This document shows positions 1 through 64,000 of a DNA stretch of 64,000 nucleotides, one piece after another (within the stretch, counting starts at the first letter, position 1; each line of letters opens with the position of its first letter). The stretch covers positions 1-64,000 of the forward strand of contig JAJDAG010000182.1 of assembly GCA_029262005.1 (NCBI GenBank). The letters are read 5' to 3'. Position numbers and translations under genes: made by a program. Under the pieces are notes generated by a model. It did not search any database, was not told where the DNA came from, and saw only the letters and a list, made by a program, of their open reading frames with translations. The stretch is from Candidatus Zhuqueibacterota bacterium. Lineage in GTDB: Bacteria; Zhuqueibacterota; Zhuqueibacteria; Oceanimicrobiales; Oceanimicrobiaceae.

Positions 1-1943
1 ATAGGTGCAGATGTTTTGTTTTGAAAAATAAACTGCCCATCAGAGGTATATCTTCTTTGATCCGGATATATATCAACATTTACATCAATATGTGTAATTG
101 TTGGTTGAGGGAGATCCTTATAAACCGAGTACTTTTTTTCATAGTATGCTTTGTAGGTATTACGCTCATCTCTGGTGGTGAAGACATTCTTAATATTATA
201 TTGATAGAAATTATAAGCGCCACTTCCAATAAAAATCAGCAGGAAGGCAACAGCGACAAATTTTAAGGGGTTTGAAAGTTTCTCTGGATGTTTTGAATTA
301 CCCCGTTTCCAATATTTTATTGTAACCAGGCTTATTAATCCGACAAAAGCCGACCAATATAAATTTGACCAGGCATAGGCTTCTTCATGATAGATACTAT
401 TTGTCATATCGGAAAATATAAACTGTGGCGTATAGGCAAAAATGCTTAAGGGATGAGATAAATTCAGGGATTTTAATATGAAGGGATAAAAAACTATAAG
501 AGAAGCGAACGCCAATCCGGTTGCTTTATTGGGTGCAAAATTCTGCATAAAAAGAGTAAGTGCACCAACAAGAATTAATGTAGCTCCTGAATAGTAAAAC
601 AACCGTAAATAGAGCAGAGGTTTTACGTCAAAATATCCCATGGAAAATTGGTACAAAATAGCAGTTAAAATGCTTGCTAAAATAATTGTCAAACTAATAG
701 CGCCAAGTGTTGATAATTTTGATATAAAAAATAAGCTATTTTTAACAGCGGTAGAATCTACAATAGCATCTACCTTGTGAGAGCGCTCTTTCCAATATAA
801 TTCTACCGAATAGAAAATTGAAATAAATAATCCAATTTTTGAGAGAGGGTCTTGAAGCAATTCTAAAATAAGTTCAGTGAGTGGGTAATAGGAAGCTTGA
901 TCTAGTGGCCCGCGTACAATTTGTTCGGCAATAGTTATTAAATTGGCCATCACTAATAAACATATGATAATAAAAAAGGGTAAGCCTTTGATCACAGAAT
1001 AGTATTCAATTTTCAACTTGGAAAAGAATATTTTAAAATTGAATCTGTCAGCAACTGTTTCTGTAGAAACAGCTTTATATGAATGCGCCAATAGTGAAAC
1101 TTCATCTGGTTGAGTTTCTTTTTTAGGTTTTCTGTTTTTGATTTTAAACGAAAACGTTTTGTATGTATACGCAAAAATAGAAAAAGAAATTGATAACCAA
1201 ATAAGTCGATTATATAAAAGATTTCCTTTCAACGCCGGAAGTAATACGTTTTTTTCTTCGACCGACCAAAAAGAAGATTGCTCAAAAAAAGCGATTATTC
1301 CATAGGGATCAAGCAAGGAAGATATCCCGGCTCCCTCTTGTGTAAAAGGTGTGGACATTGCCATAATAGGTGAATTCCCGATCATGGAGGCAGCAACATA
1401 AACAATATAAATGAGAAGGGTTGCAATATAGATGGGCATCATTTTTTTTGATAGTATTGCTGTAGCAAAAATAATAGAACTGCAAAACAAAACATTGGGA
1501 AGGATAAAAACGAATAAACCATATATATAATATTCAAGATTAAACGGGCCAACACGTTCTGCATCAAGAAAAGTTGGTGCAAGCATCACAACACAAACAG
1601 CTATAAAATGAATAAAAAACGATATGGTGAAAAGACCAGTAAACTTGACAAATAAATACCGATATTTATCGACAGGAGTAGTAAAAATAATTGATTCAAA
1701 ATCATTTTCACTGTCTTTTAAAATAGCTGATGCTGCCAGTAATCCGACTATAAAAACTGTCGACATTGAGGTGAAAATAGAAATAGCGAACAGGGTGGTG
1801 TAGGCTGAGTTTGCAAAATATAATGTTTCTGGTGTATTGGTAACCAAAAGCGTTCCCGCTAACAGCGTATAACCGAGAACCAGCCAAAATATCACTTGTT
1901 TCCTATAATAGTTTAATTCAAATAGAATTAAATTCTTTAGCAT
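1..1943 (-). CDS. ABC-2 type permease fused to M1-peptidase-like domain (partial, runs off left edge)
   Basis: An open frame reads from an ATG at 1943 through the window edge with no stop (647 codons visible). The start follows an AGGAA-type ribosome site and lies 7 bp after the stop of the ATPase gene, so the two form an operon. The translated protein begins MLKNLILFELNYYRKQ and has two sets of about six hydrophobic segments separated by a charged cytosolic stretch, typical of ABC-2 permeases. After the last membrane segment it continues into a soluble part containing HIDVNVDIYPDQRRY, which resembles the first strand of M1 aminopeptidase N-domains. Permease/M1 fusions of this kind are common in Bacteroidota. 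The HExxH zinc motif, if present, lies beyond the window. The substrate is unknown; export of peptides or lipids is only a guess. The region is clearly more AT-rich than the core genes to its right. Confidence 0.82.
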   Translation of the reverse strand, partial: MLKNLILFELNYYRKQVIFWLVLGYTLLAGTLLVTNTPETLYFANSAYTTLFAISIFTSMSTVFIVGLLAASAILKDSENDFESIIFTTPVDKYRYLFVKFTGLFTISFFIHFIAVCVVMLAPTFLDAERVGPFNLEYYIYGLFVFILPNVLFCSSIIFATAILSKKMMPIYIATLLIYIVYVAASMIGNSPIMAMSTPFTQEGAGISSLLDPYGIIAFFEQSSFWSVEEKNVLLPALKGNLLYNRLIWLSISFSIFAYTYKTFSFKIKNRKPKKETQPDEVSLLAHSYKAVSTETVADRFNFKIFFSKLKIEYYSVIKGLPFFIIICLLVMANLITIAEQIVRGPLDQASYYPLTELILELLQDPLSKIGLFISIFYSVELYWKERSHKVDAIVDSTAVKNSLFFISKLSTLGAISLTIILASILTAILYQFSMGYFDVKPLLYLRLFYYSGATLILVGALTLFMQNFAPNKATGLAFASLIVFYPFILKSLNLSHPLSIFAYTPQFIFSDMTNSIYHEEAYAWSNLYWSAFVGLISLVTIKYWKRGNSKHPEKLSNPLKFVAVAFLLIFIGSGAYNFYQYNIKNVFTTRDERNTYKAYYEKKYSVYKDLPQPTITHIDVNVDIYPDQRRYTSDGQFIFQNKTSAP

Positions 1944-1950
1944 GATTTTC

Positions 1951-2829
1951 CTAGTTTGTCTTAATTTTTTTTGATAATGTAGAAAAGTACACATCTTCTA
2001 AATCCGGCTGAACAGGTTCAAAACCAAGCTCAGGTTGAATATCAGAATTGATAGTTAACTGAGTCTCTCCAACAATAAATCGTGTTGAAATAACATTGAA
2101 TTTAGCTTTATATTGTTCGACTTGATCTTTATCTACTACTTTTCTCCATATATTACCATTCAATTTATCAATCAGTGAACTTGGTCTCCCATTTACACAG
2201 ACTTCTCCATCTACCAGAATAGCCATATTGGGACATAATTGGCTTACATCATCTACAATATGTGTTGAAAGAATTACAATAATATTTTCACCAATTTCGC
2301 TAAACAGATTGTGGAAACGGTTACGCTCCTCCGGATCTAGTCCGGCCGTTGGCTCGTCCACAATTATAAGGTTGGGATTTCCGAGTAAGGCCTGAGCGAT
2401 ACCAAATCTTTGTTTCATACCGCCTGAATACGTGCTTACTGACTTTTTTCGCACGTCATATAAGTTCGTTTGTTGAAGCAAAGCATTCACCTGTTCCTTA
2501 CGTGCCGCATCGTTTAAAACACCTTTTAGTATGGCAATATGATTGAGCAGCTCGTAAGCGGAAATTTTAGGGTATACACCAAATTCCTGAGGTAGATAAC
2601 CCAGGCAGCTACGAACCACATTGGGATTTTTTAGAATATCTTTATTATCAAATGATACCTGACCATGGGATGGTTCTTGAAGTGTTGCGATGGTTTTCAT
2701 TAAGGTTGATTTACCGGCGCCATTTGGGCCAAGTAAACCAAATATTCCCGTTTCTATATCCAAAGAAACAGATTTGAGGGCTTCTACCCCATTGGGGTAC
2801 GTTTTAGAAAGATTGCGTATTGTTAACAT
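1951..2829 (-). CDS. ABC transporter ATP-binding protein
   Basis: 292 aa. This is the cytoplasmic nucleotide-binding subunit that powers the adjacent ABC-2 permease/M1 fusion. Visible motifs in order are Walker A GPNGAGKST (about residues 34-42), a Q-loop, the signature YSGGMKQR (about 139-146), Walker B LIIVDEP, and the switch histidine in LSTHIVDD. The C-terminal 80 residues after the ATPase core match the length seen in CcmA/NatA-type ATPases. The start ATG has a GGAGAAA-like site upstream. It is the first gene of the two-gene operon, with the promoter presumably in the AT-rich stretch at 2830-2960. Confidence 0.93.
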   Translation of the reverse strand: MLTIRNLSKTYPNGVEALKSVSLDIETGIFGLLGPNGAGKSTLMKTIATLQEPSHGQVSFDNKDILKNPNVVRSCLGYLPQEFGVYPKISAYELLNHIAILKGVLNDAARKEQVNALLQQTNLYDVRKKSVSTYSGGMKQRFGIAQALLGNPNLIIVDEPTAGLDPEERNRFHNLFSEIGENIIVILSTHIVDDVSQLCPNMAILVDGEVCVNGRPSSLIDKLNGNIWRKVVDKDQVEQYKAKFNVISTRFIVGETQLTINSDIQPELGFEPVQPDLEDVYFSTLSKKIKTN

Positions 2830-3057
2830 GGTTTCTCCAATTATTTTGTAGACTATTATACTAAAATTTTTCTACTTTGATTTATCTAATTGATAAACAA
2901 CAATTAAATCACGGTAGACAACAATTTGACCATGTTAAACGACATTATTTTTGGAGAGTCATATTATTAAAAAAAAGAAAACTTTGAGCTAATACGGAGA
3001 TGCAGGTTGGGATTTTCGAGGTTGCTATTTTGAGTTGGTCAAAAAATAGTTGTGCGA

Positions 3058-3120
3058 TTGCTTGAATCCCGGTTTCTTTGAAAGACGTCTTCGGTAGTCA
3101 ACAGGGAGGGATTCAAGCAA
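3058..3120. repeat. 13-bp perfect inverted repeat with 37-bp loop
   Basis: TTGCTTGAATCCC at 3058-3070 is matched exactly in reverse complement at 3108-3120. It lies in the non-coding 2830-3415 gap, between the ABC operon and the toxin-antitoxin pair. No T-tract follows on either side, so it is not an evident terminator; it may be the remnant of a mobile element. The rest of the gap holds the attC-like palindrome and the yefM promoter, listed separately. Confidence 0.6.
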
Positions 3121-3197
3121 ATTTTAGGTTCTCAAAAAAACAAAGTAAGCGCGATCGTCGGCTTTGGTTTAGCTTTTCACAGTTGGAGCCTTTTTCA

Positions 3198-3318
3198 TAA
3201 CAGGCCCCTGGTGCCCGACCGCAAACGATCCGCTCAAATTCGAAATTTTTCACTCGCGTAAGTTATTGCCACTGCGAAGCTTGTGTCCCGCTGTTTGCGG
3301 CGGCACAGGGGCGCGTTA
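3198..3318. repeat. attC-like imperfect palindrome (possible integron cassette recombination site)
   Basis: The 121-bp stretch begins TAAC (3198-3201) and ends GTTA (3315-3318). Moving inward, the arms pair in ordered blocks: GCCCCTG (3204-3210) with CAGGGGC (3306-3312), TGCC (3212-3215) with GGCA (3302-3305), and CCGCAAAC (3219-3226) with GTTTGCGG (3293-3300). Between the first two blocks the left arm has a 2-nt unpaired spacer, and G3211 is extrahelical. That layout (R box, unpaired spacer, L box, extrahelical base) is the known architecture of attC sites, and the length fits. The outer R-box consensus RYYYAAC/GTTRRRY is matched only in part. A toxin-antitoxin pair, a common cassette cargo, starts about 100 bp downstream. 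Confidence 0.45.
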
Positions 3319-3355
3319 GTTTTGACGATAATTAAAGAATAGCTCAACTTTTCTC

Positions 3356-3397
3356 TTGCGTATTCCGAGTAATTGTTGTACACTAAACCTGTACAAT
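3356..3397 (+). promoter_or_regulatory. yefM-yoeB promoter with overlapping TGTACA operator pair
   Basis: A sigma70-like promoter can be read: TTGCGT at 3356-3361, a 17-bp spacer and TACACT at 3379-3384. Two TGTACA hexamers lie at 3377-3382 and 3390-3395, inside a larger inverted repeat TTGTAC-9 bp-GTACAA (3376-3396). The first hexamer covers the -10 element. In E. coli the YefM/YoeB complex is known to repress its own promoter through paired palindromes with a TGTACA core, so autoregulation is the natural reading. Confidence 0.65.
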
Positions 3398-3415
3398 AAA
3401 GGAGGATGCTCAAAA

Positions 3416-3712
3416 ATGGCAATACATACATCTTATTCAAAGGCACGTGCTAATCTTGCGCAATTATGTAATGAGGTTGCACTTAACAAAGAAATTGTTC
3501 TCATCAATCGGAGAAATGCCGAGGATGTCGCTTTAATTTCAGCTTCCGAACTTTCGAGCCTACTTGAAACCACTCATTTATTACGATCGCCAAAGAATGC
3601 GAAACGTCTCCTAACTGCTTTGAATCGTGCTATATCACAGACAGAAAAATCAAGCTCAGTTGATGACTTGAGAAAAGAGTTTGGCCTTGACAAAAAAGCA
3701 AACGAAGAGTAA
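3416..3712 (+). CDS. yefM: Type II antitoxin, Phd/YefM family
   Basis: 98 aa from the ATG at 3416, chosen because GGAGGA sits at 3401-3406; an upstream in-frame extension to 3356 would overlap the promoter. The protein begins MAIHTSYSKARANLAQLCNE and has the Phd/YefM N-terminal fold that binds operator DNA (about residues 1-60). The C-terminal tail ending in LRKEFGLDKKANEE would wrap the toxin. It is the first gene of a two-gene cassette and its 3' end overlaps the toxin gene by about 30 bp. By homology it neutralises the adjacent YoeB-like RNase and represses the operon. Confidence 0.88.
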   Translation: MAIHTSYSKARANLAQLCNEVALNKEIVLINRRNAEDVALISASELSSLLETTHLLRSPKNAKRLLTALNRAISQTEKSSSVDDLRKEFGLDKKANEE

Positions 3713-3983
3713 TAGAGAAAAGAAACAATGGGATGCTGTATTTCACCCTGAATTCCGAGAAGACTTGAAGTATTGGGAAAGAACCGACAGAAAAATCGCT
3801 TTAAAAACATTGGAGTTAATTGAAGCGATAATGCGGGAGCCATTTCAAGGTATAGGAAAACCAGAGCCACTTAAATACCTTGCTTCAGGCACATGGTCAA
3901 GAAGATTAACACAAGAACATCGAATAGTCTATTTGGTAAGTAAAGATAGAGTAGATTTTCTTCAAGCACGATATCATTATTAG
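3681..3983 (+). CDS. yoeB: Type II toxin, YoeB/Txe family mRNA interferase
   Basis: 100 aa if it starts at the TTG at 3681; a TTG at 3687 is also possible, and no in-frame ATG gives a full domain. The protein has the YoeB core with GKPEPL, WSRR, QEHR and the RYHY C-terminus. With an offset of 16, E. coli YoeB Glu46, Arg65, His83 and Tyr84 correspond to Glu62, Arg81, His99 and Tyr100, so the catalytic set is complete and the toxin looks active. YoeB cleaves mRNA in the ribosomal A site. It overlaps yefM and is presumably translationally coupled to it. Confidence 0.88.
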   Translation: MALTKKQTKSNREKKQWDAVFHPEFREDLKYWERTDRKIALKTLELIEAIMREPFQGIGKPEPLKYLASGTWSRRLTQEHRIVYLVSKDRVDFLQARYHY

Positions 3984-4331
3984 CACACCAAAAATTTTTT
4001 AAATCTAACGTTTTTCTCACCGTGCCAAGCTAAATCCGAAATGATGAGATTTGAGCTATAATAGTTCTTGGGGTCTTTGATTTGAAGTTTCCCAACCATC
4101 CCACCAGTTTGAATTCCCGCGCCGGGTACCCCCGCCGTGAACAAACAGAAAAATTGGGTAGTACGGGTTTTAGCCCGTGCTTAACTGCAAATCTTGATGC
4201 GTACATAAGTGTTCAATAAGGCAAATTTAAAAGACTGGCCGTAGAAGGCAAGGGCATCATGTTGGTGAAAAAGTATTGAAACGTTTACTATAAAAGAAAG
4301 GTAGGTTCAAAAAACGAACCGGTCTACATGA
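3984..4331. other. Non-coding gap with a small hairpin (ACGGG/CCCGT at 4163-4178)
   Basis: No supported gene is seen. ATCTAAC at 4003-4009 matches the left R-box consensus of attC sites, but I found no matching right end. A short hairpin, ACGGG (4163-4167) with CCCGT (4174-4178), resembles dispersed intergenic repeats and has no T-tract, so it is not called a terminator. Confidence 0.4.
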
Positions 4332-4649
4332 CTAAGTTTTTGCCTCAACAAGTATCCATAAAAAAGCAGCAATAGCAAATAGCCTGGATAATCTCCTGAA
4401 AACTAAATACTTCTTCAGTTGATTGACTATGGCTGGATCCTTGTGGTTTTGCACTTGATATTTCAATTCTTTAAAAGGTATGTAGTTTTTCCACTTGTCC
4501 AACTCTTTCCTATATAGATTTTCTCGCTCAAACACATGGTTGGATTTGTCCATAACTCCAAAAAATATTGCTGTAGAAAAAAGGAGCGCACTTACGAAGC
4601 CCATGTTAGTTTTTCCAGTATTGCCACTTCTAACCTCAATTCTTTTCAC
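4332..4649 (-). CDS. Small hypothetical membrane protein
   Basis: 105 aa from a GTG, or 90 aa from the in-frame ATG sixteen codons in (MGFVSALLFSTAIFFG). I do not recognise the family. It shows two hydrophobic segments, one near residues 16-32 and one near the C-terminus (LFAIAAFLWILVEA). Between them lies a charged, probably coiled or helical stretch rich in Lys/Glu/Tyr. No clear ribosome site precedes either start, which lowers confidence. It stands alone between the toxin-antitoxin pair and the thiolase gene. Confidence 0.4.
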   Translation of the reverse strand: MKRIEVRSGNTGKTNMGFVSALLFSTAIFFGVMDKSNHVFERENLYRKELDKWKNYIPFKELKYQVQNHKDPAIVNQLKKYLVFRRLSRLFAIAAFLWILVEAKT

Positions 4650-4728
4650 TTCGAGGTGAGCATTTGTTTTCAGTGTTCAGCCATCATGAGCCGCCACACT
4701 GGTCGGCGTAAAAACAAGTGCAGCTTTA

Positions 4729-5928
4729 CTACACCATCTCCACAATAGTAGAAACCCCCTGGCCGGTTCCGACACACAACGTGGCCAAACCATAACGGCC
4801 GTTGCGCGCACGCAAGGCATGCAGCAGCGTTGTCATAATGCGGGCGCCGCTGCAGCCGAGTGGATGCCCCAGGGCAATGGCGCCGCCGTTGACATTCACC
4901 TTTTCAGAGTTTAAGCCCAGCTCGCGAATGACCGCCAAGGATTGTGCGGCAAAAGCTTCGTTGAGTTCAATTAAATCGAAATTATCGATGCTGAGATTGG
5001 CTCGTTTCAGCGCTTTTTGCGTGGCCGGCACCGGCCCGATTCCCATAAACCGCGGATCCACCCCGGCTGAGGCGTGGGCGAGGATGCGCGCCATGGGCTT
5101 CAAATCAAGCGCCTTTGCTTTCTTTTCCGACATGATTAACAAAGCCGAAGCGCCATCGTTGAGAGAGGAGCTGTTGCCGGCAGTAACGCTGCCGCCTGCA
5201 CGAAAAACCGGTCGCAATTTGGCTAATTTTTCTGCGGTTGTGTCGCGTCGAGGCCCTTCATCCTGAGCTACGAGCAGAGGTTCACCTTTTCGTTGAGGAA
5301 TGGTTACCGCTACAATTTCCTTCTTAAATGCGCCGGAATCTATGGCGGCAATGGCCTTTTCATGGCTGGCCAGGGCGAAAGCATCCTGATCTTCACGGCT
5401 GACGGAATATTGCTTTGCCACGTTTTCAGCCGTCTCGCCCATGTTTAGCGTGTATCCGAGTTCTTCCATTTTCCTGTTCGGGAAACGGGTGCCCAGAGTC
5501 GTGTCATAGGCAATGCGATTGCCGCCGGCAAATACGTTCTCGCCTTTGGATATTGCTAATGGCGCCCTTGTCATACTTTCCACACCACCGGCAATAAAGA
5601 CATCGCCATCGCCTGCCTGTACAGCCCGTGAAGCCTGATTGATCGACTCCAGGCCCGAAGCGCATAATTTGTTGATGGTTGTTGCAGCGACAGTATCCGG
5701 AAAATCGCCCAGTAAAAGTGCATGGCGTGCGACATTGCGGGAATCCTCACCGGACTGATTGGCGCAGCCAAAATAAACTTCTTCAACCAGGGATTTGTCG
5801 AGGTCATTGCGTCGGGCAAGTTCGGCCATGACAAAGGCGGCCAAATCATCCGGGCGCACAGCGGCCAGAGTACCACGAATACGGCCGATAGGCGTACGGA
5901 TTGCATCGATTATAACGGCGTGTGACAT
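4729..5928 (-). CDS. Acetyl-CoA C-acyltransferase (thiolase)
   Basis: 399 aa from the ATG at 5928, selected because AGAGGTG lies just upstream; the open frame continues to 5994 without a better start. Thiolases catalyse CoA-dependent cleavage or formation of 3-ketoacyl-CoA in beta-oxidation or related ring-degradation pathways. The nucleophile is Cys89 in [10 protein letters not shown]; the distal motifs [13 protein letters not shown] and the C-terminal CVGTGQG carry the catalytic His and second Cys. Full length matches the family. The sequence is closest in feel to FadA/PcaF-type degradative thiolases, but substrate chain length cannot be told. It stands alone with no beta-oxidation partners nearby and is divergent from the DUF255 gene. 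Confidence 0.93.
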
Positions 5929-6296
5929 TTTCACCTCTTTATTTTTGTCATTATTCAGGTCTGTTAAACTAGCCTTAGAGAGAGTTTTAAGCAACCGTTG
6001 AACACTATCTTTGAGGAAACAGGTACGAAATTGAAATTATTTTTCCCCGCCACCGCTTGCGAACCGTAAATCAATTAATGCCGGTATCGAGATGTTCGTC
6101 AAGCAATTTGTTTGTGTAAAGGTGGCTTCTGATTGAGTTGTTCGTTCAGAATTCGGACTGCTAAAATATAGAAAGCAATGAAGTATTGTCAAGGGATCTT
6201 TTTCTTGCTTGAATGTTTCGCATTTATTAGTATTTTCATTTTGTCTAGTATATCCATGCAAGTGAAGTGGTTGTTCACCCTGAGTTCAGTGAAACT

Positions 6297-8576
6297 ATGA
6301 ATGTGAAAAAAGTGGTTCTGATTATGAGTCCTCTCATCCTAATTTTGGTGGTAACTTTTATGCAAATATCAAATAACGACAGTAGCCCTGTGCAGTACGA
6401 TTCGCATGGTCGTCCGCTGCTTCCCACTGCTGCAGCGCTTAAGCGGCTGCCCGAAGATGGCGGCGAGCACTTCAATCGACTGGTTTTTGAAAAGAGTCCC
6501 TACCTGCTGCAACATGCCGGCAACCCTGTAGATTGGTACCCGTGGGGCGATGCTGCCTTTGAAAAGGCGCGACAGGAAGATAAGCCAATCTTTCTTTCTA
6601 TTGGTTACTCAACTTGTCACTGGTGCCATGTCATGGAGCACGAATCGTTTGAAGATTCCACGGTTGCAGCGTTGCTGAACGACGCTTTTATCTGCATCAA
6701 AGTCGATCGTGAGGAGCGCCCTGATATTGATCAGCTCTACATGTCGGTTTGCCAGGCCATGACCGGCAGTGGCGGTTGGCCGCTTACCATTTTGATGACA
6801 CCGGATAAACGGCCGTTTTTTGCCGGAACGTATTTGCCGAAAGAGACGAGTGGCCCGCGTTGGGGCTTGCTCGATTTTGTTCCACGAGTCAAGAGCGCAT
6901 GGGCCGGGGAACGCACTAAGTTGCTCGACAGCGCCGCGCGCGTTGTTGATTTTCTCAAACAGAATTCGCAACCTACTGCCGGCGGCACGCTTGATGACAA
7001 AGTGCTCAAAACTGCGTTTCAACAACTGGCATCGAGTTTTGATGCTGATTTTGGCGGATTTGGCCAATCGCCTAAATTTCCTACGCCGCACAATTTCACA
7101 TTTTTGTTGCGTTACTGGCAGCGCACCGGTGATAGCCAGGCGTTGGAAATGGTTGAGAAATCGTTGCAGCAGATGCGGCTCGGCGGTGTCTTCGATCATG
7201 TGGGTTTCGGTTTTCATCGTTATTCTACAGACCGTCTCTGGCTGCTGCCTCATTTTGAAAAAATGCTTTACGACCAGGCCACGCTCGCCATGGCTTACAC
7301 CGAAACATTTCAGGCAACTGGAAAAGAGATTTACGCCCTGGTTGCGCGCGAGATTTTTCAATATGTTTTGCGCGACATGACTTCACCGGAAGGTGGTTTT
7401 TATTCTGCAGAAGATGCGGACAGTGAAGGCGAAGAGGGCCTGTTTTATGTTTGGAAGCCTGAAGAAATAAAAGAAATTTTGGGCGATGAAGAGGGTGCTT
7501 TTTTTATCGAAATGTTCAATGTGAAAGCGGGTGGCAATTTTGCCGATCAGGCCACAGGGCATAAAACCGGAGACAGTATTTTGCATCTTCAAGGCTCGTT
7601 TGCCGAACTGGCGGCTGAAAAAAATATCCCTGAGGATGTGCTTACAACGAAGTGGGAGTCAGCGCGCAAGAAACTTTTTTCTGTGCGTGAGAAACGGATT
7701 CATCCCCTTAAAGATGACAAGGTTCTAACCGACTGGAACGGTTTGATGATCGCTGCTCTGGCCAAAGCCGCTGTTGCTTTCAATGAGCCGTCTTACACCA
7801 AAGCTGCAAAAAATGCGGCGGATTTTGTTCTCTCCCGGCTCAGAAACAACGACGGTACTTTGCTCAAACGTTACCGTGACGGTGAAGCCGCTCTGCCGGC
7901 GCATGCGGAAGATTACGCCTTTACAATCTGGGGACTCATTGAACTATACCAGGCTTCATTTGAAGTCCGATATTTGCGTGAGGCCTTGGCGCTTAACAAT
8001 GTTTTCATCAAACATTTTTGGGATGAAGAAAACGGAGGCTTTTTTTTCACCGCCGATACCAACAATGAGGAACTGCTGGTGCGCAACAAGGAAATCTACG
8101 ACGGCGCTATTCCATCCGCCAATTCCGTTGCCGCGCTGAACCTGGTTCGTCTTGCCCGCATGACTGCAAACGAGGATTTTGAGAAGAAGTCTGGTCAAAT
8201 TTTCCGGGCGTTTGCCATGCAGGTTAATCGTGCCGCAAGTGGGCACACGCAACTGATGTCGGCTGTGGATTTTGCCACGGGCCCATCGTTTGAGGTGGTT
8301 ATCGCCGGCGACCCGGGCCGTGAGGATACAAAAAACATGTTGCGTGCGCTGCATGAAAAATTCATCCCCAACAAAGTGGTTGTGTTTCGGCCGGCGAATG
8401 AAGCAGAGCCTGAAATCGTGCAGCTCGCAGCTTACACCGAACATCAACGCGCAATAAACGGGCAGGCTACGGCTTATGTTTGCCGGAATTTTGCCTGCAA
8501 AGCGCCAACAACGCGTGTTGAAGAAATGCTCGACGCACTTTCTACTTCAAAAGTTGCGCTCAAAGGCAAGGATTGA
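6297..8576 (+). CDS. DUF255 thioredoxin-domain protein (YyaL/SSP411 family)
   Basis: 759 aa from the ATG at 6297; a GTG at 6267 would add ten residues ahead of the hydrophobic N-terminus. Residues 5-24 form a signal anchor or uncleaved signal peptide. The N-terminal half is a thioredoxin-like domain with the active-site-like CHWC at residues 107-110 in the family motif [15 protein letters not shown]. The rest is an alpha/alpha-barrel resembling N-acylglucosamine epimerase/glucosidase folds. The family (human SPATA20, Bacillus YyaL) is widely conserved but its reaction is not settled; a redox or thiol-disulfide role is inferred. Its stop codon overlaps the start of the next gene, suggesting coupling to the methyltransferase. 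Confidence 0.9.
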
Positions 8577-9223
8577 AAGTCTGTCTGAAATGTCCGTTAT
8601 GCCACAGCGTGGAAGTTGAAAACTACCACCAGGATAAGCAGCGCAACTATTATGTTTGCGGAATCTGCAATCTGGTATTTATCGGGCCGGAACAGTTTCT
8701 CACCGATGACGCCGAAAAACGCGAATATGAGCTGCACGAAAATGACCCGGCTGATGCCGGCTATCGTCAATTTCTGAGCCGAGTTTTTCTCCCTGTAGTA
8801 AAGCGGTTGCCACCCGGTAGTCGTGGACTTGATTTTGGCTCAGGTCCGGGTCCGACCCTTTCCGTGATGTTTGCTGAGGCCGGGCATTCTGTGGAAATTT
8901 ATGATCGATATTTTGCCCCGGATGCTTCGGTGTTTGCGGAAGAGTATGATTTTATCACGGCAACCGAGGTGGTTGAACATTTGCATTTTCCGGGTAAAGA
9001 ATTGAACAGGCTGTGGGCTTGTTTAAAGCCGGGCGGTATTCTGGCTATTATGACCAAGCTCGTGTTGGGCCGTGAGGCCTTTTCAAAGTGGCACTACAAA
9101 ACGGATTTGACCCATGTCGGCTTTTTTTCCAAAGCCACCTTTGCCTGGCTGGCTGGCAAATGGCAGGCGGAACTTATTTTTGCCCATTCCGATGTTATGC
9201 TCTTTTGTAAGAAAAACGACTGA
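8573..9223 (+). CDS. Class I SAM-dependent methyltransferase with N-terminal zinc ribbon
   Basis: 216 aa from a TTG at 8573 that overlaps the preceding stop codon by four bases. The N-terminus carries two CxxC knuckles (CPLC and CGIC) separated by about 19 residues, a probable zinc ribbon. The SAM-binding core follows: motif I LDFGSGPG (about residues 84-91), an acidic residue in EIYDRY, then ATEVVEHL and LKPGGIL, as in UbiE/Methyltransf_23 proteins. The substrate is not predictable. Convergent with the selenoprotein gene 42 bp downstream. Confidence 0.82.
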
Positions 9224-9265
9224 AAGCAGCCCGACGGCGTTTATGCCGCGATGGGACTTGCCGGC

Positions 9266-9610
9266 TCAGCCCAACACGGTCTTAAATGTATCAAGGTTAA
9301 AACCGACCAGAAGTACTCTGCCAATCAAAAGCATTGGCGCTCTTAGATTGCCGGTAGCACCCAACATGTTTTGCAGTAATATTTCATCGTCGGGCCGGTC
9401 CGCAGCAAGATCAAACTGCGTGACTTTTTTGCCTTTGCCGGCATAAACAAAATCGACCTTTTGCAAAATCTGTCTGGCGTCTTTTGCTTGCAGTTTTTTG
9501 GAAGCGCTTACTTGTTCTACAACCTCAAAGTTATTCTGCGCAAGAAACTCCTGCGTTTTTTTGCAGGACGTTCAACCGGGTCTGTGGTAGTACCAATCAA
9601 TGCGTTTCAT
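9266..9610 (-). CDS. ArsC/glutaredoxin-like candidate selenoprotein (in-frame UGA as Sec13)
   Basis: Reading from the ATG at 9610 (site AAGGA upstream), translation gives MKRIDWYYHRPG, then UGA at 9574-9572, then TSCKKTQEFLAQ, and continues to a stop at 9266 (114 residues including Sec). Sequence similarity to ArsC-like glutaredoxin-fold proteins runs on both sides of the UGA. The UGA sits at the first position of the redox CxxC, giving UxxC. Relatives with Cys at this place, and ArsC-family selenoproteins, are known. A bSECIS-like hairpin follows 16 nt after the UGA. A standard gene finder would call only the C-terminal 66 residues. Possible roles are thiol-dependent reduction or a thiol peroxidase-like reaction; arsenate reduction is not shown. 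Confidence 0.82.
9539..9555 (-). promoter_or_regulatory. Putative bSECIS hairpin for the ArsC-like selenoprotein
   Basis: On the coding (minus) strand CGCAGG (9555-9550) pairs with CUUGCG (9544-9539), six base pairs with one G-U, around an AGUUU loop. The loop begins 22 nt after the UGA and has G as its second base. Both agree with the published bacterial SECIS rules (G in the first two loop positions, 16-37 nt spacing). An alternative 6-bp stem (UCCUGC/GCAGGA) upstream competes with it. Confidence 0.6.
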
Positions 9611-9977
9611 GTTTTTTCCTTTCAGTAATTATGAAGTGGCAAGTGTCAATTATCGCGCATTATTTTGAATCTTGGTTTCAAGTTTCAAGTGCGGCAATCA
9701 TGTCGCTTCGGTTCACCCTGTAATTCTGAGTAAATTGAATTTTGACGATGGTGTGGTTCTATTAGGCGAATAATAAAGCTCCGTGGTTGCAAAATTAACA
9801 AATTTTTTTCTCGTTTCCAATGCTTCATTCAGAGTGAATTATTCGAAATCAGGAACCAATCTTGTTTTGCAATGGTGCTAAGTATTATATATATTCATTT
9901 TGTCCGTTTGGACTGGGAATTGTTTTCGTTACACGATTATTTGAATGAAGGGTGCAGGCTCGAACGCAATACATTGA
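9611..9977. other. Intergenic region between divergent selenoprotein gene and lptD
   Basis: 367 bp with no supportable gene. It must contain the promoters for the minus-strand ArsC-like gene and for lptD. An AT-rich TATATAT run near 9889-9897 could be a -10 region, but no convincing -35 was found. Confidence 0.4.
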
Positions 9978-12614
9978 ATGAAAAGGACTTTCGAAACAGC
10001 GCTTGCCATTTTGCTTCTCTCCACTTGTTGTCCGACTCCAACTTTTACTCAGGAAAAAGTCCTACCTGACAGTTCAAGACAATATCAATTGAATTTTGCC
10101 GATAGCAGCGGCGTCGGGCATCCGGGTGCCCGGCCTTTTTCCGATGGTGAGGGTAGCGAGAGCCCTGCAACCACTGTCGCACGGGTTCAACCGGTAAAAT
10201 CCGGCCTTGATGCGAAAGTCGAATATTCAGCTCGTACCATAGACAGTCGCGACGAGGGGCGTGTCATCTATCTGCTTGGTGATGCCAAGGTGCAATATAA
10301 AGAAATAGTAATTGAAGCAGGCAAGATTACCATCAATATGGATGAAAATATTTTGACTGCCGAGGCGGTGCCTGACTCAAGCCTAAACAGCCAGGATTCC
10401 ACTGCAGCAAAGAAACGCGGCTTGCCGACCTTTTCTGATGGAAAAGATAAAATGACCGGTGAGTACATGGAGTTTAATTTCGAGTCTGAGAAAGGGCGAA
10501 TCACGCGTGGAAGAACCGAGTTTCAAAAAGGCTATTATTTTGGCGATGCGGTAAAACGCGTTGATTCAGATGTTTTTTTTGTTGCAGATGGTAAGTATTC
10601 AACCTGTGACAAAGATGAGCCGCATTATCATTTTCGTGGAAAGAAAATGAAGGTGATTGCCAACGATAAGGTGTTGGCAAAGCCAGTGGTGTTTTTTATG
10701 GGAAAAATTCCACTGGCGATTTTCCCTTTTGCTATGTTTCCGACCCAGGAGTCAGGCAGGCAATCAGGGATAATTTTGCCTCAATACGGCAGCAGCCCCA
10801 CAGAAGGACGTTATCTGCGCAACATGGGCTATTATTGGGCGACCAGCGATTATCTGGACATGCAATTTAATATGGATTTTTATGAAAAGACGGGCATTCT
10901 CTTTCGCGGCAAAATGAATTACGCTTTGCGCTATAAGTTTAATGGCGGTCTCGACGGTTCGTTTACACATAAAAATTTCCCTGACGGGCGGCGGGAGCGG
11001 CGCTGGAATCTTCTAATTCGCCATAGCCAGACTATCGATGAAAATACCAGTTTTTCAGTTAATGCGAATCTACAAAACAGCAACACTTTTTACAAGGAAC
11101 TGAGTGATAATCGGGCGGAGCGATTAAACCGGCAAATCAATTCAAATGCCACTTTCAGCAAACGTTGGGGGAAAGGTAAGAATAGTTTAACGCTGAATGT
11201 CCGCCAGGTTAAAGATCTCGAAAGCGGTAAAGAGTCGTTGACGTTGCCGCAGTTGAACTTTACCCGCAGCCGCAGTGCCTTGTTTCTCTTTAAGGACGAT
11301 GAAACGGGTCGTACAAAGAGGCAGCCAAAGTGGTTTAACCAGATTTTTTACGATTATCGTACGAGTGTGACGAATGTTATCAATGATGATACTACGGATT
11401 CGCCGCCTGAAGATGTGCGCAAAGCCAACCACAGAATGTCTTTTAGTTTCACGCCAACTGGCAAGTTGTTCGGTGTCCTCGGGTTGAATCAATCTCTCAC
11501 CTATGAAGAGGATTGGTTTGATAATCGCAAAGAGGACTTTACTCTGATTGACTCAACAAACACGTTTGATTCCAATAAGAAGTCAGGCTTTTTTCGCAGA
11601 TACAAATACAGTTACTCGGCCAATACCAGCACGAATATTTACGGCACTTTTCCCGGAATTGCCCGCGTGAAAGCTTTTCGGCATAAAATGTCACCTTCCG
11701 TGGGCTTTTCGTTTACGCCGGATTTTACCGATAAATATTATGTTGCAAAAAAGGACACTCAAGGTGTGGTAAAACAGCTTGATCGGTTTCAAGGTTCGCC
11801 CCGGGGGAAATCTATGAACATGAACTTCCGCCTCAATAATCTGTTTCAGATGAAGGTGACTCAAGGTGATAAAGAGCGTGTTATAAAGCTTTTTGACGTT
11901 AATTTTAGCAGCAGTTATAATTTCGCCGCCGACAGTCTGAGATTGTCCAATCTATCTAGTTCGATCCTGGCCAACCCCACAAAAAACTTTGGCATTACCA
12001 TGCGAACGAGTCACAGTTTCTATCGGTTCGACAACACTGCTGCGAGAAGGGTAAACCGGTTTGTCGTGCCGCAACTGACTTCTTTGAGCTTTGATGCCCG
12101 CTGGTCGTTGCGGGGTAAGGAGAACAAAGCGAAAAATACTGCAAAAGGCAGTCGGGACCCGGCGGCGGGAGAGCCACTTACGGTAACTCAGCTTGGCGCT
12201 ACAGGGCCACAGGCCAGTGGCGAGTACGAAGACGCGTTGTCGCCGATGAGCGCTTTTTCAGCATTAGATATTCCGTGGCGGGCAAATCTGTCGTTTTCAT
12301 ATAGTATCAATAAGACAAATCCGAATTTTGTAAGCAGAACCGCATACATCGATCTCAGCAACGTGGAGTTGCAACTGACTAAAAATTGGCGCATAGGTTA
12401 TCGGCTGCGGTACGATTTGAAAGATACCAAGGTTGTGGATCAACGGTTGTCTTTCTACCGCGCTCTGCACTGCTGGGAGGCACGTTTCGATTGGAGCCCA
12501 TCCGGCTTTAGCAAAGGCTACTATTTTATCATTAATATCAAAGCACCGCATTTACGGCAGGTCAAGCTTGAGCGGCGTGGCGGCACAACATCGGTATTTA
12601 ATCCGTTCCAATAA
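9978..12614 (+). CDS. lptD: LPS-assembly protein LptD-like outer-membrane protein
   Basis: 878 aa. A signal peptide (MKRTFETALAILLLSTCC) precedes a low-complexity linker. An OstA/LptA-type beta-jellyroll follows (about residues 75-200, with LLGDAKVQYKEIVIEAGKI typical of this fold). The remainder is a long region of alternating amphipathic strands, as in the LptD beta-barrel. Known LptD inserts lipopolysaccharide into the outer leaflet with LptE. The length is at the upper end of the family. The start ATG has only a weak ribosome site. It is followed by a 235-bp gap before parA and seems to be a single-gene unit. Confidence 0.85.
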   Translation: MKRTFETALAILLLSTCCPTPTFTQEKVLPDSSRQYQLNFADSSGVGHPGARPFSDGEGSESPATTVARVQPVKSGLDAKVEYSARTIDSRDEGRVIYLLGDAKVQYKEIVIEAGKITINMDENILTAEAVPDSSLNSQDSTAAKKRGLPTFSDGKDKMTGEYMEFNFESEKGRITRGRTEFQKGYYFGDAVKRVDSDVFFVADGKYSTCDKDEPHYHFRGKKMKVIANDKVLAKPVVFFMGKIPLAIFPFAMFPTQESGRQSGIILPQYGSSPTEGRYLRNMGYYWATSDYLDMQFNMDFYEKTGILFRGKMNYALRYKFNGGLDGSFTHKNFPDGRRERRWNLLIRHSQTIDENTSFSVNANLQNSNTFYKELSDNRAERLNRQINSNATFSKRWGKGKNSLTLNVRQVKDLESGKESLTLPQLNFTRSRSALFLFKDDETGRTKRQPKWFNQIFYDYRTSVTNVINDDTTDSPPEDVRKANHRMSFSFTPTGKLFGVLGLNQSLTYEEDWFDNRKEDFTLIDSTNTFDSNKKSGFFRRYKYSYSANTSTNIYGTFPGIARVKAFRHKMSPSVGFSFTPDFTDKYYVAKKDTQGVVKQLDRFQGSPRGKSMNMNFRLNNLFQMKVTQGDKERVIKLFDVNFSSSYNFAADSLRLSNLSSSILANPTKNFGITMRTSHSFYRFDNTAARRVNRFVVPQLTSLSFDARWSLRGKENKAKNTAKGSRDPAAGEPLTVTQLGATGPQASGEYEDALSPMSAFSALDIPWRANLSFSYSINKTNPNFVSRTAYIDLSNVELQLTKNWRIGYRLRYDLKDTKVVDQRLSFYRALHCWEARFDWSPSGFSKGYYFIINIKAPHLRQVKLERRGGTTSVFNPFQ

Positions 12615-12768
12615 ACTTGCCTGCGGCCTGGTGTATGAAATAAAATATACGACGCTTGTGCTTTTGCCGTTTTACCAGAGTTGCTTTACTGGTATATTGG
12701 GGTTTTATTGTTGTAAATAGACCGCTATCGCAGATGGGTAGTCTGCCTGTTCGCATCTACTTTTTTCA

Positions 12769-12797
12769 TTGATTTTATTTCGTTAATAGACTATATT
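12769..12797 (+). promoter_or_regulatory. Candidate sigma70-type promoter for parA
   Basis: TTGATT at 12769-12774, 17 bp, then TATATT at 12792-12797, about 50 bp before the parA start. It is the best match in the 12615-12849 gap. Confidence 0.45.
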
Positions 12798-12849
12798 CGA
12801 TAATCTTATAGCCACACTGGCAGCTGGTGGAAAGTACTCAAGGAAATTC

Positions 12850-13614
12850 ATGGCAAAAATAATAGCAATTGCGAATCAAAAGGGTGGCGTTGGCAAGACC
12901 ACCACAGCTGTCAATTTATCGGCCTGCCTGGCCGTTGCCGAGCACCGGACTTTGCTTGTTGATATTGATCCACAAGCAAATTCCACCAGCGGTATTGGGG
13001 TTGATGCCAAGGGCGTGGAAAGCAGTATCTATGAAGTCATTATCGATGGTTTTGACATGGGGAATGCTGTTGTGAAGACGCAGCTAGACTATCTTGATCT
13101 TGTTCCGTCAAATGTCAAGCTCGCGGGAGCAGAGGTTGAATTGGTTAATGCGATTTCCAGAGAAAAAAAATTAAAGAGTGCTATAATAAATGTGGCGAAG
13201 GAATATGACTATATTTTTGTCGACTGTCCCCCATCTCTGGGTTTGCTCACCATTAACGCCCTGACTGCGGCGCAATCCGTTTTAATTCCGATTCAATGTG
13301 AATATTATGCATTGGAGGGGTTGGGGCAACTGCTCAATACCATAAGGTTGGTTCAAAAGCATCTTAATCCCAGTCTTTTAATTGAAGGTGTGTTGCTTAC
13401 GATGTATGATGGCCGCCTCAATCTTTCCCGCCAGGTCGCTGACGATGTTAAACGATATTTTGACGATAAGGTGTTTACCACTGTTATAGATCGAAACGTC
13501 AGGCTGAGTGAGGCGCCCAGTTATGGCAAGCCGATTATCCTCTATGACGCCATTTCGAAAGGTTCTGAGAGTTACATGAATCTTGCCGAGGAGTTGTTAA
13601 GCAATGGCCGTTAA
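12850..13614 (+). CDS. parA: Chromosome partitioning ATPase ParA/Soj
   Basis: 254 aa, the usual chromosomal ParA length without an N-terminal HTH extension. The deviant Walker [13 protein letters not shown] is at residues 10-21. Walker B-like FVDCPPSLG and the DNA-binding/dimer region follow. ParA forms ATP dimers on nucleoid DNA and moves ParB-parS complexes during chromosome segregation. The last 11 bp overlap the start of parB, so the two are translationally coupled. The start ATG has AAGGAAA upstream. Confidence 0.95.
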
Positions 13615-14497
13615 GCGGTTAGGTAAAGGCCTGGGTGCCCTGATTCCCGAAATGTCTACGGAGGAGGATGAGCAACAAAGTCCTCCACAATTGGAACGTC
13701 TCAAGGAAGTGGCGGTTTCCAAAGTAAAACCCAATCCCTTTCAGCCTCGAGAGACATTCGAACCCATCGCGCTTGCCGAACTCAAACAGTCCATAGCTGA
13801 GAACGGTGTGATTCAACCGATCTCGGTACGTCAAACTCCTACTGGATTTGAGCTTATCGCTGGTGAGCGGCGCTTGAGGGCGGTGACCGATCTTGGTTTG
13901 GAGCATATCCCAGCCTATGTTCTTGATGTGGACAGCGACCAGAAAATGATCGAGTTGTCACTCATTGAGAATATTCAACGTGAAAATTTAAACGCAATTG
14001 AAGAAGCCATGGGTTACCGTACACTTCTTGATGAGTGTAATTTAACCCAGGATGAAGTTGCAAAACGCGTTGGTAAAGACAGATCAACGATAACCAATTT
14101 TTTGCGTTTGCTTAAGTTGCCGGCCAAAATTCAGGAAAGCCTGATCTTGGACGAGATTAGTCAGGGGCATGCGCGGGCCCTTTTGGCTTTGGAGGAGTCG
14201 AGTACGCAGATAGCACTTTGGCGGGAGACGTTAAAAAAACAACTCTCTGTTCGTCAAGTCGAGGGTTTGGTTAAGAAGAAAAAAAGCGGCGACACAGACA
14301 TCGCTGTCGGAAAAAAGAGGGTTGAGGCGAAAGAATTGTCTCCTTTGATGCGTGAAATTGAAAACAAACTGCGTAGCGCTCTGGGCACACAAGTCCGGAT
14401 AGTGGAAAGTCGGGGTGAAGGAAAAGGGCGCATTGAAATTGAATACTATTCTGCTGATGATGTTGACAGAATTTTAGAGATTGTTGAAGGCAGATAG
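13604..14497 (+). CDS. parB: Chromosome partitioning protein ParB (CTPase)
   Basis: 297 aa. The N-terminal ParA-interacting segment ([13 protein letters not shown]) is followed by the ParB/Srx nuclease-like CTPase domain with VKPNPFQPR and GERRLRA (C-motif). A central HTH that binds parS comes next ([10 protein letters not shown] to [15 protein letters not shown]). A Lys-rich linker leads to a C-terminal dimerisation domain. It acts with ParA in origin segregation. I looked for a consensus parS (TGTTTCACGTGAAACA) in the window and saw none. Confidence 0.95.
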
Positions 14498-14513
14498 GCG
14501 CAGAGTTTGCATT

Positions 14514-14547
14514 CTATAAAAAGGGCTTGCTTTTTATAGGTTTTTGT
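14514..14547 (+). terminator. Probable intrinsic terminator after parB
   Basis: CTATAAAAAG (14514-14523) and CTTTTTATAG (14530-14539) form a perfect 10-bp stem with a 6-nt loop, followed by GTTTTTGTT. The stem is AT-rich, so termination may be partial. Confidence 0.6.
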
Positions 14548-14619
14548 TATAGATTTGTATCTTGTTTTTTTGGCCATAAGGCCCTGACTCTATGAGGATG
14601 ATAAGGCACTTTCCGCTTA

Positions 14620-15501
14620 ATGAAGAAAAGGCGTTCCGATAAAATTTCGATTCTTATTGTACCTGAGGACAATGCCGAACCTTATAGTTTTAGATTAAAG
14701 AAGTCTCTTGTAAAAGGCCTCTATGCTGTTGGGCTCCTTCTGCTCGTTCATATTTTTGTTGGGGCCTTTTTTTATTGGAAATATGCTGAGTTGTTTTGGC
14801 GGCACGAAGTGTTGTTGGCTTCAAACACTCAGTTGCGGGAAGATAATAAACGTGTGATTGCGTTGGCGGATCAGTTTTATGCTTTGGAGCGCGATTATCA
14901 GAAGGTGCGTCACTTGTTGGGTGTTGAGCAGGGGGATGAGTTGGGAGATAGTGGCGTGGCCTTTGGGGCCAATCCGGTTTTTGATGTGATTGTGCCGGCG
15001 GTTCAGGCTGATAGAGCGCCGAGCGCAAGTGTTTTTAAGGAAAGTCGGGGGTATTTGTTGACGCCCAAGGAAAGTAGGCTGCATAACTATGCTGAAAATA
15101 TGCCAACTCTATTGCCCGTTAGAGGCGTTTTGACTCAGGATTTTCAAAAGAGTGGTTGGTTTGGTCCGCGGCGTCACACTGGAATTGACATTGTTGCCAA
15201 AAAAGGGACTGTTGTTCATGCTGCCGGTTCTGGAACGATTATTTTTGCAAATTGGACTTACGACCTGGGTAATCTTGTGATTGTGAATCATGGCAATGGT
15301 TTGTTTTCTTATTATGGGCACAATCAGAGGATTTTAAAACCTGAAAAAGGTATCGTTAAGAAGGGCGAACCGATTGCTCTTTTGGGAACTTCTGGAAAGA
15401 GTTCCGGGCCGCACTTGCATTTTGAAATTAGAAAAGATGGCGAACCTGTGGATCCGAAGCTTTATATTGTTGCATTTAGTGCAACTGTCAAGGGAAATTG
15501 A
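14620..15501 (+). CDS. M23 family peptidase (LytM/NlpD-like murein hydrolase)
   Basis: 293 aa. Residues about 32-52 form one membrane segment, making it a type II membrane protein with the catalytic domain in the periplasm. A short coiled region follows (about 65-95), then the LytM domain. Zinc ligands are visible in RRHTGIDI (His and Asp) and GPHLHFEI (HxH), so the enzyme appears intact rather than a degenerate amidase activator. It lies 35 bp upstream of bactofilin; M23 peptidase-bactofilin pairs are a known arrangement for cell-shape control. Confidence 0.92.
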   Translation: MKKRRSDKISILIVPEDNAEPYSFRLKKSLVKGLYAVGLLLLVHIFVGAFFYWKYAELFWRHEVLLASNTQLREDNKRVIALADQFYALERDYQKVRHLLGVEQGDELGDSGVAFGANPVFDVIVPAVQADRAPSASVFKESRGYLLTPKESRLHNYAENMPTLLPVRGVLTQDFQKSGWFGPRRHTGIDIVAKKGTVVHAAGSGTIIFANWTYDLGNLVIVNHGNGLFSYYGHNQRILKPEKGIVKKGEPIALLGTSGKSSGPHLHFEIRKDGEPVDPKLYIVAFSATVKGN

Positions 15502-15536
15502 CGGGCTGAGATTCATTGTCATAGCTGGGGAGAAAT

Positions 15537-15980
15537 ATGTTGGGTAAGAAAAATTTTGATGAAATCGGTACCGGTGGGAATCTAAATACAATCATCGGTA
15601 AAGGTTCTGTCTTTGAAGGAACCATGAAAGTGCAGAGTACTCTGCGCGTGGACGGCAAGGTAAAGGGAAATATCACCACCAGCGATTCTTTGGTTGTAGG
15701 TAAAGAGGGTGATCTTGATGGTGAAATTGCGGTTCGCAATGCCATTGTTGGAGGTAAGCTGCGCGGTAAGTTGACAGCCTCGGGTAAAGTTGTCTTAGAG
15801 GCAAGTTCTGTTTTTAGTGGCGAATTAAAAACGACCAAACTCGTAATTGATGAGGGGGCTGTTTTTGAGGGAAGTTGCTCCATGGGCGCCGCTGCTGATG
15901 ACAAAAAGGAATTCCCTAAAAGTGTCTCTGCGATACTGGATAAGAAATCAGAGTCCTCAGGGATTTCTGCTGCCGAGTAG
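15537..15980 (+). CDS. Bactofilin family cytoskeletal protein
   Basis: 147 aa. The central DUF583 domain (about residues 17-110) has a repeating beta-helix pattern (VFEGTMKVQSTLRVDGKVKG and following rungs), flanked by short disordered tails. Bactofilins polymerise without nucleotide and position cell-wall enzymes. The neighbouring M23 peptidase upstream is the likely partner. The gene sits only 9 bp ahead of atpZ, so part of the ATP synthase transcript may start upstream of it. Confidence 0.93.
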   Translation: MLGKKNFDEIGTGGNLNTIIGKGSVFEGTMKVQSTLRVDGKVKGNITTSDSLVVGKEGDLDGEIAVRNAIVGGKLRGKLTASGKVVLEASSVFSGELKTTKLVIDEGAVFEGSCSMGAAADDKKEFPKSVSAILDKKSESSGISAAE

Positions 15981-15989
15981 GTGTGGTAG

Positions 15990-16223
15990 ATGGCTGCCAA
16001 ATTTGGTAATGATCATGTTGGGCGGTATTTGGATTTGGGGTTTCAGTTTGCGGTGGCAATAGTAGTCGGGGCTGGGGGCGGTTATTGGTTAGACTCCAGG
16101 ATTGGTACTATGCCTTTGTTTTTGATTGTTGGGGTGTTGTTGGGAGGTACTTCAGGCTTCTTGTCGCTTTACAGGGCAGTTTACCCGCGGGAGTCGCCGG
16201 GAGATAAGAAAGATGCAGGGTAA
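15990..16223 (+). CDS. atpZ: AtpZ/AtpI family protein
   Basis: 77 aa with two membrane segments (FQFAVAIVVGAGGGYWLD and MPLFLIVGVLLGGTSGF) and the glycine-rich turn typical of AtpZ (AtpQ/AtpR-like). In other bacteria AtpZ and AtpI assist c-ring assembly or Mg2+ supply for the ATP synthase. It is the first gene of the atp cluster and overlaps the next gene by 11 bp. Confidence 0.85.
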   Translation: MAAKFGNDHVGRYLDLGFQFAVAIVVGAGGGYWLDSRIGTMPLFLIVGVLLGGTSGFLSLYRAVYPRESPGDKKDAG

Positions 16224-16605
16224 CGTGAAGGGGGTGGTACAAGTCAGTGTTAGTACTGGGTTGATACTGCTCGTAGCGTTAATTTTCTTGTTCGTGCTTG
16301 GAAAACGCGAGTATGTTTCGGGAGCGATTTTAGGGTATTTTGTCAGCCTGATTAATATTTTATTTTCATTTTTGTCTATCAGGTGGGCGTTCGAAAAACC
16401 CAATAAGACATTTTTTAAAGTTGTACTAGGGGGCATGGGAGCCAGATATGTTTTTCTTCTTTCGTCTCTATATGTTGTCTGGGAGTTTATGCAAATACCG
16501 ATTGTTGGTTTTGTAGCATCTCTACTCGGATTTTATCTGACTATGCAAGTGTTTGAGATCAGGTATATACAAAGTGAACTGGAAAATAGAAAGGTAACAA
16601 CTTAG
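16213..16605 (+). CDS. atpI: ATP synthase subunit I
   Basis: 130 aa from the ATG at 16213; the open frame extends upstream to 16126 but that would run through atpZ. Four hydrophobic segments and the KREYVSGAILGYFVSLINIL region match the ATP synthase I family, membrane proteins thought to help c-ring assembly. The gene is coupled to atpZ by overlap, and the a-subunit gene begins 3 bp after its stop. Confidence 0.8.
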   Translation: MQGNVKGVVQVSVSTGLILLVALIFLFVLGKREYVSGAILGYFVSLINILFSFLSIRWAFEKPNKTFFKVVLGGMGARYVFLLSSLYVVWEFMQIPIVGFVASLLGFYLTMQVFEIRYIQSELENRKVTT

Positions 16606-16608
16606 ATA

Positions 16609-17415
16609 ATGCTCAAGGTCGCAAGTTCGCTGTTTTCGTTTGTTCAGGAAGGGCATGAGGAACATGCAGAGTCTGGCTCTGAGTTTATCATGGGGCATGT
16701 TCTTGATCATGTGATATATGAAATTCACCTGTTTGGCTTTGATCTTTCAATTACAAAGCATGTTGTGATGATGTGGATTGCTTCTGCGATTCTTGTTGCA
16801 TTGTTCGCTACTATTTTCCGTAAGCCCAAGTTAATTCCCCACGGCCTTGCTAATGCTTTCGAGTCAATTCTTGTTTTTCTTGACGAGGATGTGTTAAAGC
16901 CGTACCTTGGAAGTCACAGCCGGCAGTATGCGCCCTATCTTTTCACGGCGTTCTTTTTTATTCTGCTTTGCAATTATCTCGGACTAGTGCCTGGTGGTGC
17001 AACCGCCACGGGTGATATTTCAGTGACTGCAACGCTGGCAGTTGCTACTTTTCTAATTGGGATTGGCGCCGGCATAAAGAACCATGGTCTGGGCGGTTTC
17101 ATGAAGAGCTTTGTTCCTCCGGGCTTGCCGGTGATCATGTTACCTTTGATGATTCCGGTGGAGATTATCGGTTTGGTTTCAAAACATTTCACCTTGGCGA
17201 TGCGGTTATTTGCGAATATGGTAGCCGGACATATCGTCATGTTTACTTTCCTGAGCATTATTTTTATGTTTAAGAGTTATGCCGTTGGGGTTATAACGCT
17301 TGGTGGTATGTTTGCTGTGGGTTTGTTAGAGGTGCTTATCGCTTTGTTGCAGGCTTATATTTTTACAACTTTGTCAGCCGTCTACATTGGTCTGGCCATT
17401 CATCAAGATCATTAA
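16609..17415 (+). CDS. atpB: ATP synthase F0 subunit a
   Basis: 268 aa with about six membrane segments. The essential stator arginine lies in FTLAMRLFANMVAGH (helix 5), where it faces the c-ring carboxylates. The N-terminus has an extra acidic, His-rich stretch (EGHEEHAESGSE) of unknown relevance before the family core. The C-terminal ALLQAYIFTTLSAVYIGLA is the second hallmark. It translocates the coupling ion. Confidence 0.96.
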   Translation: MLKVASSLFSFVQEGHEEHAESGSEFIMGHVLDHVIYEIHLFGFDLSITKHVVMMWIASAILVALFATIFRKPKLIPHGLANAFESILVFLDEDVLKPYLGSHSRQYAPYLFTAFFFILLCNYLGLVPGGATATGDISVTATLAVATFLIGIGAGIKNHGLGGFMKSFVPPGLPVIMLPLMIPVEIIGLVSKHFTLAMRLFANMVAGHIVMFTFLSIIFMFKSYAVGVITLGGMFAVGLLEVLIALLQAYIFTTLSAVYIGLAIHQDH

Positions 17416-17468
17416 AGTTATTTAATTAATAATATACTACTCATTATAAAACTTATTCTGGAGGTAAC

Positions 17469-17699
17469 ATGGAATCATTAGCTGCTGCATACTTGGCTGC
17501 TGGTTTTGGCGGTGCAATTGCCGTAATCGGTGGTGCATTTGGTATCGGAAAACTCGCGAGCGCCGCAATGGAAGGAATTTCAAGACAGCCTGAGGCTGCC
17601 GGTGATATTCGTGGCGCTATGATTATTACCGCTGCCATGATCGAGGGTGCAACCGTTATTGCGTTGGTTATCTGTTTCTTGCTCGCTTTCAAAGCATAA
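17469..17699 (+). CDS. atpE: ATP synthase F0 subunit c
   Basis: 76 aa hairpin of two membrane helices joined by the polar loop SRQPE (residues 38-42). The ion-binding carboxylate is Glu59 in AAMIEGATV. Residues equivalent to the Na+ ligands of Ilyobacter c (Gln32 and Ser66) are Ile26 and Gly60 here, which points to H+ rather than Na+ coupling (inference from alignment by eye). GGAGG precedes the start at 17459-17463. Confidence 0.96.
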   Translation: MESLAAAYLAAGFGGAIAVIGGAFGIGKLASAAMEGISRQPEAAGDIRGAMIITAAMIEGATVIALVICFLLAFKA

Positions 17700-17721
17700 C
17701 AAAACTCTGGTTAGCTAAACT

Positions 17722-18216
17722 ATGGAACTACTGAGCCCTGCACAAGGAACGATTTTTTGGACGGCTATCACGTTCATACTTTTGTTATATGCTCTTAAGA
17801 AAATGGCCTGGGGGCCTGTTTTACAGGCTTTAGACGAGCGTGAAAAGCGTATCCGGGAATCTCTTGAGAAAGCTGATGCCGCCCAAAAACAAACCGAAGA
17901 TGCCTTGGCAAAAAATCAGGAAATTATGGAGCAGGCCAGGAAAGAAGCTCAAGATCTTTTGAACAAAAGCCGCAAAACCGCTGAGTCGATGAAAGAAGAA
18001 ATCGTGCAGCGGGCCGAGGCTGAAGCGGCAAAGATGCTGGACAAGGCCAAACGCGACATTACTCTTGAAAGAGAAAAAGCTGTTGAGGAGATAAAGGCAC
18101 AGACAGCAGAACTTTCTGTGCTCATCGCCTCGAAATTAATCGGCAAAACGTTGTCCAAGGATGATCATAAAGACATCATTGACAGCTCATTGCAGCAGAT
18201 GGTGGAGGCAAATTGA
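17722..18216 (+). CDS. atpF: ATP synthase F0 subunit b
   Basis: 164 aa. One N-terminal membrane helix ([21 protein letters not shown], residues about 12-32) is followed by a long charged coiled coil rich in Ala/Glu/Lys that forms the peripheral stalk. Only one b gene is present, so a homodimer is expected. Its stop codon overlaps the start of atpH (TTGA). Confidence 0.95.
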
Positions 18217-18764
18217 GAAATTCAGTTATTGCGCGTAGATATGCCCGGGCTTTGTTTGAGATCGCCTGTGAACGCGACATTCTGGAGAGTGTCACCAATG
18301 AAGTGACCTCATTTGAGGAAAGTCTGCAATCTAACTCGAGATTCAGATTGTTTCTCATTTCGCAAGATGTCAGTAAAAAGGCAAAGATAGCCAGGCTTGA
18401 GAGCATTTTGGAAGACCGGGTGTCAAGTGTCTTTTTAAACTTTCTTTTCGTCTTGCTGCGGAAAAAGCGCGAAGCCATTTTTTCTGATATTGCCAGAGAA
18501 TATTTCTGGATGGTGGACGAACAAAAAAAACGAATACATGCTTTTGCCACGACTGCAGTGCCTTTGGATAGCAAGGCCACTGCCAGGCTTAAGTCAATTC
18601 TGGATGAGGCTTTCGGACTTGATGTTCAGATTGATAGTCTTGTTGATGAGTCGATTCTTGGCGGCATCGTTGTAAGCGTCAAAGGTCAACTTCTGGATGG
18701 CAGCTTGAAAGGTCAGTTGCGTCGATTGAAGTCGCAGCTTTTGGAGAATACAAATCTGAATTAG
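18213..18764 (+). CDS. atpH: ATP synthase F1 subunit delta
   Basis: 183 aa from a TTG that overlaps the atpF stop by four bases. It starts with the family motif [16 protein letters not shown], and the C-terminal part contains [25 protein letters not shown]. Delta links the b stalk to the top of the alpha3beta3 hexamer. A 93-bp gap separates it from atpA. Confidence 0.94.
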
Positions 18765-18857
18765 GCAGCGCTACTAGTGCTGAAGATAAAATCATGTCAT
18801 GCGGAATCGCTCCGTGTGATCAGGCATAATATACCAAACTAGTGAGGTTTTTGAAGG

Positions 18858-20372
18858 ATGGAGATTCGTCCTGACGAAATTACTTCGATAATTAAGAAGC
18901 AAATAGAAGGCTTCGAAACGACCGTAGAACTCAATGAGGTCGGTGAGGTTGTTCAAGTAGGTGACGGCATTGCCAGACTTTACGGTCTCGAAAAGATCAT
19001 GGCTGGCGAGATTGTTGAATTTCAGGGAGGCGTATTCGGTATGGCGCTGAACCTGGAAGAGGACAATGTCGGTTGTGTTCTCTTTGGTGATGATACCAAC
19101 GTCAGAGAGGGTGACTCAGCCAAACGCACCGGTCGGATTATGGAAATACCTGTCGGCATGGAAATGCTTGGCCGTGTGGTTAACCCGCTGGGACAGCCAA
19201 TTGATGGAAAGGGTCCAATCAAAGCGGAAAAGCATCAAACTGTTGAGCAGAAGGCAGAGGGTGTTGTGCAGCGCCAGCCGGTAAAAGAGCCGCTGCAAAC
19301 CGGCCTTAAGGCGATTGACTCGATGATTCCAATTGGTCGTGGTCAACGTGAATTGATTATTGGCGACCGTCAGACTGGTAAGACCGCCGTAGCAATTGAC
19401 GCGATTATCAATCAAAAAGACACGGATGTGTTTTGCGTCTATGTTGCCATAGGCCAAAAAGCATCTACTGTTGCCAAAGTTGTTAAAACGTTGGAAGATC
19501 ATGGCGCGATGGATTACACCATTGTTGTTGCTGCAAATGCCAGTGACCCGGCACCTTTGCAGTACATTGCGCCTTTTAGCGGTGCTGCAATTGGAGAGTT
19601 TTTTCGTGATTCCGGTCAGCATGCATTGGCTGTTTACGATGATCTTTCCAAGCACGCGTGGGCTTATCGGCAACTTTCATTGTTGCTGCGCCGTCCTCCT
19701 GGTCGTGAGGCCTATCCAGGGGATGTTTTTTATTTGCATTCCCGCCTTTTGGAGAGAGCATCGAAGTTGAACGATGACCTTGGCGGCGGTTCCCTGACAG
19801 CTTTGCCGATCATCGAAACTCAGGCTGGTGATGTTTCCGCGTATATTCCGACCAACGTCATTTCTATTACAGATGGCCAGATTTATCTTGAACCGGATCT
19901 TTTTTATTCTGGTGTAAGGCCGGCTGTTAACGTTGGTATTTCCGTATCACGTGTGGGTGGTAATGCGCAAGTCAAGGCAATGAAACAGGTTGCCGGTCGT
20001 TTGCGTTTGGATTTGGCCCAGTTTCGTGAGCTTGAGGCATTCGCCAAGTTTGGTTCCGACCTGGACAAGGCGACTCAAGCGCAGATAACACGTGGCCAAA
20101 GAATGGTTGAAATTCTGAAACAAGGGCAGTATTCGCCGCTTTCCACAGAAAAACAGGTTTCCATTCTTTATCTTGGCGTTAATGGTTATTTGGATAACAT
20201 CCCGGCAGAGCAGGTACAGCGCTTTGAGAAGGAATTTCATGAATTTATGGATTCCAACTATGCTGATCTTCTTAAGAGTATCGCCGACAAAAAGGTGCTT
20301 GATGACGATCTGCAAAAACAGTTGGATACAGCGGGTAAAGAGTTCTTAAAACTATTCTCTGTGGACGAATAA
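18858..20372 (+). CDS. atpA: ATP synthase F1 subunit alpha
   Basis: 504 aa, full length. The P-loop GDRQTGKT is near residues 169-176, and the non-catalytic-site residues and the C-terminal helical bundle are present. The signature [17 protein letters not shown] is intact. The start ATG at 18858 is preceded by GTGAGG about 13 bp upstream. The stop codon is immediately followed by the atpG start. Confidence 0.97.
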
Positions 20373-21236
20373 TTGGCTACATTACGAGATATTAAGCGAC
20401 GCATTACCAGCGTCAAGAGCACGCAGCAGATCACAAAGGCAATGAAAATGGTTGCTGCTGCCAAGCTGCGTAAGGCTCAAGAAGGGCTTATGAGCGCGCG
20501 TCCCTATGCTGATGGCCTCAAACAAGTTCTTGCTCATGTTGCTGCGCAAGAGAGTGGTACCCACCCGCTTCTTGAGGTGCGTGAGACAAAGAACATCTGT
20601 TATCTGGTTATCACTTCTGATCGCGGATTATGCGGCAGCTTTAACAGCAATGTTCAACGCAGTGCTAAAAACGAAATCGATTCGCATGCGGGCGATATCA
20701 CGGTTAAGTTGATTAACTTTGGTCGTAAGGGTTATGAGTTTTTTTCCAGGCGAGATTATGACGTGGTTGAAAAACACCTCAACTTGTTCAACGAACTCAG
20801 TTTTTCGCATGCACGGCAACTCTCTGATTTCATTCAAAATATGTATATCGATAAGGCCTTCGATAAGGTAATGGTTGTGTACAACCATTTCAAATCTGCA
20901 GGTTCGCAGGTTGTGTTGAGCGAGCAGCTTTTGCCGGTTCTACCGGAGGCTCCTCTGGCCGACAAGTATAAGCCTGTAGAGTATCTGTATGAGCCTTCTG
21001 CCCGCAAGATTCTGAATGAAATCATCCCAAAAAATTTGGACATTCAAATATGGAGAGCCTTGCTTGAGTCCAATGCTGCCGAACATGCAGCGCGAATGAT
21101 TGCAATGGATTCGGCTACTGACAGTGCTCAGGATATGATCAATAATTTAACGTTGCACTATAACAAAGTTCGTCAGGCAGCAATTACTACTGAGATTTCT
21201 GAAATTGTTGGTGGTGCAGAGGCGTTACGTGGTTAA
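20373..21236 (+). CDS. atpG: ATP synthase F1 subunit gamma
   Basis: 287 aa from a TTG abutting the atpA stop codon. It begins LRDIKRRITSVKSTQQITKAMKM-like, the N-terminal helix of the rotor shaft, and ends with the conserved C-terminal helix (TLHYNKVRQAAITTEI). Translation is probably coupled to atpA because there is no spacer for an independent ribosome site. Confidence 0.96.
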   Translation: MATLRDIKRRITSVKSTQQITKAMKMVAAAKLRKAQEGLMSARPYADGLKQVLAHVAAQESGTHPLLEVRETKNICYLVITSDRGLCGSFNSNVQRSAKNEIDSHAGDITVKLINFGRKGYEFFSRRDYDVVEKHLNLFNELSFSHARQLSDFIQNMYIDKAFDKVMVVYNHFKSAGSQVVLSEQLLPVLPEAPLADKYKPVEYLYEPSARKILNEIIPKNLDIQIWRALLESNAAEHAARMIAMDSATDSAQDMINNLTLHYNKVRQAAITTEISEIVGGAEALRG

Positions 21237-21293
21237 TGCTTTGACTAGTAAATTGGTTTGCAGAGACATTTATACACTGAGGGATATTCATAA

Positions 21294-22694
<1,401 letters not shown>

Positions 22695-22727
22695 CCGGTA
22701 ATAACGCCACAACAGAAACGGTATTGA

Positions 22728-23132
22728 ATGATTCCCAAAAAAATAAAGCTTGAAATTTTAACGCCTCAACGGCGGGTTTATTCCACTGCTATCTCTTCGG
22801 TTCAACTTCCTGGGGAGCAAGGTTATTTTGGCGTTTTTCCAGGCCACACTCCCTATGTTTCAGCATTGAAAGTCGGAGAGATAAAAATAGATGTGGATGG
22901 GCATAGTAACTACTTTGCCACCAGTGGTGGCGTGGTAGAGGTGCTTCCCGGCGGTGTCTCGGTTTTGGCTGAGACCTGTGAGTCTGGAAACGATGTTGAT
23001 GTAAAGCGAGCAGAATCTGCCAGAGACCGCGCTAAAAATCGTATCGAGGGTGGGCGTAAAGAATGGGATGTCCAACGTGCCAAGATTGCACTTGCCCGCG
23101 CAATCAACAGAATTGGTGCTTCTTCGAAATAG
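22728..23132 (+). CDS. atpC: ATP synthase F1 subunit epsilon
   Basis: 134 aa. An N-terminal beta-sandwich (LEILTPQRRVYSTAISSVQLPG, GYFGVFPGHTP) is followed by a C-terminal two-helix domain ending RAKIALARAINRIGA. It couples gamma to the c-ring and can inhibit ATP hydrolysis. Last gene of the operon, followed by a strong terminator. Confidence 0.95.
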   Translation: MIPKKIKLEILTPQRRVYSTAISSVQLPGEQGYFGVFPGHTPYVSALKVGEIKIDVDGHSNYFATSGGVVEVLPGGVSVLAETCESGNDVDVKRAESARDRAKNRIEGGRKEWDVQRAKIALARAINRIGASSK

Positions 23133-23156
23133 CCAGTTACAAATTGGTATCAAAAT

Positions 23157-23193
23157 AAAGCCGCCGGGAAGAAATTCCATGCGGCTTTTTTTA
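23157..23193 (+). terminator. Intrinsic terminator of the atp operon
   Basis: AAAGCCGC (23157-23164) pairs with GCGGCTTT (23181-23188). An inner GGAA-GAAA-TTCC mini-hairpin sits in the loop, and the stem runs into a T-tract. The rest of the gap to 23493 is AT-rich with no gene seen. Confidence 0.85.
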
Positions 23194-23493
23194 TTTCTGA
23201 CGCATGTTGGCAGACAACAGTTTCTTGCTTTCTATCTACGCCTTCGCCCAAATCTAATCACTTCTCGTTCTTATTTCACCCTCCTGTTAACCTTCTACTC
23301 GTCGTCTTTTTGACGCCTTCCGCTTCGGTGTCGTTTTTTGTCGTTTTAAAACCTCGTTTTAATCCCGGCACACCAGGCTTGTTATAAAAGCGATACAATA
23401 TCAAGATTGCTTGTTCTCAGACGAATTATTTTAAGACAGGAAATAAGATAGATAGCTCCCTTCATTTGATAATCATCTTTGGCAAGTTATGCT

Positions 23494-26355
23494 ATGGAAA
23501 TAAAAAATCACCGTTGCCTCATTGGTTATTGTTTATCCTTTATCTCATTTTGTTTTTTCTTAATTCTGCTGGCCTTTTCATCTGGCTTTTCTCAAGACAG
23601 AGTCAATGACTTAAGGGATGAAAATGAGTTTAAGGAGAAAGTGACTTTTTATTTAGATCAAAAAGTGCAGGCAGTATTGCATCAAATGATTCAAAACGAG
23701 AAGCTGTTGCTTGAAATGGTGCGCAACGTTACACTCGAACTTGAGCAACGGGGAAGCAAAACGATTCGTCAAAAAGATGTTCCTTTTGCCGAGCTTTACG
23801 ACTGGCCCGATCGACTCATCGCTGAATATAATAAGGAAATAGACAAGTTGACCGCCATTGTTGAAGAGGCGGGCCGTCTGCAAGTTCTTGTCGTGCAAAA
23901 AGGCAAATTGCATTTGCTGCAACCGCTCGATAATTTACAGGTTAAACTCACTGCCACGTTGAACGATGGCCGTTTTACAAAAGGGGGTCTCTATTCAAGC
24001 AATGAACTTCTTGCCCTGATAAACGACTACAATCGTGAGGTCGATGCGTTACTTGGGTTTTATGACCAGCTTGATTTGATGGCGGAAACTGTTAGAATTG
24101 ATACAGTTGAAGTCAGGGAAATGCTCGCTGACCAGAAGTCCGGAATTTCGCGTGTCTTTGATGAGTATGCCGCTGCTCCGCTGGATACAATCGGTCAGGC
24201 GTACGCTGTTGAGGTGGAACGCATAGAGTCGCTTTTGCAGGAAATACTTAAGCTAAAAGAGATTGCCCACGATAGCAATGTTCGGGTTGAGGTTGCGTTG
24301 AATCAGTTAAGCATGGAGTTACTTGCCAGCCTGGATGATCGCGTCGCCGCGATGATACAAGTTGATCATCTGGTACCATTCAGGTATCCGTTTGCTCTGA
24401 AAATGTTTAATGAGTGGCAGGCTAAGGAGTTTGTGGAATTCCGTGTCGCTTTTACCCGGCATAGAATTATTAAGGAAGCATTGCTTGCGAGCGCGTCGGC
24501 AGTAGAGAAGGGCCGGATGCTCGAGAAGGACCTCGAGGATGCGCTCGCCAGCTTTATGATTGAGGATTTTGCTTTGTCAGAGCGTAGGTTTACATGGGTT
24601 TTGCAGGACTACCATGCTGACTTTGAACTCGCAGGTTCACGCTTTTATCGCGGTGAATGTTATTTTGCGCTCAACCGCTATGAGGCTGCTCAAGCTGATT
24701 ATGAAAGTGCGGTTGAGAATGCCAACGAAACCGACTATCGCGCGGAAAGTCTTTTCAGACTCATGCAGATCGCTGACAAACACCACGATTATGCGGCAGT
24801 GGCAAGGAGATACAAGCAGGTTGAAAGCATATCGGAATTTCAAAATCAACGACTTTTAAATAAATGTCGATTTCTTGCAGCGTACAATTTTTTGGAAAGC
24901 AGAAGTTTTGTTGCGGCGGAAAGGGCATTAAGCACTATTTCCACGCATTCTCCCTACTACATCAAAGGACAGTATTTGCTGGCCATCGCCCTGTCAGGGC
25001 AAGCAGACTATGAATCAGCCATTTCGATTCTGCAATTTCTTGCTCAAAAGACAAACCAATTGGCTCGGAACGACCTGCGCAAGGGGTTGGTTGACGAGTC
25101 ACTCTTGAAGTTGGGGTACATTCATTACCAGTTACAAGATTATCGAAGAAGCTTGACATACTTTAAGCTGGCCACGGACCCGTCTGCCCGAAATCGTGGT
25201 CGCCTGGGAGTGGCCTGGGCTTATTTCAAATTGGGTAATTATGGTAAAACGATTGCGAACGCACATGCACTGCTTGATCAAGCAGTCACCTCTGAGCTTT
25301 GTTATGAGGCGCTGGTGCTGGTGGCTCAGGCCTGGCGTGAGCTTGATAATGATGATATTGCCATTGATGCTCTGAATTACGTCGCTGATGCTCAGCAGGT
25401 TTTTGATAATTCGGCAAAGTTTAATGTGGAGCGGTTGGCTATTGCCAGACAAATAAATGCTTTCGTGCATCTTGAACAGCTCGCATTGGAGCGCAATGAT
25501 ATTGACGCTTATGTTGACGTCACTGAAAACCGTGAGCGACTTGAAACGGTTCTGAAACAGTTCCGGTATTATGGCAGAACAGGCAGCACTTTGCTGGATG
25601 ATTTCGCCTTTGAGCGGGAGTCTGTACTTGGAATAATTTCGGAACTTGATGCCATGATTGCAGAGGCGAATAAAGACAATTTGCATAATGTTATGAAGCA
25701 GGCGGACGAACAGCGAATACGTTTGCTTGCAGTGCTGGATAGATACCAGGCCGATCTTGGCATTCAAAGCAAGCATTTCTTCACCGATTATCCTAATTCT
25801 GTGAAAGAAGTGGTGGAACAATATCGCAGCGAACTCCTTTCCCAGGTTTTAGGTGAAGTTGAACTCGAGCGTCGGCGCTTATTGCAGGATATTGAGCAAG
25901 TGAACAAATTGCGTTCATCTCCATTGTTCACGGGAAAAGGCCGGATTGTGAGTTCCCTGGAAATGCTTGCCGAAGATTTTTCACGCCTTGAGCGGGACAG
26001 TGATATTTTTACGACCTGGTTGTTGAACAATAGGGTTGAGCCCAGTGAGACGAATTTTTCCCAGTGGGCAAACATATCTGCTGTTGGTATCAGCGATATT
26101 ACCATGAAACGCATTAAGGAGACAGACGAGTTTATCGCTGCTCTGGCTTATAACAACAACTTTGTCACTAAGACTATTGGCAGCAGAATAGACTTCCTCG
26201 CTCAGCGTGTTCAGGCCTATGATGAGCTTATTCGTCAGCTTGAATATGAATTGCATGCGAGAAGGTTTGACGAGTATACTGAAGAAAAAGAAAGCTATTT
26301 TCGTGAAAATTATTTCGACATGCAGGAGCATGAACAAGAGGCGGTCGAGGAATGA
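23494..26355 (+). CDS. Periplasmic TPR/coiled-coil protein
   Basis: 953 aa from the ATG at 23494; a TTG five codons upstream is possible. An N-terminal signal peptide (hydrophobic core SFISFCFFLILLAFSSGFS) is followed by a largely helical, charged stretch (about 40-350). TPR-like repeats follow at about 360-680 (for example FYRGECYFALNRYEAAQADY and LGYIHYQLQDYRRSLTYF), and the C-terminal third is again coiled coil. No enzyme motif is seen. It is the first gene of the putative envelope-motor cluster, 39 bp ahead of the 1501-aa TPR protein. TPR proteins of this size accompany the Agl/Glt and Tol-like machines of other bacteria, where they scaffold periplasmic complexes; that role here is inferred. 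Confidence 0.75.
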   Translation: MEIKNHRCLIGYCLSFISFCFFLILLAFSSGFSQDRVNDLRDENEFKEKVTFYLDQKVQAVLHQMIQNEKLLLEMVRNVTLELEQRGSKTIRQKDVPFAELYDWPDRLIAEYNKEIDKLTAIVEEAGRLQVLVVQKGKLHLLQPLDNLQVKLTATLNDGRFTKGGLYSSNELLALINDYNREVDALLGFYDQLDLMAETVRIDTVEVREMLADQKSGISRVFDEYAAAPLDTIGQAYAVEVERIESLLQEILKLKEIAHDSNVRVEVALNQLSMELLASLDDRVAAMIQVDHLVPFRYPFALKMFNEWQAKEFVEFRVAFTRHRIIKEALLASASAVEKGRMLEKDLEDALASFMIEDFALSERRFTWVLQDYHADFELAGSRFYRGECYFALNRYEAAQADYESAVENANETDYRAESLFRLMQIADKHHDYAAVARRYKQVESISEFQNQRLLNKCRFLAAYNFLESRSFVAAERALSTISTHSPYYIKGQYLLAIALSGQADYESAISILQFLAQKTNQLARNDLRKGLVDESLLKLGYIHYQLQDYRRSLTYFKLATDPSARNRGRLGVAWAYFKLGNYGKTIANAHALLDQAVTSELCYEALVLVAQAWRELDNDDIAIDALNYVADAQQVFDNSAKFNVERLAIARQINAFVHLEQLALERNDIDAYVDVTENRERLETVLKQFRYYGRTGSTLLDDFAFERESVLGIISELDAMIAEANKDNLHNVMKQADEQRIRLLAVLDRYQADLGIQSKHFFTDYPNSVKEVVEQYRSELLSQVLGEVELERRRLLQDIEQVNKLRSSPLFTGKGRIVSSLEMLAEDFSRLERDSDIFTTWLLNNRVEPSETNFSQWANISAVGISDITMKRIKETDEFIAALAYNNNFVTKTIGSRIDFLAQRVQAYDELIRQLEYELHARRFDEYTEEKESYFRENYFDMQEHEQEAVEE

Positions 26356-26394
26356 ATGAGATTTTTGATAACTTAGGAAGGTGACTTTGTAAAG

Positions 26395-29300
26395 ATGAAG
26401 CATAAGCTAGTTTCAATTGTCTTGTTTTTTGCAGTGTTTATTCCGGGCATCAGTTTGGCTCAGGAGCAGGAAAATATGGCCACTGTTCGCAAGGCTGAGA
26501 GCCTTTCTTTAACGGATACATTGATGCTGGACTATTCAAGTGATGAGTTGATAGAAATTCGCCACCAGTATCAGCGTGAAATGGAGAGATTGCTCGCTCA
26601 CAAAGATCGGCTTCGGGCCAGAGGCATTCGGGATATGGAGCGGTTTATCGCACGTCACTCAAACAGCCCGGTGTTGGATAAGATACTGGTGCGGCTTGCC
26701 GGTTTATATTATGAGGAAGCGCAAAGAGAATATGCCATTGCTTTGAATTCCTACCAGGACGATGCTTCGGCACCTGCCGATAGCGCCTGGGGAGAGGGAA
26801 CAGGATTTGACGACCATGAGCCGAACATCGACCACTCACGGTCAATAGAACTTTATCAGCGTGTAATCGGTGATTTTGTAAATAGCCCGTTTGTTGAGGA
26901 TGCGCTATACAACAAAGCTTTTTTATTGGAAGAACAGGGCGATAGACCCCAAGCCACTAAAACGTACGAATTACTAACGGAGAAATTTCCTGATAGCCCG
27001 TATGGCGCAGATGCTTTGGTTCGCGTTGCTGAGTACTATTTTGACCCGCCTGTTTCAGATATTGAAACGGCGGTTACTTATTATGAGCAAGTGCTCAAAC
27101 ATCGTGACAGCCCACTTTACGATGTCGCTTTGTACCGACTGGGCTGGGCTTATTATAGGATGAGCGATTATCCTACGGCTGTTTCCTATTTCACTTTACT
27201 GGCGGATGACATAGATAGAGTGAAGAAATATGATCCTGCTGTAAAGCATCACTTTCCAGCCGTCCGCGATGAGGCAATCGAATACATAGGCATTAGTTTT
27301 CTTGATCTGGGTGGTGCGCAGGAAGCTGCTCACTACTTTGAGCAGATAGGCGGGCGCAGATATGGGTATGAAGTATTCACGAAGATTGGCGACGCCTACA
27401 TGGATGTGAAGGAAGAGTACGATGAAGCAATACAGGCGTATGAATTCCTGCTTGCGATGTATCCTGAAGACGCACAAGCACCCTTTATTCAGGCACGAAT
27501 AGCCCAGGCATATCTACGCCTCGAGGATGAGCAAATGGCATTTGCCAGCAGGGAAAAATTGTTCAAGGCTTATGGCTCAAATAGCGCATGGGGAAAAACT
27601 CTCACGAGCACGGAGAAGGACAAAGGCCTTGCACTTGCAGAGCGTTCACTTCGGGAGAATATTAATCATTTGTTTAAAATGGCTGAAGAGAACAGTGATT
27701 CAACCCTTTATGTCCAGGCGGTTGAAGAAAGTCGTTCCTACATTAAAGCCTTCCCTCTGGATACAAGTGCGGTGTTGGTGCACTGGAATCTGGCGCTATG
27801 CCTTGACTTGAAGCTTAAGACACTTGAAGCGGCGTTTTATGAATATATAAAGATTAGTAACCTCTATGCAGGCAGTCGCTTCCAGAAACAGGCGGCGAAA
27901 AATGCTATTGCCCTTGCTGATGAACAGGTGCGGCTCCTGCTCAATCCATCTGCGGACACGACGGTTGTGGCAGTCACCAAAAATGGCCTGCAAAATAGAC
28001 TTCCTGAGAAGTCCGAGCGGCAGGCGCTTTCAAAGCAAGATGAGCAACTGCTTCTGGCCCTGCGTAATTATATTCGTAATTTTCCTCACGAAGAAGACGC
28101 GCCCAAGATGCTGGCCAAGGCAGGTTCAATTTATTATGAGAGAGGATTTTATCGGGAGTCAATTCGCTATTTTAAAACTTTGGCAAAACATTTTCATGAG
28201 TCACCCGATGTGACTTATGCCCGCTTTATCACCATGGAGAGTTATTTTGGAAATGGTGATTACAAGAGTACCGAGTTGCTTGCTAAAAAGATCAGAACTG
28301 TTGGCACCGATTACGATAGGCAGGCAAACAAACGTTTGGCTGAAGCCGTTTTTCTCCAGGCGAAATCAGCCGCTGATTCTGCCAACCATCTTGTTGCAGC
28401 CAATGAATATTTGCGTGTTGTGGCCGAAGTGCCTGCTGCTGAATTTGCTGATTTGGCGTTGTTTAACGCTGCCCTTGAGTTTGAAAAAAGTGAACGTTTC
28501 GTGGATGCCATTGCCACCTACGAAAACCTGGTTCAAAATTACCCTGAAAGCGATCATCTCCATTCTGCGCTTAAAAACCTTGCTTTTGATTTTCGTGAAG
28601 TGGAGGACTTTGAAAGTGCCGGCGTAACCTATGTACGCCTTGCAGCTATTGATACCAGTGATGATGCGGTAAAAGAATCGCTTTATAATGCCAGTGTTTC
28701 GTTTGTCCAAGCCAAGGCCTGGAAGCAGGCGATCAACGTTAACAATGCCTATGCGCAGCGTTTTCCAAAGGCCGATGATGCGGCCGACCTGTTGTTTGAT
28801 AATGCGTCCTACTATCTCAAATTTGGAGATTTGGTTAGCGCCGACGAAATTTACGAGCGCTTTGTCCAGCAATTTCCAGGCTCCCCGAAGGTCATCGAGT
28901 CGCACTATTATCGGGGTGAGTATTTCAAGGAGTTTGGACGACCTGAAATGGCGCGAAAACAATTTGCCCAGGCAATCGAGAAAGCCGAGTTGTTTAGAGC
29001 CGACAGTGCAGCGGTTAATGGCTTCTTTGTCGCAGAAGCGCTGTTTCAACTCGCTGGTCTGGATTATATGAAATACGATGAAATTGAGTTCGCTGATAAT
29101 TTAGATAAACAGAAGGCGCTGAAAAAACAATTGCTCACCGATATCATTGGTAATTATACCAAAGTCATCTCATTTGGCACGGCCCGTTTGCCGGAGGCCA
29201 CTTATAAAATCGGTTTGACTTATGAAGAATTCGCGCAGTCCTGGGCAAAGCAAAAAATAGAGCAAACTGAAGTGAATCAGCGTATTGCTGCTCGAAATAA

Positions 29301-30900
29301 CATCAATAATACGGCTGCTGCACTTTTTGATAAAGCGATCGTAGCTTATAAAAGCGGCGCAAGCGCATTAGGAAAGTTCATCGAACGGCAGCAGGATAAA
29401 TCAAAAAAAGAGATTCAGAACACCGATGAGGGCAGGCCGTCAATTGCCGACTCCACACTTGGACTGGCTGAAATTTGGATGAGCCGATGCAACGATAAGA
29501 TTTCAGAGAGTCTGTTTGCCGTTGCAGAATTACACAGCGCCTCAATGCATGAGCTGCTTGACGCCCCACCTCCTGCAGACATTAGTGAACTTGAAGGCCT
29601 GGTTTATCAGGTTGAAGTTTTGCGGAAAGTGATAGCACCACTTGCCCAAAAGGTGATTGAAGTACACTTGCGAAATCTAGAGGAAAGTAAAACACTTCAG
29701 CTTGAAAACCAGTGGGTGAAACGTTCGCGCGAAACAGTTTCGGTTATAAGAAATTTAATACCGTCTGAAACAGACAGATTAAGCAGAGCGGCTTTAAGTG
29801 CCTATGTTGAACTGGTACCCACTTTTGAGAACATGATCGAAAAGGATGGAGACGGCGCTTTGGCTCTGGCTGAGCAGATTCCGGCTTTGCTTGAATTGAG
29901 CACGACTCTGGCCGCAGCTTCTGCAAGTGGCTTTAAGGCAAATCTTGAATCTGTCGCGCAGGCTTCCTCCGGGAGGGATTCAATGTTTACTGCTGAGACT
30001 GAAATGCGTTTGATGCAATGCATTTATTCCTACGCAATTTTGACAGAATCATTGGCAGCAATCGCGGATAAACGGCGCGAACACTATGAAACATTGTTTT
30101 GGAAAACAGAACAAATCGTTTTTGAAGAAGCTTATCTTACCTTTGATGATGCGTATTTTGCCTTACATGACGGCAGTAACGAATTGCTGAATTTTGGCTT
30201 TGCAGCCAGTCAATTTATTCGTGATAATCAGGAATGGAGAAAAAAGATCGGCCTGGCGCTTCTACGCCGGAATCCTGAGGAATATAGCCAAAAATTTGGC
30301 TTGACAATTGACTCCCGATACGTACCTAGTTCCACAAATTGGCTGGCAAATGCAACTTATGAGGAGGGGTGGTCAACTTCGGAATTCATGGATGGGAAGT
30401 GGCACTTCGCCCATGGGGAAGAGTCGGCATCGCATTTGGTTGATGCCACCACACTGTCAATTTGGTGTGCTGCAATAGAAGACAGCCTTGGTAACAGGAG
30501 CAGGGAACAAACAGCAACGGCTGCGATATCTGTGAACGCCTCGAGTTCGTGCGACACAGTTTATTTCAGAAAATCATTTGACGTTTCCGGGTTGTTGGTT
30601 TCAGCAAAAGTTCACGTTCATTTCGACAATCCGGTTGTGCTTTATGTCAATGGACAGGTAGCTGATGCAGAGGGTGAAGTCGGTTCTGAAGAAGGCGTTA
30701 CCTTCGAATTGACGGACCATGTGCAGCAGGGTAACAATACAATCGCAATTCAGGCGGCTGGAAAAAAGGAAACCACGGCAGGTCTGGAGTCTTTGTTGGA
30801 AATTCAGAGCATTGCAGACTGGGGTCGTTTGCTGGAAGACACCACGGGGTTGACTGGCTCCGGGGGTGATAAAGAGAAATCGGAAGGTGCGGCTGAATAG
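26395..30900 (+). CDS. Giant periplasmic TPR protein with C-terminal beta-sandwich
   Basis: 1501 aa with a clear signal peptide (MKHKLVSIVLFFAVFIPGISLA) and GGAAGGTG upstream of the ATG. Many TPR or Sel1-like repeats with the YYxxGDY/YPxSxxAxxAL pattern run from about residue 80 to 1000, as in BamD/YbgF/outer-membrane lipoprotein TPR families. A helical region without repeats follows. The last about 130 residues contain YFRKSFDVSG and VVLYVNGQVAD, which look like a galactose-binding-type jelly roll as found in glycosidases and adhesins. That combination is unusual and suggests contact with glycan or peptidoglycan. It precedes the ExbB/ExbD/TonB-like genes on the same strand. Confidence 0.78.
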   Translation: MKHKLVSIVLFFAVFIPGISLAQEQENMATVRKAESLSLTDTLMLDYSSDELIEIRHQYQREMERLLAHKDRLRARGIRDMERFIARHSNSPVLDKILVRLAGLYYEEAQREYAIALNSYQDDASAPADSAWGEGTGFDDHEPNIDHSRSIELYQRVIGDFVNSPFVEDALYNKAFLLEEQGDRPQATKTYELLTEKFPDSPYGADALVRVAEYYFDPPVSDIETAVTYYEQVLKHRDSPLYDVALYRLGWAYYRMSDYPTAVSYFTLLADDIDRVKKYDPAVKHHFPAVRDEAIEYIGISFLDLGGAQEAAHYFEQIGGRRYGYEVFTKIGDAYMDVKEEYDEAIQAYEFLLAMYPEDAQAPFIQARIAQAYLRLEDEQMAFASREKLFKAYGSNSAWGKTLTSTEKDKGLALAERSLRENINHLFKMAEENSDSTLYVQAVEESRSYIKAFPLDTSAVLVHWNLALCLDLKLKTLEAAFYEYIKISNLYAGSRFQKQAAKNAIALADEQVRLLLNPSADTTVVAVTKNGLQNRLPEKSERQALSKQDEQLLLALRNYIRNFPHEEDAPKMLAKAGSIYYERGFYRESIRYFKTLAKHFHESPDVTYARFITMESYFGNGDYKSTELLAKKIRTVGTDYDRQANKRLAEAVFLQAKSAADSANHLVAANEYLRVVAEVPAAEFADLALFNAALEFEKSERFVDAIATYENLVQNYPESDHLHSALKNLAFDFREVEDFESAGVTYVRLAAIDTSDDAVKESLYNASVSFVQAKAWKQAINVNNAYAQRFPKADDAADLLFDNASYYLKFGDLVSADEIYERFVQQFPGSPKVIESHYYRGEYFKEFGRPEMARKQFAQAIEKAELFRADSAAVNGFFVAEALFQLAGLDYMKYDEIEFADNLDKQKALKKQLLTDIIGNYTKVISFGTARLPEATYKIGLTYEEFAQSWAKQKIEQTEVNQRIAARNNINNTAAALFDKAIVAYKSGASALGKFIERQQDKSKKEIQNTDEGRPSIADSTLGLAEIWMSRCNDKISESLFAVAELHSASMHELLDAPPPADISELEGLVYQVEVLRKVIAPLAQKVIEVHLRNLEESKTLQLENQWVKRSRETVSVIRNLIPSETDRLSRAALSAYVELVPTFENMIEKDGDGALALAEQIPALLELSTTLAAASASGFKANLESVAQASSGRDSMFTAETEMRLMQCIYSYAILTESLAAIADKRREHYETLFWKTEQIVFEEAYLTFDDAYFALHDGSNELLNFGFAASQFIRDNQEWRKKIGLALLRRNPEEYSQKFGLTIDSRYVPSSTNWLANATYEEGWSTSEFMDGKWHFAHGEESASHLVDATTLSIWCAAIEDSLGNRSREQTATAAISVNASSSCDTVYFRKSFDVSGLLVSAKVHVHFDNPVVLYVNGQVADAEGEVGSEEGVTFELTDHVQQGNNTIAIQAAGKKETTAGLESLLEIQSIADWGRLLEDTTGLTGSGGDKEKSEGAAE

Positions 30901-30949
30901 GGTTGGTGACGTTATAATTAAGAAACTCATTAAAGTGGGACAATTCGTT

Positions 30950-31306
30950 ATGAGAATTTTTTTCGCTTTGCTTTTTTCTGGAATTCTATCTGTTTGTGTG
31001 GCTCAGGAGAGCGGCACAACAGATGAAAAGAATGGCTCCACGGGAAAAAAGGGAGAAATCGTGCTTGACGATATTTTGATTGAAGGGAAAGTGGAGAAGC
31101 CCAATGTTATGATCATGCCCAATCGCCAATCTTCTCAGTTTGCGGAGAGCGACTTTCCGGAAAGATCTTTCATTGAAGAAATTGTTAGAGTGCCGCCCAG
31201 GGCAGTGTTGTTCGATAAGAATTTTGACAAATTACAACGGGTTGACGCACTCAATGTGCTTTTAAAGAAATTGCTTGCCAAACAGAAAGAAGGTAATAGC
31301 AAGTAA
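30950..31306 (+). CDS. Small secreted protein of unknown function
   Basis: 118 aa from the ATG at 30950 (AGTGGGA upstream). The start is chosen because it gives a typical signal peptide MRIFFALLFSGILSVCVAQE. The open frame reaches back to 30866 but would overlap the previous gene. The mature part is short and charged, with LDDILIEGKVEKPNVMIMP near the middle; a TonB-like or secretin-adaptor motif of this type is seen beside AgmX-like systems, but I do not assign a family. Located between the giant TPR gene and exbB. Confidence 0.6.
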   Translation: MRIFFALLFSGILSVCVAQESGTTDEKNGSTGKKGEIVLDDILIEGKVEKPNVMIMPNRQSSQFAESDFPERSFIEEIVRVPPRAVLFDKNFDKLQRVDALNVLLKKLLAKQKEGNSK

Positions 31307-31587
31307 CTCATGCAGAGCGCTCTGTGCGCGTCAGAGTTAAGGAGACTTAAATCAAAAAAACATATAACTTAAATATTATAAAATATTTACTTGTTTTGAT
31401 TTTTACTCTACGCGAACTCAGCGTCCTCTGCGGTTTATAAATAATTCAAGTTAGGAGAAATTTGTCCCGACCTTTCGGGAGCTGTGGAAATCCGTGGGGA
31501 ATACTTATCTTGACGCGTGATTGATAACAACTGTATCCACACAGATCAACATAAAACCATTAAATGATAAAATAAGGAGTAAGAATA
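31307..31587. other. Intergenic region with degenerate repeat copy
   Basis: 281 bp without a gene. Near 31400-31450 it carries a CTCAGCGTCCTCTGCGG phrase followed by ATAATTCA, related to one at 34800-34850. AGAGCGCTCT at 31315-31324 is a short perfect palindrome. A promoter for the exbB gene may lie here, since the preceding genes are separated by this gap. Confidence 0.4.
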
Positions 31588-32238
31588 ATGATTGATGTTT
31601 TCGATGCATTTCGTCCCGGTGCTTCCGGCTGGGTTTTCATGTGGGCGCTGTTGGTTACAGCAGCATTTATGGTCGCTATTTCGGTTGAGCGCTGTTACTA
31701 CATCTGGATAAGATCCAATATCAATGCCAGAAAATTCATGGTGGAAATCAGAAAACTTGTTCAAGATGGAAAATACAAAAAGGCTGTTGAGTTGTGCGAG
31801 TCTGTTGACCATAAGGCACTTCCACGTGTGGTCAAGTCTTGTTTACAGTTGATGGCCCGTAACAAAACGGCTGATTTTCGCACCATTCAAAACTCGGTTG
31901 ACGAAGGAACCCTGGAGGTCATTCCAAAGCTGCAGGAACGCACTGGCTTTCTGGCCATGATCGGTAATGTTGCAACTCTTATCGGATTGATGGGGACAAT
32001 CTATGGCCTGATACTGGCATTTAATGCCGTGTCTGAAGCGGGCTATGATGCTGCTCAGAAGTCGGCCTTTTTGGCTGCCGGCATCTCAACAGCCATGAAT
32101 ACCACGCTTGTTGGGCTGGCCATTGCTGTGCCGGCGATAATGATTTACACGCTTATTCACAACAAGACCGTTCAGTTAATCGACGAAATCGATGAGCATA
32201 CGGTGAAACTTATTAACTTGATGACAGGGAACAACTAA
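31588..32238 (+). CDS. MotA/TolQ/ExbB proton channel family protein
   Basis: 216 aa, inner membrane, with three membrane segments (about residues 13-36, 130-150 and 165-190). TM2 contains ATLIGLMGTIYGLILAF and TM3 STAMNTTLVGLAIAVPA, the conserved pore-lining segments of TolQ/ExbB. AAGGAGT precedes the ATG. It should form the pentameric stator with the two downstream ExbD proteins and convert proton flow into motion across the periplasm. Confidence 0.92.
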   Translation: MIDVFDAFRPGASGWVFMWALLVTAAFMVAISVERCYYIWIRSNINARKFMVEIRKLVQDGKYKKAVELCESVDHKALPRVVKSCLQLMARNKTADFRTIQNSVDEGTLEVIPKLQERTGFLAMIGNVATLIGLMGTIYGLILAFNAVSEAGYDAAQKSAFLAAGISTAMNTTLVGLAIAVPAIMIYTLIHNKTVQLIDEIDEHTVKLINLMTGNN

Positions 32239-32243
32239 GAGCA

Positions 32244-32783
32244 ATGGCATATCAACCTTCACGTCGGCAAACACGGCTTACTTCAGAGGCTTTGGAGCCA
32301 AATATGGCCCCCATTATGAACCTTATGGTCGTGTTGATTCCGTTACTGCTTTCATCAGCCCAACTAATCAAGATTAGCATTATTGAGATGAATTTGCCCC
32401 CGGCCGCGAGCGAAGAAGCTTTGACTTCCAACAAGATAGAGTCAAAGAAAAAGAAAGTCAAACTCGATTTGGCTATTACGATTTCGGATAAAGGTTTTTA
32501 TCTATCCGGCCTGCCTTCCGTGTTAAAAAATAAAAAGGGAAAGATCGCCATACCAAAAAAAGATGGTGAGTATGATTATCAACGTCTCGCGAAAGAACTT
32601 TATGCAATCAAAGGGCGGGTGGCCGGGCGCTTCCCGGATGCGAATGCGGTAACGATTCAAGCGGAGTCGCAAATCGACTACCAGACTCTCGTGACCACTA
32701 TGGATTCGGCACGCGCCATCAGGATTGATGGAGAAAATATAACTATGTTTCCAAAAGCATCGATGAGCGCTATGATGTTGTAG
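32244..32783 (+). CDS. ExbD/TolR family protein, variant lacking the channel Asp
   Basis: 179 aa with a short cytosolic N-terminus, one membrane helix and a periplasmic domain. Aligned to E. coli TolR (PLLDVLLVLL), the helix reads PIMNLMVVLI, so the proton-binding Asp23 position is Asn26 here. The periplasmic part keeps the ExbD pattern, with PDANAVTIQAESQIDYQTLVTTMD near the C-terminus. The gene starts 5 bp after exbB. With only this subunit a canonical proton pathway would not work; pairing with the next ExbD is the likely solution. Confidence 0.88.
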   Translation: MAYQPSRRQTRLTSEALEPNMAPIMNLMVVLIPLLLSSAQLIKISIIEMNLPPAASEEALTSNKIESKKKKVKLDLAITISDKGFYLSGLPSVLKNKKGKIAIPKKDGEYDYQRLAKELYAIKGRVAGRFPDANAVTIQAESQIDYQTLVTTMDSARAIRIDGENITMFPKASMSAMML

Positions 32784-32816
32784 AAACTCGTAATTTAAAC
32801 ACTGTGAGGAGTATCA

Positions 32817-33320
32817 ATGGCATACGTACCATCACGTCGAAAGCGACACAACACTTTTGTTAGCAATGTGACGCTGAACTTAACTTCGATGATGGACATG
32901 TTTACCATCATTTTGGTTTTTCTTTTGAAGACCTACGCAACAGAGGGGAGTCTGACTCAACCAACGGATTCCTTGACTTTGCCAAAATCAACGGTGACGG
33001 CACCACCGGAAGTTGCATTGGATTTGGTTGTTTCCAACGAAGTGGTTATGGTCAATGACAAACCTATTGTTGCCTGGGATAAAGTTAAAAAGCAGAAAGG
33101 CTTTGTAATTGAGGCTTTGCGCGATGAGTTGCTTTATTATGCGACCGAGGCAAACCGTATGAAAAAAGAGATGGGTTCTGATTTTTCAGGCAAGATCATC
33201 ATCCAGGGAGATAAGGATATTGCGTATAAAGACCTGGTGAAGATTATGGCGACTTGCGGTGTATCGGAATATCCGAATATGAGACTGGTCGTTTATCAAA
33301 AGGAAGAGGATGGATTTTGA
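32817..33320 (+). CDS. ExbD/TolR family protein with channel Asp
   Basis: 167 aa. It shares the N-terminal MAYxPSRR with the previous ExbD but keeps Asp27 in SMMDMFTIILVFLL, the residue that takes up protons in TolR/ExbD. The periplasmic domain contains KIIIQGDKDIAYKDLVKIM. GGAG precedes the ATG. It overlaps the next gene by 11 bp. It probably forms a heterodimer with the Asn variant inside the TolQ-like pentamer. Confidence 0.9.
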   Translation: MAYVPSRRKRHNTFVSNVTLNLTSMMDMFTIILVFLLKTYATEGSLTQPTDSLTLPKSTVTAPPEVALDLVVSNEVVMVNDKPIVAWDKVKKQKGFVIEALRDELLYYATEANRMKKEMGSDFSGKIIIQGDKDIAYKDLVKIMATCGVSEYPNMRLVVYQKEEDGF

Positions 33321-34476
33321 TATGAGAAGTCAAGGCAAAAAAAACAAAGCGCCTAGCACACAAGCGACCCGGGCGGGCGTTTCAACAGTACAGTCACCAC
33401 TTAACACAGATGAAAACAGTTCTCGGTTTGACAAAGTGTTTTCTGATTTTGTGGACAAGCGTTTTCTCGGCATACTCTCGTGCTCGATTGTCTTGCATGT
33501 TATGCTGGTTACTTATTTTTTGCTTAATCCCATTTCAGACGAATTTGAGTTAAAGGGCATAACCCAAATTCAAAAAGAATTGGCGCGGACGTTAAAAGAA
33601 CGTGAGGAACGCAAGGAAGAGCAGTTTGTTCAGTTTGACTTCAAGGAAAAGAAACCGGACGGCCTGGCCAAAGGAGCTCCCAAGAAGGCAGGCAAGGCAA
33701 AGTCGAAACAAAGGGCCTCACTGAAAGTACCAAAAAAGAAAGTGGCAAAAGCAGTTGCCCGGAGTAAAGCCACGGGCAAGCGTGCAGGAGGAGTTCGCCG
33801 GACACGTAGAAAGTCTCTGTCACGTTCCCAAATCGCTACCAACGTGGCCAAAAAAGGGGTTTTGGCTGTTCTCACCAGCACTGCCGGCGCTGCTACTGGT
33901 GCGGAAGTGGCCGATTTATTAGGTGAAGTCAATACCACGTCTGGAGATTTGGACAAGGCAATGTCACAAGTCTCAGAAATTAGAGGCGGTAGGAGCGGAG
34001 ACGGCGATCGAAAAAAAGGTGGAAATGTTCGCGGTAGTCGTGCTTCCGGCGGTGGAAATATCAATGGCGTTGTTTCAGAGTTGGGCGATGTTTCCTCTGA
34101 ATCGTTTGAGCGTTCAGGAGAGCTGCTGGTTTCGCCATCAGGCGCATTCATTGAAGGCGGTGAAGGTGGCAGCGGAATAGCAGGCAGGCGCCAGGAAGAT
34201 ATTCAGGCCGTTATTCTGAAGCACAATAAGTCCGTGCAGCATTGTTATGAACGTGAACTTAAACGAAATCCTAATCTGCGTGGCAAAATTACCATCCGCT
34301 TTACGATTACGGCAGGCGGCGCAGTAAAAAAAGTTGAGCTCGTTTCCTCTACTCTCGGCAATCGAAAGGTTGAACGTTGCGTTATTGGCCGACTTGGCCG
34401 TTGGAATGATTTCGGTAAAATCGATGCTTCATACGGAACAACGACCATTCGTCAATCTTATGCCTTTGGCTACTGA
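33310..34476 (+). CDS. TonB-like protein with AgmX/PglI C-terminal domain
   Basis: 388 aa from the ATG at 33310 (GGAAGAGG upstream, overlapping exbD2); a second ATG lies four codons on. A cytosolic N-terminus of about 50 residues leads to one membrane helix (LGILSCSIVLHVMLVTYFLL, residues 53-72). The periplasmic linker at 112-172 is very rich in Lys/Arg, unlike the Pro-rich TonB linker. A Gly-rich stretch (225-292) follows, then the AgmX/PglI domain (296-388) with conserved Cys312 and Cys357 that could form a disulfide. In Myxococcus, AgmX-type proteins belong to the gliding motor; here it should transmit force from the ExbB/ExbD stator. Confidence 0.85.
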   Translation: MDFDMRSQGKKNKAPSTQATRAGVSTVQSPLNTDENSSRFDKVFSDFVDKRFLGILSCSIVLHVMLVTYFLLNPISDEFELKGITQIQKELARTLKEREERKEEQFVQFDFKEKKPDGLAKGAPKKAGKAKSKQRASLKVPKKKVAKAVARSKATGKRAGGVRRTRRKSLSRSQIATNVAKKGVLAVLTSTAGAATGAEVADLLGEVNTTSGDLDKAMSQVSEIRGGRSGDGDRKKGGNVRGSRASGGGNINGVVSELGDVSSESFERSGELLVSPSGAFIEGGEGGSGIAGRRQEDIQAVILKHNKSVQHCYERELKRNPNLRGKITIRFTITAGGAVKKVELVSSTLGNRKVERCVIGRLGRWNDFGKIDASYGTTTIRQSYAFGY

Positions 34477-34955
34477 GCTGGATTGACCTGCATTTCTCCC
34501 GGCCTGAAGGGTGGAGCTGGAAGTTGAAAAAGTGAAGATTCGGCATTTTTTTGCACCACAGCCCAAAGCAGAGTTGGCCTCAAACTTTTTGGGCCGGATG
34601 TTAAGCAAGTCCTCCAGATGTATCGTCTCTCGCCATCATTGTTTCAAGTGACTGAATAGCCTGCTTTATTCATGAATTTTATCACTGAAACAGAGAGCAT
34701 ACTGAAAATACAGAACTTACAACAACTGCTCTTGTTGAAGATAGTTTTTAACAGCAAGTGGCGATTTTCATTTTTCTTAAACTCTAACCTTATGCTTTTT
34801 TGACTCAGTGCTCTCAGTGTCTCTGTGGCGGATGCATAATTCAGAGTAGTTTATGTTTTCTTCAGCTATTTAAAATTTAGATAGTAAAATGTCATATAAT
34901 TTTTGTATATTCATGCTTGTTTTTACAAACGACTTTTTTTTGGAGGTGCGGTACA
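34477..34955. other. Intergenic region upstream of aspS with repeat copy and -10 element
   Basis: 479 bp with no supported gene. A degenerate repeat, CTCAGTGTCTCTGTGG then ATAATTCA, lies around 34800-34850. TATAAT at 34895-34900 is a good -10 for aspS, but the -35 position is poor. Confidence 0.45.
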
Positions 34956-36725
34956 TTGGAGAGTTTGGAGGGCTGGAAGCGCAGCCATACTTGCGGTGAA
35001 CTTGTCGGCGAAAACAGTGGGCAGGTTGTCACATTAATGGGTTGGGTACATCGTCGCAGGGATCATGGTGATCTTATTTTTGTGGATTTGCGTGATCGTT
35101 ATGGAATGACGCAAATTGTATTTAATCCCGAGAATAAGGAGATTTTTCAAAAAGCCAAAGATCTGCGGGGTGAATTTGTTATCGCAGCAAGAGGTGAGGT
35201 GCGGAGAAGGCCTGCAGGCTTGGCGAATAAGAATCTTGGCACGGGCGATATTGAGGTTACGGTTCAGCAGTTGAAGGTCCTCAATCGGGCTAAGACGCCT
35301 CCTTTTGAAATTGATGAAAATATTGAAGTCTCCGAAGAAATACGCCTTAAATATCGCTACATCGATCTGCGTAATGCTTCGATAAAAAACAACTTGCTTA
35401 TCAGGCACAAAACCGCGCAGATTTTCCGGGACTACTTTAACCGAAACAATTTTGTAGAGGTCGAGACGCCAATCCTGATGCGAAGCACTCCTGAAGGCGC
35501 CCGAGACTACCTTGTGCCGAGCCGGATACACCATGGTCGGTTTTATGCGCTGCCACAGAGCCCACAAACTTACAAACAGCTTTTGATGACTGCCGGGATG
35601 GATCGTTATTACCAAATAGTTCGCTGTTTTCGAGATGAAGATTTACGTGCCGATCGACAACCGGAGTTCACGCAGGTTGATGTTGAAATGTCTTTCATTG
35701 AGCGTGATGATATTCTGGCAATGGTCGAAGGGGTGATGACAGAGATTTTTGATAAAGTGCTTGGTCATAAGCTTGAAATCCCTGTTAGGCATTTGACTTA
35801 TGCGGAAGCAATACGGCGCTTTGGTACAGATAAGCCGGATTTGCGATATGGAATGGAAGTTGTAGATATAAGTGCCAGCGCTGCAAACTGTGACTTTAAG
35901 GTTTTCACTGAAGGGGTGAGCAGTGGTGGGACTGTCTGTGGTATTTGCTTGAGCGGAGGTGCGAAATATTCTCGCAAACAAATTGATGTCCTAACCGCTG
36001 AAATGAAACATGAAGGTGCCAAAGGTTTGGTCGCTATCAAGGTGGGCAAGGCTGGTTGGGATTCACCTTTGGTCAAATTTTTTTCCGATAACGCCGTTGC
36101 GAAAATCAATGATGCGTTTGCCGCAGGAGAGGGAGACTTACTTTTGATTTTTGCTGATGAGAAAGAGAAAGCGTTTTTGTTGAGCGGCAGCCTCCGGACA
36201 AAGCTTGCTCGCAGAGAAGAACTTATCCCTGATAACGAATACGCGCTTTGTTGGGTTACAGATTTTCCATTACTAGAGTATGATGAAGATGAGAAACGGT
36301 ATGTCGCCCGTCACCACCCTTTCACAGCGCCTATGGATGATGACCGGGACCATATGGAAAGTGAGCCTGCTGTTGCCAGGGCCAAGGCTTACGATTTGGT
36401 CTTAAATGGGTATGAAATTGCCGGCGGCAGTATCAGGATTCACGATAGAGAAATGCAGGATCGCATGTTTCGTTTGCTTGATATTTCTGAGGAAGAGGCT
36501 GCTGACAAGTTTGGTTTTTTACTGGAAGCTTTTGAGTATGGCACCCCACCGCACGGTGGCATCGCTTTTGGCTTCGATAGGCTTATTATGATCTTGGCGA
36601 ATGAAAATTCAATAAGAAAGGTCATCGCGTTTCCCAAAACCAACAGTGCGTTGTCGCTGATGGACGGAGCACCATCAAATGTAAAAGACAGTCAGCTTGC
36701 TGAATTAGGTCTCAAAATTCTGTAA
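34956..36725 (+). CDS. aspS: Aspartyl-tRNA synthetase
   Basis: 589 aa from a TTG at 34956, chosen because GGAGGT lies 8 bp upstream and the protein then begins at the family N-terminus (WKRSHTCGELVGEN). An upstream ATG at 34917 gives a poor extension. An OB-fold anticodon-binding domain (1-110) is followed by the class II catalytic core with motif 2 in FRDEDLRADRQPEFTQ. The bacterial GAD insertion comes next (about 290-410), and motif 3 is GGIAFGFDRL. It charges tRNA-Asp; whether it is discriminating cannot be decided here. Confidence 0.95.
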   Translation: MESLEGWKRSHTCGELVGENSGQVVTLMGWVHRRRDHGDLIFVDLRDRYGMTQIVFNPENKEIFQKAKDLRGEFVIAARGEVRRRPAGLANKNLGTGDIEVTVQQLKVLNRAKTPPFEIDENIEVSEEIRLKYRYIDLRNASIKNNLLIRHKTAQIFRDYFNRNNFVEVETPILMRSTPEGARDYLVPSRIHHGRFYALPQSPQTYKQLLMTAGMDRYYQIVRCFRDEDLRADRQPEFTQVDVEMSFIERDDILAMVEGVMTEIFDKVLGHKLEIPVRHLTYAEAIRRFGTDKPDLRYGMEVVDISASAANCDFKVFTEGVSSGGTVCGICLSGGAKYSRKQIDVLTAEMKHEGAKGLVAIKVGKAGWDSPLVKFFSDNAVAKINDAFAAGEGDLLLIFADEKEKAFLLSGSLRTKLARREELIPDNEYALCWVTDFPLLEYDEDEKRYVARHHPFTAPMDDDRDHMESEPAVARAKAYDLVLNGYEIAGGSIRIHDREMQDRMFRLLDISEEEAADKFGFLLEAFEYGTPPHGGIAFGFDRLIMILANENSIRKVIAFPKTNSALSLMDGAPSNVKDSQLAELGLKIL

Positions 36726-36736
36726 GCTTTTTTTTC

Positions 36737-36765
36737 TTGACAATGATTTTTTTTTTGGGTATTAT
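36737..36765 (+). promoter_or_regulatory. Strong sigma70-type promoter
   Basis: TTGACA at 36737-36742, a T-rich 17-bp spacer and TATTAT at 36760-36765. This is the closest match to consensus in the window. It would drive the lipoprotein and LysM genes with a leader of about 110 nt. Confidence 0.7.
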
Positions 36766-36882
36766 GAAATCCAACTTATATCAGTCTATCCTTAAGTATT
36801 TATCTAAGTTAGGTTCGGTTTTAAGTGAATATTTATCATAAACAAAAAATAAAGTTGAGTTAGGAAGGAGGTGAATGGACAA

Positions 36883-37140
36883 ATGAGAAAAGTTTATAGT
36901 TTAGTTATCGCTCTTTTTGTAGTATCTTCTTTTTCCTTCATGGGTTGTACTAGGCATCCAAATGCTGAGCAATTGCAAGCTTTGGAGGAACAAAAGAATG
37001 CAGCGCTTTCGGCCGAAAACACACTGGAGGAAAGACGTAGAGAGAAGAGCAGGCTGGAAAGTGAGCTGAATCAAAAGAGACGCGAACTCCAAGAAACTCA
37101 AAACGAGTTGGAACTAGTTAAACAAAGAATTGCTGAATAA
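36883..37140 (+). CDS. Small coiled-coil lipoprotein
   Basis: 85 aa from the ATG at 36883, which has an excellent AGGAGGTG site 9 bp upstream; a GTG at 36871 lies inside that site. A lipoprotein signal peptide ends FSFMGC with the lipid-bearing Cys at residue 22. The mature part is a heptad-patterned helix rich in Glu, Lys and Arg. The size and form recall Lpp/OmpA-linked envelope spacers and cell-division coiled coils, without clear homology. It is co-transcribed with the LysM protein; the strong promoter and ribosome site suggest high expression. Confidence 0.8.
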   Translation: MRKVYSLVIALFVVSSFSFMGCTRHPNAEQLQALEEQKNAALSAENTLEERRREKSRLESELNQKRRELQETQNELELVKQRIAE

Positions 37141-37163
37141 AAAATGACACAGGAGGGTTTAAT

Positions 37164-38015
37164 ATGAGAGCTGTTACAAGAACTCTCTTACTCTGCTCAA
37201 CTTTAACACTTGTTTCTCTATTCATGGTCAGTGATAATGTGTTTGCGCAAGAAATGACTATGAAAGAATACAAGATCCAGTTACAAGAGTGGGCAGACAG
37301 AGAGATGGCAGCTAAAGATGGAATTGCCAAGTTAGATGCAGACATTGAGTCGGTTAAGGCGCAAGTTGCAGCAGTTGAAGGTCAAACTTCAGACACTTGG
37401 AGCGAAATCTATGCGGCGATTGGTGTTAGTGAGGCAGATGTAAACGCCTATCGTGATGAACTCAATGGACTTGGAAGAGATCTTAACGCACTTGGTGCGT
37501 TGGCTCCAGAAGACCTTTGGAAGCGAAGAAAAGAAATTGATGATATTGATGCAAAGCTTGCGGAGCTAAAAGGAAGTCGCATTTATTCATTGTCGGAAAT
37601 GCGCGACCTGGCTGCTTCCCTTGAGGGTAAGATTGCACAACTGAGAGCGAAAATGCCAAAGGGCATGTACGATGAGTACACAGTCCTTCGCGGTGATTAC
37701 CTCTGGAGAATCGCAAAAAAGTCTGATATCTATAATGACCCGTTTGCGTGGATTCGTATCTATTCTTATAATCGCGAGCAGATTAAAGAAGCTGATATGA
37801 TTTATCCTGATCAAATTTTCAAGATTCATCGCGAGAATAGCCCGAACGAATATCTTGTTGGCAGTGGTGATAATTTGTCTAATATCGCCGGCAGCATGGA
37901 TGTTTTGGGTGACCCAACAAAATGGCGTGAGCTTTATGAACTTAATAAAGATGCCATTGGTGATGAGCCAAGTTTGATTTACCCTCATCAGGTTATCAAG
38001 ATTCCTTCGAACTAA
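37164..38015 (+). CDS. Secreted protein with two C-terminal LysM domains
   Basis: 283 aa. The signal peptide ends VSDNVFA-QE. A helical region (about 30-165) is followed by LysM 1 (YTVLRGDYLWRIAKKSDIYN to IYPDQIFKIH) and LysM 2 (YLVGSGDNLSNIAGSMDVLG to IYPHQVIKIPS). LysM domains bind peptidoglycan N-acetylglucosamine, so the protein is likely a periplasmic cell-wall binder. AGGAGGG precedes the ATG. It pairs with the lipoprotein upstream and is followed by a very strong terminator. Confidence 0.88.
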   Translation: MRAVTRTLLLCSTLTLVSLFMVSDNVFAQEMTMKEYKIQLQEWADREMAAKDGIAKLDADIESVKAQVAAVEGQTSDTWSEIYAAIGVSEADVNAYRDELNGLGRDLNALGALAPEDLWKRRKEIDDIDAKLAELKGSRIYSLSEMRDLAASLEGKIAQLRAKMPKGMYDEYTVLRGDYLWRIAKKSDIYNDPFAWIRIYSYNREQIKEADMIYPDQIFKIHRENSPNEYLVGSGDNLSNIAGSMDVLGDPTKWRELYELNKDAIGDEPSLIYPHQVIKIPSN

Positions 38016-38110
38016 GTGGAGATAAATCGTTTTGGGCCAGTTGTGATAGCCCAATAGATTTGATAATTCTCACTTGAGAATTTGTTCGACAATTTTGAAA
38101 TAAGTATTTT

Positions 38111-38158
38111 AGCTCTTAGCCGGATCAGTAACATGCTGATCCGGCAAGAGCTTTTTTA
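38111..38158 (+). terminator. Strong intrinsic terminator
   Basis: AGCTCTT (38111-38117) plus GCCGGATCAG (38119-38128) pair with CTGATCCGGC (38136-38145) and AAGAGCT (38146-38152). The loop is 7 nt with a single bulged A, and TTTTTTATT follows. It ends the lipoprotein-LysM operon ahead of phoH. Confidence 0.93.
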
Positions 38159-38198
38159 TTAGAGAGCACTATCCAGGAAATTAAAGTAGGGTTTTAGT

Positions 38199-39185
38199 TT
38201 GAGTCCGGATGTAAAAAGGAAGATCTCAATAGGCGGTATTAACCAGTTAAGATTGTTTGGTTTGCAGGACAGGAATCTACGCCGTTTACAACAGGCATTT
38301 TCTGTTAGTTTGGTCGCGCGTGGGCAACAGGTGTTTTTGAGCGGCGACAAAGAAAATGTTGAGCGTGCTGAAAAAGCTTTCGAAGAACTAATTGCAATCG
38401 CGAGCAGGCAGGCTGAGATATCTGAGAGCGACCTGGAAACCATTGTGTCGATGGTTGATGGCACCGGCAAATTACAAGAGGACTCAGAGAACGGTCAGGA
38501 TGATATTATCCTGTACAAGAAGGATGGTTTTATAAAGCCGAAGACTCTTGGGCAAAGAGCATTTTACCAGGCATCTTTAAACAATGATGTACTTTTTGTG
38601 ATCGGCCCCGCTGGAACAGGCAAGACCTTTCTTGCTGTTGCTTTGGCTGTGGCTGCTTTGCGTGATAAATTGGTTGATCGAATTGTCCTGACCCGGCCTG
38701 CAGTGGAAGCTGGTGAGCGTCTCGGTTATCTTCCGGGCGACTTCCGAGAAAAAATTGATCCATATCTAGCGCCGCTTTACGATGCTCTACACGATATGAT
38801 TCCACCAGACAAATTGAAACGATATCTTGAGTCAAGTATTATAGAAATTGTTCCGCTTGCTTATATGCGGGGGCGTACCTTAAACAATGCATTTGTCATT
38901 CTAGACGAAGCACAAAATACAACATTTCATCAAATGAAGATGTTTTTGACACGCCTCGGGATTAGTTCAAGGGCCATTATTACTGGAGATATTACGCAAA
39001 TTGATTTGCCTGGCGTAGGGTCATCCGGCCTGGTACAAGTACAATCGATTTTACCTCCAATCGAAGGTATTGAGTTTGTTTATATGAAGGATACTGATGT
39101 GGTTCGGCACCGCCTGGTTCGCGAAATTATAAGGGCCTACGACAATTATGAGAATAACAAAACTCACAAAAATGACAAGAAGTAA
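38199..39185 (+). CDS. phoH: PhoH family ATPase (PhoH-like, YbeZ type)
   Basis: 328 aa from a TTG at 38199. An N-terminal KH-like segment is followed by the PhoH ATPase with P-loop GPAGTGKT (about residues 135-142) and Walker B VILDEAQNTT. YbeZ/PhoH proteins act with YbeY in rRNA processing and ribosome quality control. Here phoH, pgpH and ybeY are consecutive, a well-known order in Firmicutes and FCB bacteria. The next start follows 6 bp after the stop. Confidence 0.93.
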   Translation: MSPDVKRKISIGGINQLRLFGLQDRNLRRLQQAFSVSLVARGQQVFLSGDKENVERAEKAFEELIAIASRQAEISESDLETIVSMVDGTGKLQEDSENGQDDIILYKKDGFIKPKTLGQRAFYQASLNNDVLFVIGPAGTGKTFLAVALAVAALRDKLVDRIVLTRPAVEAGERLGYLPGDFREKIDPYLAPLYDALHDMIPPDKLKRYLESSIIEIVPLAYMRGRTLNNAFVILDEAQNTTFHQMKMFLTRLGISSRAIITGDITQIDLPGVGSSGLVQVQSILPPIEGIEFVYMKDTDVVRHRLVREIIRAYDNYENNKTHKNDKK

Positions 39186-39191
39186 TTCCCT

Positions 39192-41525
39192 TTGAATGAC
39201 CCCAAGTTTACATACCGGTTTCGCCGTACCTTACAGCAGGCTTTTGACTCTCTGCAGAAACGTACTGTGTGGAGACAAACTTTACAAGCCACCATCGTTT
39301 TGCTCTCCATTGTTGCTACTTCTTTTATGTTTCCATCTGTACAGTCGTTTCAGTTTTCAAATCTGAAAGACGGGGATGTTTATACAGGACAAGAGATCAT
39401 TGCACCGTTCACTTTTTATATTAACAAGAGTGACGATGAAGTGAATCGAGATCGTAAAGCATCCTCTGAAAAAATTCCTCTGGTTTTCGTAAAGGCGGAT
39501 ACTGTTGAGAGGTTGTCTTTGCGCAAGTTTGACGAGCTGTTTCAGGCTTTTTCTCTTGTGCAGGAACTAGCGGTTCCCGACTCAATAAAGTCAAGACGCA
39601 TCCGTGATATTTTGGATAGTGAGTCGATTGTTATTGAAGAGGGGCACTTGAAGTATCTTTTTAGTGTTCCCGTTCTTGACCTGCCAAACACGAAAGCAAA
39701 GAAGGTTGAAGATGTAAACGGCTCTGGTAGTATGGAACGTTTCAAACAGCACTTGCGGATTATTGTACTAGACGTGCAGGCTATTGGGCTGCTTGATATG
39801 AATATGAGCAATATTCCAATTTACATCGATAAGTTGTCGGTTATTTCTGACAAAGGCGAAATTTTGGAAAATGTTGAGCGCTTTTATAAGTTAGACAACT
39901 ACCGTGAAGTTGTTTTACAAAAGTTACGGCAGACGTTTTCCCAAAATGAAGTTGCAGTAAAAATTGGTTATCCGATTGTCACAGGGTTTTTAACTCCAAA
40001 CCTGTTGCTTGATGAGCTTGAGACTGAAAAACGTATCAATGAGGCTGTTGCAAGTGTGGCACTATCCAAGGGAATTGTGCTTGAAAATGAGCGGATTGTT
40101 AACACGCATGAACTGATCACCCCACAAATTCTTGAAAAACTCAACTCACTTGCAACTGCCAAATCAGAGAGAGAAGCGAGTGAGGGCGGCACAAAGCTGA
40201 TTTTGCCATATATCGGCCGATTATTGACAATTACTCTTGCCTTTTCGTTCATGCTTCTTTTTCTTCTTGTTGAAAGAAAGGAAATTGCTACCAGTCTCAA
40301 AAAGCTGTTAATGATTTTTATTATTTTTTTATTTGCGATCACGGTCACGTATTTCATCAATCGTTTCGGCTTTTCGACAAATCTGAAATTTCTTATTCCT
40401 ATTTCAATAGCTTCAATGCTGCTGACAATATTTTTTGATAATCGCAGTGCATTTATGGGCACAATAACGCTTAGCATTATCATCGCAGCGATGCGTGGGA
40501 ATGACTTCGGAATGATGATTGTGTCCATGTTTGTCGGCACAATGTCAATGTTTGCTGTGCGTGAAATTCAAGCTCGGAACTGGATTTTAAAGGGCATCCT
40601 TTACATTTCCGGAGCGTATATCGTGTCCATTGGTGCAACTGAACTTCTGAAACACACTGAGTTTGAGGATTTGTGGGATATGTGGAGCTATGGCATCATC
40701 AATGGGTTGTTGTCACCCATTCTGGCTTATGGCCTCATGATTATTTTTGAATACGTTTTTCAGACGACAACCAATTCTACTTTGCTGGAATTGTCAGACT
40801 TGAACAAGCCCTTGTTGCGGAACCTGGCAATACGAGCGCCAGGTTCTTATCACCACAGCATTATGGTAGGAAACCTCTCTGAAGCAGCGTCTGAAGCCAT
40901 TGGCGCCAATGCCCTTCTTGCTCGTGTTGCATCCTATTATCATGATATTGGTAAAATGGACAAGCCGGAATATTTTGTTGAAAATCAGAAGGCTGGCAGA
41001 AATCCTCATGAGAAACTTGCTCCCAGCATGAGTTGCCTTATTTTGATTAATCATGTTAAGAGGGGGTTGGAGATTGCGGAGAAACAGAATTTGCCTGCTG
41101 AGATTCGTGCCTTTATTCCGCAGCATCACGGCACCAATTTGATTCGATATTTCTATCAAAAAGCAATAGAAAATGCAGAGGATGGAGAGGTGGTCGATGA
41201 AGCGAATTTTCGCTATGGCGGGCCAACGCCACAATCCAAGGAAGCGGGCATTGTTATGTTGGCTGATGCCGTTGAAGCCGGATCCCGAGCAATGAAAGAC
41301 CCTTCAATCAGCCGTGTTCGCAGTATGATTGATTCGATTATACAAGAAAGATTGCTGGAGAATGAGTTGGATGAGTGCCCCTTGACCATTGGTGATTTGA
41401 AGTTAATCAGGGAGAGTTTTGTTGGTACCCTTGCGGGCATGTTCCATGGAAGAATTGAGTACCCTAAGCAGGAAGATAAATCTGTCCAACGAAATAGCAA
41501 AAAAGGCGCGGAAGCTCAAAATTGA
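39192..41525 (+). CDS. pgpH: HD-domain phosphodiesterase with 7TM region (PgpH-like)
   Basis: 777 aa from a TTG. An N-terminal membrane anchor, a long extracytoplasmic 7TMR-HDED domain (about 60-330) and seven membrane helices (about 335-535) lead to a cytosolic HD domain. Its metal motif is visible as YHHSIMVGN and YYHDIGK (His-Asp near 583-584). PgpH of Listeria degrades cyclic-di-AMP, so a second-messenger hydrolase is the likely role; the ligand of the outer domain is unknown. Its 3' end overlaps ybeY. Confidence 0.9.
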   Translation: MNDPKFTYRFRRTLQQAFDSLQKRTVWRQTLQATIVLLSIVATSFMFPSVQSFQFSNLKDGDVYTGQEIIAPFTFYINKSDDEVNRDRKASSEKIPLVFVKADTVERLSLRKFDELFQAFSLVQELAVPDSIKSRRIRDILDSESIVIEEGHLKYLFSVPVLDLPNTKAKKVEDVNGSGSMERFKQHLRIIVLDVQAIGLLDMNMSNIPIYIDKLSVISDKGEILENVERFYKLDNYREVVLQKLRQTFSQNEVAVKIGYPIVTGFLTPNLLLDELETEKRINEAVASVALSKGIVLENERIVNTHELITPQILEKLNSLATAKSEREASEGGTKLILPYIGRLLTITLAFSFMLLFLLVERKEIATSLKKLLMIFIIFLFAITVTYFINRFGFSTNLKFLIPISIASMLLTIFFDNRSAFMGTITLSIIIAAMRGNDFGMMIVSMFVGTMSMFAVREIQARNWILKGILYISGAYIVSIGATELLKHTEFEDLWDMWSYGIINGLLSPILAYGLMIIFEYVFQTTTNSTLLELSDLNKPLLRNLAIRAPGSYHHSIMVGNLSEAASEAIGANALLARVASYYHDIGKMDKPEYFVENQKAGRNPHEKLAPSMSCLILINHVKRGLEIAEKQNLPAEIRAFIPQHHGTNLIRYFYQKAIENAEDGEVVDEANFRYGGPTPQSKEAGIVMLADAVEAGSRAMKDPSISRVRSMIDSIIQERLLENELDECPLTIGDLKLIRESFVGTLAGMFHGRIEYPKQEDKSVQRNSKKGAEAQN

Positions 41526-41949
41526 GCTTTTCAACAACCAGTCTTGTGAAATTGATACCAGTGGTGTTTACGCTCTGGGGAATAGGGTTTGGACAGATGA
41601 AGCCGTTGTAGATGGGTTGGTCAATGTAATACTGGTGGATGATGAGCAACTCACAGAGCTGAACAAACAGTTTCTGAACCGTGACTATAAGACTGATGTT
41701 ATTACATTTACATTGTCCGCCGGCGATGCAGAATTGTTGGAAGGAGAGATTTATGTTAGCATTGACCGTATTTTGGCTAACGCAAGAAAATACCAGATAG
41801 CGCCAACTGAGGAATTTAACCGTATCGTTGTGCATGGGTTGTTGCACCTCCTGGGTTATGAGGATGGCAGTACTGCTGAAAAAGAACGAATGACTGAGCG
41901 TGAGAATCACTATCTTAATAATACACCAAATCACCAACTTGAAGGTTAA
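41446..41949 (+). CDS. ybeY: Endoribonuclease YbeY (16S rRNA maturation)
   Basis: About 167 aa; the start is uncertain (ATG 41446, TTG 41455, or further upstream at 41419) because the gene begins inside pgpH. The core LNKQFLNRDYKTDVITF is present. The metal motif reads HGLLHLLGYEDG. E. coli has HGTLHLLGYDH, so the first two His are kept and the third ligand, His124, is replaced by Asp. I recall that Bacteroidota enzymes show the same change, so the protein is probably functional. Known role: metal-dependent RNase needed for 16S rRNA 3' end formation and 70S quality control. Confidence 0.88.
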   Translation: MEELSTLSRKINLSNEIAKKARKLKIELFNNQSCEIDTSGVYALGNRVWTDEAVVDGLVNVILVDDEQLTELNKQFLNRDYKTDVITFTLSAGDAELLEGEIYVSIDRILANARKYQIAPTEEFNRIVVHGLLHLLGYEDGSTAEKERMTERENHYLNNTPNHQLEG

Positions 41950-41966
41950 GGAGTCAACAGAAGCTC

Positions 41967-43271
41967 TTGGATGATCCCGATTTATTTTCATTGATTTTAT
42001 TTGGTTTTCTTGCCTTGTTTGCACACGTTGTTGTGTGCGGAGCATTTAAAGCTTTCGAGGAAGTGAAAAATGGTGGATTTGATTTGACTTCACTGAAAGG
42101 CAGGCGAGCCAGACGTCTTGAGCGTTTGCTGAAGGAATCGACTTCAGTGTTGCTTGCACTCTCCTTTGCTGACATCGTAACCACTACAATTTTCATCCTG
42201 TTGTCTGTCGTTGTGGGAGTGCAATCGGCGAAGACCTTCGATTTGGGCGTAGTGCTTGCTTTGAGCTTATCTGTTCTTATCTTGTCTTTTGTAGAATTTA
42301 TTGTGAGGGAAATATGGGCGCTCCGTTTTGCTGTGAGTCGAGCTGTCGCCTATTTGGCGCTGCTTTCTTTGCCTCTTGCATTTTACTCGCGCTTGACTAA
42401 GCCAATAAATCATATTGTCGCCAAGCTGCTTGGTCGCGTTTCGCGCAAGCTTAAACTAAATGGCAATGGGCTCAGTCACCAGAAGTTCTTAGCCATGATG
42501 GACGATAGTGTGGACAGTGAACTGGAGGAAGACGAACGTGCGATGATTCATTCTATTGTGGGGTTTGGTGAGACTCAGGTACACGAAATTATGGTGCCAA
42601 GAATAGATATGATCTGTGTGGAGGAAAGTGCCGATTTGCGTGCCATCTGTGAACTCATGCAGGAGGCGGGCCACTCTCGACTACCACTGTATTCTGAAGA
42701 TGTTGATCACATCCTCGGAATCGTGCATGTAAAGGATTTGCTCGCTTGTGCTATTGGCTTCGGTAATAGTAAGCCAAGCCTCAGGGAATTGGCCAGAGCC
42801 GTTTATTTTGTTCCGGAAACCAAGAAATTGGATGATCTGCTTAGAGCTTTCAGGCAAGATAAACATCACATGGCGATTGTGGTGGATGAGTATGGTGGGA
42901 CTGCCGGCCTTGTCACTCTGGAGGATGTTATTGAAGAGATCATTGGAGATATTCAGGATGAGTATGACAAGGAACTGCCGTTGGTGCGAAAAATCGATGA
43001 CCACAACTATGTAGTCGATGCGAAAATTGATCTCCATGAATTGAATGAGAGTGTTGGTATTGAGTTACCAACAGAAAGTGAATATGACAGTCTCGGCGGA
43101 TTTATCCTAACCCTGACTGATTATGTGCCTGCTGAGCATGAAACGGTTTGCCATGAAGGGTTTCGTTTTCTAATTGAAAAGGTAGTGGGTAATCGTATCG
43201 TTAGTGTTAGGATGACCATAAGCGAAATCAACGAGAACGAGGCAATTTCTCCTGAGTCACATGATGGATAA
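41967..43271 (+). CDS. Hemolysin family/CorC-like protein (CNNM-type, DUF21-CBS)
   Basis: 434 aa from a TTG with AAGGAG upstream. The N-terminal half has about four membrane segments (DUF21). Two CBS domains follow (about 205-330) with VPRIDMI, HSRLPLYSEDVD and VDEYGGTAGLVTLEDVIEEI, then a C-terminal CorC_HlyC domain (about 350-430). These proteins are linked to Mg2+/Co2+ efflux in other bacteria. The gene overlaps the galT-like gene by 11 bp. Confidence 0.92.
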   Translation: MDDPDLFSLILFGFLALFAHVVVCGAFKAFEEVKNGGFDLTSLKGRRARRLERLLKESTSVLLALSFADIVTTTIFILLSVVVGVQSAKTFDLGVVLALSLSVLILSFVEFIVREIWALRFAVSRAVAYLALLSLPLAFYSRLTKPINHIVAKLLGRVSRKLKLNGNGLSHQKFLAMMDDSVDSELEEDERAMIHSIVGFGETQVHEIMVPRIDMICVEESADLRAICELMQEAGHSRLPLYSEDVDHILGIVHVKDLLACAIGFGNSKPSLRELARAVYFVPETKKLDDLLRAFRQDKHHMAIVVDEYGGTAGLVTLEDVIEEIIGDIQDEYDKELPLVRKIDDHNYVVDAKIDLHELNESVGIELPTESEYDSLGGFILTLTDYVPAEHETVCHEGFRFLIEKVVGNRIVSVRMTISEINENEAISPESHDG

Positions 43272-44313
43272 AAAAACAAATCTGAATCAGTTCCGGCGGG
43301 ACCCTGTTTCGGGACAGTGGTCAATTATTTTAGACGGTAATTACGATATTGCTACCCTCATTGCTGGATTGAAACCACGTCTCCAAACGCAGAAACCAGG
43401 GACGTCTTCTGGGTATGAGGCAGGGTTCGAGGAAAAAACGCCGCCCGAGATTTTTGCAATTCGTGAACATGACTCACAACCAAATCAGCCTGGCTGGCAT
43501 GTGCGTGTAGTGCCTATGAATCAGCCTTTTTTACAGATATTCGGAGATTTGAACAATCGCGGCGTCGGCCTGTACGATGTTCTCGATGGCATTGGTGCGC
43601 ACGAACTGGTTGTCGAGTCACCCGAAGCGAATGTCCACTTGCCGGATATGACCCAGGAGCAAGTCCGGAATGTGCTGCTGGCCTACAGCACCCGAATCCG
43701 GGATTTAAAGAAAGATCTACGATTTCGATATGTCATGGTTCATAAACATCATGGCGGTGGAGATAATGATTTGCGTTTTCATTCACACGCACATGTTTTA
43801 GCAACACCCATAACACCGGCTCGAGTCAAGGCAGAGCTGGTTAATGCCATGGAACATTATCTCTATAAAGAACGCTGCCTGTTCTGTGATATTGTTTTTC
43901 AGGAAATGAACGACGGTGCTCGTATTGTTATGCAAAACGAAAAATTTTTGGCATTGGCCCCGTTTGCTTCCCGTGCCCCTTTCTCTACATGGATCATGCC
44001 AAAAAAGCATGAAACATTCTTTGAAAGGAATACAGAGTTAAGTCAATTGGCCGACATTCTTCAGAATGTTTTGCGGAAGATTAAGTTGCTACTTCATGAT
44101 CCAGATTATATTATGGTATTACACACAGGGCCAAACGTTGCCTCCGGCACAATTCGAGGCTACTGGAAAACACTTGAGCGCGACTATCATTGGTATATTG
44201 AAATTACCCCCAGATTTCGGGCTTTCGCGAGCTTCGATGTCGGCTCCGGCTTTCAAGTTAATGCAGTTTCGCCGGAGCGAGCTGCCCAAATTTTAAGAGA
44301 TGAAAAAGTGTAG
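43261..44313 (+). CDS. Galactose-1-phosphate uridylyltransferase-like HIT-superfamily protein
   Basis: 350 aa. The two-lobed GalT fold is suggested by FRRDPVSGQWSIIL near the start and YHWYIEITPRF near the end, and a zinc-type CLFC at about 206-209. The nucleotidyl-transfer motif reads HSHAHVLATP. Canonical GalT has HPHxQ, so the Gln is His here, which is closer to the HIT hydrolase pattern HxHxHx. The substrate may therefore differ from UDP-glucose/galactose-1-phosphate; ADP-sugar phosphorylases are one alternative. It overlaps the corC-like gene and is the last gene of the phoH operon. Confidence 0.82.
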   Translation: MMDKKTNLNQFRRDPVSGQWSIILDGNYDIATLIAGLKPRLQTQKPGTSSGYEAGFEEKTPPEIFAIREHDSQPNQPGWHVRVVPMNQPFLQIFGDLNNRGVGLYDVLDGIGAHELVVESPEANVHLPDMTQEQVRNVLLAYSTRIRDLKKDLRFRYVMVHKHHGGGDNDLRFHSHAHVLATPITPARVKAELVNAMEHYLYKERCLFCDIVFQEMNDGARIVMQNEKFLALAPFASRAPFSTWIMPKKHETFFERNTELSQLADILQNVLRKIKLLLHDPDYIMVLHTGPNVASGTIRGYWKTLERDYHWYIEITPRFRAFASFDVGSGFQVNAVSPERAAQILRDEKV

Positions 44314-44382
44314 ATGACTTTCCTTAATAGTTTTCTACGATATATGTTTTAATCTTCAGACTAATCAGTGGAAGGAAGTTGA

Positions 44383-45717
44383 ATGAGCAAGAAGAAGCCA
44401 GACAACACAATGAATAAGATTGTATCGCTTTGCAAACGACGCGGCTATGTTTTTCAATCAAGTGAAATTTATGGGGGACTGGATAGTTGCTATGATTATG
44501 GCCCATTGGGTGTCGAGTTAAAAAAGAACGTCAAGGAGTTTTGGTGGAAACACATGGTACAGATGCGCGATAATATCGTCGGCCTGGATTCATCCATTCT
44601 CATGCACCCGCGTATCTGGGAGGCCTCCGGCCATGTTGCCGGGTTTGTTGATCCGCTTGTCGATTGCAAAACCTGTAAGGGCCGCTTTCGTGCCGATCAA
44701 CTGGAATCTTCGGTCTGCCCGAACAAACCGAGCAAAATGGTATCTGAATGTGGTGGTGAACTGACCGATGTACGGCAATTCAATTTGATGTTCAAGACAC
44801 AGATGGGGCCAGTGGAGGAAGGCGCAACCGCCGTTTACCTGCGACCTGAGACTGCTCAAGGAATTTATGTGAACTACCCCAATGTTTTACAGTCTTCTCG
44901 CCAAAAGATACCTTTTGGTATCGCTCAAATCGGCAAGGCCTTCAGAAACGAAATCACCCCAAAAAATTTCATCTTTCGTATGCGGGAGTTTGAGCAAATG
45001 GAGATGCAGTTTTTTGTAAAACCCGGCACGGACACAGAATGGTTTGAATATTGGAAAGAACAGCGCATTAACTGGTATGATGAATTGGGAATCCGTAAGG
45101 AAAATCTGCGTTTTCACCAACATGGGGAAACGGAGTTGGCACATTATGCTGCTGCTGCGTTTGATGTTGAATATAAGTTTCCGTTCGGCTGGCAGGAGCT
45201 TGAAGGCATTCACAATCGCACTGATTTTGACCTGAAACGCCACCAGGAATGCTCCACGAAAGATTTACAATATTTTGATGATGTCACACGCGAGAAGTTC
45301 GTTCCTTACATAGTAGAGACTTCGGCCGGTTGCGATCGTACGCTTCTTACCTGTCTGGTGGATGCGTATGAAGAAGAGGAGTTGGAAAAAGACACGCGGA
45401 CCGTTCTGCGATTATCTCCTAGAATCGCTCCATTAAAGGCTGGTATTTTTCCTCTGGTTAAACGCGACGGCATGCCCGAGTTGGCTCGAAAAATTACAGA
45501 TGATTTAAAGCAACACATGATGGTGTTTTACGACGAAGCGGGCGCTGTTGGCCGCCGTTACCGCCGTCAGGATGAGGCCGGCACGCCATTTTGTGTGACT
45601 GTAGACTCTGAAAGTCTCGAAAATAATACAGTGACCGTGCGTGATCGGGATACGATGGTGCAGGAGAGAATTAATGCTGATGGCTTATTGGCCTATTTAC
45701 GTGAACGGGTCGAGTAA
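44383..45717 (+). CDS. glyQS: Glycyl-tRNA synthetase, alpha2 (eukaryote-like) type
   Basis: 444 aa, single-chain dimeric type rather than the alpha/beta tetramer. Class II signatures [20 protein letters not shown] (motif 2) and the C-terminal anticodon-binding domain with [13 protein letters not shown] are present. A zinc-type cluster (CKTC...C...C) sits in the insertion at about residues 106-126. GGAAGG lies ahead of the ATG. Confidence 0.95.
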
Positions 45718-45827
45718 GGAACAAACTCCTTTTTACATTTTCTTTAAGCCTTGACAATATCCACAAAATACGGGTTGCCCCATTGGGTTGTTAATTGATG
45801 CGGGCAGCCTTAAGCTTAGTGTGCGGA

Positions 45828-46193
45828 ATGGAATATTCTTCAATAAATCTGATAGACAAGTTTTCAATGTTCTCGGAACATTGGTCTCCGAAAGTCATCG
45901 CCGAAATGAATCACTACCAATTCAAGCTGGTAAAGGTCCAGGGTGATTTTGTATGGCATCGGCATAATGAAACAGATGAAGTGTTCATTGTGGTGCTGGG
46001 AGAAGTGACAATCGAGTTTCGCGATGGGCATGTGAAGCTGTCTGAGGGTGAACTGTTCGTCATTCCTAAAGGAAAAGAGCACAAACCCTATTCAACGGAC
46101 GAGTGTTGTATTCTACTGGTTGAACCGAAAGGTGTGGTTAATACGGGCGATTCTATTAATGGGTTAACTGCCAAAAATGATGTCTGGGTTTAG
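45828..46193 (+). CDS. Cupin domain-containing protein
   Basis: 121 aa from the ATG at 45828; the open frame reaches back to 45795, but the family begins near MEYSSINLIDKFSMF. One cupin barrel is visible: metal-type WHRHNETDE (two His and a Glu) and the second motif PKGKEHKPYS with a His. Small single-cupin proteins bind metals and act on varied small molecules; no substrate is suggested. It stands between glyQS and a convergent phosphoesterase gene. Confidence 0.85.
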   Translation: MEYSSINLIDKFSMFSEHWSPKVIAEMNHYQFKLVKVQGDFVWHRHNETDEVFIVVLGEVTIEFRDGHVKLSEGELFVIPKGKEHKPYSTDECCILLVEPKGVVNTGDSINGLTAKNDVWV

Positions 46194-46270
46194 GCGGCTA
46201 CATCTGTTCACAAAGTCACTTCTTCAAAAAATCTTAGGGGCGAAAAAGCGATGTATTGAGGCTCTATAAC

Positions 46271-47089
46271 TCAGTACTTCCCTCTCGCTCTTTCCTTCTC
46301 CGGTAAAATTTCAAGGCAGGTTGTCCACCAACCCGTCCGGACTGTTTCGATAAACTCCGACGGAATTTCTTCTGCTTCCATTTCTCTAGCCAACCGCTCA
46401 TGGTCATATTGTAGCGGAACGAATTCAATGTTGATGATCTCATTCGCTGAGAGAATGGCGTACCAGACGCTGGTGGTGCCGTCATTTTCCGGGCGGCCGA
46501 TTACGCCAATATTGGCAAAGAATTTGTCTTTGGCTAACTTTCGTTTCCAGTGAAGCCCTGTGTGCGTAGTTAGAACGATGTCTGCGGCATAGTCGATCAA
46601 CTGTTTTTGCAGAAAATGATCAGGCGTTGTGGACTCCCAGAGGAATTCGTTTGTTTGCCGCGGTGAACCATGGCAAAGAAGAACCCGGTGTCCGGCAAAG
46701 TCGAATCGAATTTCTTTAGGTAATTCCTTTTGCCATTGCTTAAACTTATCGCTGGTATTTGCCAGTGTGTAATTGTAGCTGATTTGTGCGAAATGATTGT
46801 CACGCGGATCGGTGTAACCACACTGGCAATCCGCAAGGTTGTTGCCGATGGAATTGTCGTAGTTGCCTTGCACTACAGCGATGTTGTTGTTGAGAAGAAG
46901 CGGAAACACCTTATCCGGCGTGGGTCCAAAAGCGCCCAGGTCCCCGAGACAAAACAACTGCTGAATGCCTCTGCTGTGCGCGTCTGCAATTAAAGCCTCA
47001 AGCGCGAGATAGTTATTGTACACGCCACCAAAGACGGCTACTTTATTGCTGGTTATTGTTTGGGTCATTACTGAAATTTGGTTTGTCAT
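46271..47089 (-). CDS. Calcineurin-like phosphoesterase-fold protein with altered metal site
   Basis: 272 aa; an internal ATG at 47068 is an alternative start. The fold is recognisable from CLGDLGAFGPTPDKVF, VVQGNYDN, LLCHGSPR and TTHTGLH. However, the first motif SDIHGN appears as GGVYNN, so the usual Asp and His ligands are Gly22 and Tyr24; GNHD is GNYD. The second-half His residues are kept. It may bind one metal, a different cofactor, or have lost phosphatase activity. It is the last gene downstream of arsM on the same strand, 85 bp away, with a long hairpin over its ribosome site. Confidence 0.8.
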   Translation of the reverse strand: MTNQISVMTQTITSNKVAVFGGVYNNYLALEALIADAHSRGIQQLFCLGDLGAFGPTPDKVFPLLLNNNIAVVQGNYDNSIGNNLADCQCGYTDPRDNHFAQISYNYTLANTSDKFKQWQKELPKEIRFDFAGHRVLLCHGSPRQTNEFLWESTTPDHFLQKQLIDYAADIVLTTHTGLHWKRKLAKDKFFANIGVIGRPENDGTTSVWYAILSANEIINIEFVPLQYDHERLAREMEAEEIPSEFIETVRTGWWTTCLEILPEKERARGKY

Positions 47090-47092
47090 TCG

Positions 47093-47133
47093 TTTGCCCT
47101 TCCCGATCTTTTTTCGAGTTCGGGAAGGGCAAA
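47093..47133 (-). promoter_or_regulatory. 14-bp perfect hairpin covering the phosphoesterase ribosome site
   Basis: TTTGCCCTTCCCGA (47093-47106) and TCGGGAAGGGCAAA (47120-47133) are exact reverse complements with a 13-nt loop. On the minus-strand transcript the stem contains GGGAAGGG about 8 nt before the ATG at 47089, so it would sequester the ribosome site. No T-tract follows the stem in the minus-strand direction, so a terminator is less likely. Confidence 0.65.
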
Positions 47134-47174
47134 TTTAGTTTGGTTGAGAGAGGCGTAAAGGCTGAACGAACTTT

Positions 47175-48365
47175 CTAACAGCAGTCCGGGCCACAGGCAG
47201 CGCCATCGCTTGATTTGGTCACATCGTATTCGAGCCCTTTTGTCTCCCGTGGGTGCCGTCTTGCCGATTTAGTGCATGCAAAATTTTCTGCTGCTTCATT
47301 CGGGATTTCTGCGTAAGGCGATATCGGTACAATCTGTTCTGAGTAAGGTGCTTTTTTATAAATGTTGAAGGTTTTATCACAAACAGCCATGCGTTCACCA
47401 CGATAGAGGGTGTGTCCATCGTCATCAATTACGGCTTTCCACGGCCCTTTGTAAATCACGGCTTGATTGTGCTCAAGACAGGGGCCTTCTTTGCCTTTGT
47501 AAGCGGTAATGGTTATAGAACGGAATTCGATTCCTTCAACAGTCTGCCACGGCGTGTCTTCACGCTTAAGGATTTCGACGCCATAAAAACCAAGGTCGGA
47601 AAATGCTTGCAAAAATTCATCTTCACGAATCGCACCTGAAATGCAACCGCTCCAAAGTTCCGGATTATTCTTCATGTGCTCCGGCACATCTTCATCCGAG
47701 ACAATGTCTGAAATGGCGACCCGGCCACCTTTTTTCAAGACTCGGTAAATTTCTTCGAATAGCTGTTTTTTTTCTTCATCGCCAACAAGGTTGAGAACAC
47801 AATTTGACACAACCAAATCTATGGAATTATCAGCGATGAGTGGTTTGTTTTTGCGTTGCTCCTCTATAAATTCATCGTATCGCAGCAGGTCCGACGAGTT
47901 TTTGATAGGGTTTTCTTTCAGATAAAGATCGACCAAATCCAGGTCAAGACGCAAGTCCTGGATTTTCCCGCGGCGGAACGCAACATTATGATAGCCGATT
48001 TTGTCGCCAACTTCTTGCAAATAGCTTCTCGACAAAGCGAGCATATCGTCATTCATATCAACACCGATTACACGACCTTCCTTGCCAACCATTTGCGAGA
48101 CAATGTAGCATATTTTTCCGGTCCCGCTGCCCAAATCCAGAACGGTTTCACTTTGTTGAACATAGCGTGAGGGGTCGCCACATCCGTAGTCGCGTTCGAT
48201 AATCTCTTTGGGAATTACTTGCAGATAACTTTGGTCATAGTCGACCGGGCAACACAGCGCCGCTTCCTGGATTTGCGCACCCGCTCCGTAGCGTTCGCGT
48301 ACCGCCTTTTCGACTCCCAGCTTCTCGGGAGTGAGGATAGATTTTCCGTTTGTTTCAGTCGTCAT
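47175..48365 (-). CDS. arsM: Arsenite methyltransferase ArsM, with C-terminal extension
   Basis: 396 aa from the ATG at 48365 (AAAGGAA upstream). The open frame extends to 48440 but that would overlap the radical SAM gene. The SAM site is VLDLGSGTGK (75-84). The ArsM cysteines are recognisable: CC at 38-39, Cys62 in YGCGDP, Cys189 in SNCVLNL and Cys241 in SGCISGA. In characterised ArsM the last three bind trivalent arsenic. About 100 residues beyond the core form an extra domain (YKGPWKAVIDDDGHTLYRG), and the chain ends CGPDCC, a further potential metalloid ligand. It should methylate As(III) with SAM. It lies 14 bp after the radical SAM gene in an operon. Confidence 0.9.
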   Translation of the reverse strand: MTTETNGKSILTPEKLGVEKAVRERYGAGAQIQEAALCCPVDYDQSYLQVIPKEIIERDYGCGDPSRYVQQSETVLDLGSGTGKICYIVSQMVGKEGRVIGVDMNDDMLALSRSYLQEVGDKIGYHNVAFRRGKIQDLRLDLDLVDLYLKENPIKNSSDLLRYDEFIEEQRKNKPLIADNSIDLVVSNCVLNLVGDEEKKQLFEEIYRVLKKGGRVAISDIVSDEDVPEHMKNNPELWSGCISGAIREDEFLQAFSDLGFYGVEILKREDTPWQTVEGIEFRSITITAYKGKEGPCLEHNQAVIYKGPWKAVIDDDGHTLYRGERMAVCDKTFNIYKKAPYSEQIVPISPYAEIPNEAAENFACTKSARRHPRETKGLEYDVTKSSDGAACGPDCC

Positions 48366-48379
48366 TATTATTCCTTTGT

Positions 48380-49339
48380 TTATGAATTTGATGCTGAAAA
48401 ATTGTGGCAGATGGCCCCTGAAATATAACAGGTATAGCACGCCTGATTATTGTCGAGTGGAAATGGTGAAAATGCACCTTTGAGTGTTTCAGAAATCCTG
48501 GCTTCCGGATAATCGATTAGAATGGGGCAAACGTAAACGCCTTTATCTGTGACCATTCGACTGCGTGTGCACTGCAGCAAGTTGTCATCGTAATCGCGCA
48601 TCATTTCCAGGGTGATATGTTCGTATTGTTCGTAGCCGCGACTGCGTACTTTTTCCCGTCCAATGCGCAACGGCGGTATTATCTTAATTCGCGGCCGAGT
48701 ATATTCAATTCCCTTCATAATTTCCATAAAACCGTCAAATATTTTCTCTGTTTCATGGTCCTCCCAGGTTTGGGCTACGGTGATAATCGGTAAAAATCCG
48801 TGTGTTACCAGATTTCTAAGACCATTGAGTGCTTTGTCAAAACTCCCGTTGCCACGGATTCGGTCGTTTGATTCAGCATTACAACCATCCAGGCTGACCC
48901 GTATTTCAAGTGAAAATCGCGTCTGCTCAGAAATGGCCTGTAGGCGCTTTGCTGTGCGTTCACGGATAAGAATGCCGTTGGTAAGCACCGTTGCGGGACC
49001 CATTTCAAGTGTGTCCTGCAGAATGGCAAACATATCCTGATTCATAAAAGGTTCGCCACCTGTGAAGTAGTATTCTTTAACGCCAAGCTCTTTGGATTCG
49101 TCAAGAAATGTCTTGACTGTTTCACGCGGCATAAATCCAAAATTGTGATTTTTCGGGCTGCAACTAATGAAGCAATGCGTACACCATAAGTTACAAATGG
49201 TTCCACCTACCTGAAACCAGAGTGTATCCAGGCTGTGTAGTGGCGCCCACGGAATCTCATCATCAGGCGCCTGATGGGGGGCGGCCTGTTCGTGCCTGCC
49301 GTTGTTCAAGCTGTTTTTGGCAAATTTTTCGCTGGTCAA
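48380..49339 (-). CDS. Radical SAM protein with C-terminal Cys cluster
   Basis: 319 aa from a TTG whose TTGA overlaps the flavoprotein stop. The radical SAM motif is CNLWCTHC (Cys49, 53, 56; CX3CX2C), and GGEP at 94-97 is the SAM-binding element. Five C-terminal Cys (257, 271, 301, 304, 311) suggest a SPASM-like auxiliary iron-sulfur cluster. It is not the classic ArsS sequence, so the reaction is unknown. Its place between a flavoprotein and ArsM suggests it forms or modifies an organoarsenic (C-As) product, or modifies a peptide. This is inference from context. Confidence 0.88.
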   Translation of the reverse strand: MTSEKFAKNSLNNGRHEQAAPHQAPDDEIPWAPLHSLDTLWFQVGGTICNLWCTHCFISCSPKNHNFGFMPRETVKTFLDESKELGVKEYYFTGGEPFMNQDMFAILQDTLEMGPATVLTNGILIRERTAKRLQAISEQTRFSLEIRVSLDGCNAESNDRIRGNGSFDKALNGLRNLVTHGFLPIITVAQTWEDHETEKIFDGFMEIMKGIEYTRPRIKIIPPLRIGREKVRSRGYEQYEHITLEMMRDYDDNLLQCTRSRMVTDKGVYVCPILIDYPEARISETLKGAFSPFPLDNNQACYTCYISGAICHNFSASNS

Positions 49340-50598
49340 TTTGTTACCTGTTGCTGTTGTAATGATTCTTTGTGCAAGTCCAGATCTTTATTTTTTGTGA
49401 TGAGTGTAAAAACTTCCACGATTTGTTTTAGACCCGCTCTGATGAGGAAAGTCGAGTTTCTACCATAGCTTTTGTTGCCGACGATGTAGAAATTCGGTTC
49501 AGGGTTTCTGAGTGTTTCCGGCCCCATACTTGTTTGAGCGAGGCAGTCTGCTGAGTTGTCTGTGCCAAGTAAAGCTGCTGCTAATTTCATTGGGCCGCGG
49601 CTGGCGTAGCATTCATGTACTTGAAGTTCACGGTAAAGGCTGTTGTCCGGACTGTAACCGACATTGGCAATAATCTTGTCGACTGTAACCGCCTCAGGCA
49701 CACCGGCAGTATTTATTGTAACAAGAAAGTTGTCCCTTTTTCTGGAGTATGCCACAGACTCAATAGTTGTATGCGTCAGGAACCGGATGTCTTTGTTCGT
49801 TGTTGCTGCGGAATTCGCCTGCTGAGTCAGCCGAACTCTCCCTTCAAGTTGATCGTTGTTGATGACGGGAATTGGCCTCTGTGCTTTGCCGCGAGAGACC
49901 CAAATAAGCGAGGTACTGGGTTCTTGTTGAATTAATTTTTGAAAGTCACAAACCGTGGTTGCCGCCGAGTATCCGGTTCCAATGAGAAGAGTTTTTTTGC
50001 CGGCGAAAAGGGGTCGGTCTTTGCCAACAATATCGCGCAAATGGTAATCTATTTTGTTACGCCAGGCGCTTTCCCCAAGTGCTGGAATACCGCCGTCACC
50101 AAGCGAATTGGGATTGGCGTAAACCCCTGAGGCGTCAATCACGATATCCGTTGTGTGAATTGCCTCAACCCCGTCCTGGCTACGGATTAGTAATTGGAAC
50201 GGGTAGAAAGTTCTTTTGCTATCTCCGAGCAGCTCGCCTTTAAAAATTTGTTTTCTGCCGATGTGTACAACCTCTGTATCAGGGTGAATTGTGGGAGCCA
50301 GTTCAGGTAATTGGCTGAGCGGCTCAAGGTACTTCGTTACGAACTGTTCACCTGATAAGAGTTGGCTCGGAGCAGGTTCATCCCAGGTTGGTAGGTTTCG
50401 ATGAAGTGTCAGAGCGCCAAGACCGGAGTGGTTCATTTCCCATGGCGAAAATAGTTGAACGTGGCCCCAACAACGGATATTCTCACCAACCCTGCCCTTG
50501 TCAAAAACCGTGACTCTATAACCCAGTTTGACCGCATAAAGCGCGGCTTCAAGCCCAATGGGCCCTGCACCAATAATTGTAATTCTCTTTTGTGACAT
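49336..50598 (-). CDS. FAD/NAD(P)-binding oxidoreductase (flavoprotein monooxygenase/reductase-like)
   Basis: 420 aa from the ATG at 50598 (AAGGGA upstream); the frame extends to 50628. The FAD-binding Rossmann motif GAGPIG is at residues 10-15, and a second dinucleotide motif GTGYSA lies near residue 205. The architecture resembles the lysine/ornithine N-hydroxylase and FMO-like group or thioredoxin-reductase-like enzymes, but no redox CxxC is present, which argues against a disulfide reductase. A likely role is to oxidise or reduce an intermediate of the ArsM/radical SAM pathway. It is the second gene of the operon, after the SelW-like gene. Confidence 0.82.
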   Translation of the reverse strand: MSQKRITIIGAGPIGLEAALYAVKLGYRVTVFDKGRVGENIRCWGHVQLFSPWEMNHSGLGALTLHRNLPTWDEPAPSQLLSGEQFVTKYLEPLSQLPELAPTIHPDTEVVHIGRKQIFKGELLGDSKRTFYPFQLLIRSQDGVEAIHTTDIVIDASGVYANPNSLGDGGIPALGESAWRNKIDYHLRDIVGKDRPLFAGKKTLLIGTGYSAATTVCDFQKLIQQEPSTSLIWVSRGKAQRPIPVINNDQLEGRVRLTQQANSAATTNKDIRFLTHTTIESVAYSRKRDNFLVTINTAGVPEAVTVDKIIANVGYSPDNSLYRELQVHECYASRGPMKLAAALLGTDNSADCLAQTSMGPETLRNPEPNFYIVGNKSYGRNSTFLIRAGLKQIVEVFTLITKNKDLDLHKESLQQQQVTN

Positions 50599-50622
50599 AT
50601 TTTTTCCCTTGCTGTAACCTGA

Positions 50623-50646
50623 ACACATGCACGCATATGCATGTGT
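50623..50646. promoter_or_regulatory. 24-bp palindrome upstream of the flavoprotein gene
   Basis: ACACATGCA (50623-50631) and TGCATGTGT (50638-50646) are perfect 9-bp arms with a 6-bp spacer; GCATATGC (50633-50640) is a second nested palindrome. It sits 25-48 bp before the flavoprotein ATG, where a repressor such as the neighbouring Rrf2 protein could act. Confidence 0.5.
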
Positions 50647-50783
50647 GGAAAAGACAACAAGAATCCACTGGTTATTTATTCCTATTATTTACAGGATTAT
50701 TGTGATTGTCAGTTGTGTCGGGTAGTTATCTGGTTGCTGCAGAAAGTGAACTCAACTGGTCCTGCATATGGTGATTTCTAAAC

Positions 50784-50999
50784 TTAAAATTGTGTAAATA
50801 TTTCTTCGTGATTTGGGAATCGTCCAAGCGCTTTTTTGGAAAAAATAAGGGTACCATCTTTAACTACTTCAAAAACGCCGCCTTGCCCTTCAATTAAAGT
50901 GACTTCAACATCCGCGTATTTTGATTCAATATCTGCCTTCAAACTGGAGGCTGTTGGGTAGTAGTTTCACATGACACAATATTCAATCGATACTTTCAA
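50784..50999 (-). CDS. SelW/Rdx-family selenoprotein (in-frame UGA as Sec11, CxxU)
   Basis: 71 residues including Sec, from a TTG at 50999 with GGAG upstream, to a TAA at 50784. Translation gives MKVSIEYCVM, UGA (50969-50967), NYYPTASSLKADIESKY and then VEVTLIEGQGGVFEV. This is the SelT/SelW/SelH (Rdx) thioredoxin-like pattern: CxxU redox motif after the first strand, a long helix, then a Gly-rich turn. Both sides of the UGA match the family in one frame, so read-through is needed. A bSECIS-like hairpin follows. Standard annotation would miss the gene entirely. It is upstream of the flavoprotein, radical SAM and arsM genes on the same strand (185-bp gap), and may supply a redox or metalloid-binding function. 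Confidence 0.85.
50935..50951 (-). promoter_or_regulatory. Putative bSECIS hairpin for the SelW-like gene
   Basis: On the minus strand GCCU (50951-50948) pairs with AGGC (50938-50935). After a C-A mismatch, C-G closes an AGUUU loop (50945-50941) that starts 21 nt after the UGA. The loop sequence and spacing are almost the same as in the ArsC-like gene. Confidence 0.6.
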
Positions 51000-51208
51000 T
51001 GCTCTACTCCGTTTGTTTATGGGCTTTGTGTTATTTTTTTAGGAAGATAAATATTTTCGTGGGAAAAGTAAAGCAAATTGAATAGGAGTCGAACCAAACT
51101 CCTTTTGAAGGGAGACAGGGTTTAGTTCGGCCGGAGCAAAAAGCAGAGGGATGTTGGTTGCGAGCTGCCGGATTGACCGTGAATTTCAAATACGATGAAT
51201 TATCCAGC

Positions 51209-51661
51209 TTAGTCACCCTGTTTGTTTGCGATTTGCTCTAAAATATTTTTGGTAATTTCGTTAAGAGTTACTTTTGAAAGTGCATTTTCGAGCGCCTGTT
51301 CGGCTTTTTGTAATGGCCCTGCGATGGCGGTTGAAATATTGGCGCCAATAGGGCATTCTGCATTTGGGGTTCTGTATGGGCTATGGAAAACAGTTCTTTC
51401 TTCCACGGCATTGTAAATATCGAAGAGTGTAATGTCTTCCGGGTTTTTGCCAATCTGTGTGCCTCCTGAAGCTCCGGTAATGGTCTTTACAAGTTCTGCT
51501 TTCTTTAGCAAGCCCAAAATTCTTCGAATCACAACCGGGTTGGTATTTACGCTCCAGGCAATGTTTTCTGATGAAACAGACTGTTGTGGCTTTCTGAAAT
51601 AGACGACTGCGAGACCAACTAAAATATGGATTGCGACAGCAAATTTGCTACTTGACTTCAT
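51209..51661 (-). CDS. Rrf2 family transcriptional regulator
   Basis: 150 aa from the ATG at 51661 (MKSSSKFAVAIHILVGLAV, the usual Rrf2 start); an ATG five codons upstream is possible. The winged-helix DNA-binding domain occupies residues 1-80 with the family motif GASGG (wing). Only one Cys (NAECPIG) is present, so it does not carry the three-Cys [2Fe-2S] site of IscR/NsrR and belongs nearer to the YwnA/CymR type. It lies upstream of the SelW-flavoprotein-radical SAM-arsM genes on the same strand and is the obvious candidate regulator. The 209 bp between it and the SelW-like gene holds no further gene that I can support. Confidence 0.88.
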   Translation of the reverse strand: MKSSSKFAVAIHILVGLAVVYFRKPQQSVSSENIAWSVNTNPVVIRRILGLLKKAELVKTITGASGGTQIGKNPEDITLFDIYNAVEERTVFHSPYRTPNAECPIGANISTAIAGPLQKAEQALENALSKVTLNEITKNILEQIANKQGD

Positions 51662-51850
51662 TGGCTCGTTCCTCATTTTCGTTTTTCTGAAACCAAGTTA
51701 GTTACAGTATATTTTGATTCCTAATGAAGATATTGTGGGAAATGTTGCATTGGCTTAAAGGGAGATTTTAAATAATTAGATGGCTATCATCTCCAGCGGT
51801 ATTGGTACTTGCGTTTGGATTGATATTTTTGGAAGCGGTCAGTATATTTG

Positions 51851-54517
51851 TTATTTCAGCAGTGTGAGTTTGCTTCTGGAAAGATGAAGCGAGTTGAAAA
51901 GGAGTTTAAATGTACCCGCGGTTTGCGCCCTGAATTGAGTTCGGATTGGGAGGAGAACAACACGGCCACTGCCCTGTGGCAGGTCAATGGCTGCTGGCAG
52001 GTTAGAGATTTCAAGATTTGCCGGCGGGAAAAATGACCTGGGCAGAAAGGTGGCTGCTACACCAATTCGCCTCACCCAGGGTCTGGGGCGCAGAATTGGA
52101 CCTGCTGTCAGCGCAGCTATTGCCGTGTTTGACATACCGAAGGCAATGGGCTCGCCCACGTCCACTCGAAGTTCAAAAAAGTGCGTGGAATTATTTTTGT
52201 GTGAATTTGCAGCCCGCAAAACATCAATGGGCAATTCTAGTTTTTCAACCAGAAGTTTGCAACTCTGCCCAAGGGCTATCAAGGTACCGCCATTGAGTAC
52301 AAATTGTTTCAGATGCAGTAAGCCAGACTCGCCAATTCCAGCGACATAAGGTTGTGGGGGAAGCGGCCGACCCGTTTGCGCCTCTTGACCAAGCCAACCG
52401 TGCAAAACAATTTCAGGCGGCATATCTGGAAAAATGATGGCATCATATTTCCCGGTAAGGTCGCGTTTGCTAACAGTGTGGCTGTAGATAATGTCAAAGT
52501 TAAATTCGTACTTTTCCAATAAATACTGCGTCCACCCCGGATCGGGTTCTGGGTGCCAGGGCTGATATAGTGCAACGGCGGGTTTTTTCAAACGAAGAAC
52601 CTGTTGCTGCTGAAAACGGAATTTTGTTTGCCGCACCTCAAGTGTAAGCTCCTGAGCGAGAAAGGCAAGCAGGTTCGCCGAGATCTCTTTTCGGGGCATT
52701 ACGATTGTGCCTCTTTCGAAAGAGCGCCCGTCTTCTTCAATGTCTTCCGTCAGCCAAAAGATCTTTTTGTTTTTTTCGAGCATTCGGTTGACGGCGATGG
52801 TGCTTTGATTGTCTGCATGATTGATGATATAATGCCCGGAACCTTCTTTTCGCAGCGCAATAGCGGGGGGCTGAAAAACATGGACACGCTTCAGGTTTTC
52901 GATGTTTACTGTTTCTGCCCTGTCTACGCTGACTTCCAGCACCTGCGGGAGCGAGAAGGCGATTGGCGGTTGCGGACTGCCTGGGTCATTCCCCGCCGGC
53001 ATTTGCAATTGCTCTGCATAGCTATCAAAAATGTGATGAATATAGCGTTCAAATGGCTGCGCCGGTAATATGACGTAATCTTCTGGTTCGAGCTTTGAGC
53101 CTGGTGTGAGAGTCGTTTTTGCCTTATGTATTTCAATCCCCTGGGAATACAGTGACTGCAGGAACTTTCGGGCAGCATGGGGCGACTTTTGCTTTGCCGG
53201 GATGATATATGCCGGTTGCGGTTTGGACTTGGCCGTGTTATGGTGTTGCTTGTTCATCTGGCAGTAGTCGCGAATGATTTGTTCTTTGTCAGCAGACACG
53301 GCTTGCAAAAGATCTTTGATCAAATCGGTTTGGCTTCGAATGAAATCTCCCATACGCCACCAACCACCATTCCAGTCGCTCAGCAATTCCAGGCCCGGCT
53401 CGTCTGATTGTATAATGCTGCCTTTGGCAAAATATAAAGGCGATGCATAATGCGTGTTGGCAATTTGTGCGGTCTGGGCAATAATGTTGCGCAGCAAAAA
53501 AGAGCGCGTCAGTGTGCCCGGAGGCTCTTGAGCAGGCCTGTTTTGAATGGCAAGCCCTGCCATGCCGCGCGAATGCATTTTTGCAATGATGCTTTTTGTC
53601 AGATCATTAAGTTTGGCTTGAACGTATGTGTTGACCACTTTGTCATTAGTGGTCACGTTTTCCAGGACAAGCCGGCTGTTTCTTGAACGCCGAGCGCCAA
53701 CCTGCAAAACAACCTGTGGAAACCAGTATTGAAAAATTTGTCTGACCACGGATTTTGTTTCTACAGTGTTTAGCATGTCCCAATCAAATTCTATATCATC
53801 ACCAGCATACAAATGCGTCCGGTTCGGTATTGTCGCCCCTTCGTGCGGCAACCCAACATACTTGTTGTACCAGAGCGCGACTTTGTCGATCGCGTCCGGG
53901 TTGAGAGATGGAATCAACAGCAGAATGACCTTGCTTAGCAAGGCATCAATGTTTTTTTGCGGCTCTGACGCAAAAAAGTGAGCCAGTGCAAACACACCCT
54001 GACTGGTGCTCACCTGTCTGCTGTTGGCATTTAATATAATCATAACCACTACTTTGTCTTCTTTGGCTAGAAGCTCTATGTCGTCGTCCGTCATGTGGGC
54101 CGGGTTTGCTGCTTGCTTTTGATAGTTTTTGTACAAAGCCAGATTTTTGATGTTTGGGGCTGAAGAGATTATCGCCATCATCATGGGTCGTTTTTCTGTG
54201 GACTCACCAATTTGCTGAAGTTTGACTCGTTCAGTATTTTCTTCCAGCATTTTCAGGTATTCGGTAATTTCCTGCCACCCGGCGAGTTTTCTGTTGGTTT
54301 CGGGACGATAGCCCAGGAATTCATTGGGAGTTTGGATTTGTGAGTTGCTTGTAGAAGGCGTTGCTAACAGAAAAAACAGAAAAGGAATTATCAGAGTTAT
54401 ACGCAAAGGGACCCAGATTTGTCCGGTGCGTGGGCGTAGCGCTGCCCATTGCAGCGGGCGCCTGTTTTTTCTGCTGCCCAAACTCAGTACCCGGGTTAGT
54501 TTTTCTGGTTGATTCAT
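51851..54517 (-). CDS. M14 carboxypeptidase-family protein, probable pseudoenzyme
   Basis: 888 aa from the ATG at 54517, 21 bp after the M28 peptidase gene; an upstream start at 54574 would overlap that gene. A membrane anchor or signal (LRITLIIPFLFFLLATPS, about residues 38-55) is followed by the M14-like domain (about 75-330). Family features remain, such as IGESTEKRPMMMAIISS and LLLIPSLNPDAID. The zinc ligands do not: the HxxE site aligns with Asn165 and Gln168, and the third His (usually YDVHQMG) aligns with Gly274 in LQVGARR. So it probably binds no zinc. The C-terminal part contains a type 1 glutamine amidotransferase-like or beta-rich region typical of long M14 proteins. It may act as a binding protein. 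Confidence 0.8.
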   Translation of the reverse strand: MNQPEKLTRVLSLGSRKNRRPLQWAALRPRTGQIWVPLRITLIIPFLFFLLATPSTSNSQIQTPNEFLGYRPETNRKLAGWQEITEYLKMLEENTERVKLQQIGESTEKRPMMMAIISSAPNIKNLALYKNYQKQAANPAHMTDDDIELLAKEDKVVVMIILNANSRQVSTSQGVFALAHFFASEPQKNIDALLSKVILLLIPSLNPDAIDKVALWYNKYVGLPHEGATIPNRTHLYAGDDIEFDWDMLNTVETKSVVRQIFQYWFPQVVLQVGARRSRNSRLVLENVTTNDKVVNTYVQAKLNDLTKSIIAKMHSRGMAGLAIQNRPAQEPPGTLTRSFLLRNIIAQTAQIANTHYASPLYFAKGSIIQSDEPGLELLSDWNGGWWRMGDFIRSQTDLIKDLLQAVSADKEQIIRDYCQMNKQHHNTAKSKPQPAYIIPAKQKSPHAARKFLQSLYSQGIEIHKAKTTLTPGSKLEPEDYVILPAQPFERYIHHIFDSYAEQLQMPAGNDPGSPQPPIAFSLPQVLEVSVDRAETVNIENLKRVHVFQPPAIALRKEGSGHYIINHADNQSTIAVNRMLEKNKKIFWLTEDIEEDGRSFERGTIVMPRKEISANLLAFLAQELTLEVRQTKFRFQQQQVLRLKKPAVALYQPWHPEPDPGWTQYLLEKYEFNFDIIYSHTVSKRDLTGKYDAIIFPDMPPEIVLHGWLGQEAQTGRPLPPQPYVAGIGESGLLHLKQFVLNGGTLIALGQSCKLLVEKLELPIDVLRAANSHKNNSTHFFELRVDVGEPIAFGMSNTAIAALTAGPILRPRPWVRRIGVAATFLPRSFFPPANLEISNLPAAIDLPQGSGRVVLLPIRTQFRAQTAGTFKLLFNSLHLSRSKLTLLK

Positions 54518-54537
54518 CACAGTGAAATTTGTGCTGG

Positions 54538-56172
54538 TCAGTATCGTCGTCTGAATTGCTCTTCCGGTTGCCATCGGGCAAGTGCAATGGCGTTGGCCAG
54601 GTAGTAACCTGTTTTCAAGGCAAATTGTGCTACCTGAGCAGCGCCTTTCAGGCTCCAGGTGGGGTCATATTCATCCAGAACTCCGTGGTAGCGTTCTTTT
54701 GCATATGATTGTAACAGTGCAGCACCCCAGCCTTTGGGTTTGCCTACATAGTCAACGCCGCTTTTGATGTAGACAGCAGGCACGCCCATTTTTACAAAGC
54801 TGAACTGATCTGAACGAAAGAAGATACCTTTTTCCGGATTCGGATCAGGCATTATTCTGACATTCATTTCATGCGCTACTTTTTGTGCGATCGAATAGAT
54901 GCTGGAACGCTTTGCGCCGATGGCAATTATGTCTTTGGTCTTACCCCAAACATTGACTGCATCCACATTGATGTTTGCCGAAGTTTTTTCCAATGGAAAA
55001 ACCGGGTTATTGACATAATGGCTTGAGCCGAGTAGCCCGGACTCCTCGGCGGTAACTGCTGCAAATATGAGCGAGCGTTTTGTCTTCAGTGGGCTTTGTG
55101 AAAATCCTCTGGCTATTTCCAGCAGAGCGGCTGTGCCTGAAGCGTTGTCGAGTGCTCCGTTGAAAATGCCATCGTCTGCCGCTCCATCAATTGCGCCGAG
55201 ATGGTCGTAGTGACTGGTATAAACGATGCACTCTGTTTTTAACGCTGGATCACTGCCCTTTATTTTCGCGATGACATTCGGGGATTGCAGCGTTCGTATT
55301 TCATTTTGGATGGTTGCATAAACTCGCAACAGCAACGGTTTAGCCTTGAAGGACGACGAGCCGGCTTCCTCGATAAGTGTATTCAAACTAAATCCGGCGG
55401 CAGTAAGTACCTCACTGGCTTTTGCTTCTGAAATCCATGCGTGCATGTTCAGGAGTCTTGTATTCTGCGCCGGTTTGACAAAAAAAAGTTCCTTTGATCG
55501 GGAGCTTTGCACCACGTTCCAGCCGTAACCTGCAAGCGCCGGCGTGTGAATTAAAATGACGCCTTCCGCGCCCCGGCGTGCTGCTTCTTCAAATTTATAG
55601 GTCCAGCGGCCGTAGTAAGTTAAGGCGTGGCCGTCAAAAAAATCTTGACTTTGCGCAATGGGCTCGTTGACAAGAATAAGCAGCACTTTACCGGTTACAT
55701 CCACCCCTTCATAATCGGACCAGTTGAATTCTGGCGCATGAATGCCGTAACCCATGAAAATGATTTCTTTGTTTCGCAGGTAGGTGAGCGGCTGTTCAAT
55801 TTGGTTCCAGGCTACAAAGTCGCTACCGGCGCCTAATCGCCAGAAGCGACCGTATCCGCGCAAATTCATAGAAGGGGTTGACTTGAAACCGGTCAGTTCT
55901 ACATTTTGGAAATAGCTCGAATCGCCGACGGCCGGCAATAAGCCTGCTGCCTCGAATTGTGAGGCGATGTATTTTGCAGCCAATTCACTGCCCCGGCTGC
56001 CTGGTGCTCGGCCTTCCATAATGTCATCGGATAGCAGTTTTAAATGTGCGCGAATTTTTTGTGAGCTAATTGCTCCGTCAAGCTGTCCGAGATACTCGGG
56101 TGACTCACAGGCAGAAATACCGGCAATGGCCAGCATTGCAAACAGCAAACTGAGATTGTTTGTTTTTTTCAT
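54538..56172 (-). CDS. M28 family aminopeptidase, lipoprotein
   Basis: 544 aa. The lipoprotein signal ends GISAC, with the lipidated Cys at residue 22. An N-terminal region is interrupted by a PA (protease-associated) domain (about 120-260), and the M28 zinc-peptidase core follows. Ligands are visible in TSHYDHLG (His, Asp), LDNASG (Asp), AEESGLLG (Glu-Glu) and NVDAV (Asp), with the final His in RYHGVLDEYD, so the active site is complete. It should release N-terminal amino acids from peptides in the periplasm or at the outer membrane. It is upstream of the M14-like gene in one operon. Confidence 0.92.
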   Translation of the reverse strand: MKKTNNLSLLFAMLAIAGISACESPEYLGQLDGAISSQKIRAHLKLLSDDIMEGRAPGSRGSELAAKYIASQFEAAGLLPAVGDSSYFQNVELTGFKSTPSMNLRGYGRFWRLGAGSDFVAWNQIEQPLTYLRNKEIIFMGYGIHAPEFNWSDYEGVDVTGKVLLILVNEPIAQSQDFFDGHALTYYGRWTYKFEEAARRGAEGVILIHTPALAGYGWNVVQSSRSKELFFVKPAQNTRLLNMHAWISEAKASEVLTAAGFSLNTLIEEAGSSSFKAKPLLLRVYATIQNEIRTLQSPNVIAKIKGSDPALKTECIVYTSHYDHLGAIDGAADDGIFNGALDNASGTAALLEIARGFSQSPLKTKRSLIFAAVTAEESGLLGSSHYVNNPVFPLEKTSANINVDAVNVWGKTKDIIAIGAKRSSIYSIAQKVAHEMNVRIMPDPNPEKGIFFRSDQFSFVKMGVPAVYIKSGVDYVGKPKGWGAALLQSYAKERYHGVLDEYDPTWSLKGAAQVAQFALKTGYYLANAIALARWQPEEQFRRRY

Positions 56173-56512
56173 TATGTTAGCAACAGAGTTTATTTAAGTT
56201 AGTCGGCGTTTCAACAAAAATGGTTTATAGCGATATGTTGTCTCCCATGTGTTGCCGGACTGTCTTTGTGCTGAGTGTGGACTCAAGTTACAAAAAGCCG
56301 CATTTATTGTCAATCAATTATGTTTGGGCAGTTTAACGCCGGCTGTTGGCTCTATCAATAGGTCGCCTTAAACATCCTGAGGGTCAATGCTTGCCAATCA
56401 AGTATTGCAAAATTACCATTTATTTTGTATCTTTTTTGCCATATTGTCTAGTGCTCCATCTGCTCCATCCCGAATCTGACCCTATAATTATTAATCTACG
56501 GAGGAATTTTTT
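56173..56512. other. Divergent intergenic region
   Basis: 340 bp between the M28 peptidase gene (minus) and the POT transporter gene (plus). It must hold both promoters. I see no clear repeat, RNA or ORF; GGAGGAA directly precedes the transporter ATG. Confidence 0.5.
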
Positions 56513-57958
56513 ATGTTTGGTCATCCAGTTGGGCTGCGAACCCTCTTTTTTACAGAAATGTGGGAGCGCATGAGTTATTACGGTATGCGTGGACTTTTGA
56601 TCTTATTTATGACCGAGGCTATTGCCAAGGGTGGTTTTGGTTACAATACTGAGACTGCCGGTGCAATTTATGGCCTTTACACTGCCGGTGTTTATTTGCT
56701 TGCTCTGCCGGGTGGCTGGATTGCAGATAGAATTCTTGGGCAACGAGATGCTGTTTTTTATGGCGGTATCGTCATCGCAGCCGGCCATTTCAGCATGGCT
56801 GTACCGTCCAAGTTCACCTTTTTTGCCGGACTTATACTGATTGTAATAGGCACTGGCTTGTTGAAGCCAAATGTTAGCGCAATTGTCGCGGATCTTTACC
56901 CGGAAGGCGGCGCACGTCGCGATGCCGGGTTCTCAATTTTTTACATGGGCATTAATGTCGGAGCCTTTGTCGGTCCGATCATTTGTAGTTATCTTGGTGA
57001 AAATATCGACTGGCACCTCGGTTTTAGCGCGGCGGGTATCGGCATGGTTTTAGGTTTGATTCAGTACAGACTTGGTTTAAAGGATTTGGGAGATGCCGGA
57101 AAACACAAAAGTGACGACCCGGAAGAACGTTCTGCGGCAATCGGTGTTTTGTGGAAAGCACTGGGGGTTTTGGGCGGTGTCATAATCGGGTTTGGCATCC
57201 TGCAGAATACCGGATTCACGAATGTCACTCTGGTTGGTTTTGCTGAAGCTACAGCTTATATTATTCTTGCTACAATTGCGCTGTTTTTTGGATATATTTT
57301 AATCTTCCAGAGTTGGACAAAGGTTGAAAAAATGCGCATTGGCATGATTTTCTTCCTTTTTATTGGCGCTGCTCTGTTTTGGTCCGGATTTGAACAAGCC
57401 GGTTCTTCCCTGAACTTATTTGCAAAAAGTCTCACGAAGCGACATGTATTCGGTTGGGAAATGCCCGCAGGGTGGTTGCAATCGGTAAATGCGCTTTTTA
57501 TTATAATTATGGCGCCGGTAATTGGTTCACTTTGGGTCTGGCTTGGTTCAAGAGAGCCTTCGATTCCGGTTAAATTTGCCCTTGGTCTGGTTTTGCTAGG
57601 CTCTGGATTTTTTGTCATGGCCTGGGCTTCGAGTTTCGCAAGTGAAACACACAAAGTTGCAATGGCCTGGTTGGTAGCAACTTATTTTTTACATACCGTA
57701 GGCGAGTTGTGCTTAAGCCCGGTTGGGCTTAGCAGTGTAACCAAACTCGCGCCACCCTCACTTGTCGGTCAAATGATGGGTGTTTGGTTCATGGGATCCG
57801 CGCTTGGTAATCTTATCGCCGGCCTTGCAGGCGGTCAGTTCGAGTCACTGCCGCTGCCGGAGTTGTTTGGTAATGTCGCCTGGATTTCTATTATCGGTGG
57901 CTTGTTTTTCTTTGTTTTGATGAAACCGATGAAAAAACTTATCGGTGGCGTCAAATAG
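56513..57958 (+). CDS. POT family proton-coupled oligopeptide transporter
   Basis: 481 aa, about 12-14 membrane segments. The POT/PTR2 signature is clear: FTEMWERMSYYGMRG (ExxER-type, residues 13-27) in TM1 and FYMGINVGAFVGP in TM5. Proton symport of di- and tripeptides is the known role. GGAGGAA precedes the ATG. It is followed by arginine-handling enzymes on the same strand and could feed them. A perfect 8-bp hairpin (57986-58013) sits just after the stop. Confidence 0.94.
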   Translation: MFGHPVGLRTLFFTEMWERMSYYGMRGLLILFMTEAIAKGGFGYNTETAGAIYGLYTAGVYLLALPGGWIADRILGQRDAVFYGGIVIAAGHFSMAVPSKFTFFAGLILIVIGTGLLKPNVSAIVADLYPEGGARRDAGFSIFYMGINVGAFVGPIICSYLGENIDWHLGFSAAGIGMVLGLIQYRLGLKDLGDAGKHKSDDPEERSAAIGVLWKALGVLGGVIIGFGILQNTGFTNVTLVGFAEATAYIILATIALFFGYILIFQSWTKVEKMRIGMIFFLFIGAALFWSGFEQAGSSLNLFAKSLTKRHVFGWEMPAGWLQSVNALFIIIMAPVIGSLWVWLGSREPSIPVKFALGLVLLGSGFFVMAWASSFASETHKVAMAWLVATYFLHTVGELCLSPVGLSSVTKLAPPSLVGQMMGVWFMGSALGNLIAGLAGGQFESLPLPELFGNVAWISIIGGLFFFVLMKPMKKLIGGVK

Positions 57959-58199
57959 GGCAAAACAACGATCCTCTCATTTTTTATGCCGGGTGCTGCC
58001 TTGTGCCCGGCATGAAAGTCATAACGCCAGGCTTTCTGCAAGAAGTGTGATTTGGCGAGTGGCAAAAGTAATCCGAAAAAACTAAGGTTGGTATTCTCTC
58101 CGCCACCGCCGTGCCCATGTAAAAGATATTTTTGTATTCCCTGAAAAAATGAGGCAGCGTGCTGGTTGAGATACTGAAAATAATCCGGCAGGAGAAACG

Positions 58200-59075
58200 A
58201 TGCACTACGGCTGTCAGTCCATGTACAAAAATATTGAACAGGTTTTACTGAAACATCCCAAAGATGCTTTCATTTCGCAAAAACACCTGACTGATAATTG
58301 GAAAAAATTTAACTATGTTGATGTGCCGGAATATGAAACCACATTACAAGAATATCTGGTTTTTGAGGGAATAATTAAGCGGTACATTCCACATGTATAT
58401 TATTTACCGCAATCAAATCAGGTTGGAATCGATTCAATTTATACGCATGATGCCTTGAAAATCACTGAAAATGGAGCTGTTTATTTCAACACCGGAAAAC
58501 CGTTAAGGAAAAATGAAGCAGCTAGAAGCGAGTCGTTTTTGCTGGAGCTCGGCGTCAAAACATTGGGGCGTATCGCGCCACCCGGTAAAATGGAAGGCGG
58601 CGATGTTGTCTGGTTGCATGAAAAGTGCGTCGCCATCGGCCTTGGCTACCGGACGAACGAGGAAGGCATCAGGCAGTTTAAGCAGCTCACCTCCGACTTT
58701 ATTGATGAATATATTGTTGTGCCCCTGCCGCATGCAGCCGGCGAAGACGCCTGCCTGCATTTAATGAGCCTGATTAGCATCATTGATAAAGATTTGGCGG
58801 TGGTTTACAGCAAATACATGCCCGTGTTTTTTCGTGATTATTTATCGGCCAATCATTTTGAACTCGTTGAGGTCAACGCAGCAGAGTATGATCGATTGGG
58901 CGCGAATGTTCTGGCGCTGGCGCCAAGAGTCTGTTTGCTTTTGGCTGGAAATCTTCGCATTGAGAAAATGCTATTGGCAAACGGCTGCGTGGTTCATACT
59001 TACCCGGGCCGGGAATTGTCCATAAAAGGAACCGGTGGGCCAACCTGTTTGACTTGTCCAATTGCCAGAGTCTAA
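58200..59075 (+). CDS. Amidinotransferase/dimethylargininase-superfamily protein
   Basis: 291 aa from the ATG at 58200 (AGGAG upstream). The guanidine-modifying fold is shown by KMEGGDVVWL (the EGGD substrate-binding element, about residues 130-139), GYRTNEEGIRQF, and the C-terminal GTGGPTCLTCPI with the nucleophile Cys (Cys283, or Cys286). This superfamily contains arginine deiminase, agmatine deiminase, DDAH and amidinotransferases; the sequence does not place it firmly. A second DDAH-like gene lies two genes downstream. The next gene begins 3 bp after the stop. Confidence 0.82.
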   Translation: MHYGCQSMYKNIEQVLLKHPKDAFISQKHLTDNWKKFNYVDVPEYETTLQEYLVFEGIIKRYIPHVYYLPQSNQVGIDSIYTHDALKITENGAVYFNTGKPLRKNEAARSESFLLELGVKTLGRIAPPGKMEGGDVVWLHEKCVAIGLGYRTNEEGIRQFKQLTSDFIDEYIVVPLPHAAGEDACLHLMSLISIIDKDLAVVYSKYMPVFFRDYLSANHFELVEVNAAEYDRLGANVLALAPRVCLLLAGNLRIEKMLLANGCVVHTYPGRELSIKGTGGPTCLTCPIARV

Positions 59076-59078
59076 AAA

Positions 59079-60740
59079 ATGAACCGCACGCCCGACACCG
59101 TTTTTGCAGATATCCACAATATTTTAATGAAGTATCTGCAAATTCCCAGCTTCAGCAATACCGCAGAAGAAAGGCGGGTCGATGATTTTTTTGCTGATTT
59201 TTTTTCAGCCCAGTCTTATTTTCAAACCCATTCGAATCATTTCGGGAAATATCCGGTGCAGAAGGACGCGCTTCAGAGACATGTTCACTGGGGCTTGCGC
59301 CAGGGCGAAGGAAGCAAAACAGTTGTCTTGATTCATCACTACGATGTTGTCGATATCGATAATTTTCAGGATAAAAAGGAATTTGCTTTCAACCCGCCAC
59401 TTCTGCAAGAAAAATTAAAAATGGATTTTGACCGCCTTGATGTGGATGCAACTGCTGATTTGAAATCAGGGGAGTGGTTGTTTGGCCGTGGAACGGCAGA
59501 TATGAAATCAGGCGGCGCCATTCAGCTTGCGCTTTTGCAGAAATATGCTTCGGTTCGTTCTTTCACCGGTAATGTGATCGTTTTGGCATTGCCGGATGAA
59601 GAAAATCTCTCTTCCGGTATGCGTAGCGCCGTGAGTTTGTTGAAAACACTAAAAGACAAATATACTCTGGATTATGTTTTGATGATCAATTCGGAGCCAC
59701 ATCAGAGGTTTTCTAAAAATCTGGGCGTGCTCAGTCAAGGCTCAATCGGCAAGGCAAACATGTTTGTGTATGTAAAAGGCGCCTTAACGCATGTTGGGAA
59801 AATATTTGAAGGTCTTAATCCAAACAGCCTTCTGGCGAAAATTGTTTGGGAAACTGAAGTAGATTTAGATTTTCTCGATATTTGTGGTGACGAAGCAAGT
59901 GTCCCGCCAACTTGGATATATATGAAAGATCGAAAAAGAAATTACGATGTGTCAACCCCTTTCGCCTCAGTTGGATATCTAAACGTTTTGAATTTCTTCT
60001 CCACACCAGATGATTTGTTAACAAAGTTGAAAAAAAAATGTGAAAATGCCATTGCCGGCATACAGAAAAAAATGAATGTTGCGCATGCAGAGTTTGAGCG
60101 CAAGAATGGCAGAACGCCTGCGCCACTTTCCTGGACGCTTCGGGTGCTGACTTTTTCCGAACTCTATAAAATTGTTTTGAGTGAGCATGGTCAAAGCTTT
60201 GAAGCGATGTTTGCCCAAGCGAGCAATAAACTGTCAAAAAAATTTCAGGACAGGGAAATTGACCTGCTGGAAATGAATAATCTGCTCGTGGAATTCTTGC
60301 TCGATATACACTCAGACCCAAATCCTTACATTGTAATTGGATTCGCGCCTCCTTTTTATCCCGGGGTTACCAATTATCAGTCCGCATCGCTGGCTGCGCA
60401 GTGTTGCGATCTTCACAAACTGATAGATGATTTCACCAGCAAAAAATGGCATCAGCATTATCACAACAGGCATTATTACACTGGTATATCTGATCTGAGT
60501 TATTCTACCTTGAATTACGATAAAGAATCCACCGAGTCGCTGATCTCCAATATGCCGTTGTGGGGCGATCTTTACTCAATTCCGTTTGGTGATATTGGAG
60601 AAATCTCAATGCCGTGCGTTAATATAGGGCCTTGGGGAAAAGATTTTCACAAGATGACTGAGCGGGTTCTAAAGGAGGATGTTTTTGCAAGAACACCGGC
60701 CATAATCGAGCATGTAATTGATTCAACCTTAAAAGGATAA
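59079..60740 (+). CDS. M20 family metallohydrolase, RocB-like (arginine utilisation)
   Basis: 553 aa, the long form seen in RocB of Bacillus rather than the 400-aa typical M20 enzyme. Dinuclear zinc residues are visible in IHHYDVVD (His87, Asp89), GRGTADMKSG (Asp141) and LPDEENLSSG (Glu pair near 174-175). RocB is encoded with arginine-degradation genes but its reaction is not firmly established. Placement between two guanidine-modifying enzymes supports a role in arginine or methylarginine breakdown here. Confidence 0.85.
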   Translation: MNRTPDTVFADIHNILMKYLQIPSFSNTAEERRVDDFFADFFSAQSYFQTHSNHFGKYPVQKDALQRHVHWGLRQGEGSKTVVLIHHYDVVDIDNFQDKKEFAFNPPLLQEKLKMDFDRLDVDATADLKSGEWLFGRGTADMKSGGAIQLALLQKYASVRSFTGNVIVLALPDEENLSSGMRSAVSLLKTLKDKYTLDYVLMINSEPHQRFSKNLGVLSQGSIGKANMFVYVKGALTHVGKIFEGLNPNSLLAKIVWETEVDLDFLDICGDEASVPPTWIYMKDRKRNYDVSTPFASVGYLNVLNFFSTPDDLLTKLKKKCENAIAGIQKKMNVAHAEFERKNGRTPAPLSWTLRVLTFSELYKIVLSEHGQSFEAMFAQASNKLSKKFQDREIDLLEMNNLLVEFLLDIHSDPNPYIVIGFAPPFYPGVTNYQSASLAAQCCDLHKLIDDFTSKKWHQHYHNRHYYTGISDLSYSTLNYDKESTESLISNMPLWGDLYSIPFGDIGEISMPCVNIGPWGKDFHKMTERVLKEDVFARTPAIIEHVIDSTLKG

Positions 60741-60745
60741 CAAAA

Positions 60746-61510
60746 ATGTTTAATAACGCAATTGTGCGAAGGCCGTCAAAATCAATGGTGAAGGGAATAA
60801 CTTCCAACCCGCAGTTGGGAATGCCTGTCTTTGAGAATGCGGCCAGCCAACATGACGAATATATCGCTACACTTGAAAAGTGCGGTGTGCATGTTCATGT
60901 TCTTGAAGCTGATGAAAATTATCCGGATGCCTGTTTTGTTGAGGATGTCGCAGTGTGCACGCGGGAATTTTCCATGGTCGCAAATCCGGGAACGCAGACG
61001 CGAAAAGGGGAAGAGAAAGAGATTGTTCAAACATTGAAAAAATTTTATGGCCAAATCGAATGCATCAAAGAACCCGGAACACTTGAAGGCGGCGATGTGA
61101 TGATGGTTGGCGACCATTTTTACATCGGTCTGTCCGGGCGAACGAATGCCGAAGGCGCCCGACAACTTATTGCTGCATTGGAAAAATATGGAATGACTGG
61201 TTCTGTGGTTGCAATGCAGGAGATGCTGCACTTGAAGACCGGCCTGGCCTACCTGGAGGACAATATTCTTCTGGTGGCCGGTGAGTTTCAAAGCAATAAA
61301 CAATTCCAGGAATTTAAGAAAATCCACATAGAGCCGGACGAAGCGTATGCAGCCAATTGCATTCGCGTAAACAATGCTGTGCTCGTGCCTGCGGGTTTTG
61401 AAAAGGCGCGAGAAAAAATAGAGGTTGCCGGCTTGTTGACGGCAACCGTCGATACATCGGAATTCCGAAAACTTGATGGCGGCTTGAGCTGCTTGTCGTT
61501 GAGGTTTTAA
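60746..61510 (+). CDS. Dimethylargininase (DDAH)
   Basis: 254 aa, the normal DDAH length. Family motifs run in order: VRRPSKSMVKGIT at the start, PDACFVEDVAV, TLEGGDVMMV, GRTNAEGARQL, LHLKTGLAYLEDN (catalytic His), EPDEAYAANCIRVN and GGLSCLSLRF with nucleophile Cys249. DDAH hydrolyses N-omega-methylated arginines to citrulline and methylamine or dimethylamine. It starts 5 bp after the RocB-like gene. Confidence 0.9.
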   Translation: MFNNAIVRRPSKSMVKGITSNPQLGMPVFENAASQHDEYIATLEKCGVHVHVLEADENYPDACFVEDVAVCTREFSMVANPGTQTRKGEEKEIVQTLKKFYGQIECIKEPGTLEGGDVMMVGDHFYIGLSGRTNAEGARQLIAALEKYGMTGSVVAMQEMLHLKTGLAYLEDNILLVAGEFQSNKQFQEFKKIHIEPDEAYAANCIRVNNAVLVPAGFEKAREKIEVAGLLTATVDTSEFRKLDGGLSCLSLRF

Positions 61511-61644
61511 TTTTTCACAGCCCGCAACTTCTTTATGACAAAAAATTTTAATAAAAAGTGCCTCGCCAGAAACAGGCGACACATCGTGTCCTTAGTCTTG
61601 AATTTTTCAGGTAACCGCTGCAATAAACCTGGAGCGCGCTCTGG

Positions 61645-63114
61645 ATGGCAGAAAAAACCATGATGAAATTGTTAGAAATTATTGTCTGGGACTATCTGTG
61701 GGGTGTGCCACTGATTGCTATCAGCTTGTTTGTGGGTGTGTATTTTACCCTGTTTTCTGGCTTTTTTCAGTTCAGGTTTCTTCGACATATTTCTAAAGTT
61801 GTGTATGAAAAACTGTTCAGCAAGAACGAACTTGAAGAGAAAGGGACGATTTCTGCTCTGGAGGCTTTAAGTATCGCCATTGGTGCAACCATTGGCGTTG
61901 GTAATATTGCCGGCGTAGCAACAGCAATTGCTGTTGGTGGACCCGGTGCGGTTTTTTGGCTTTGGGTGGCTGGGCTACTCGGCCAAATTATTAAGATGGT
62001 GGAGGTCTCGCTCGCCGTGCATTATCGGAACACAAGCGAGACCGGAGCATGTTTTGGCGGACCAACCTACTACATCCAAAAAGGCCTAGGTGTTGAGAAA
62101 GGCATGAAAATTCTGCCGCGGATTTTGTCATTCCTTTTCATTTTTGGTTTTGGTATAGGCTTCTTTTTAACGCTGCAGAATTACACAGTCTCAGAAGCAA
62201 TTTCCTCTACATTTGATGTGAGCATGATTCATGTGAGCGTCATTTATACCGTCCTGCTCTATCTTATGATCAGCGGTGGCTTGCCAGCACTGGGAAAAAT
62301 AGCTGCCAGGCTAGTTCCCTTCATGTGCCTTTTTTATATTCTGGGCGGCTTGTTCATCATTTTGCTCAATGTCGAGTTACTGCCCGCTACTTTTTCTTTA
62401 ATATTTGACGGTGCATTTAGCGGTACTGCTGCAGCAGGCGGCTTTGCCGGTGCGGCTTTCAGCAAAGTGATCAAAATTGGGATATCCAGAGCCGTTTTTT
62501 CCAGTGAAGCAGGTTGGGGTTCATCACCTATGATCCATGCATCCGCGAAAACAGACCACCCGTGCCGGCAAGGTATTATGGGCGTTTTTGAGGTTTTTGT
62601 GGATACAATTGTTGTTTGCACAATTACTTCTCTGGTTATCATCATCACCGGAGAATGGTCTAGCGGCGCTTCCGGAGCTGATTTGACGCTCAGTGCTTTC
62701 GAGGTTGGTATCGGTGTGACCGGAAGGACTATTTTGGCTGTAGGAGTCCTGCTGTTTGGAATTACTACATCTTCAGGCCTGTATGCTCAGATAGAAGTTC
62801 TTGTCAGGTATTTACTTGGTGAGGGCCGTAAAGCGGAAAAGGCAATCTTAAGAATTTACAAATGGTCTTACCCGCTTCCCGGACTGGCCCTGGTAATTTA
62901 TGCGGTTGCTCAGGATATGCCGGGAACACATGTCTGGTTGTTTGCTGATATGGCAACCGCGTTTCCGATATTTGCCAATCTCATAGCTTTGCTTCTGCTC
63001 AGTAGAAAATTTTTCCAGTTGCTTGGGGATTATAAGGCCAGGTATCTTAACATTGGCACTGTTGATCCTGACTTTGCTGTTTTCCATGACAGCGGCCGAA
63101 AAAATGTGGTGTGA
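61645..63114 (+). CDS. Alanine/glycine:sodium symporter (AGCS family)
   Basis: 489 aa, about 10-11 membrane segments. Family motifs include ALSIAIGATIGVGNIAGVA, FGGPTYYIQKGLG and SSEAGWGSSPMIHA. AGCS (AlsT/DagA) proteins import alanine, glycine or glutamine with Na+. The gene follows the DDAH gene after 134 bp and may belong to the same amino-acid-use cluster. It is convergent with hemW. Confidence 0.93.
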   Translation: MAEKTMMKLLEIIVWDYLWGVPLIAISLFVGVYFTLFSGFFQFRFLRHISKVVYEKLFSKNELEEKGTISALEALSIAIGATIGVGNIAGVATAIAVGGPGAVFWLWVAGLLGQIIKMVEVSLAVHYRNTSETGACFGGPTYYIQKGLGVEKGMKILPRILSFLFIFGFGIGFFLTLQNYTVSEAISSTFDVSMIHVSVIYTVLLYLMISGGLPALGKIAARLVPFMCLFYILGGLFIILLNVELLPATFSLIFDGAFSGTAAAGGFAGAAFSKVIKIGISRAVFSSEAGWGSSPMIHASAKTDHPCRQGIMGVFEVFVDTIVVCTITSLVIIITGEWSSGASGADLTLSAFEVGIGVTGRTILAVGVLLFGITTSSGLYAQIEVLVRYLLGEGRKAEKAILRIYKWSYPLPGLALVIYAVAQDMPGTHVWLFADMATAFPIFANLIALLLLSRKFFQLLGDYKARYLNIGTVDPDFAVFHDSGRKNVV

Positions 63115-63163
63115 GTATGTTGCATTGGGCAAACCGGGAAGCCTGTACCCGTGTCGGATAAAT

Positions 63164-64000
63164 TCAAACAAACTCTGAGCAGATAGCATCGCAAAGCATA
63201 ATGCCTTCCCGGGTCAAGCGCAGATAGCCATCACAGATTTGCATTAAATCAGCGTTGAGACTTTTACTTCCACCTAAGAGTTCTTTTTGAAATTGTTCCT
63301 GTTTGATGTTTGGTGGAAAGAATTTTTCTAAAGTGCTGCTGTAGCGCTGAAAAAAAGGAACACCTGTTTTTTGCTCAAAAGCAGTCAATTGCAAACCACG
63401 GCTTTGTCGCAGGCCAAGATAAACACTTTCAAATTCATTTTCATCCTGAGTTAAAATCTCTGAACCATGCACTGGAAGACGTTCCTGGTTCAGGGCCGAG
63501 ATGTAGGCGGCTGTGTTGCGCACATTCCAAAATCGGCGGTTATCCAAATACGAATGCGAGGAGGCACCGAGTCCGAGATACGGACTGCCGTCCCAGTATT
63601 TCTGATTGTGGCGTGAGCGATAACCGGGCTTTGCATAGTTGGAGATTTCATATTGTTCAAGTCCATGTTCTCCCAAAATATCGATGGCAGCGAGTTGCAG
63701 CGTGCGTTGACGTTCATCAGAGGCGGGTGCAAACCGTCCTTTGCGCAACTGGGTGGAAAGTGGCGTGCCTTCTTCATAAGTTAAGCTGTAAGCGGAAATA
63801 TGCTGCGGCGCCAGTTCAACAACGTGTGTCAGCGTTTGTCGCCACTGCTGCAATTGTTGCTTGGGCAACGAATAGATGAGGTCGAGACTGATGTTGTCAA
63901 ACCCTGCTGCCTGTGCTGCTGTAAAAGCGCTTACCGACTGTTTCGCGGTATGGTCGCGGTCAAGAAACTTAAGTTCATTTTCATGAATAGACTGGACGCC
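63164..64000 (-). CDS. hemW: HemW-like heme chaperone/radical SAM protein (partial, N-terminus missing)
   Basis: The frame is open to the right window edge (278 codons seen). The visible part starts GVQSIHENELKFLDRDHT and contains ISLDLIYSLPKQQL, AYSLTYEEGTPL, YEISNYAKPG, LGLGASSHSYL and a C-terminal HTH-like region. These are hallmarks of HemW (formerly mis-named oxygen-independent coproporphyrinogen oxidase-like, HemN-like). The CxxxCxxC cluster motif lies beyond the window. Only the C-terminal 235 residues would be called if a start within the window were forced. Confidence 0.92.
   Translation of the reverse strand, partial: GVQSIHENELKFLDRDHTAKQSVSAFTAAQAAGFDNISLDLIYSLPKQQLQQWRQTLTHVVELAPQHISAYSLTYEEGTPLSTQLRKGRFAPASDERQRTLQLAAIDILGEHGLEQYEISNYAKPGYRSRHNQKYWDGSPYLGLGASSHSYLDNRRFWNVRNTAAYISALNQERLPVHGSEILTQDENEFESVYLGLRQSRGLQLTAFEQKTGVPFFQRYSSTLEKFFPPNIKQEQFQKELLGGSKSLNADLMQICDGYLRLTREGIMLCDAICSEFV

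Follow-up and report, generated by a model that had tools for sequence, protein, structure and literature searches.

A selenoprotein gene of the ArsC-like family NF041106 and its candidate SECIS hairpin in a Candidatus Zhuqueibacterota genome

Related selenoproteins of the ArsC-like type were published between 2005 and 2008 (PMC1088965; PMC1794560; PMC2398784), and a 2026 review of prokaryotic selenoproteins includes family NF041106 as 'Arsenate reductase-like protein', with a UxxC motif and one selenocysteine (Sec) (PMC13188914). Here we analysed 64,000 nucleotides of DNA (the window) from a Candidatus Zhuqueibacterota genome, which carry an in-frame UGA in a gene of this type. Our analysis gives good support to the view that this is a real selenoprotein gene and a new member of an already catalogued family. 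We estimate a probability of about 0.95 that it encodes a stand-alone 114-residue thioredoxin-fold oxidoreductase, in which UGA codon 13 would specify Sec under the direction of a hairpin, with predicted Sec13/Cys16 redox chemistry.

Reading frame, family assignment and Sec machinery

The preliminary description had proposed, with no strand given, a start with a good ribosome site leading to HRPG-UGA-TSCKKTQEFL. This start is found on the minus strand, with the ATG at 9610-9608 downstream of an AAGGA motif and the terminal TGA at 9268-9266 (Table 1). The read-through product, MKRIDWYYHRPG-U-TSCKKTQEFL..., comprises 114 residues (in full, MKRIDWYYHRPGUTSCKKTQEFLAQNNFEVVEQVSASKKLQAKDARQILQKVDFVYAGKGKKVTQFDLAADRPDDEILLQNMLGATGNLRAPMLLIGRVLLVGFNLDTFKTVLG), and its redox site consists of U13 and the partner C16. 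Homology had been said to continue for 100 codons past the UGA; the frame extends for 101. Using NCBIfam, we found that the product matches NF041106, 'ArsC family (seleno)protein', at 123.1 bits (E 6.8e-36; curated cut-off, 85 bits) over residues 4-109, spanning the full length of the model (positions 1-107 of 107). When all TGA read-through frames in the window were scanned for codon usage, the only ones ranked above this frame were TGA codons directly 5' of ordinary genes. Given the NF041106 match over residues 4-109, the read-through frame is not a chance occurrence. A plus-strand reading of the same interval was ruled out, as it contains stops and lacks homology. A plasmid search with the protein returned no match.

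Table 1 Features of the selenoprotein gene and of a further selenoprotein candidate in the window
Feature	Position	Strand	Remarks
ArsC-like selenoprotein gene (NF041106)	9266..9610	(-)	114 aa, Sec predicted as residue 13; terminal TGA included
In-frame UGA, codon 13	9572..9574	(-)	Predicted selenocysteine, U of UxxC
AAGGA, ribosome-binding-site-like	9617..9621	(-)	Read from sequence, 6 nt 5' of ATG
SECIS-like hairpin	9539..9555	(-)	7 bp, loop GUU; nt 20-36 from U of UGA
SelW-like selenoprotein gene (CVMU)	50784-50999	(-)	NF041051 100.4 bits (cut-off 88), TIGR02174 61.2 (34.2), Pfam Rdx 73.9

The gene is the sole NF041106 member in the source genome (5.77 Mb, 205 contigs, 98.7% complete). Sec genes were to be looked for in the same genome, and it encodes a tRNA-Sec with anticodon UCA together with SelA (569 bits), SelB (367 bits) and SelD (411 bits), all over their cut-offs. 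As most genomes of the phylum contain SelB (57/82), co-occurrence with SelB is not informative. As a point against the selenoprotein reading, no SelB was found at the threshold used in two other genomes, G082 (Gemmataceae, locus L037) and G079, which is 78% complete; missing contigs or mis-binning may account for these absences.

The gene had also been presented as a second, independent selenoprotein in the window. The SelW-like gene is indeed another, and is probably the candidate that was meant; its candidate start is TTG at 50999 or lies further upstream.

Sec/Cys exchange and the hairpin 3' of the UGA

Within the phylum, 8 of 82 genomes contain an NF041106 gene over the cut-off, each with exactly one in-frame TGA, and the TGA column is the same in all seven other full-length homologues. 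TGA is also found in a Gemmataceae (Planctomycetota) relative and in two gammaproteobacterial relatives, which are 43-46% identical to the protein; the nearest relative compared is ~60% identical. In a sample of 392 Planctomycetota genomes, 80 exceeded the cut-off; of the 83 rows, 72 contain a single TGA and the other 11 lack it. Nine of these 11 TGA-free rows were read at the DNA level and carry TGC (eight) or TGT (one) at the UGA column, in line with the expectation of a Cys codon at this position and of UGA/UGC exchange among relatives. The Sec/Cys label changes four times across a 39-member tree, and at least three of these changes are forced by well-supported branches. Substitutions 3' of the UGA follow a coding pattern in which third positions change most (for example, 36/22/65 for the window versus relative L027).

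In one relative of the same family (L032/L036, G023:C264:899-1206), the match is divided over two frames, probably because the frame shifts, or the assembly is faulty, past roughly codon 75. Genome G129 holds two NF041106 copies (G129:C5:56898-57212 and G129:C12:140623-140940), only one of which contains an in-frame TGA. Finally, two genomes of the same class, G081 and G080, carry another ArsC/Spx-type gene (L033 and L034, match 1501-1806) whose redox site (UDTC) has an in-frame TGA with a similar hairpin, AGTTT, 3' of it. This gene scores 78.9 bits against TIGR01617 (cut-off 75.05) and only 46 against NF041106, and therefore represents a separate Sec-containing branch.

The hairpin in the window lies inside the coding sequence, ~17 nt 3' of the UGA. 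In an alignment of 12 sequences, 95% of cells are paired and two-sided changes occur at four of the seven pairs, while the paired share drops to 30-67% in slid controls. GTT is present at nt 27-29 in 26/31 Sec forms versus 1/9 Cys forms, in which the hairpin is lost. Median local folding energy is -8.5 kcal/mol for Sec and -3.6 kcal/mol for Cys forms (p=6e-6, an optimistic value because related sequences were counted). Five Planctomycetota Sec forms (L053, L061, L062, L063 and L069) lack a GUU hairpin in this register. The same region encodes the conserved TQEFLA, so that protein coding explains part of its conservation, but neither the two-sided changes nor the Sec/Cys contrast. An Rfam scan of the window gave no match, a result that says nothing on bacterial SECIS elements, as SECIS_1 (RF00031) was silent in all control genomes too. 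Covarying, found in most Sec genes and lost in Cys genes, with an apical-loop G present, the hairpin looks as would be expected of a bacterial SECIS. It provides evidence beyond that in the preliminary description, whose observation is confirmed and whose interpretation is supported.

These data also bear on whether the UGA simply marks a broken redoxin gene, in which a Cys codon was mutated or misread during sequencing or assembly. TGA is a single base away from TGC and TGT, and Cys forms do exist; nevertheless, dozens of independent genomes carry TGA in the same column, substitutions 3' of it are of the coding type, the hairpin is kept with TGA and lost with Cys, and the Sec machinery is present in the genome. 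A pseudogene or sequence error is in practice refuted by conservation and retains a probability close to nil.

Predicted fold, chemistry and function

A structure model, built on three sequences, adopts a thioredoxin-like fold (pLDDT 85.6). The nearest solved folds are those of Spx, ArsC-like proteins and glutaredoxins, with VIA-align Z scores below 8 that place the resemblance at the fold level only; no Foldseek hit reached E <= 0.001, the best being Spx at 1.2e-3. Twelve positions are invariant in the 39 members: W6, Y8, R10, U/C13, C16, G84, G87, L89, R90, P92, G97 and G103.

Two functional assignments compete with that of a UxxC oxidoreductase. If the selenoprotein were a true ArsC-type arsenate reductase in which Sec replaces the catalytic Cys, the presence of solved arsenate reductases among the fold matches and a Pfam ArsC (PF03960) score of 25.9, barely above the cut-off of 24, would be accounted for. 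However, TIGR00014 arsC (cut-off 106) gave no match row in the NCBIfam search even at E up to 10, UxxC contains a second cysteine, and the residue preceding the conserved cis-Pro is Ala or Ser in all 39 members, a position occupied by Arg in Spx (LRRP). Classical ArsC holds arsenate by means of Arg residues. We consider arsenate reduction of the ArsC type highly unlikely. A redox-sensing, RNA-polymerase-binding regulator of the Spx type is suggested by the nearest solved relative, which is Spx both by sequence (27.5 bits) and by fold, and by the (U/C)TSC redox switch common to the two proteins. Against this, the alignment with Spx shows a four-residue gap exactly at TEDG, the loop carrying Gly-52, which contacts the RNA polymerase alpha subunit, and Spx and related models, although the next NCBIfam matches, fall far below their own cut-offs (Spx, 33 versus 123). 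An Spx-like role is accordingly very improbable indeed.

The deleted Gly-52 loop and the Ala/Ser before the cis-Pro lead us to expect a UxxC oxidoreductase; judged by these features, neither a role as an Spx regulator nor one as a classical arsenate reductase is likely. We infer that the UGA is decoded as Sec in the source organism, which would involve SelB and tRNA-Sec acting at codon 13 as directed by the intragenic hairpin. The UxxC motif and the fold suggest that Sec13 would then serve as the attacking selenolate and Cys16 would resolve the selenenylsulfide, so that the protein could reduce or exchange either a disulfide or some small oxidised molecule, drawing electrons from a thioredoxin- or glutathione-type donor. 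That NF041106 is a dedicated selenoredoxin with its own substrate, neither arsenate nor RNA polymerase, stands in our judgement at even odds.

Neighbouring genes (~1.5 kb flanks) are not conserved beyond groups of close relatives, and gene order therefore offers no hint of function. A DUF255/DsbH thioredoxin-like protein is encoded near the selenoprotein gene at 6267-8576 (+) (Pfam Thioredox_DsbH, 250 bits), in a neighbourhood not conserved in relatives.

Comparison with described families

The gene adds a well-documented member to a catalogued, functionally uncharacterised selenoprotein family. A standard gene caller using table 11 would truncate it at codon 13 or overlook it. Close Sec/Cys relatives, such as L062 (Sec) and L060 (Cys), sisters on the 39-member tree, together with a hairpin kept or lost in step, offer a natural experiment on the gain and loss of Sec. 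Should NF041106 prove to be a dedicated selenoredoxin, the name ArsC would be misleading and the family would serve an unknown redox pathway.

Among known systems, NF041106 (ArsC_rel_Se_1) corresponds in score, full-length coverage and a UxxC motif with a single Sec in first position, and nothing notable differs. Arsenate reductase 2 (cd03032), from the Global Ocean Sampling selenoproteome (PMC2398784), is another UxxC selenoprotein resembling ArsC/Spx, and could belong to this subfamily or to a different one. ArsC (TIGR00014), the glutaredoxin-dependent arsenate reductase, resembles the protein in overall fold (Z 7.7 for both 3f0i and 3rdw), but has a single catalytic Cys where the protein has UxxC, and the Arg patterns of the two differ. 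Spx (PDB 1z3e, 6ghb and 7f75) has in common with it the thioredoxin-like fold, a CTSC redox motif and LRxP before the last strands; in addition to the Gly-52 loop deletion, the ArsC-like protein has Ala for the second Arg of LRRP and is without the C-terminal extension of Spx.

Follow-up and report, generated by a model that had tools for sequence, protein, structure and literature searches.

Models of the motors MotAB, ExbBD and TolQR assume two identical Asp residues that alternate. The locus described here, from a window that is the whole 64,000-nucleotide stretch of Candidatus Zhuqueibacterota DNA analyzed, resembles E. coli ExbBD and TolQR in its ExbB/TolQ-type pentamer gene, its ExbD/TolR fold and its TonB-like transducer with a Ser-x3-His motif, but whereas the E. 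coli systems have a homodimeric axle with two identical Asp, the window has two axle genes and one Asp. The two Asp occupy non-equivalent positions in the E. coli structures, and each proton is assumed in models to turn the axle by 36 degrees (PMC12215075); current models likewise combine a turn of 36 degrees per proton with Asp in unlike positions (PMC12905483).

The AglRQS motor of Myxococcus xanthus and its Glt proteins resemble the window in having one TolQ-like and two TolR-like genes, a GltG/GltJ-like transducer and TPR proteins, one of those in the window being weakly GltC-like. Both AglQ and AglS are described as having an Asp (PMC9389320, going by the description there), which ExbD1 of the window lacks. 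According to that source AglS has an Asp of its own, and it is not known if the dimers that AglQ and AglS form are hetero- or homodimers (PMC9389320); another source suggests that the two might act as coupled subunits of a single motor (PMC9120999). The AglQ D28N change alone abolishes conductance (PMC3858216); because losing one Asp is fatal in AglRQS, either tolerance would have evolved in the family of the window or the arrangement differs. Genes related to the Agl-Glt core complex are clustered in non-Deltaproteobacteria, including one member of the Fibrobacteres (PMC3169522). The heterologous tolR-like pairs with vWA force transducers described in PMC12204202 occur with TPR, tolQ-like and two unlike tolR-like genes, as in the window, but with a different transducer, and the related pore-helix vWA pairs are stated to have one Asp per monomer; the section of that source on these pairs mentions no Asp-less member. 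In Fibrobacter succinogenes, FSU_2400-2403 (ExbB-ExbD-ExbD-TonB), which is raised on cellulose (PMC6851124), has the same layout as the window. Searches of a set of open-access papers showed no earlier description of Asp-less ExbD pairs, and the Asp-less partner is what is new here compared with the earlier two-subunit proposal for AglQ and AglS.

The features of the locus are as follows.

23479..26355, + strand: TPR protein, weakly GltC-like (NCBIfam GltC 38.8 bits, cut-off 450), probable upstream member of the cluster
26395..30900, + strand: large TPR protein of 1501 aa in the conserved module (TPR models)
30950..31306, + strand: small protein with a signal-like N-terminus
31588..32238, + strand: ExbB/TolQ/MotA-type pentamer subunit (PF01618, E 1.4e-23)
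32244..32783, + strand: ExbD1, Asp-less ExbD/TolR-type axle subunit of 179 aa (PF02472, E 3.5e-13)
32319..32321, + strand: Asn26 codon AAC of ExbD1, at the site of the proton-carrying Asp
32817..33320, + strand: ExbD2, Asp-bearing axle subunit of 167 aa (PF02472, E 8.3e-14)
32895..32897, + strand: Asp27 codon GAC of ExbD2, predicted sole proton carrier
33310..34476, + strand: TonB-like force transducer with an AgmX/PglI C-terminal domain (NF033768, E 1.7e-25)

ExbD1 begins MAYQPSRR..PIMNLMVVLIPLLL and ExbD2 begins MAYVPSRR..SMMDMFTIILVFLL, the former being 12 residues longer in the window. The claim of the preliminary description that Asn26 in ExbD1 stands against Asp27 in ExbD2 is borne out by the ORF coordinates, the codons and the Pfam matches, and its helix register is correct, as alignment of a profile built from 15 ExbD1-type sequences to solved ExbD and TolR chains places the ExbD1 Asn over their Asp (TPvmN over TPFID and VPLLD). 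E. coli ExbD and TolR have an essential Asp at the position equivalent to Asn26. Chance or misregister as the source of Asn26 is ruled out by the alignment to the solved chains, and assembly or sequencing error by the recurrence of the split in 200 pairs. ExbD1 has the ExbD/TolR profile and the periplasmic fold but not the protonatable membrane Asp, and because of Asn26 and the absence of Asp from this site in 209 of the 210 readable ExbD1 relatives it is classed here as an Asp-less homologue and not among the proton-carrying ExbDs. Profile, fold and membrane Asp are all present in ExbD2. PDB sequence searches had only ExbD and TolR among their matches, and a search of a plasmid collection with ExbD1 gave no match. 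The ExbB protein matches its family profile and retains the channel threonines, its GLMGTIYGL and MNTT motifs being intact, with their GT and TT equated with the channel threonines of PMC12215075 by motif position only.

To count the split across relatives, 398 loci were scanned with family profiles and duplicates were removed by the last 90 residues, which left 212 distinct ExbD2 genes. Asp is at the site in all 212 of them, while the ExbD1 upstream carries Asn 200 times, Gly seven times, Ser twice and Asp once, where the counts cover the retrieved loci, part of all ExbD2 matches in the phylum searches, and the sequences are related, come mostly from metagenome assemblies and do not represent independent events. 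In the remaining two cases ExbD1 is truncated before the helix (L130) or ExbD2 starts 155 bases into its contig, so that the upstream gene lies beyond the contig end (L125). With 209 of 210 readable ExbD1 lacking Asp and all 212 ExbD2 having it, the split is far from anything chance would give. The first 29 orthologous loci (L015-L043) gave Asn in 28 and Asp in one (L043), and the ExbD1 query had a match in 57 of 60 relatives. Sampling bias from the ExbD1 query was rejected as the source of the Asn excess, since a recount of the 169 pairs reached via ExbD2 or PF02472 gave the same picture (158 N/D, 7 G/D, 2 S/D, 1 D/D and 1 unreadable). The N/D split is thus conserved in orthologous operons (200 of 212), and there is strong support for the suggestion that the lineage could share it as a general design, with the pair reaching beyond the lineage into other phyla.

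The ExbD2 search, in which 80 named loci were kept from 201 relatives, recovered loci named KSB1, Calditrichota/Calditrichaeota, Chitinispirillaceae, Chitinivibrionales, Fibrobacter, Raymondbacteria and Latescibacteria, together with some MAGs under other labels. ExbD2 matches were obtained in 77 of 82 genomes of the window's own phylum (one of them weak), and, with the phyla outside it named by inference from the named loci within each, in 112 of 120 genomes of the phylum of the Fibrobacter locus L114, in 36 of 40 of that of L127 and in 4 of 64 (two strong) of that of the Latescibacteria locus L130. The N/D family is accordingly found in KSB1, Calditrichota, Fibrobacterota and a few Latescibacterota, with two operon types in the window's phylum. 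The genome of the window has a second N/D operon of the same kind on contig 33, and 12 of its 13 listed PF02472 matches have an ExbD-type membrane helix, 10 with Asp and two with Asn, both of the latter being ExbD1 of this family. Solo genes are confined to contig ends (ExbD1 without ExbD2 in L020; ExbD2 without ExbD1 in L125 and L265), and the pairing of ExbD1 with ExbD2 is obligate as far as seen.

The history of the site was examined in a tree of 221 rows with the site column left out, made by a quick method without bootstrap and containing some long branches and three rows labelled D1 that duplicate conventional pairs. All 134 family ExbD1 rows lie on one side of one branch (SH-aLRT 95, starred), the family ExbD2 rows also lie on one side of one branch (SH-aLRT 99), and the two together are set apart from conventional ExbD (SH-aLRT 96). 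Because the tree groups all 134 ExbD1 rows without help from the site, Asp was probably lost once, anciently, in ExbD1. The presence of Asp in both proteins, which the preliminary description had put forward as counting against the split, does occur, in one of 212 cases (L043), yet this only D/D member groups with the Asn rows (88); nested within the Asn clade, its Asp is best read as a reversion. A single-base error would not account for it, as several neighboring residues are changed too. In L043 and in L096, which is on the same contig, the ExbD1 helix shows several changes towards the conventional ExbD helix, and the ExbD2 helix is changed as well.

The codons at the ExbD1 site in 193 pairs are AAC in 92 and AAT in 90, with seven Gly codons, two Ser codons, one Asp codon and L130 unreadable. 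The Asn codons are one transition away from Asp codons, yet Asp is found in only one of 210 readable pairs, and this scarcity argues for selection against Asp in ExbD1. Other residues one step away (K, H, T, I and Y) are absent from the readable pairs, and from the single Asp and these absences the site appears to be held small and neutral. By conservation it is the 11th of 139 columns in ExbD1 and the top column in ExbD2, and a proline of the ExbD1 membrane helix is kept in 189 of 192 rows. The seven Gly pairs fall in two places of the tree. Gly is found in the ExbD1 of L262, L330, L332, L337 and L338, in the phylum of the Fibrobacter locus L114, and the G/D pairs of Fibrobacterota are possibly the ExbD pair of FSU_2400-2403.

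Conventional two-ExbD operons among the retrieved loci are D/D in seven clusters and D/G in one (L212), and hence, within these loci, the N/D arrangement is not general to two-ExbD operons. The exception is an ExbB-ExbD-ExbD operon of the conventional Ton type, and it is the downstream one of its two ExbD proteins that carries Gly in place of the Asp (L212, L339 and L340, genomes G067 and G306). The Gly gene of L212 has a relative, 73% identical, that also has Gly, and the two make up 2 of 40 genomes in all. This Gly marks an independent loss, and Asp has been lost from one partner at least twice.

The gene order TPR-ExbB-ExbD1-ExbD2-TonB/AgmX is conserved. Sixty named loci have more than 4 kb of upstream sequence, and among them relatives were found of ExbB in 60 (one ExbB in each), of the TonB-like protein in 56, of the large TPR protein in 55 and of the small protein in 29. 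The TonB-like gene overlaps ExbD2 by 11 bases, and its product has the Ser-x3-His motif in its N-terminal membrane helix and an AgmX/PglI C-terminal domain that scores above the cut-off (89 bits against 40), while its matches to GltG (partial, 65.9 bits, cut-off 650) and GltJ (34.5 bits, cut-off 450) are far lower than those models call for. The large TPR protein had no match to a Glt model, and the small protein had none in family model searches. We take the module to be a relative of the Agl-Glt core complex, although its bit scores fall short of what firm membership would need. Close upstream of the cluster (20373-22694) are genes for the gamma and beta subunits of F1 ATP synthase, and a LysM-type protein, a PhoH-like ATPase and an HDIG-domain protein are encoded downstream (37164-41525).

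An AlphaFold model of the two axle proteins, tethered as a read-through chain of ExbD1, a spacer and ExbD2 and run with 50 paired relatives, has a pTM of 0.74 and a mean pLDDT of 78.7, with the membrane helices poorly defined (block means ~57-72) and the periplasmic parts confident. It suggests, as judged from pTM, that the periplasmic domains are placed relative to each other, but the tether forces the chains together and ExbDs dimerize anyway, so the support that this pTM gives to a mixed axle is weak. The periplasmic domain of ExbD1 in the model resembles TolR 5by4 (Z 9.8) and ExbD 8p9r (Z 8.3), and that of ExbD2 resembles ExbD 8vgd_B (Z 7.9). A Foldseek search with the tethered model gave no match at E 0.001 or better; its high-probability matches were ExbD and TolR domains. 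Covariation across 212 ExbD1-ExbD2 pairs placed 23 of the top 50 couplings between the proteins, about what an unselective score gives, and pairs within a protein score no differently from pairs between the two, a sign of shared ancestry. The inter-protein pairs disappeared when ExbD2 was permuted within groups, but this also removes co-inheritance and thus says nothing on contact. Membrane-helix pairs at equal height showed no enrichment (p 0.16, effective number of sequences 27).

We propose, with a probability of roughly 0.68, that the locus encodes a proton-driven envelope motor of the ExbB/ExbD kind (5:2) in which the axle helices come from two genes and only ExbD2 has a protonatable Asp. 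Such a mixed axle is supported by the maintenance of an Asp-less ExbD1, the completeness of the ExbD2 Asp, the strict pairing and the intact ExbB threonines. The D/D member L043 and the loss of conductance in AglQ D28N count against it. From the obligate pairing, the single ExbB and the pTM of the tethered model we infer that both ExbDs sit in one ExbB pentamer, where they would form a heterodimer (5:1:1) with Asp27 of ExbD2 as the sole protonation site of the motor. ExbD1 would keep the pore helix with a small neutral residue at the site (Asn, or Gly or Ser in some lineages), and this residue would act like an Asp that is always protonated, making ExbD1 a permanently neutral half; MotB D22N has been described as protonation-mimetic (PMC9389320). 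One turn would then take five proton steps, each of 72 degrees, in place of the ten 36-degree steps of a two-site motor; alternatively the axle may rock rather than spin. Gene content suggests that, as in Agl-Glt, the TonB/AgmX-like protein would pass the force on to an outer-membrane partner that contains TPRs.

It is also conceivable, if unlikely, that ExbD2, which alone has all the canonical features, occupies the pentamer as an ordinary homodimer with two Asp, and that ExbD1 is an accessory in separate or mixed inactive complexes that regulates the motor or holds it to the cell wall. The specialization of ExbD1, seen in its extra 12 residues in the window and its conserved helix proline, would agree with such a role, but nothing would keep a helix that lies outside the pore at Asn, Gly or Ser, and away from Asp, for so long, and the two genes are never seen apart away from contig ends. 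That same constancy makes it highly improbable that ExbD1 is decaying, irrelevant to proton flow, with Asn as a frozen accident: the site does vary, with Asn, Gly, Ser and in one case Asp, but only ten of the 139 columns are more conserved, no residue one step from Asn turned up apart from Ser and Asp, and ExbD1 is retained beside ExbD2 in four phyla.

Only slightly less improbable is a mixed axle in which Asn26 or a nearby residue joins in proton transfer, giving a functionally two-site motor. Asn is indeed the commonest residue (200 of 210 readable pairs), but Gly replaces it in seven pairs in two places of the tree, and neither Asn nor Gly has a side chain that titrates at physiological pH.

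For the single-site mixed axle, which we prefer, a wider reading is put forward tentatively, at a little under even odds: a clade-wide 5:2 motor with a single proton site, its heterodimeric axle turning or rocking with one subunit locked in a protonated-like state, in five rather than ten steps per turn, kept in four phyla since one ancient loss, with the Gly of the conventional Ton pair, seen in 2 of 40 genomes, as an independent case beside it. If a whole clade runs on one Asp, natural proteins with simple N-to-D and D-to-N changes would allow direct tests of how many protons a turn takes, whether alternation is needed and what role axle asymmetry plays.

Two further loci in the genome of the window are related to these proteins. 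The 13th PF02472 match (L013, contig 10) is a lipoprotein-like ORF of 109 aa; its periplasmic domain is of the ExbD type, and no ExbD membrane helix was evident in the ORF. On contig 111 (L009/L011) an ExbB-like protein has a long C-terminal extension resembling an immunoglobulin-type bacterial repeat, and its gene is followed by those of two short ExbD-like proteins, both with Asp.

Follow-up and report, generated by a model that had tools for sequence, protein, structure and literature searches.

A KSB1 operon joining ArsM, a radical SAM protein and a degenerate phosphoesterase looks like an overlooked microbial way to complex organic arsenic compounds

Six minus-strand genes lie together in the window (the whole 64-kb stretch of DNA that was analysed, from a member of the candidate phylum KSB1). 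Their products are Rrf2, SelW/Rdx, the flavoprotein FAD, the radical SAM protein rSAM, ArsM and MPE, which has a metallophosphoesterase fold. An earlier note had claimed six same-strand genes, some of them overlapping or closely spaced, and all six were found. The FAD stop and the rSAM start overlap by 4 nt (common letters TTGA), rSAM and ArsM are 14 nt apart, and the 85 bp between ArsM and MPE hold a strong hairpin. The gap of about 185 bp between SelW and the start of FAD holds an operator-like site. The features are:

46271..47089, minus strand: MPE, calcineurin-fold (metallophosphoesterase-fold) protein with a degenerate metal site and invariant cysteines (PF12850, 2e-9)
47093..47133, no strand assigned: hairpin between ArsM and MPE, 17-nt arms, 94% complementary, without a clear T run
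47175..48365, minus strand: ArsM-type methyltransferase, 396 aa, long form with a C-terminal domain and Cys tail (NF040538, 377 bits)
48380..49339, minus strand: rSAM, radical SAM protein of an unassigned family, 319 aa, with CX3CX2C and a Cys-rich C-terminus in the cross-phylum alignment (PF04055, 1.6e-15)
49336..50598, minus strand: FAD, flavoprotein of the Pyr_redox type, 420 aa (PF07992, 1.7e-11; PF13738, 3.6e-10)
50625..50644, no strand assigned: operator-like palindrome ACATGCACGCATATGCATGT, preceding the FAD-rSAM-ArsM genes
50784..50999, minus strand: SelW/Rdx selenoprotein gene, TTG start, 71 residues, CVMU motif (Pfam Rdx, 1.4e-20)
50935..50951, minus strand: putative SECIS-like stem-loop GCCTCCAGTTTGAAGGC, downstream of the SelW UGA
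50967..50969, minus strand: in-frame UGA read as selenocysteine (Rdx domain with CxxU; UGA conserved in orthologues)
51209..51676, minus strand: Rrf2-family regulator, 155 aa, a weak member of the unit (Pfam Rrf2, 5.7e-31)

Two starts differ from the listed ones. The ATG of ArsM at 48365 is preceded by AAAGGAATAATA, and the listed GTG at 48440 is a mechanical call. The FAD start at 50598 is preferred over 50628 because it has a better ribosome-binding site. The FAD-rSAM-ArsM-MPE order is constant in every genome of the window's family (f1, 8 genomes) with a long enough contig, and among the 16 KSB1 genomes with rSAM, 14 retain the in-frame TGA of SelW; the arrangement thus goes beyond chance. 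Rrf2 is in the corresponding place in G003 (L029, 56% identity), but only 2/8 f1 genomes overall have it there, so it is a weak member and was rejected as an essential part of the operon.

The predicted selenoprotein is SelW/Rdx, with an in-frame UGA and an Rdx domain match, and SelD is present in the host genome as a NifS-SelD fusion. The 17-nt SECIS-like element is almost invariant among 8 SelW genes whose proteins are 61-73% identical. Its folding shows no excess over shuffles (z -0.6 and -0.4), so its assignment as a SECIS is only suggestive. ARAGORN detected no tRNA, either in the window or near SelD, and the Rfam search gave no match. A second ArsM of the genome was considered as a selenoprotein and rejected, since the TGA is its stop codon.

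The linked selenoprotein gene could suggest an operon for another metalloid (selenium, antimony or tellurium) instead of arsenic. SelW uses selenium as selenocysteine and does not act on it. In addition, the arsenic-binding cysteines of ArsM are retained, and the genes nearby encode arsenate/phosphate transporters and members of arsenosugar families. Although ArsM relatives are fused in selenoproteins (NF041537, NF041536; PMC13188914), a different metalloid is very unlikely.

The operator-like palindrome, of the form AYRTGCAY-n4-RTGCAYRT, is the sole match of at least 14/16 within the window, and the corresponding position holds one in 8/8 f1 genomes. Such a site also precedes four f8 rSAM genes, a single PHO4-ArsM pair and one AhpD-ArsS operon with a canonical ArsS.

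The ArsM cysteines that had been noticed in the sequence are conserved. The As(III)-binding residues C63/C64, C87, C214 and C266 are found in 11 KSB1 sequences, and C63, C87, C214 and C266 are retained across phyla. Solved arsenite methyltransferases resemble the window ArsM. The closest model is the arsinothricin ArsM (NF040538), for which the 377 bits fall below the cut-off of 500, a value exceeded in none of the 82 phylum genomes. Elsewhere the same genome has a separate canonical arsR-arsM-GNAT-arsC cluster; therefore, the operon ArsM is a second, dedicated ArsM. ArsM is able to detoxify arsenic by itself, and Rrf2 and flavoproteins are common among stress genes, so a plain methylation or stress operon with chance neighbours could be considered. 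The separate arsenic cluster, the conserved linkage and the fusions described below had already disfavoured this explanation, and its probability is close to negligible.

The rSAM protein does not reach the cut-off of any curated family; its best NCBIfam match is the Rv1681 model (109 bits, cut-off 380). The claim that it is something other than ArsS is borne out by a score of 65 bits against an ArsS (TIGR04167) cut-off of 300. The ArsS C-terminus CxxCTAGxGSSCGG, of which CTAGxGSSCGG is kept in the 11 ArsS sequences compared, is absent from the rSAM family, which ends ACxxCxxxGxxC, and ArsS forms a separate clade in the tree (support 100/100). Comparison of the rSAM and ArsS profiles gives a probability of 98% with a common radical SAM core, a likeness that is also seen with many radical SAM families. 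The two profiles have a common Cys order, CX3CX2C ... C(9)G(3-4)C ... CX2C ... C. No model named ArsL is in the complete match lists of two rSAM relatives (E<=1e-10), drawn from a library that may hold no ArsL model. The AlphaFold model of rSAM (pLDDT 57) was too poor for use. Some distant rSAM matches were reported with inner TGA codons; in the case checked for selenocysteine (L167) the TGA is the terminal stop, and the candidate was rejected.

Scanning contigs with rSAM alone yielded just one relative in KSB1 plus a distant paralogue, and whole-genome searches took its place. Distant paralogues (L043-L045, L026, L277) were taken as other families and excluded from the tallies. Orthologues of rSAM are present in 16 of the 82 genomes of the KSB1 phylum and in two other phyla that were searched. 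The gene set does recur elsewhere, as the earlier note had required of a real pathway, and the coherent ArsM and radical SAM operon that it proposed is borne out. ArsM, rSAM, FAD, the degenerate MPE and SelW are linked across genomes, partly by fusion. Among 63 rSAM loci, MPE is adjacent in 53, FAD in 40 and ArsM is nearby in 22; the conserved core is rSAM, MPE and FAD, to which the long ArsM is repeatedly linked or fused. All 14 KSB1 genomes with the long ArsM are among the 16 with rSAM. The f1 and f8 genomes keep the linkage in different gene orders, and the rSAM tree shows at least 6 changes of ArsM linkage. Natural rSAM-ArsM fusion proteins were read directly in 7 genomes and recognized by long frames in 2 more, and this single polypeptide occurs in one lineage. 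One KSB1 genome (G005) has a FAD-rSAM fusion frame. An ArsM-radical SAM fusion was not found in the open-licence literature.

Several observations count against the arsenosugar-type explanation preferred below, among them the wide occurrence of the core-profile likeness and the lack of a glycosyltransferase in the window's operon. In the phylum of G216 the long ArsM is missing from 11 of 32 rSAM genomes, and with the fusion genomes removed the association is weaker (12/23, p 0.006, uncorrected for kinship). G017 and G030 have rSAM-MPE-AhpD-FAD without the long ArsM, but with another ArsM, and the f28 genomes have rSAM without MPE or FAD. The rSAM-MPE-FAD module might act on a non-arsenic substrate, such as a nucleotide, cofactor or peptide, with ArsM as a merely frequent neighbour. 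MPE and FAD are the more constant partners, ArsM is missing from f28 and several other loci, and rSAM has a generic SPASM-type likeness to peptide maturases. The rSAM-ArsM fusions, the repeated ArsM linkage, the arsenosugar-associated neighbours and the operator-like site common to an ArsS operon make this improbable.

These neighbours emerged from an unsupervised count as TIGR04282-type (11 loci), PHO4, a Pit-type phosphate transporter (9), and TIGR04169 (8). In relatives, TIGR04169 is linked to rSAM above its cut-off (127.7 vs 120), TIGR04282 and/or TIGR04283 exceed theirs in L276, L272, L274 and L265, and a TIGR04282-TIGR04283 fusion adjoins an rSAM-ArsM fusion. The window's own operon has no TIGR04169, TIGR04282, TIGR04283 or glycosyltransferase. 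A search of the open-licence literature under the former name of these arsenosugar transferases returned nothing.

ArsS transfers a 5'-deoxyadenosyl group and ArsL a 3-amino-3-carboxypropyl group. The operon resembles the arsenosugar ArsM-ArsS pathway in its ArsM, the Cys layout of its radical SAM protein, the neighbours of its relatives and the operator-like site of one KSB1 AhpD-ArsS operon. It differs in the rSAM score, C-terminus and clade, and KSB1 ArsS loci are without MPE and FAD, the constant rSAM partners; therefore, the chemistry may differ. Two bacterial radical SAM enzymes, ArsS and ArsL, are known to make C-As bonds (PMC12159101). The arsinothricin cluster arsQML (PMC8552651) combines ArsM with a radical SAM enzyme in the same way, and its ArsM model is the closest, although below cut-off; the operon lacks an ArsQ permease. 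The bisenarsan cluster is likewise dedicated to organoarsenical biosynthesis, but it builds its C-As bond without SAM enzymes (PMC12159101), whereas the candidates in the window are SAM-dependent. rSAM could join another group to arsenic, either the 3-amino-3-carboxypropyl group that ArsL uses or a carbon skeleton not derived from SAM, to give a non-arsenosugar product on whose phosphoester MPE acts. The ArsM match, the partners missing from KSB1 ArsS loci and the lack of a glycosyltransferase in the f1 operon would fit this. The recurrent neighbours suit sugars better, and ArsL is a 428-aa protein whose cluster cysteines lie at 194-201 (PMC8552651), unlike the 319-aa rSAM with C49-C56, so this outcome is rather unlikely.

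The nearest solved fold to MPE is SapH (3qfm), of the SapH/Spr1479-like asymmetric Ap4A hydrolases. The two-metal motif set (DxH, GDxxD/G, GNHD, H, GHTH) is not matched by MPE, which has GxY for DxH, GNYD/E for GNHD and THTG for GHTH in 54/54 sequences, together with invariant cysteines; D50, N76, H140 and H176 are retained in this survey. An f8 homologue of FAD weakly matches ArsO.

Arsenic involvement is well supported. The explanation preferred with moderate confidence is that the operon encodes an ArsS-independent, arsenosugar-type organoarsenical biosynthesis in which rSAM would form the As-C bond after ArsM. The points counted for it are the rSAM-ArsM and FAD-rSAM fusions, the retained linkage, the arsenosugar-associated neighbours and the absence of ArsS from f1 genomes; the operator-like site common to f8 rSAM genes and the AhpD-ArsS operon, the ArsS profile match and the second ArsM add further support. 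We infer the reaction, the product and the role of MPE as follows. ArsM would methylate As(III), and rSAM would attach a SAM-derived group, most likely 5'-deoxyadenosyl as with ArsS, to the methylated As(III) to yield an arsenosugar-type precursor. FAD and SelW may give reducing power and hold the arsenic trivalent. MPE, with its first metal site lost and its cysteines invariant, may bind or process the arsenic-nucleoside intermediate, and in relatives the TIGR04282/TIGR04283 glycosyltransferases would go on to modify the product. Since the recurrent neighbours include TIGR04282, TIGR04283, TIGR04169 and the PHO4 transporter, the product is somewhat more likely to be of the arsenosugar type than to represent an entirely new class of compound. 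It is a tentative and less probable proposal that the rSAM family adds to ArsS and ArsL another natural enzyme that forms As-C bonds, with a cysteine-bearing pseudo-phosphoesterase handling the arsenic intermediate and a product outside the known arsenosugars and arsinothricin.

Since at least three phyla share the gene set, sometimes in fused form, the KSB1 operon looks like an overlooked microbial way to complex organic arsenic compounds. As one polypeptide chain, the rSAM-ArsM fusion is amenable to testing in E. coli. If the preferred explanation is true, it would assign a function to a family of degenerate phosphoesterases, and perhaps to SelW as well, and would point to specific genes behind arsenic compounds for which a bacterial origin lacks explanation. 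A further family beyond ArsS and ArsL, present in KSB1 plus at least two more phyla and often linked to ArsM, would widen the range of organisms expected to make complex organoarsenicals.

The six genes of the operon all lie on the minus strand, consistent with the earlier note, which had described six same-strand genes that included ArsM, a radical SAM enzyme and a selenoprotein.

51209-51676, minus strand, Rrf2
50784-50999, minus strand, SelW/Rdx selenoprotein gene with a UGA at 50967-50969
49336-50598, minus strand, flavoprotein (FAD)
48380-49339, minus strand, radical SAM protein (rSAM)
47175-48365, minus strand, ArsM
46271-47089, minus strand, calcineurin-fold protein (MPE)

The FAD and rSAM genes overlap, with TTGA common to the FAD stop and the rSAM start, and 14 nt separate the rSAM end from the ArsM start (start region AAAGGAATAATAATG). 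The ArsM has the conserved set of arsenite-methyltransferase cysteines. The rSAM has a CX3CX2C motif and six more cysteines (C60, C257, C271, C301, C304 and C311) that are invariant across phyla in the cross-phylum alignment. A cupin-domain gene (45795-46193) lies on the opposite strand directly downstream of the MPE gene and shows no sign of operon membership.

The operon is real and conserved. The closest named relative of the 5.8-Mb host genome that carries it is a candidate division KSB1 MAG (L025). Co-occurrence in other genomes, proposed as a check, was found in KSB1 and in other phyla. The rSAM is present in 16 of 82 KSB1-phylum genomes and is restricted to two families, f1 and f8 (8 genomes each). 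The long ArsM, with a C-terminal domain and Cys tail, occurs in 14 KSB1-phylum genomes, all among these 16 (Fisher p 5e-14, kinship uncorrected). The gene order is FAD-rSAM-ArsM-MPE in f1 and, in its fullest form, rSAM-MPE-PHO4-ArsM-AhpD-FAD in f8, where PHO4 is a Pit-type phosphate transporter; the order is altered but the linkage is retained. Profile searches also detected rSAM in 8 genomes from other groups and in 28/396 and 37/392 genomes of two other phyla, the latter two counts including a few of the weakest matches, which are distant paralogues. Among 63 family-proper loci, at least 53 have an adjacent MPE, at least 40 an adjacent FAD and at least 22 an ArsM no more than 7 kb away; these are lower bounds since truncated contigs are included. 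Mapping ArsM linkage onto a tree of 77 rows requires 9 changes, and well-supported branches force at least 6 of them.

The strongest evidence for a shared task is gene fusion. The rSAM and ArsM form one 592-626-aa polypeptide in one lineage, read directly in 7 genomes, and the same long frame is present in two more (G886 and G1055). FAD and rSAM form a single 735-aa frame in the KSB1 genome G005. In one locus (L276, 6062-7876 and 8066-9439) the rSAM-ArsM fusion lies beside a TIGR04282-TIGR04283 glycosyltransferase fusion, which is almost a two-gene organoarsenical cluster; L275 (8155-9933) is grouped with this locus. ArsM-like domains in 850-875-aa open frames of G1158, G1154, G1008, G824, G1134 and G949 are possibly other ArsM fusions.

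The linkage to ArsM is not universal. In the phylum of G216, the long ArsM or a fusion is present in 21/32 rSAM genomes (odds ratio 6, p 3e-6, kinship uncorrected), and with fusion genomes left out the long ArsM is present in 12/23 (odds ratio 3.4, p 0.006, kinship uncorrected). Two KSB1 genomes (G017 and G030) retain rSAM-MPE-AhpD-FAD without the long ArsM and have another ArsM, and in the f28 branch neither MPE nor FAD accompanies the rSAM. Therefore, some members of the rSAM family may have other tasks.

The MPE has the fold of SapH/Spr1479. In contrast to the standard metal motifs, all 54 sequences surveyed have GxY for DxH, GNYD/E for GNHD and THTG for GHTH (T175 in 53); D50, N76, H140 and H176 are retained. 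Two cysteines, C88 and C90, never vary, and every sequence long enough to reach C258 retains it. It is possible that MPE binds arsenic or holds just one metal. Since no homologues were found in KSB1 loci of ArsS, the canonical arsenosugar radical SAM (TIGR04167), MPE belongs to the rSAM module.

SelW with a UGA is present in 14 of the 16 rSAM-bearing KSB1 genomes, where it adjoins the operon in six members of f1 and is located elsewhere in f8; it is absent from two f1 genomes. A putative SECIS element is only suggested. In another KSB1 family, a distance of about 5-6 kb separates a SelW gene with an in-frame TGA (L078, 15277-15477; L079, 1566-1769) from canonical ArsS operons; therefore, SelW may serve both systems. 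Elsewhere in the host genome, a 738-aa NifS-type cysteine desulfurase fused to SelD (L136, 8951-11167, G000:C193) is likely a selenium donor system.

A palindrome, AYRTGCAY-n4-RTGCAYRT, is an operator-like candidate regulatory site. All 8 f1 genomes have it shortly before the FAD start (at most 2 mismatches), four f8 loci (L035, L037, L039 and L041) have it directly upstream of rSAM, and L088 has it before PHO4-ArsM. Two f6 genomes that are close relatives of each other (L078 and L079) carry a 14/16 match ahead of the AhpD-ArsS operon. There is one match in the 64-kb window, against a background of 3 matches in 740 kb from other phyla.

All other ORFs near rSAM were clustered without preselection. 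The most recurrent neighbour is a TIGR04282-type protein (11 loci), with some scores below the cut-off of 134 (72-124) and others above (157-196). PHO4 comes next with 9 loci, a count shared by a family in which the member sampled is a protein kinase; a TIGR04169 AhpD-like protein is found in 8 loci. NCBI names TIGR04169, TIGR04282 and TIGR04283 as arsenosugar biosynthesis proteins. An ABC-transporter ATPase family occurs near rSAM in seven loci (including L241, 13767-14675), its sampled member being closest to PstB of phosphate uptake. A gamma-glutamyltranspeptidase gene lies near rSAM in six loci without a nearby ArsM (e.g. L263, 10392-12029).

The claim that the radical SAM protein is not a typical ArsS holds: it scores far under the ArsS cut-off, lacks the ArsS ending and is split from ArsS at 100/100 tree support. 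ArsS is absent from the f1 genomes of KSB1 and occurs together with rSAM in four f8 genomes. The nearest model to the window ArsM is the arsinothricin ArsM, yet its score is under the cut-off. A second, unassigned family of radical SAM proteins shares about 30% identity with rSAM and ends GMSCSG (L045, 2368-3378; L043, 5619-6713; L044, 8850-9980); it is present in the host's own genome, and in L043 and L044 its neighbours are a further radical SAM protein and a methyltransferase.

Simple detoxification does not account for a second ArsM in the operon, since the host has a canonical arsenic cluster elsewhere (L134, 6141-8337, G000:C26) with ArsR, a standard ArsM, a GNAT protein and an ArsC-type low-molecular-weight phosphatase. 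No description of such an operon was found in the literature open to searching. The pairing of ArsM with a radical SAM enzyme is of a known kind, and the radical SAM family on which the operon is built has no assigned function. By reaction steps that are all inferred, ArsM and rSAM would produce an arsenosugar-type organoarsenical, and the operon most likely provides a route to such a compound that does not depend on ArsS.

Follow-up and report, generated by a model that had tools for sequence, protein, structure and literature searches.

The 64,000-nucleotide stretch of DNA analysed here, referred to as the window, carries on its minus strand what we regard with high confidence as a functional SelW-like gene (selW), whose in-frame UGA is predicted to be decoded as selenocysteine (Sec) under the direction of a downstream hairpin, whose product is predicted to be a CxxU oxidoreductase, and which is probably transcribed apart from the arsM-containing gene set that follows it. 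The gene and its signals are as follows.

50784–50999, minus strand: SelW-like (Rdx family) selenoprotein gene, 71 codons, TTG start, TAA stop
50967–50969, minus strand: UGA, predicted to encode selenocysteine as the U of CxxU (kept in 44 of 44 phylum matches; Sec machinery encoded)
51007–51010, minus strand: GGAG, likely ribosome binding site judging from the sequence, with a spacing of 7 nt

The first-pass annotation had correctly assigned the gene to 50784–50999 of the minus strand in this reading frame. Translation would start at the TTG at 50999, the only in-frame TGA is codon 11 (the U of C-V-M-U), and the frame ends at a true TAA stop. The frame is absent from the list of open reading frames made with a minimum of 80 aa, because of its internal stop and the size cut-off. 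A promoter and terminator scan of 50500–51800 gave counts close to chance.

With the UGA read as Cys, the product scored 73.9 bits against Pfam PF10262 (Rdx; cut-off 22.6) and 100.4 bits against NCBIfam NF041051, ‘SelT/SelW/SelH family (seleno)protein’ (cut-off 88). The NCBIfam search was also run with X in place of the UGA to remove any help from the Cys letter, and the score of 92.7 bits was still above the cut-off. The 60 residues following the UGA reached 76.3 bits on NF041051 by themselves, in an unchanged register. Since the X version passes the cut-off and the part beyond the UGA matches in the same register, the similarity to the Rdx family is beyond chance. The profile searches proposed in the first-pass annotation thus bear out its claim that both halves of the frame belong to this family in a single register, with the UGA at the Sec position of CxxU.

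An alignment of 30 sequences, comprising the window gene and the 29 best-scoring relatives available as loci out of 53 matches, runs unbroken across the UGA site. The redox motif, C8-V-M-U11, lies in the N-terminal part of the protein, and both Cys8 and the Sec position are invariant in this alignment. Two Rdx proteins with solved structures resemble the selW product in sequence over the domain, namely Atu0228 (2fa8, E 1.6e-9) and MIEN1/C17orf37 (2ljk, E 3.8e-7), and a third, mouse SelW (2npb), is weakly similar (E 0.4). In the alignments, the position occupied by UGA in the window gene is Cys in Atu0228 and MIEN1. From these structurally characterized relatives, we infer that the selW product would adopt a thioredoxin-like fold.

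Conservation of the UGA extends well beyond the window. Matches to the selW family were found in 52 of 147 relatives (53 matches in total), and the UGA is retained in 52 of these matches, 51 matches having exactly one in-frame TGA. The match in genome G047 has its TGA just ahead of the matched stretch, beside masked bases, and that in G129 encodes Cys at the site, within a CPRC motif. In a survey of 82 genomes of the phylum, which overlaps with the set of 147 relatives, selW was present in 43 genomes with 44 matches, and all 44 carry the TGA. Homologues ending at this codon, or unconserved beyond it, were named in the first-pass annotation as evidence that would count against a selenoprotein; the homologues instead keep both the UGA and the sequence downstream of it.

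The signal directing the decoding is predicted to lie within the coding sequence.

50935–50951, minus strand: bacterial SECIS hairpin, 17 nt, predicted from covariation, synonymous constraint and a covariance model

The hairpin has seven consensus pairs and a 3-nt loop whose first base is G, and is located 15 nt downstream of the UGA. The alignment used to examine it covers the 37 nt following the TGA in 40 loci, ungapped, and 13 further matches were reserved for a later test. The first loop base, G23 of the alignment, is invariant. Standard pairs occupy 84.6% of the cells, and both sides of the pair have changed in 36 cells. The covariation score of 0.357 was reached by none of 500 shuffles (mean 0.141), and versions of the hairpin slid along the alignment scored at most 0.124. 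Covariation is strongest at columns 18–30, with six pair types, and 19–29, where GC changes to UA. The outer pair, 16–32, fails to form in 15 of the 38 distinct rows; in the window's own stem, columns 20–28 carry a C–A mismatch. Folding of the window strand alone was uninformative, being no better than that of shuffles (z 0.52).

Silent codon positions provide a second line of evidence. In 37 sequences (the 40 minus three near-identical ones), the fraction of pairs with identical residues that also share the synonymous codon is 0.95, 0.98 and 0.67 at codons +7, +8 and +9 after Sec, respectively, compared with 0.33 for an invariant Ser and 0.21–0.24 for two Leu columns elsewhere in selW. A strong synonymous preference was also observed outside the hairpin, which does not account for it, at a Glu codon (GAA, 0.92) five codons before Sec and at an Asn codon (AAC, 0.78) directly after Sec.

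When run over the window with E up to 1, a covariance model built from the 40 loci matched the hairpin alone, at 44.8 bits, a score to which the window's own row in the model contributes. Among the 13 held-out loci, the model matched all 12 Sec genes (21.6–44 bits), and the one Cys gene, the only Cys control, scored 9 bits; these results are supportive and not independent proof of structure, because the model also carries coding conservation. An Rfam scan of 46000–52000 (E up to 5) returned two matches far below their gathering scores and no SECIS. Judging from the covariation and the frozen silent codon positions, the hairpin at 50935–50951 is a bacterial SECIS element, and it falls inside the interval of 50930–50970 where the first-pass annotation had suggested searching for one.

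The genome to which the window belongs (5.77 Mb, 98.7% complete) encodes the machinery needed to use such an element. It has one strong tRNA-Sec (70 bits, L001 1501–1594), on which ARAGORN agrees, with the anticodon TCA, as well as selB (367 bits), selA (569 bits) and selD (411 bits), each above its cut-off. A lack of all Sec machinery, the other finding that the first-pass annotation had held to be damaging to its reading, is therefore not what the genome displays. The selD match (L018) spans 310 positions of a 749-residue open frame, possibly a fusion.

Across the phylum, 50 of 82 genomes yielded a tRNA-Sec at E 1e-8, G034 among them at only 49 bits; 45 candidates per genome were scored, and misses are possible. 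These 50 genomes and that of the window contrast with the available text of PMC9012183, which describes KSB1, the group from which the window is taken to come, as having selA, selB and selD, with selC absent. The selA gene is found in 36 of the 43 phylum genomes with selW, and this co-occurrence adds little, because 27 of the 39 genomes without selW have selA as well. Seven phylum genomes have selW and no selA; selB is above the cut-off in three of them and tRNA-Sec is present in five. Only G064 (L084, 98% complete) has neither, so that its Sec gene is accompanied by no selA, selB over the cut-off or tRNA-Sec at the thresholds used.

Together these data suggest a model of selW expression in which SelB, loaded with Sec-tRNA-Sec, would bind the hairpin 15 nt past the UGA and the UGA would be decoded as selenocysteine. 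The product of this decoding would be a 71-residue thioredoxin-like protein bearing a CxxU site. Given what is typical of the family, it is most likely a selenol/thiol oxidoreductase, which may link Cys8 to Sec11 in a reversible selenenylsulfide.

The surroundings of selW bear on its possible role.

51209–51676, minus strand: Rrf2-family regulator upstream of selW (PF02082); another family genome, L056, has a relative in this position
50623–50646, minus strand: operator-like palindrome, ACACATGCA-TATGCG-TGCATGTGT, with sequence and place shared among family genomes
49336–50598, minus strand: FAD/NAD-binding flavoprotein (Pyr_redox_2, Pyr_redox_3); the listed ORF begins at 50628
48380–49339, minus strand: radical SAM protein (PF04055, 58.1 bits)
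47175–48365, minus strand: ArsM-like arsenite methyltransferase; the listed ORF begins at 48440, with a probable start at 48365
46271–47089, minus strand: metallophosphoesterase (PF12850) with CxC (C88, C90), candidate Car1-like arsenate reductase

Downstream of selW in the window, the genes for the flavoprotein, the radical SAM protein, the ArsM-like methyltransferase and the metallophosphoesterase follow on the same strand. The same order and strand are seen in all five other genomes of the family that have selW, one contig ending inside arsM. Counting the window, selW lies upstream of the set in six of six such genomes, across six genera. This constancy, and the arsenic-related appearance of the neighbours (an ArsM-like protein and a CxC metallophosphoesterase), favour a reading in which the SelW-like protein is dedicated to the neighbouring arsenic pathway and co-transcribed with it, for example as a selenol donor reducing the candidate arsenate reductase or ArsM. 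We nevertheless consider this unlikely, since several observations separate the gene from the set, both within the family and beyond it.

In the window, selW and the flavoprotein gene flank the palindrome ACACATGCATATGCGTGCATGTGT (50646–50623). All eight family genomes, two of them lacking selW, have an ATGCAT element, its second half TGCAT-like, a short distance ahead of the flavoprotein start. A dyad scan found eight of nine positions or better in three of the eight upstream regions (in L058 at another place) and in 15% of shuffles; because this count is not distinctive, the case for an operator-like element rests on the shared sequence and place. Searching the window with the pattern, which was derived from the site itself, found a single exact match, together with the reverse reading of that site. 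We interpret the palindrome as a putative operator governing the four genes as one operon; selW would then be either its own unit or a leader joined by read-through. The location of the palindrome speaks against a common transcript start for selW and the set, and against that only. The same two genomes point away from a dedicated arsenic role in another respect, as G005 and G007 carry the four-gene set without selW; G005 is also without selA and without selB above the cut-off, and has apparently lost the capacity for Sec decoding entirely.

In family f8, selW is present and homologues of the set are found on other contigs or far away, some of them without arsM, so that gene and set occupy different places. 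More broadly, selW adjoins the flavoprotein/radical SAM/arsM set in none of 34 loci from outside the window's family, two of which have an ArsM (32–33% identical) about 7 kb from selW. In the reverse direction, among the loci of the best 80 of 370 radical SAM protein matches, selW was found in at least four, all four from the window's family. The linkage of selW to arsM is thus not conserved beyond close relatives, and our literature search found no report of this neighbourhood. The description of selW as the head of an arsM operon therefore stands for the gene order, selW preceding the set in each of the six family genomes; as to a single operon, the intervening palindrome and the 34 outside loci weaken the case. 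Our preferred reading remains that of a selenoprotein gene probably transcribed apart from the four-gene operon, or joined to it only by read-through.

The company that selW keeps elsewhere also differs from that in the window's family. In 19 of 40 loci, all of the 19 outside the window's family, an M29-type peptidase is encoded directly upstream, which weighs further against a dedicated arsenic role. These peptidase loci lie within L052–L089 (for example, L053 364–1521). Downstream of selW, a class A beta-lactamase-like hydrolase is encoded in 12 of 40 loci and a TPR protein in 9 of 40. An aldehyde dehydrogenase homologue is found near selW in 9 of 40 loci, one of which, with the homologue upstream, is in the window's family. 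As a lead to a partner of selW outside the window's family, the M29-type peptidase is better than arsM.

The four neighbouring genes form an assembly of their own. The flavoprotein gave no NCBIfam match above cut-off, and neither it nor the radical SAM protein has an above-cut-off Pfam or NCBIfam match naming a specific function. The ArsM-like protein scored 376.8 bits on NF040538, below the cut-off of 500, and its Cys 63, 64, 87, 214 and 266 are invariant in eight sequences. With E values up to 1e-30, 17 of the 147 genomes hold a relative of the radical SAM protein. In G005, the flavoprotein and the radical SAM protein are fused in one 734-residue open frame (L092 8119–10323, minus strand), which suggests that the two proteins work together. 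In the survey of the best 80 of 370 radical SAM protein matches, where some contigs end early and counts are lower bounds, a metallophosphoesterase was found in at least 68 loci, the flavoprotein in at least 31, ArsM in at least 11 and a phosphate-transporter homologue in at least 4. Loci combining the radical SAM protein with the CxC metallophosphoesterase span Planctomycetes, Gemmatimonadetes, KSB1 and others in this sample. The set of a sister family (L095 11466–12605, L099 7820–8209) also includes a PHO4 phosphate-transporter homologue and a carboxymuconolactone decarboxylase family protein. The radical SAM/metallophosphoesterase set is thus widespread and apparently unnamed, and perhaps has an arsenic role.

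The CxC of the metallophosphoesterase is present in 67 of 67 relatives spanning the site. The available text of PMC12124457 reports arsenic-methylating isolates with a metallophosphoesterase in the arsM operon that is like the arsenate reductase Car1, in which Cys74 and Cys76 are essential. Car1 of Rufibacter tibetensis and the protein encoded at 46271–47089 share the metallophosphoesterase family, a similar CxC spacing and an arsM nearby, a likeness drawn from the description in that text only; the neighbour differs from Car1 in adjoining a radical SAM gene. By this analogy, the neighbour is a candidate Car1-like arsenate reductase, offered here as a lead. Recruitment of the selW product in the window's family as a reductant for a flavoprotein/radical SAM/ArsM/Car1-like arsenic pathway seems improbable to us; if true, it would imply selenium-dependent arsenic detoxification or organoarsenical synthesis.

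The residue inserted at the UGA cannot be told from sequence, and the relative in G129 has Cys at the site. Readthrough as Cys or Trp, whether partial or constant, is nonetheless very improbable in view of the CxxU position, the SECIS hairpin and the full selABCD set, all of which favour selenocysteine. That the UGA is a real stop in a decaying or chance frame has next to no probability: it is a stop codon and the single-strand folding is unremarkable, but the UGA, the downstream protein and the hairpin are conserved jointly over many genera in the presence of complete Sec machinery, and a pseudogene or chance frame was rejected because conservation continues past the UGA and the codons of the hairpin are frozen.

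Taken as a whole, the first-pass reading is partly supported, being right about the selenoprotein and weaker about the operon. With the selenoprotein reading, a phylum of uncultured bacteria gains a well-supported gene whose SECIS has been tested by covariation. The link between SelW and arsenic genes is local to one bacterial family, which cautions against assigning an arsenic role from a single genome. The flavoprotein, radical SAM and CxC-phosphoesterase neighbours leave more to explain than the selenoprotein does.

SelW-like selenoproteins were described long ago, and the window gene adds one more of them. Within the available text of each source, PMC9312934 describes the PF10262 SelW-like family with CxxU, PMC1794560 reports SelW-like proteins with few Cys homologues in Sec-using bacteria, and PMC2398784 finds the SelW-like family to be, with SelD, the most widespread selenoprotein family in ocean samples. 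According to the corresponding portion of PMC4607533, SelW genes are overlooked by annotation and their SECIS hairpin holds an invariant G. The window gene agrees with the bacterial SelW-like selenoproteins (PF10262, NF041051, TIGR02174) in fold family, length and CxxU site, and likewise in having a SECIS hairpin soon after the UGA, a G in the loop and few Cys homologues. The protein itself is therefore not distinct from those already known, whereas the placement of its gene beside the arsM set is peculiar to the window's family.
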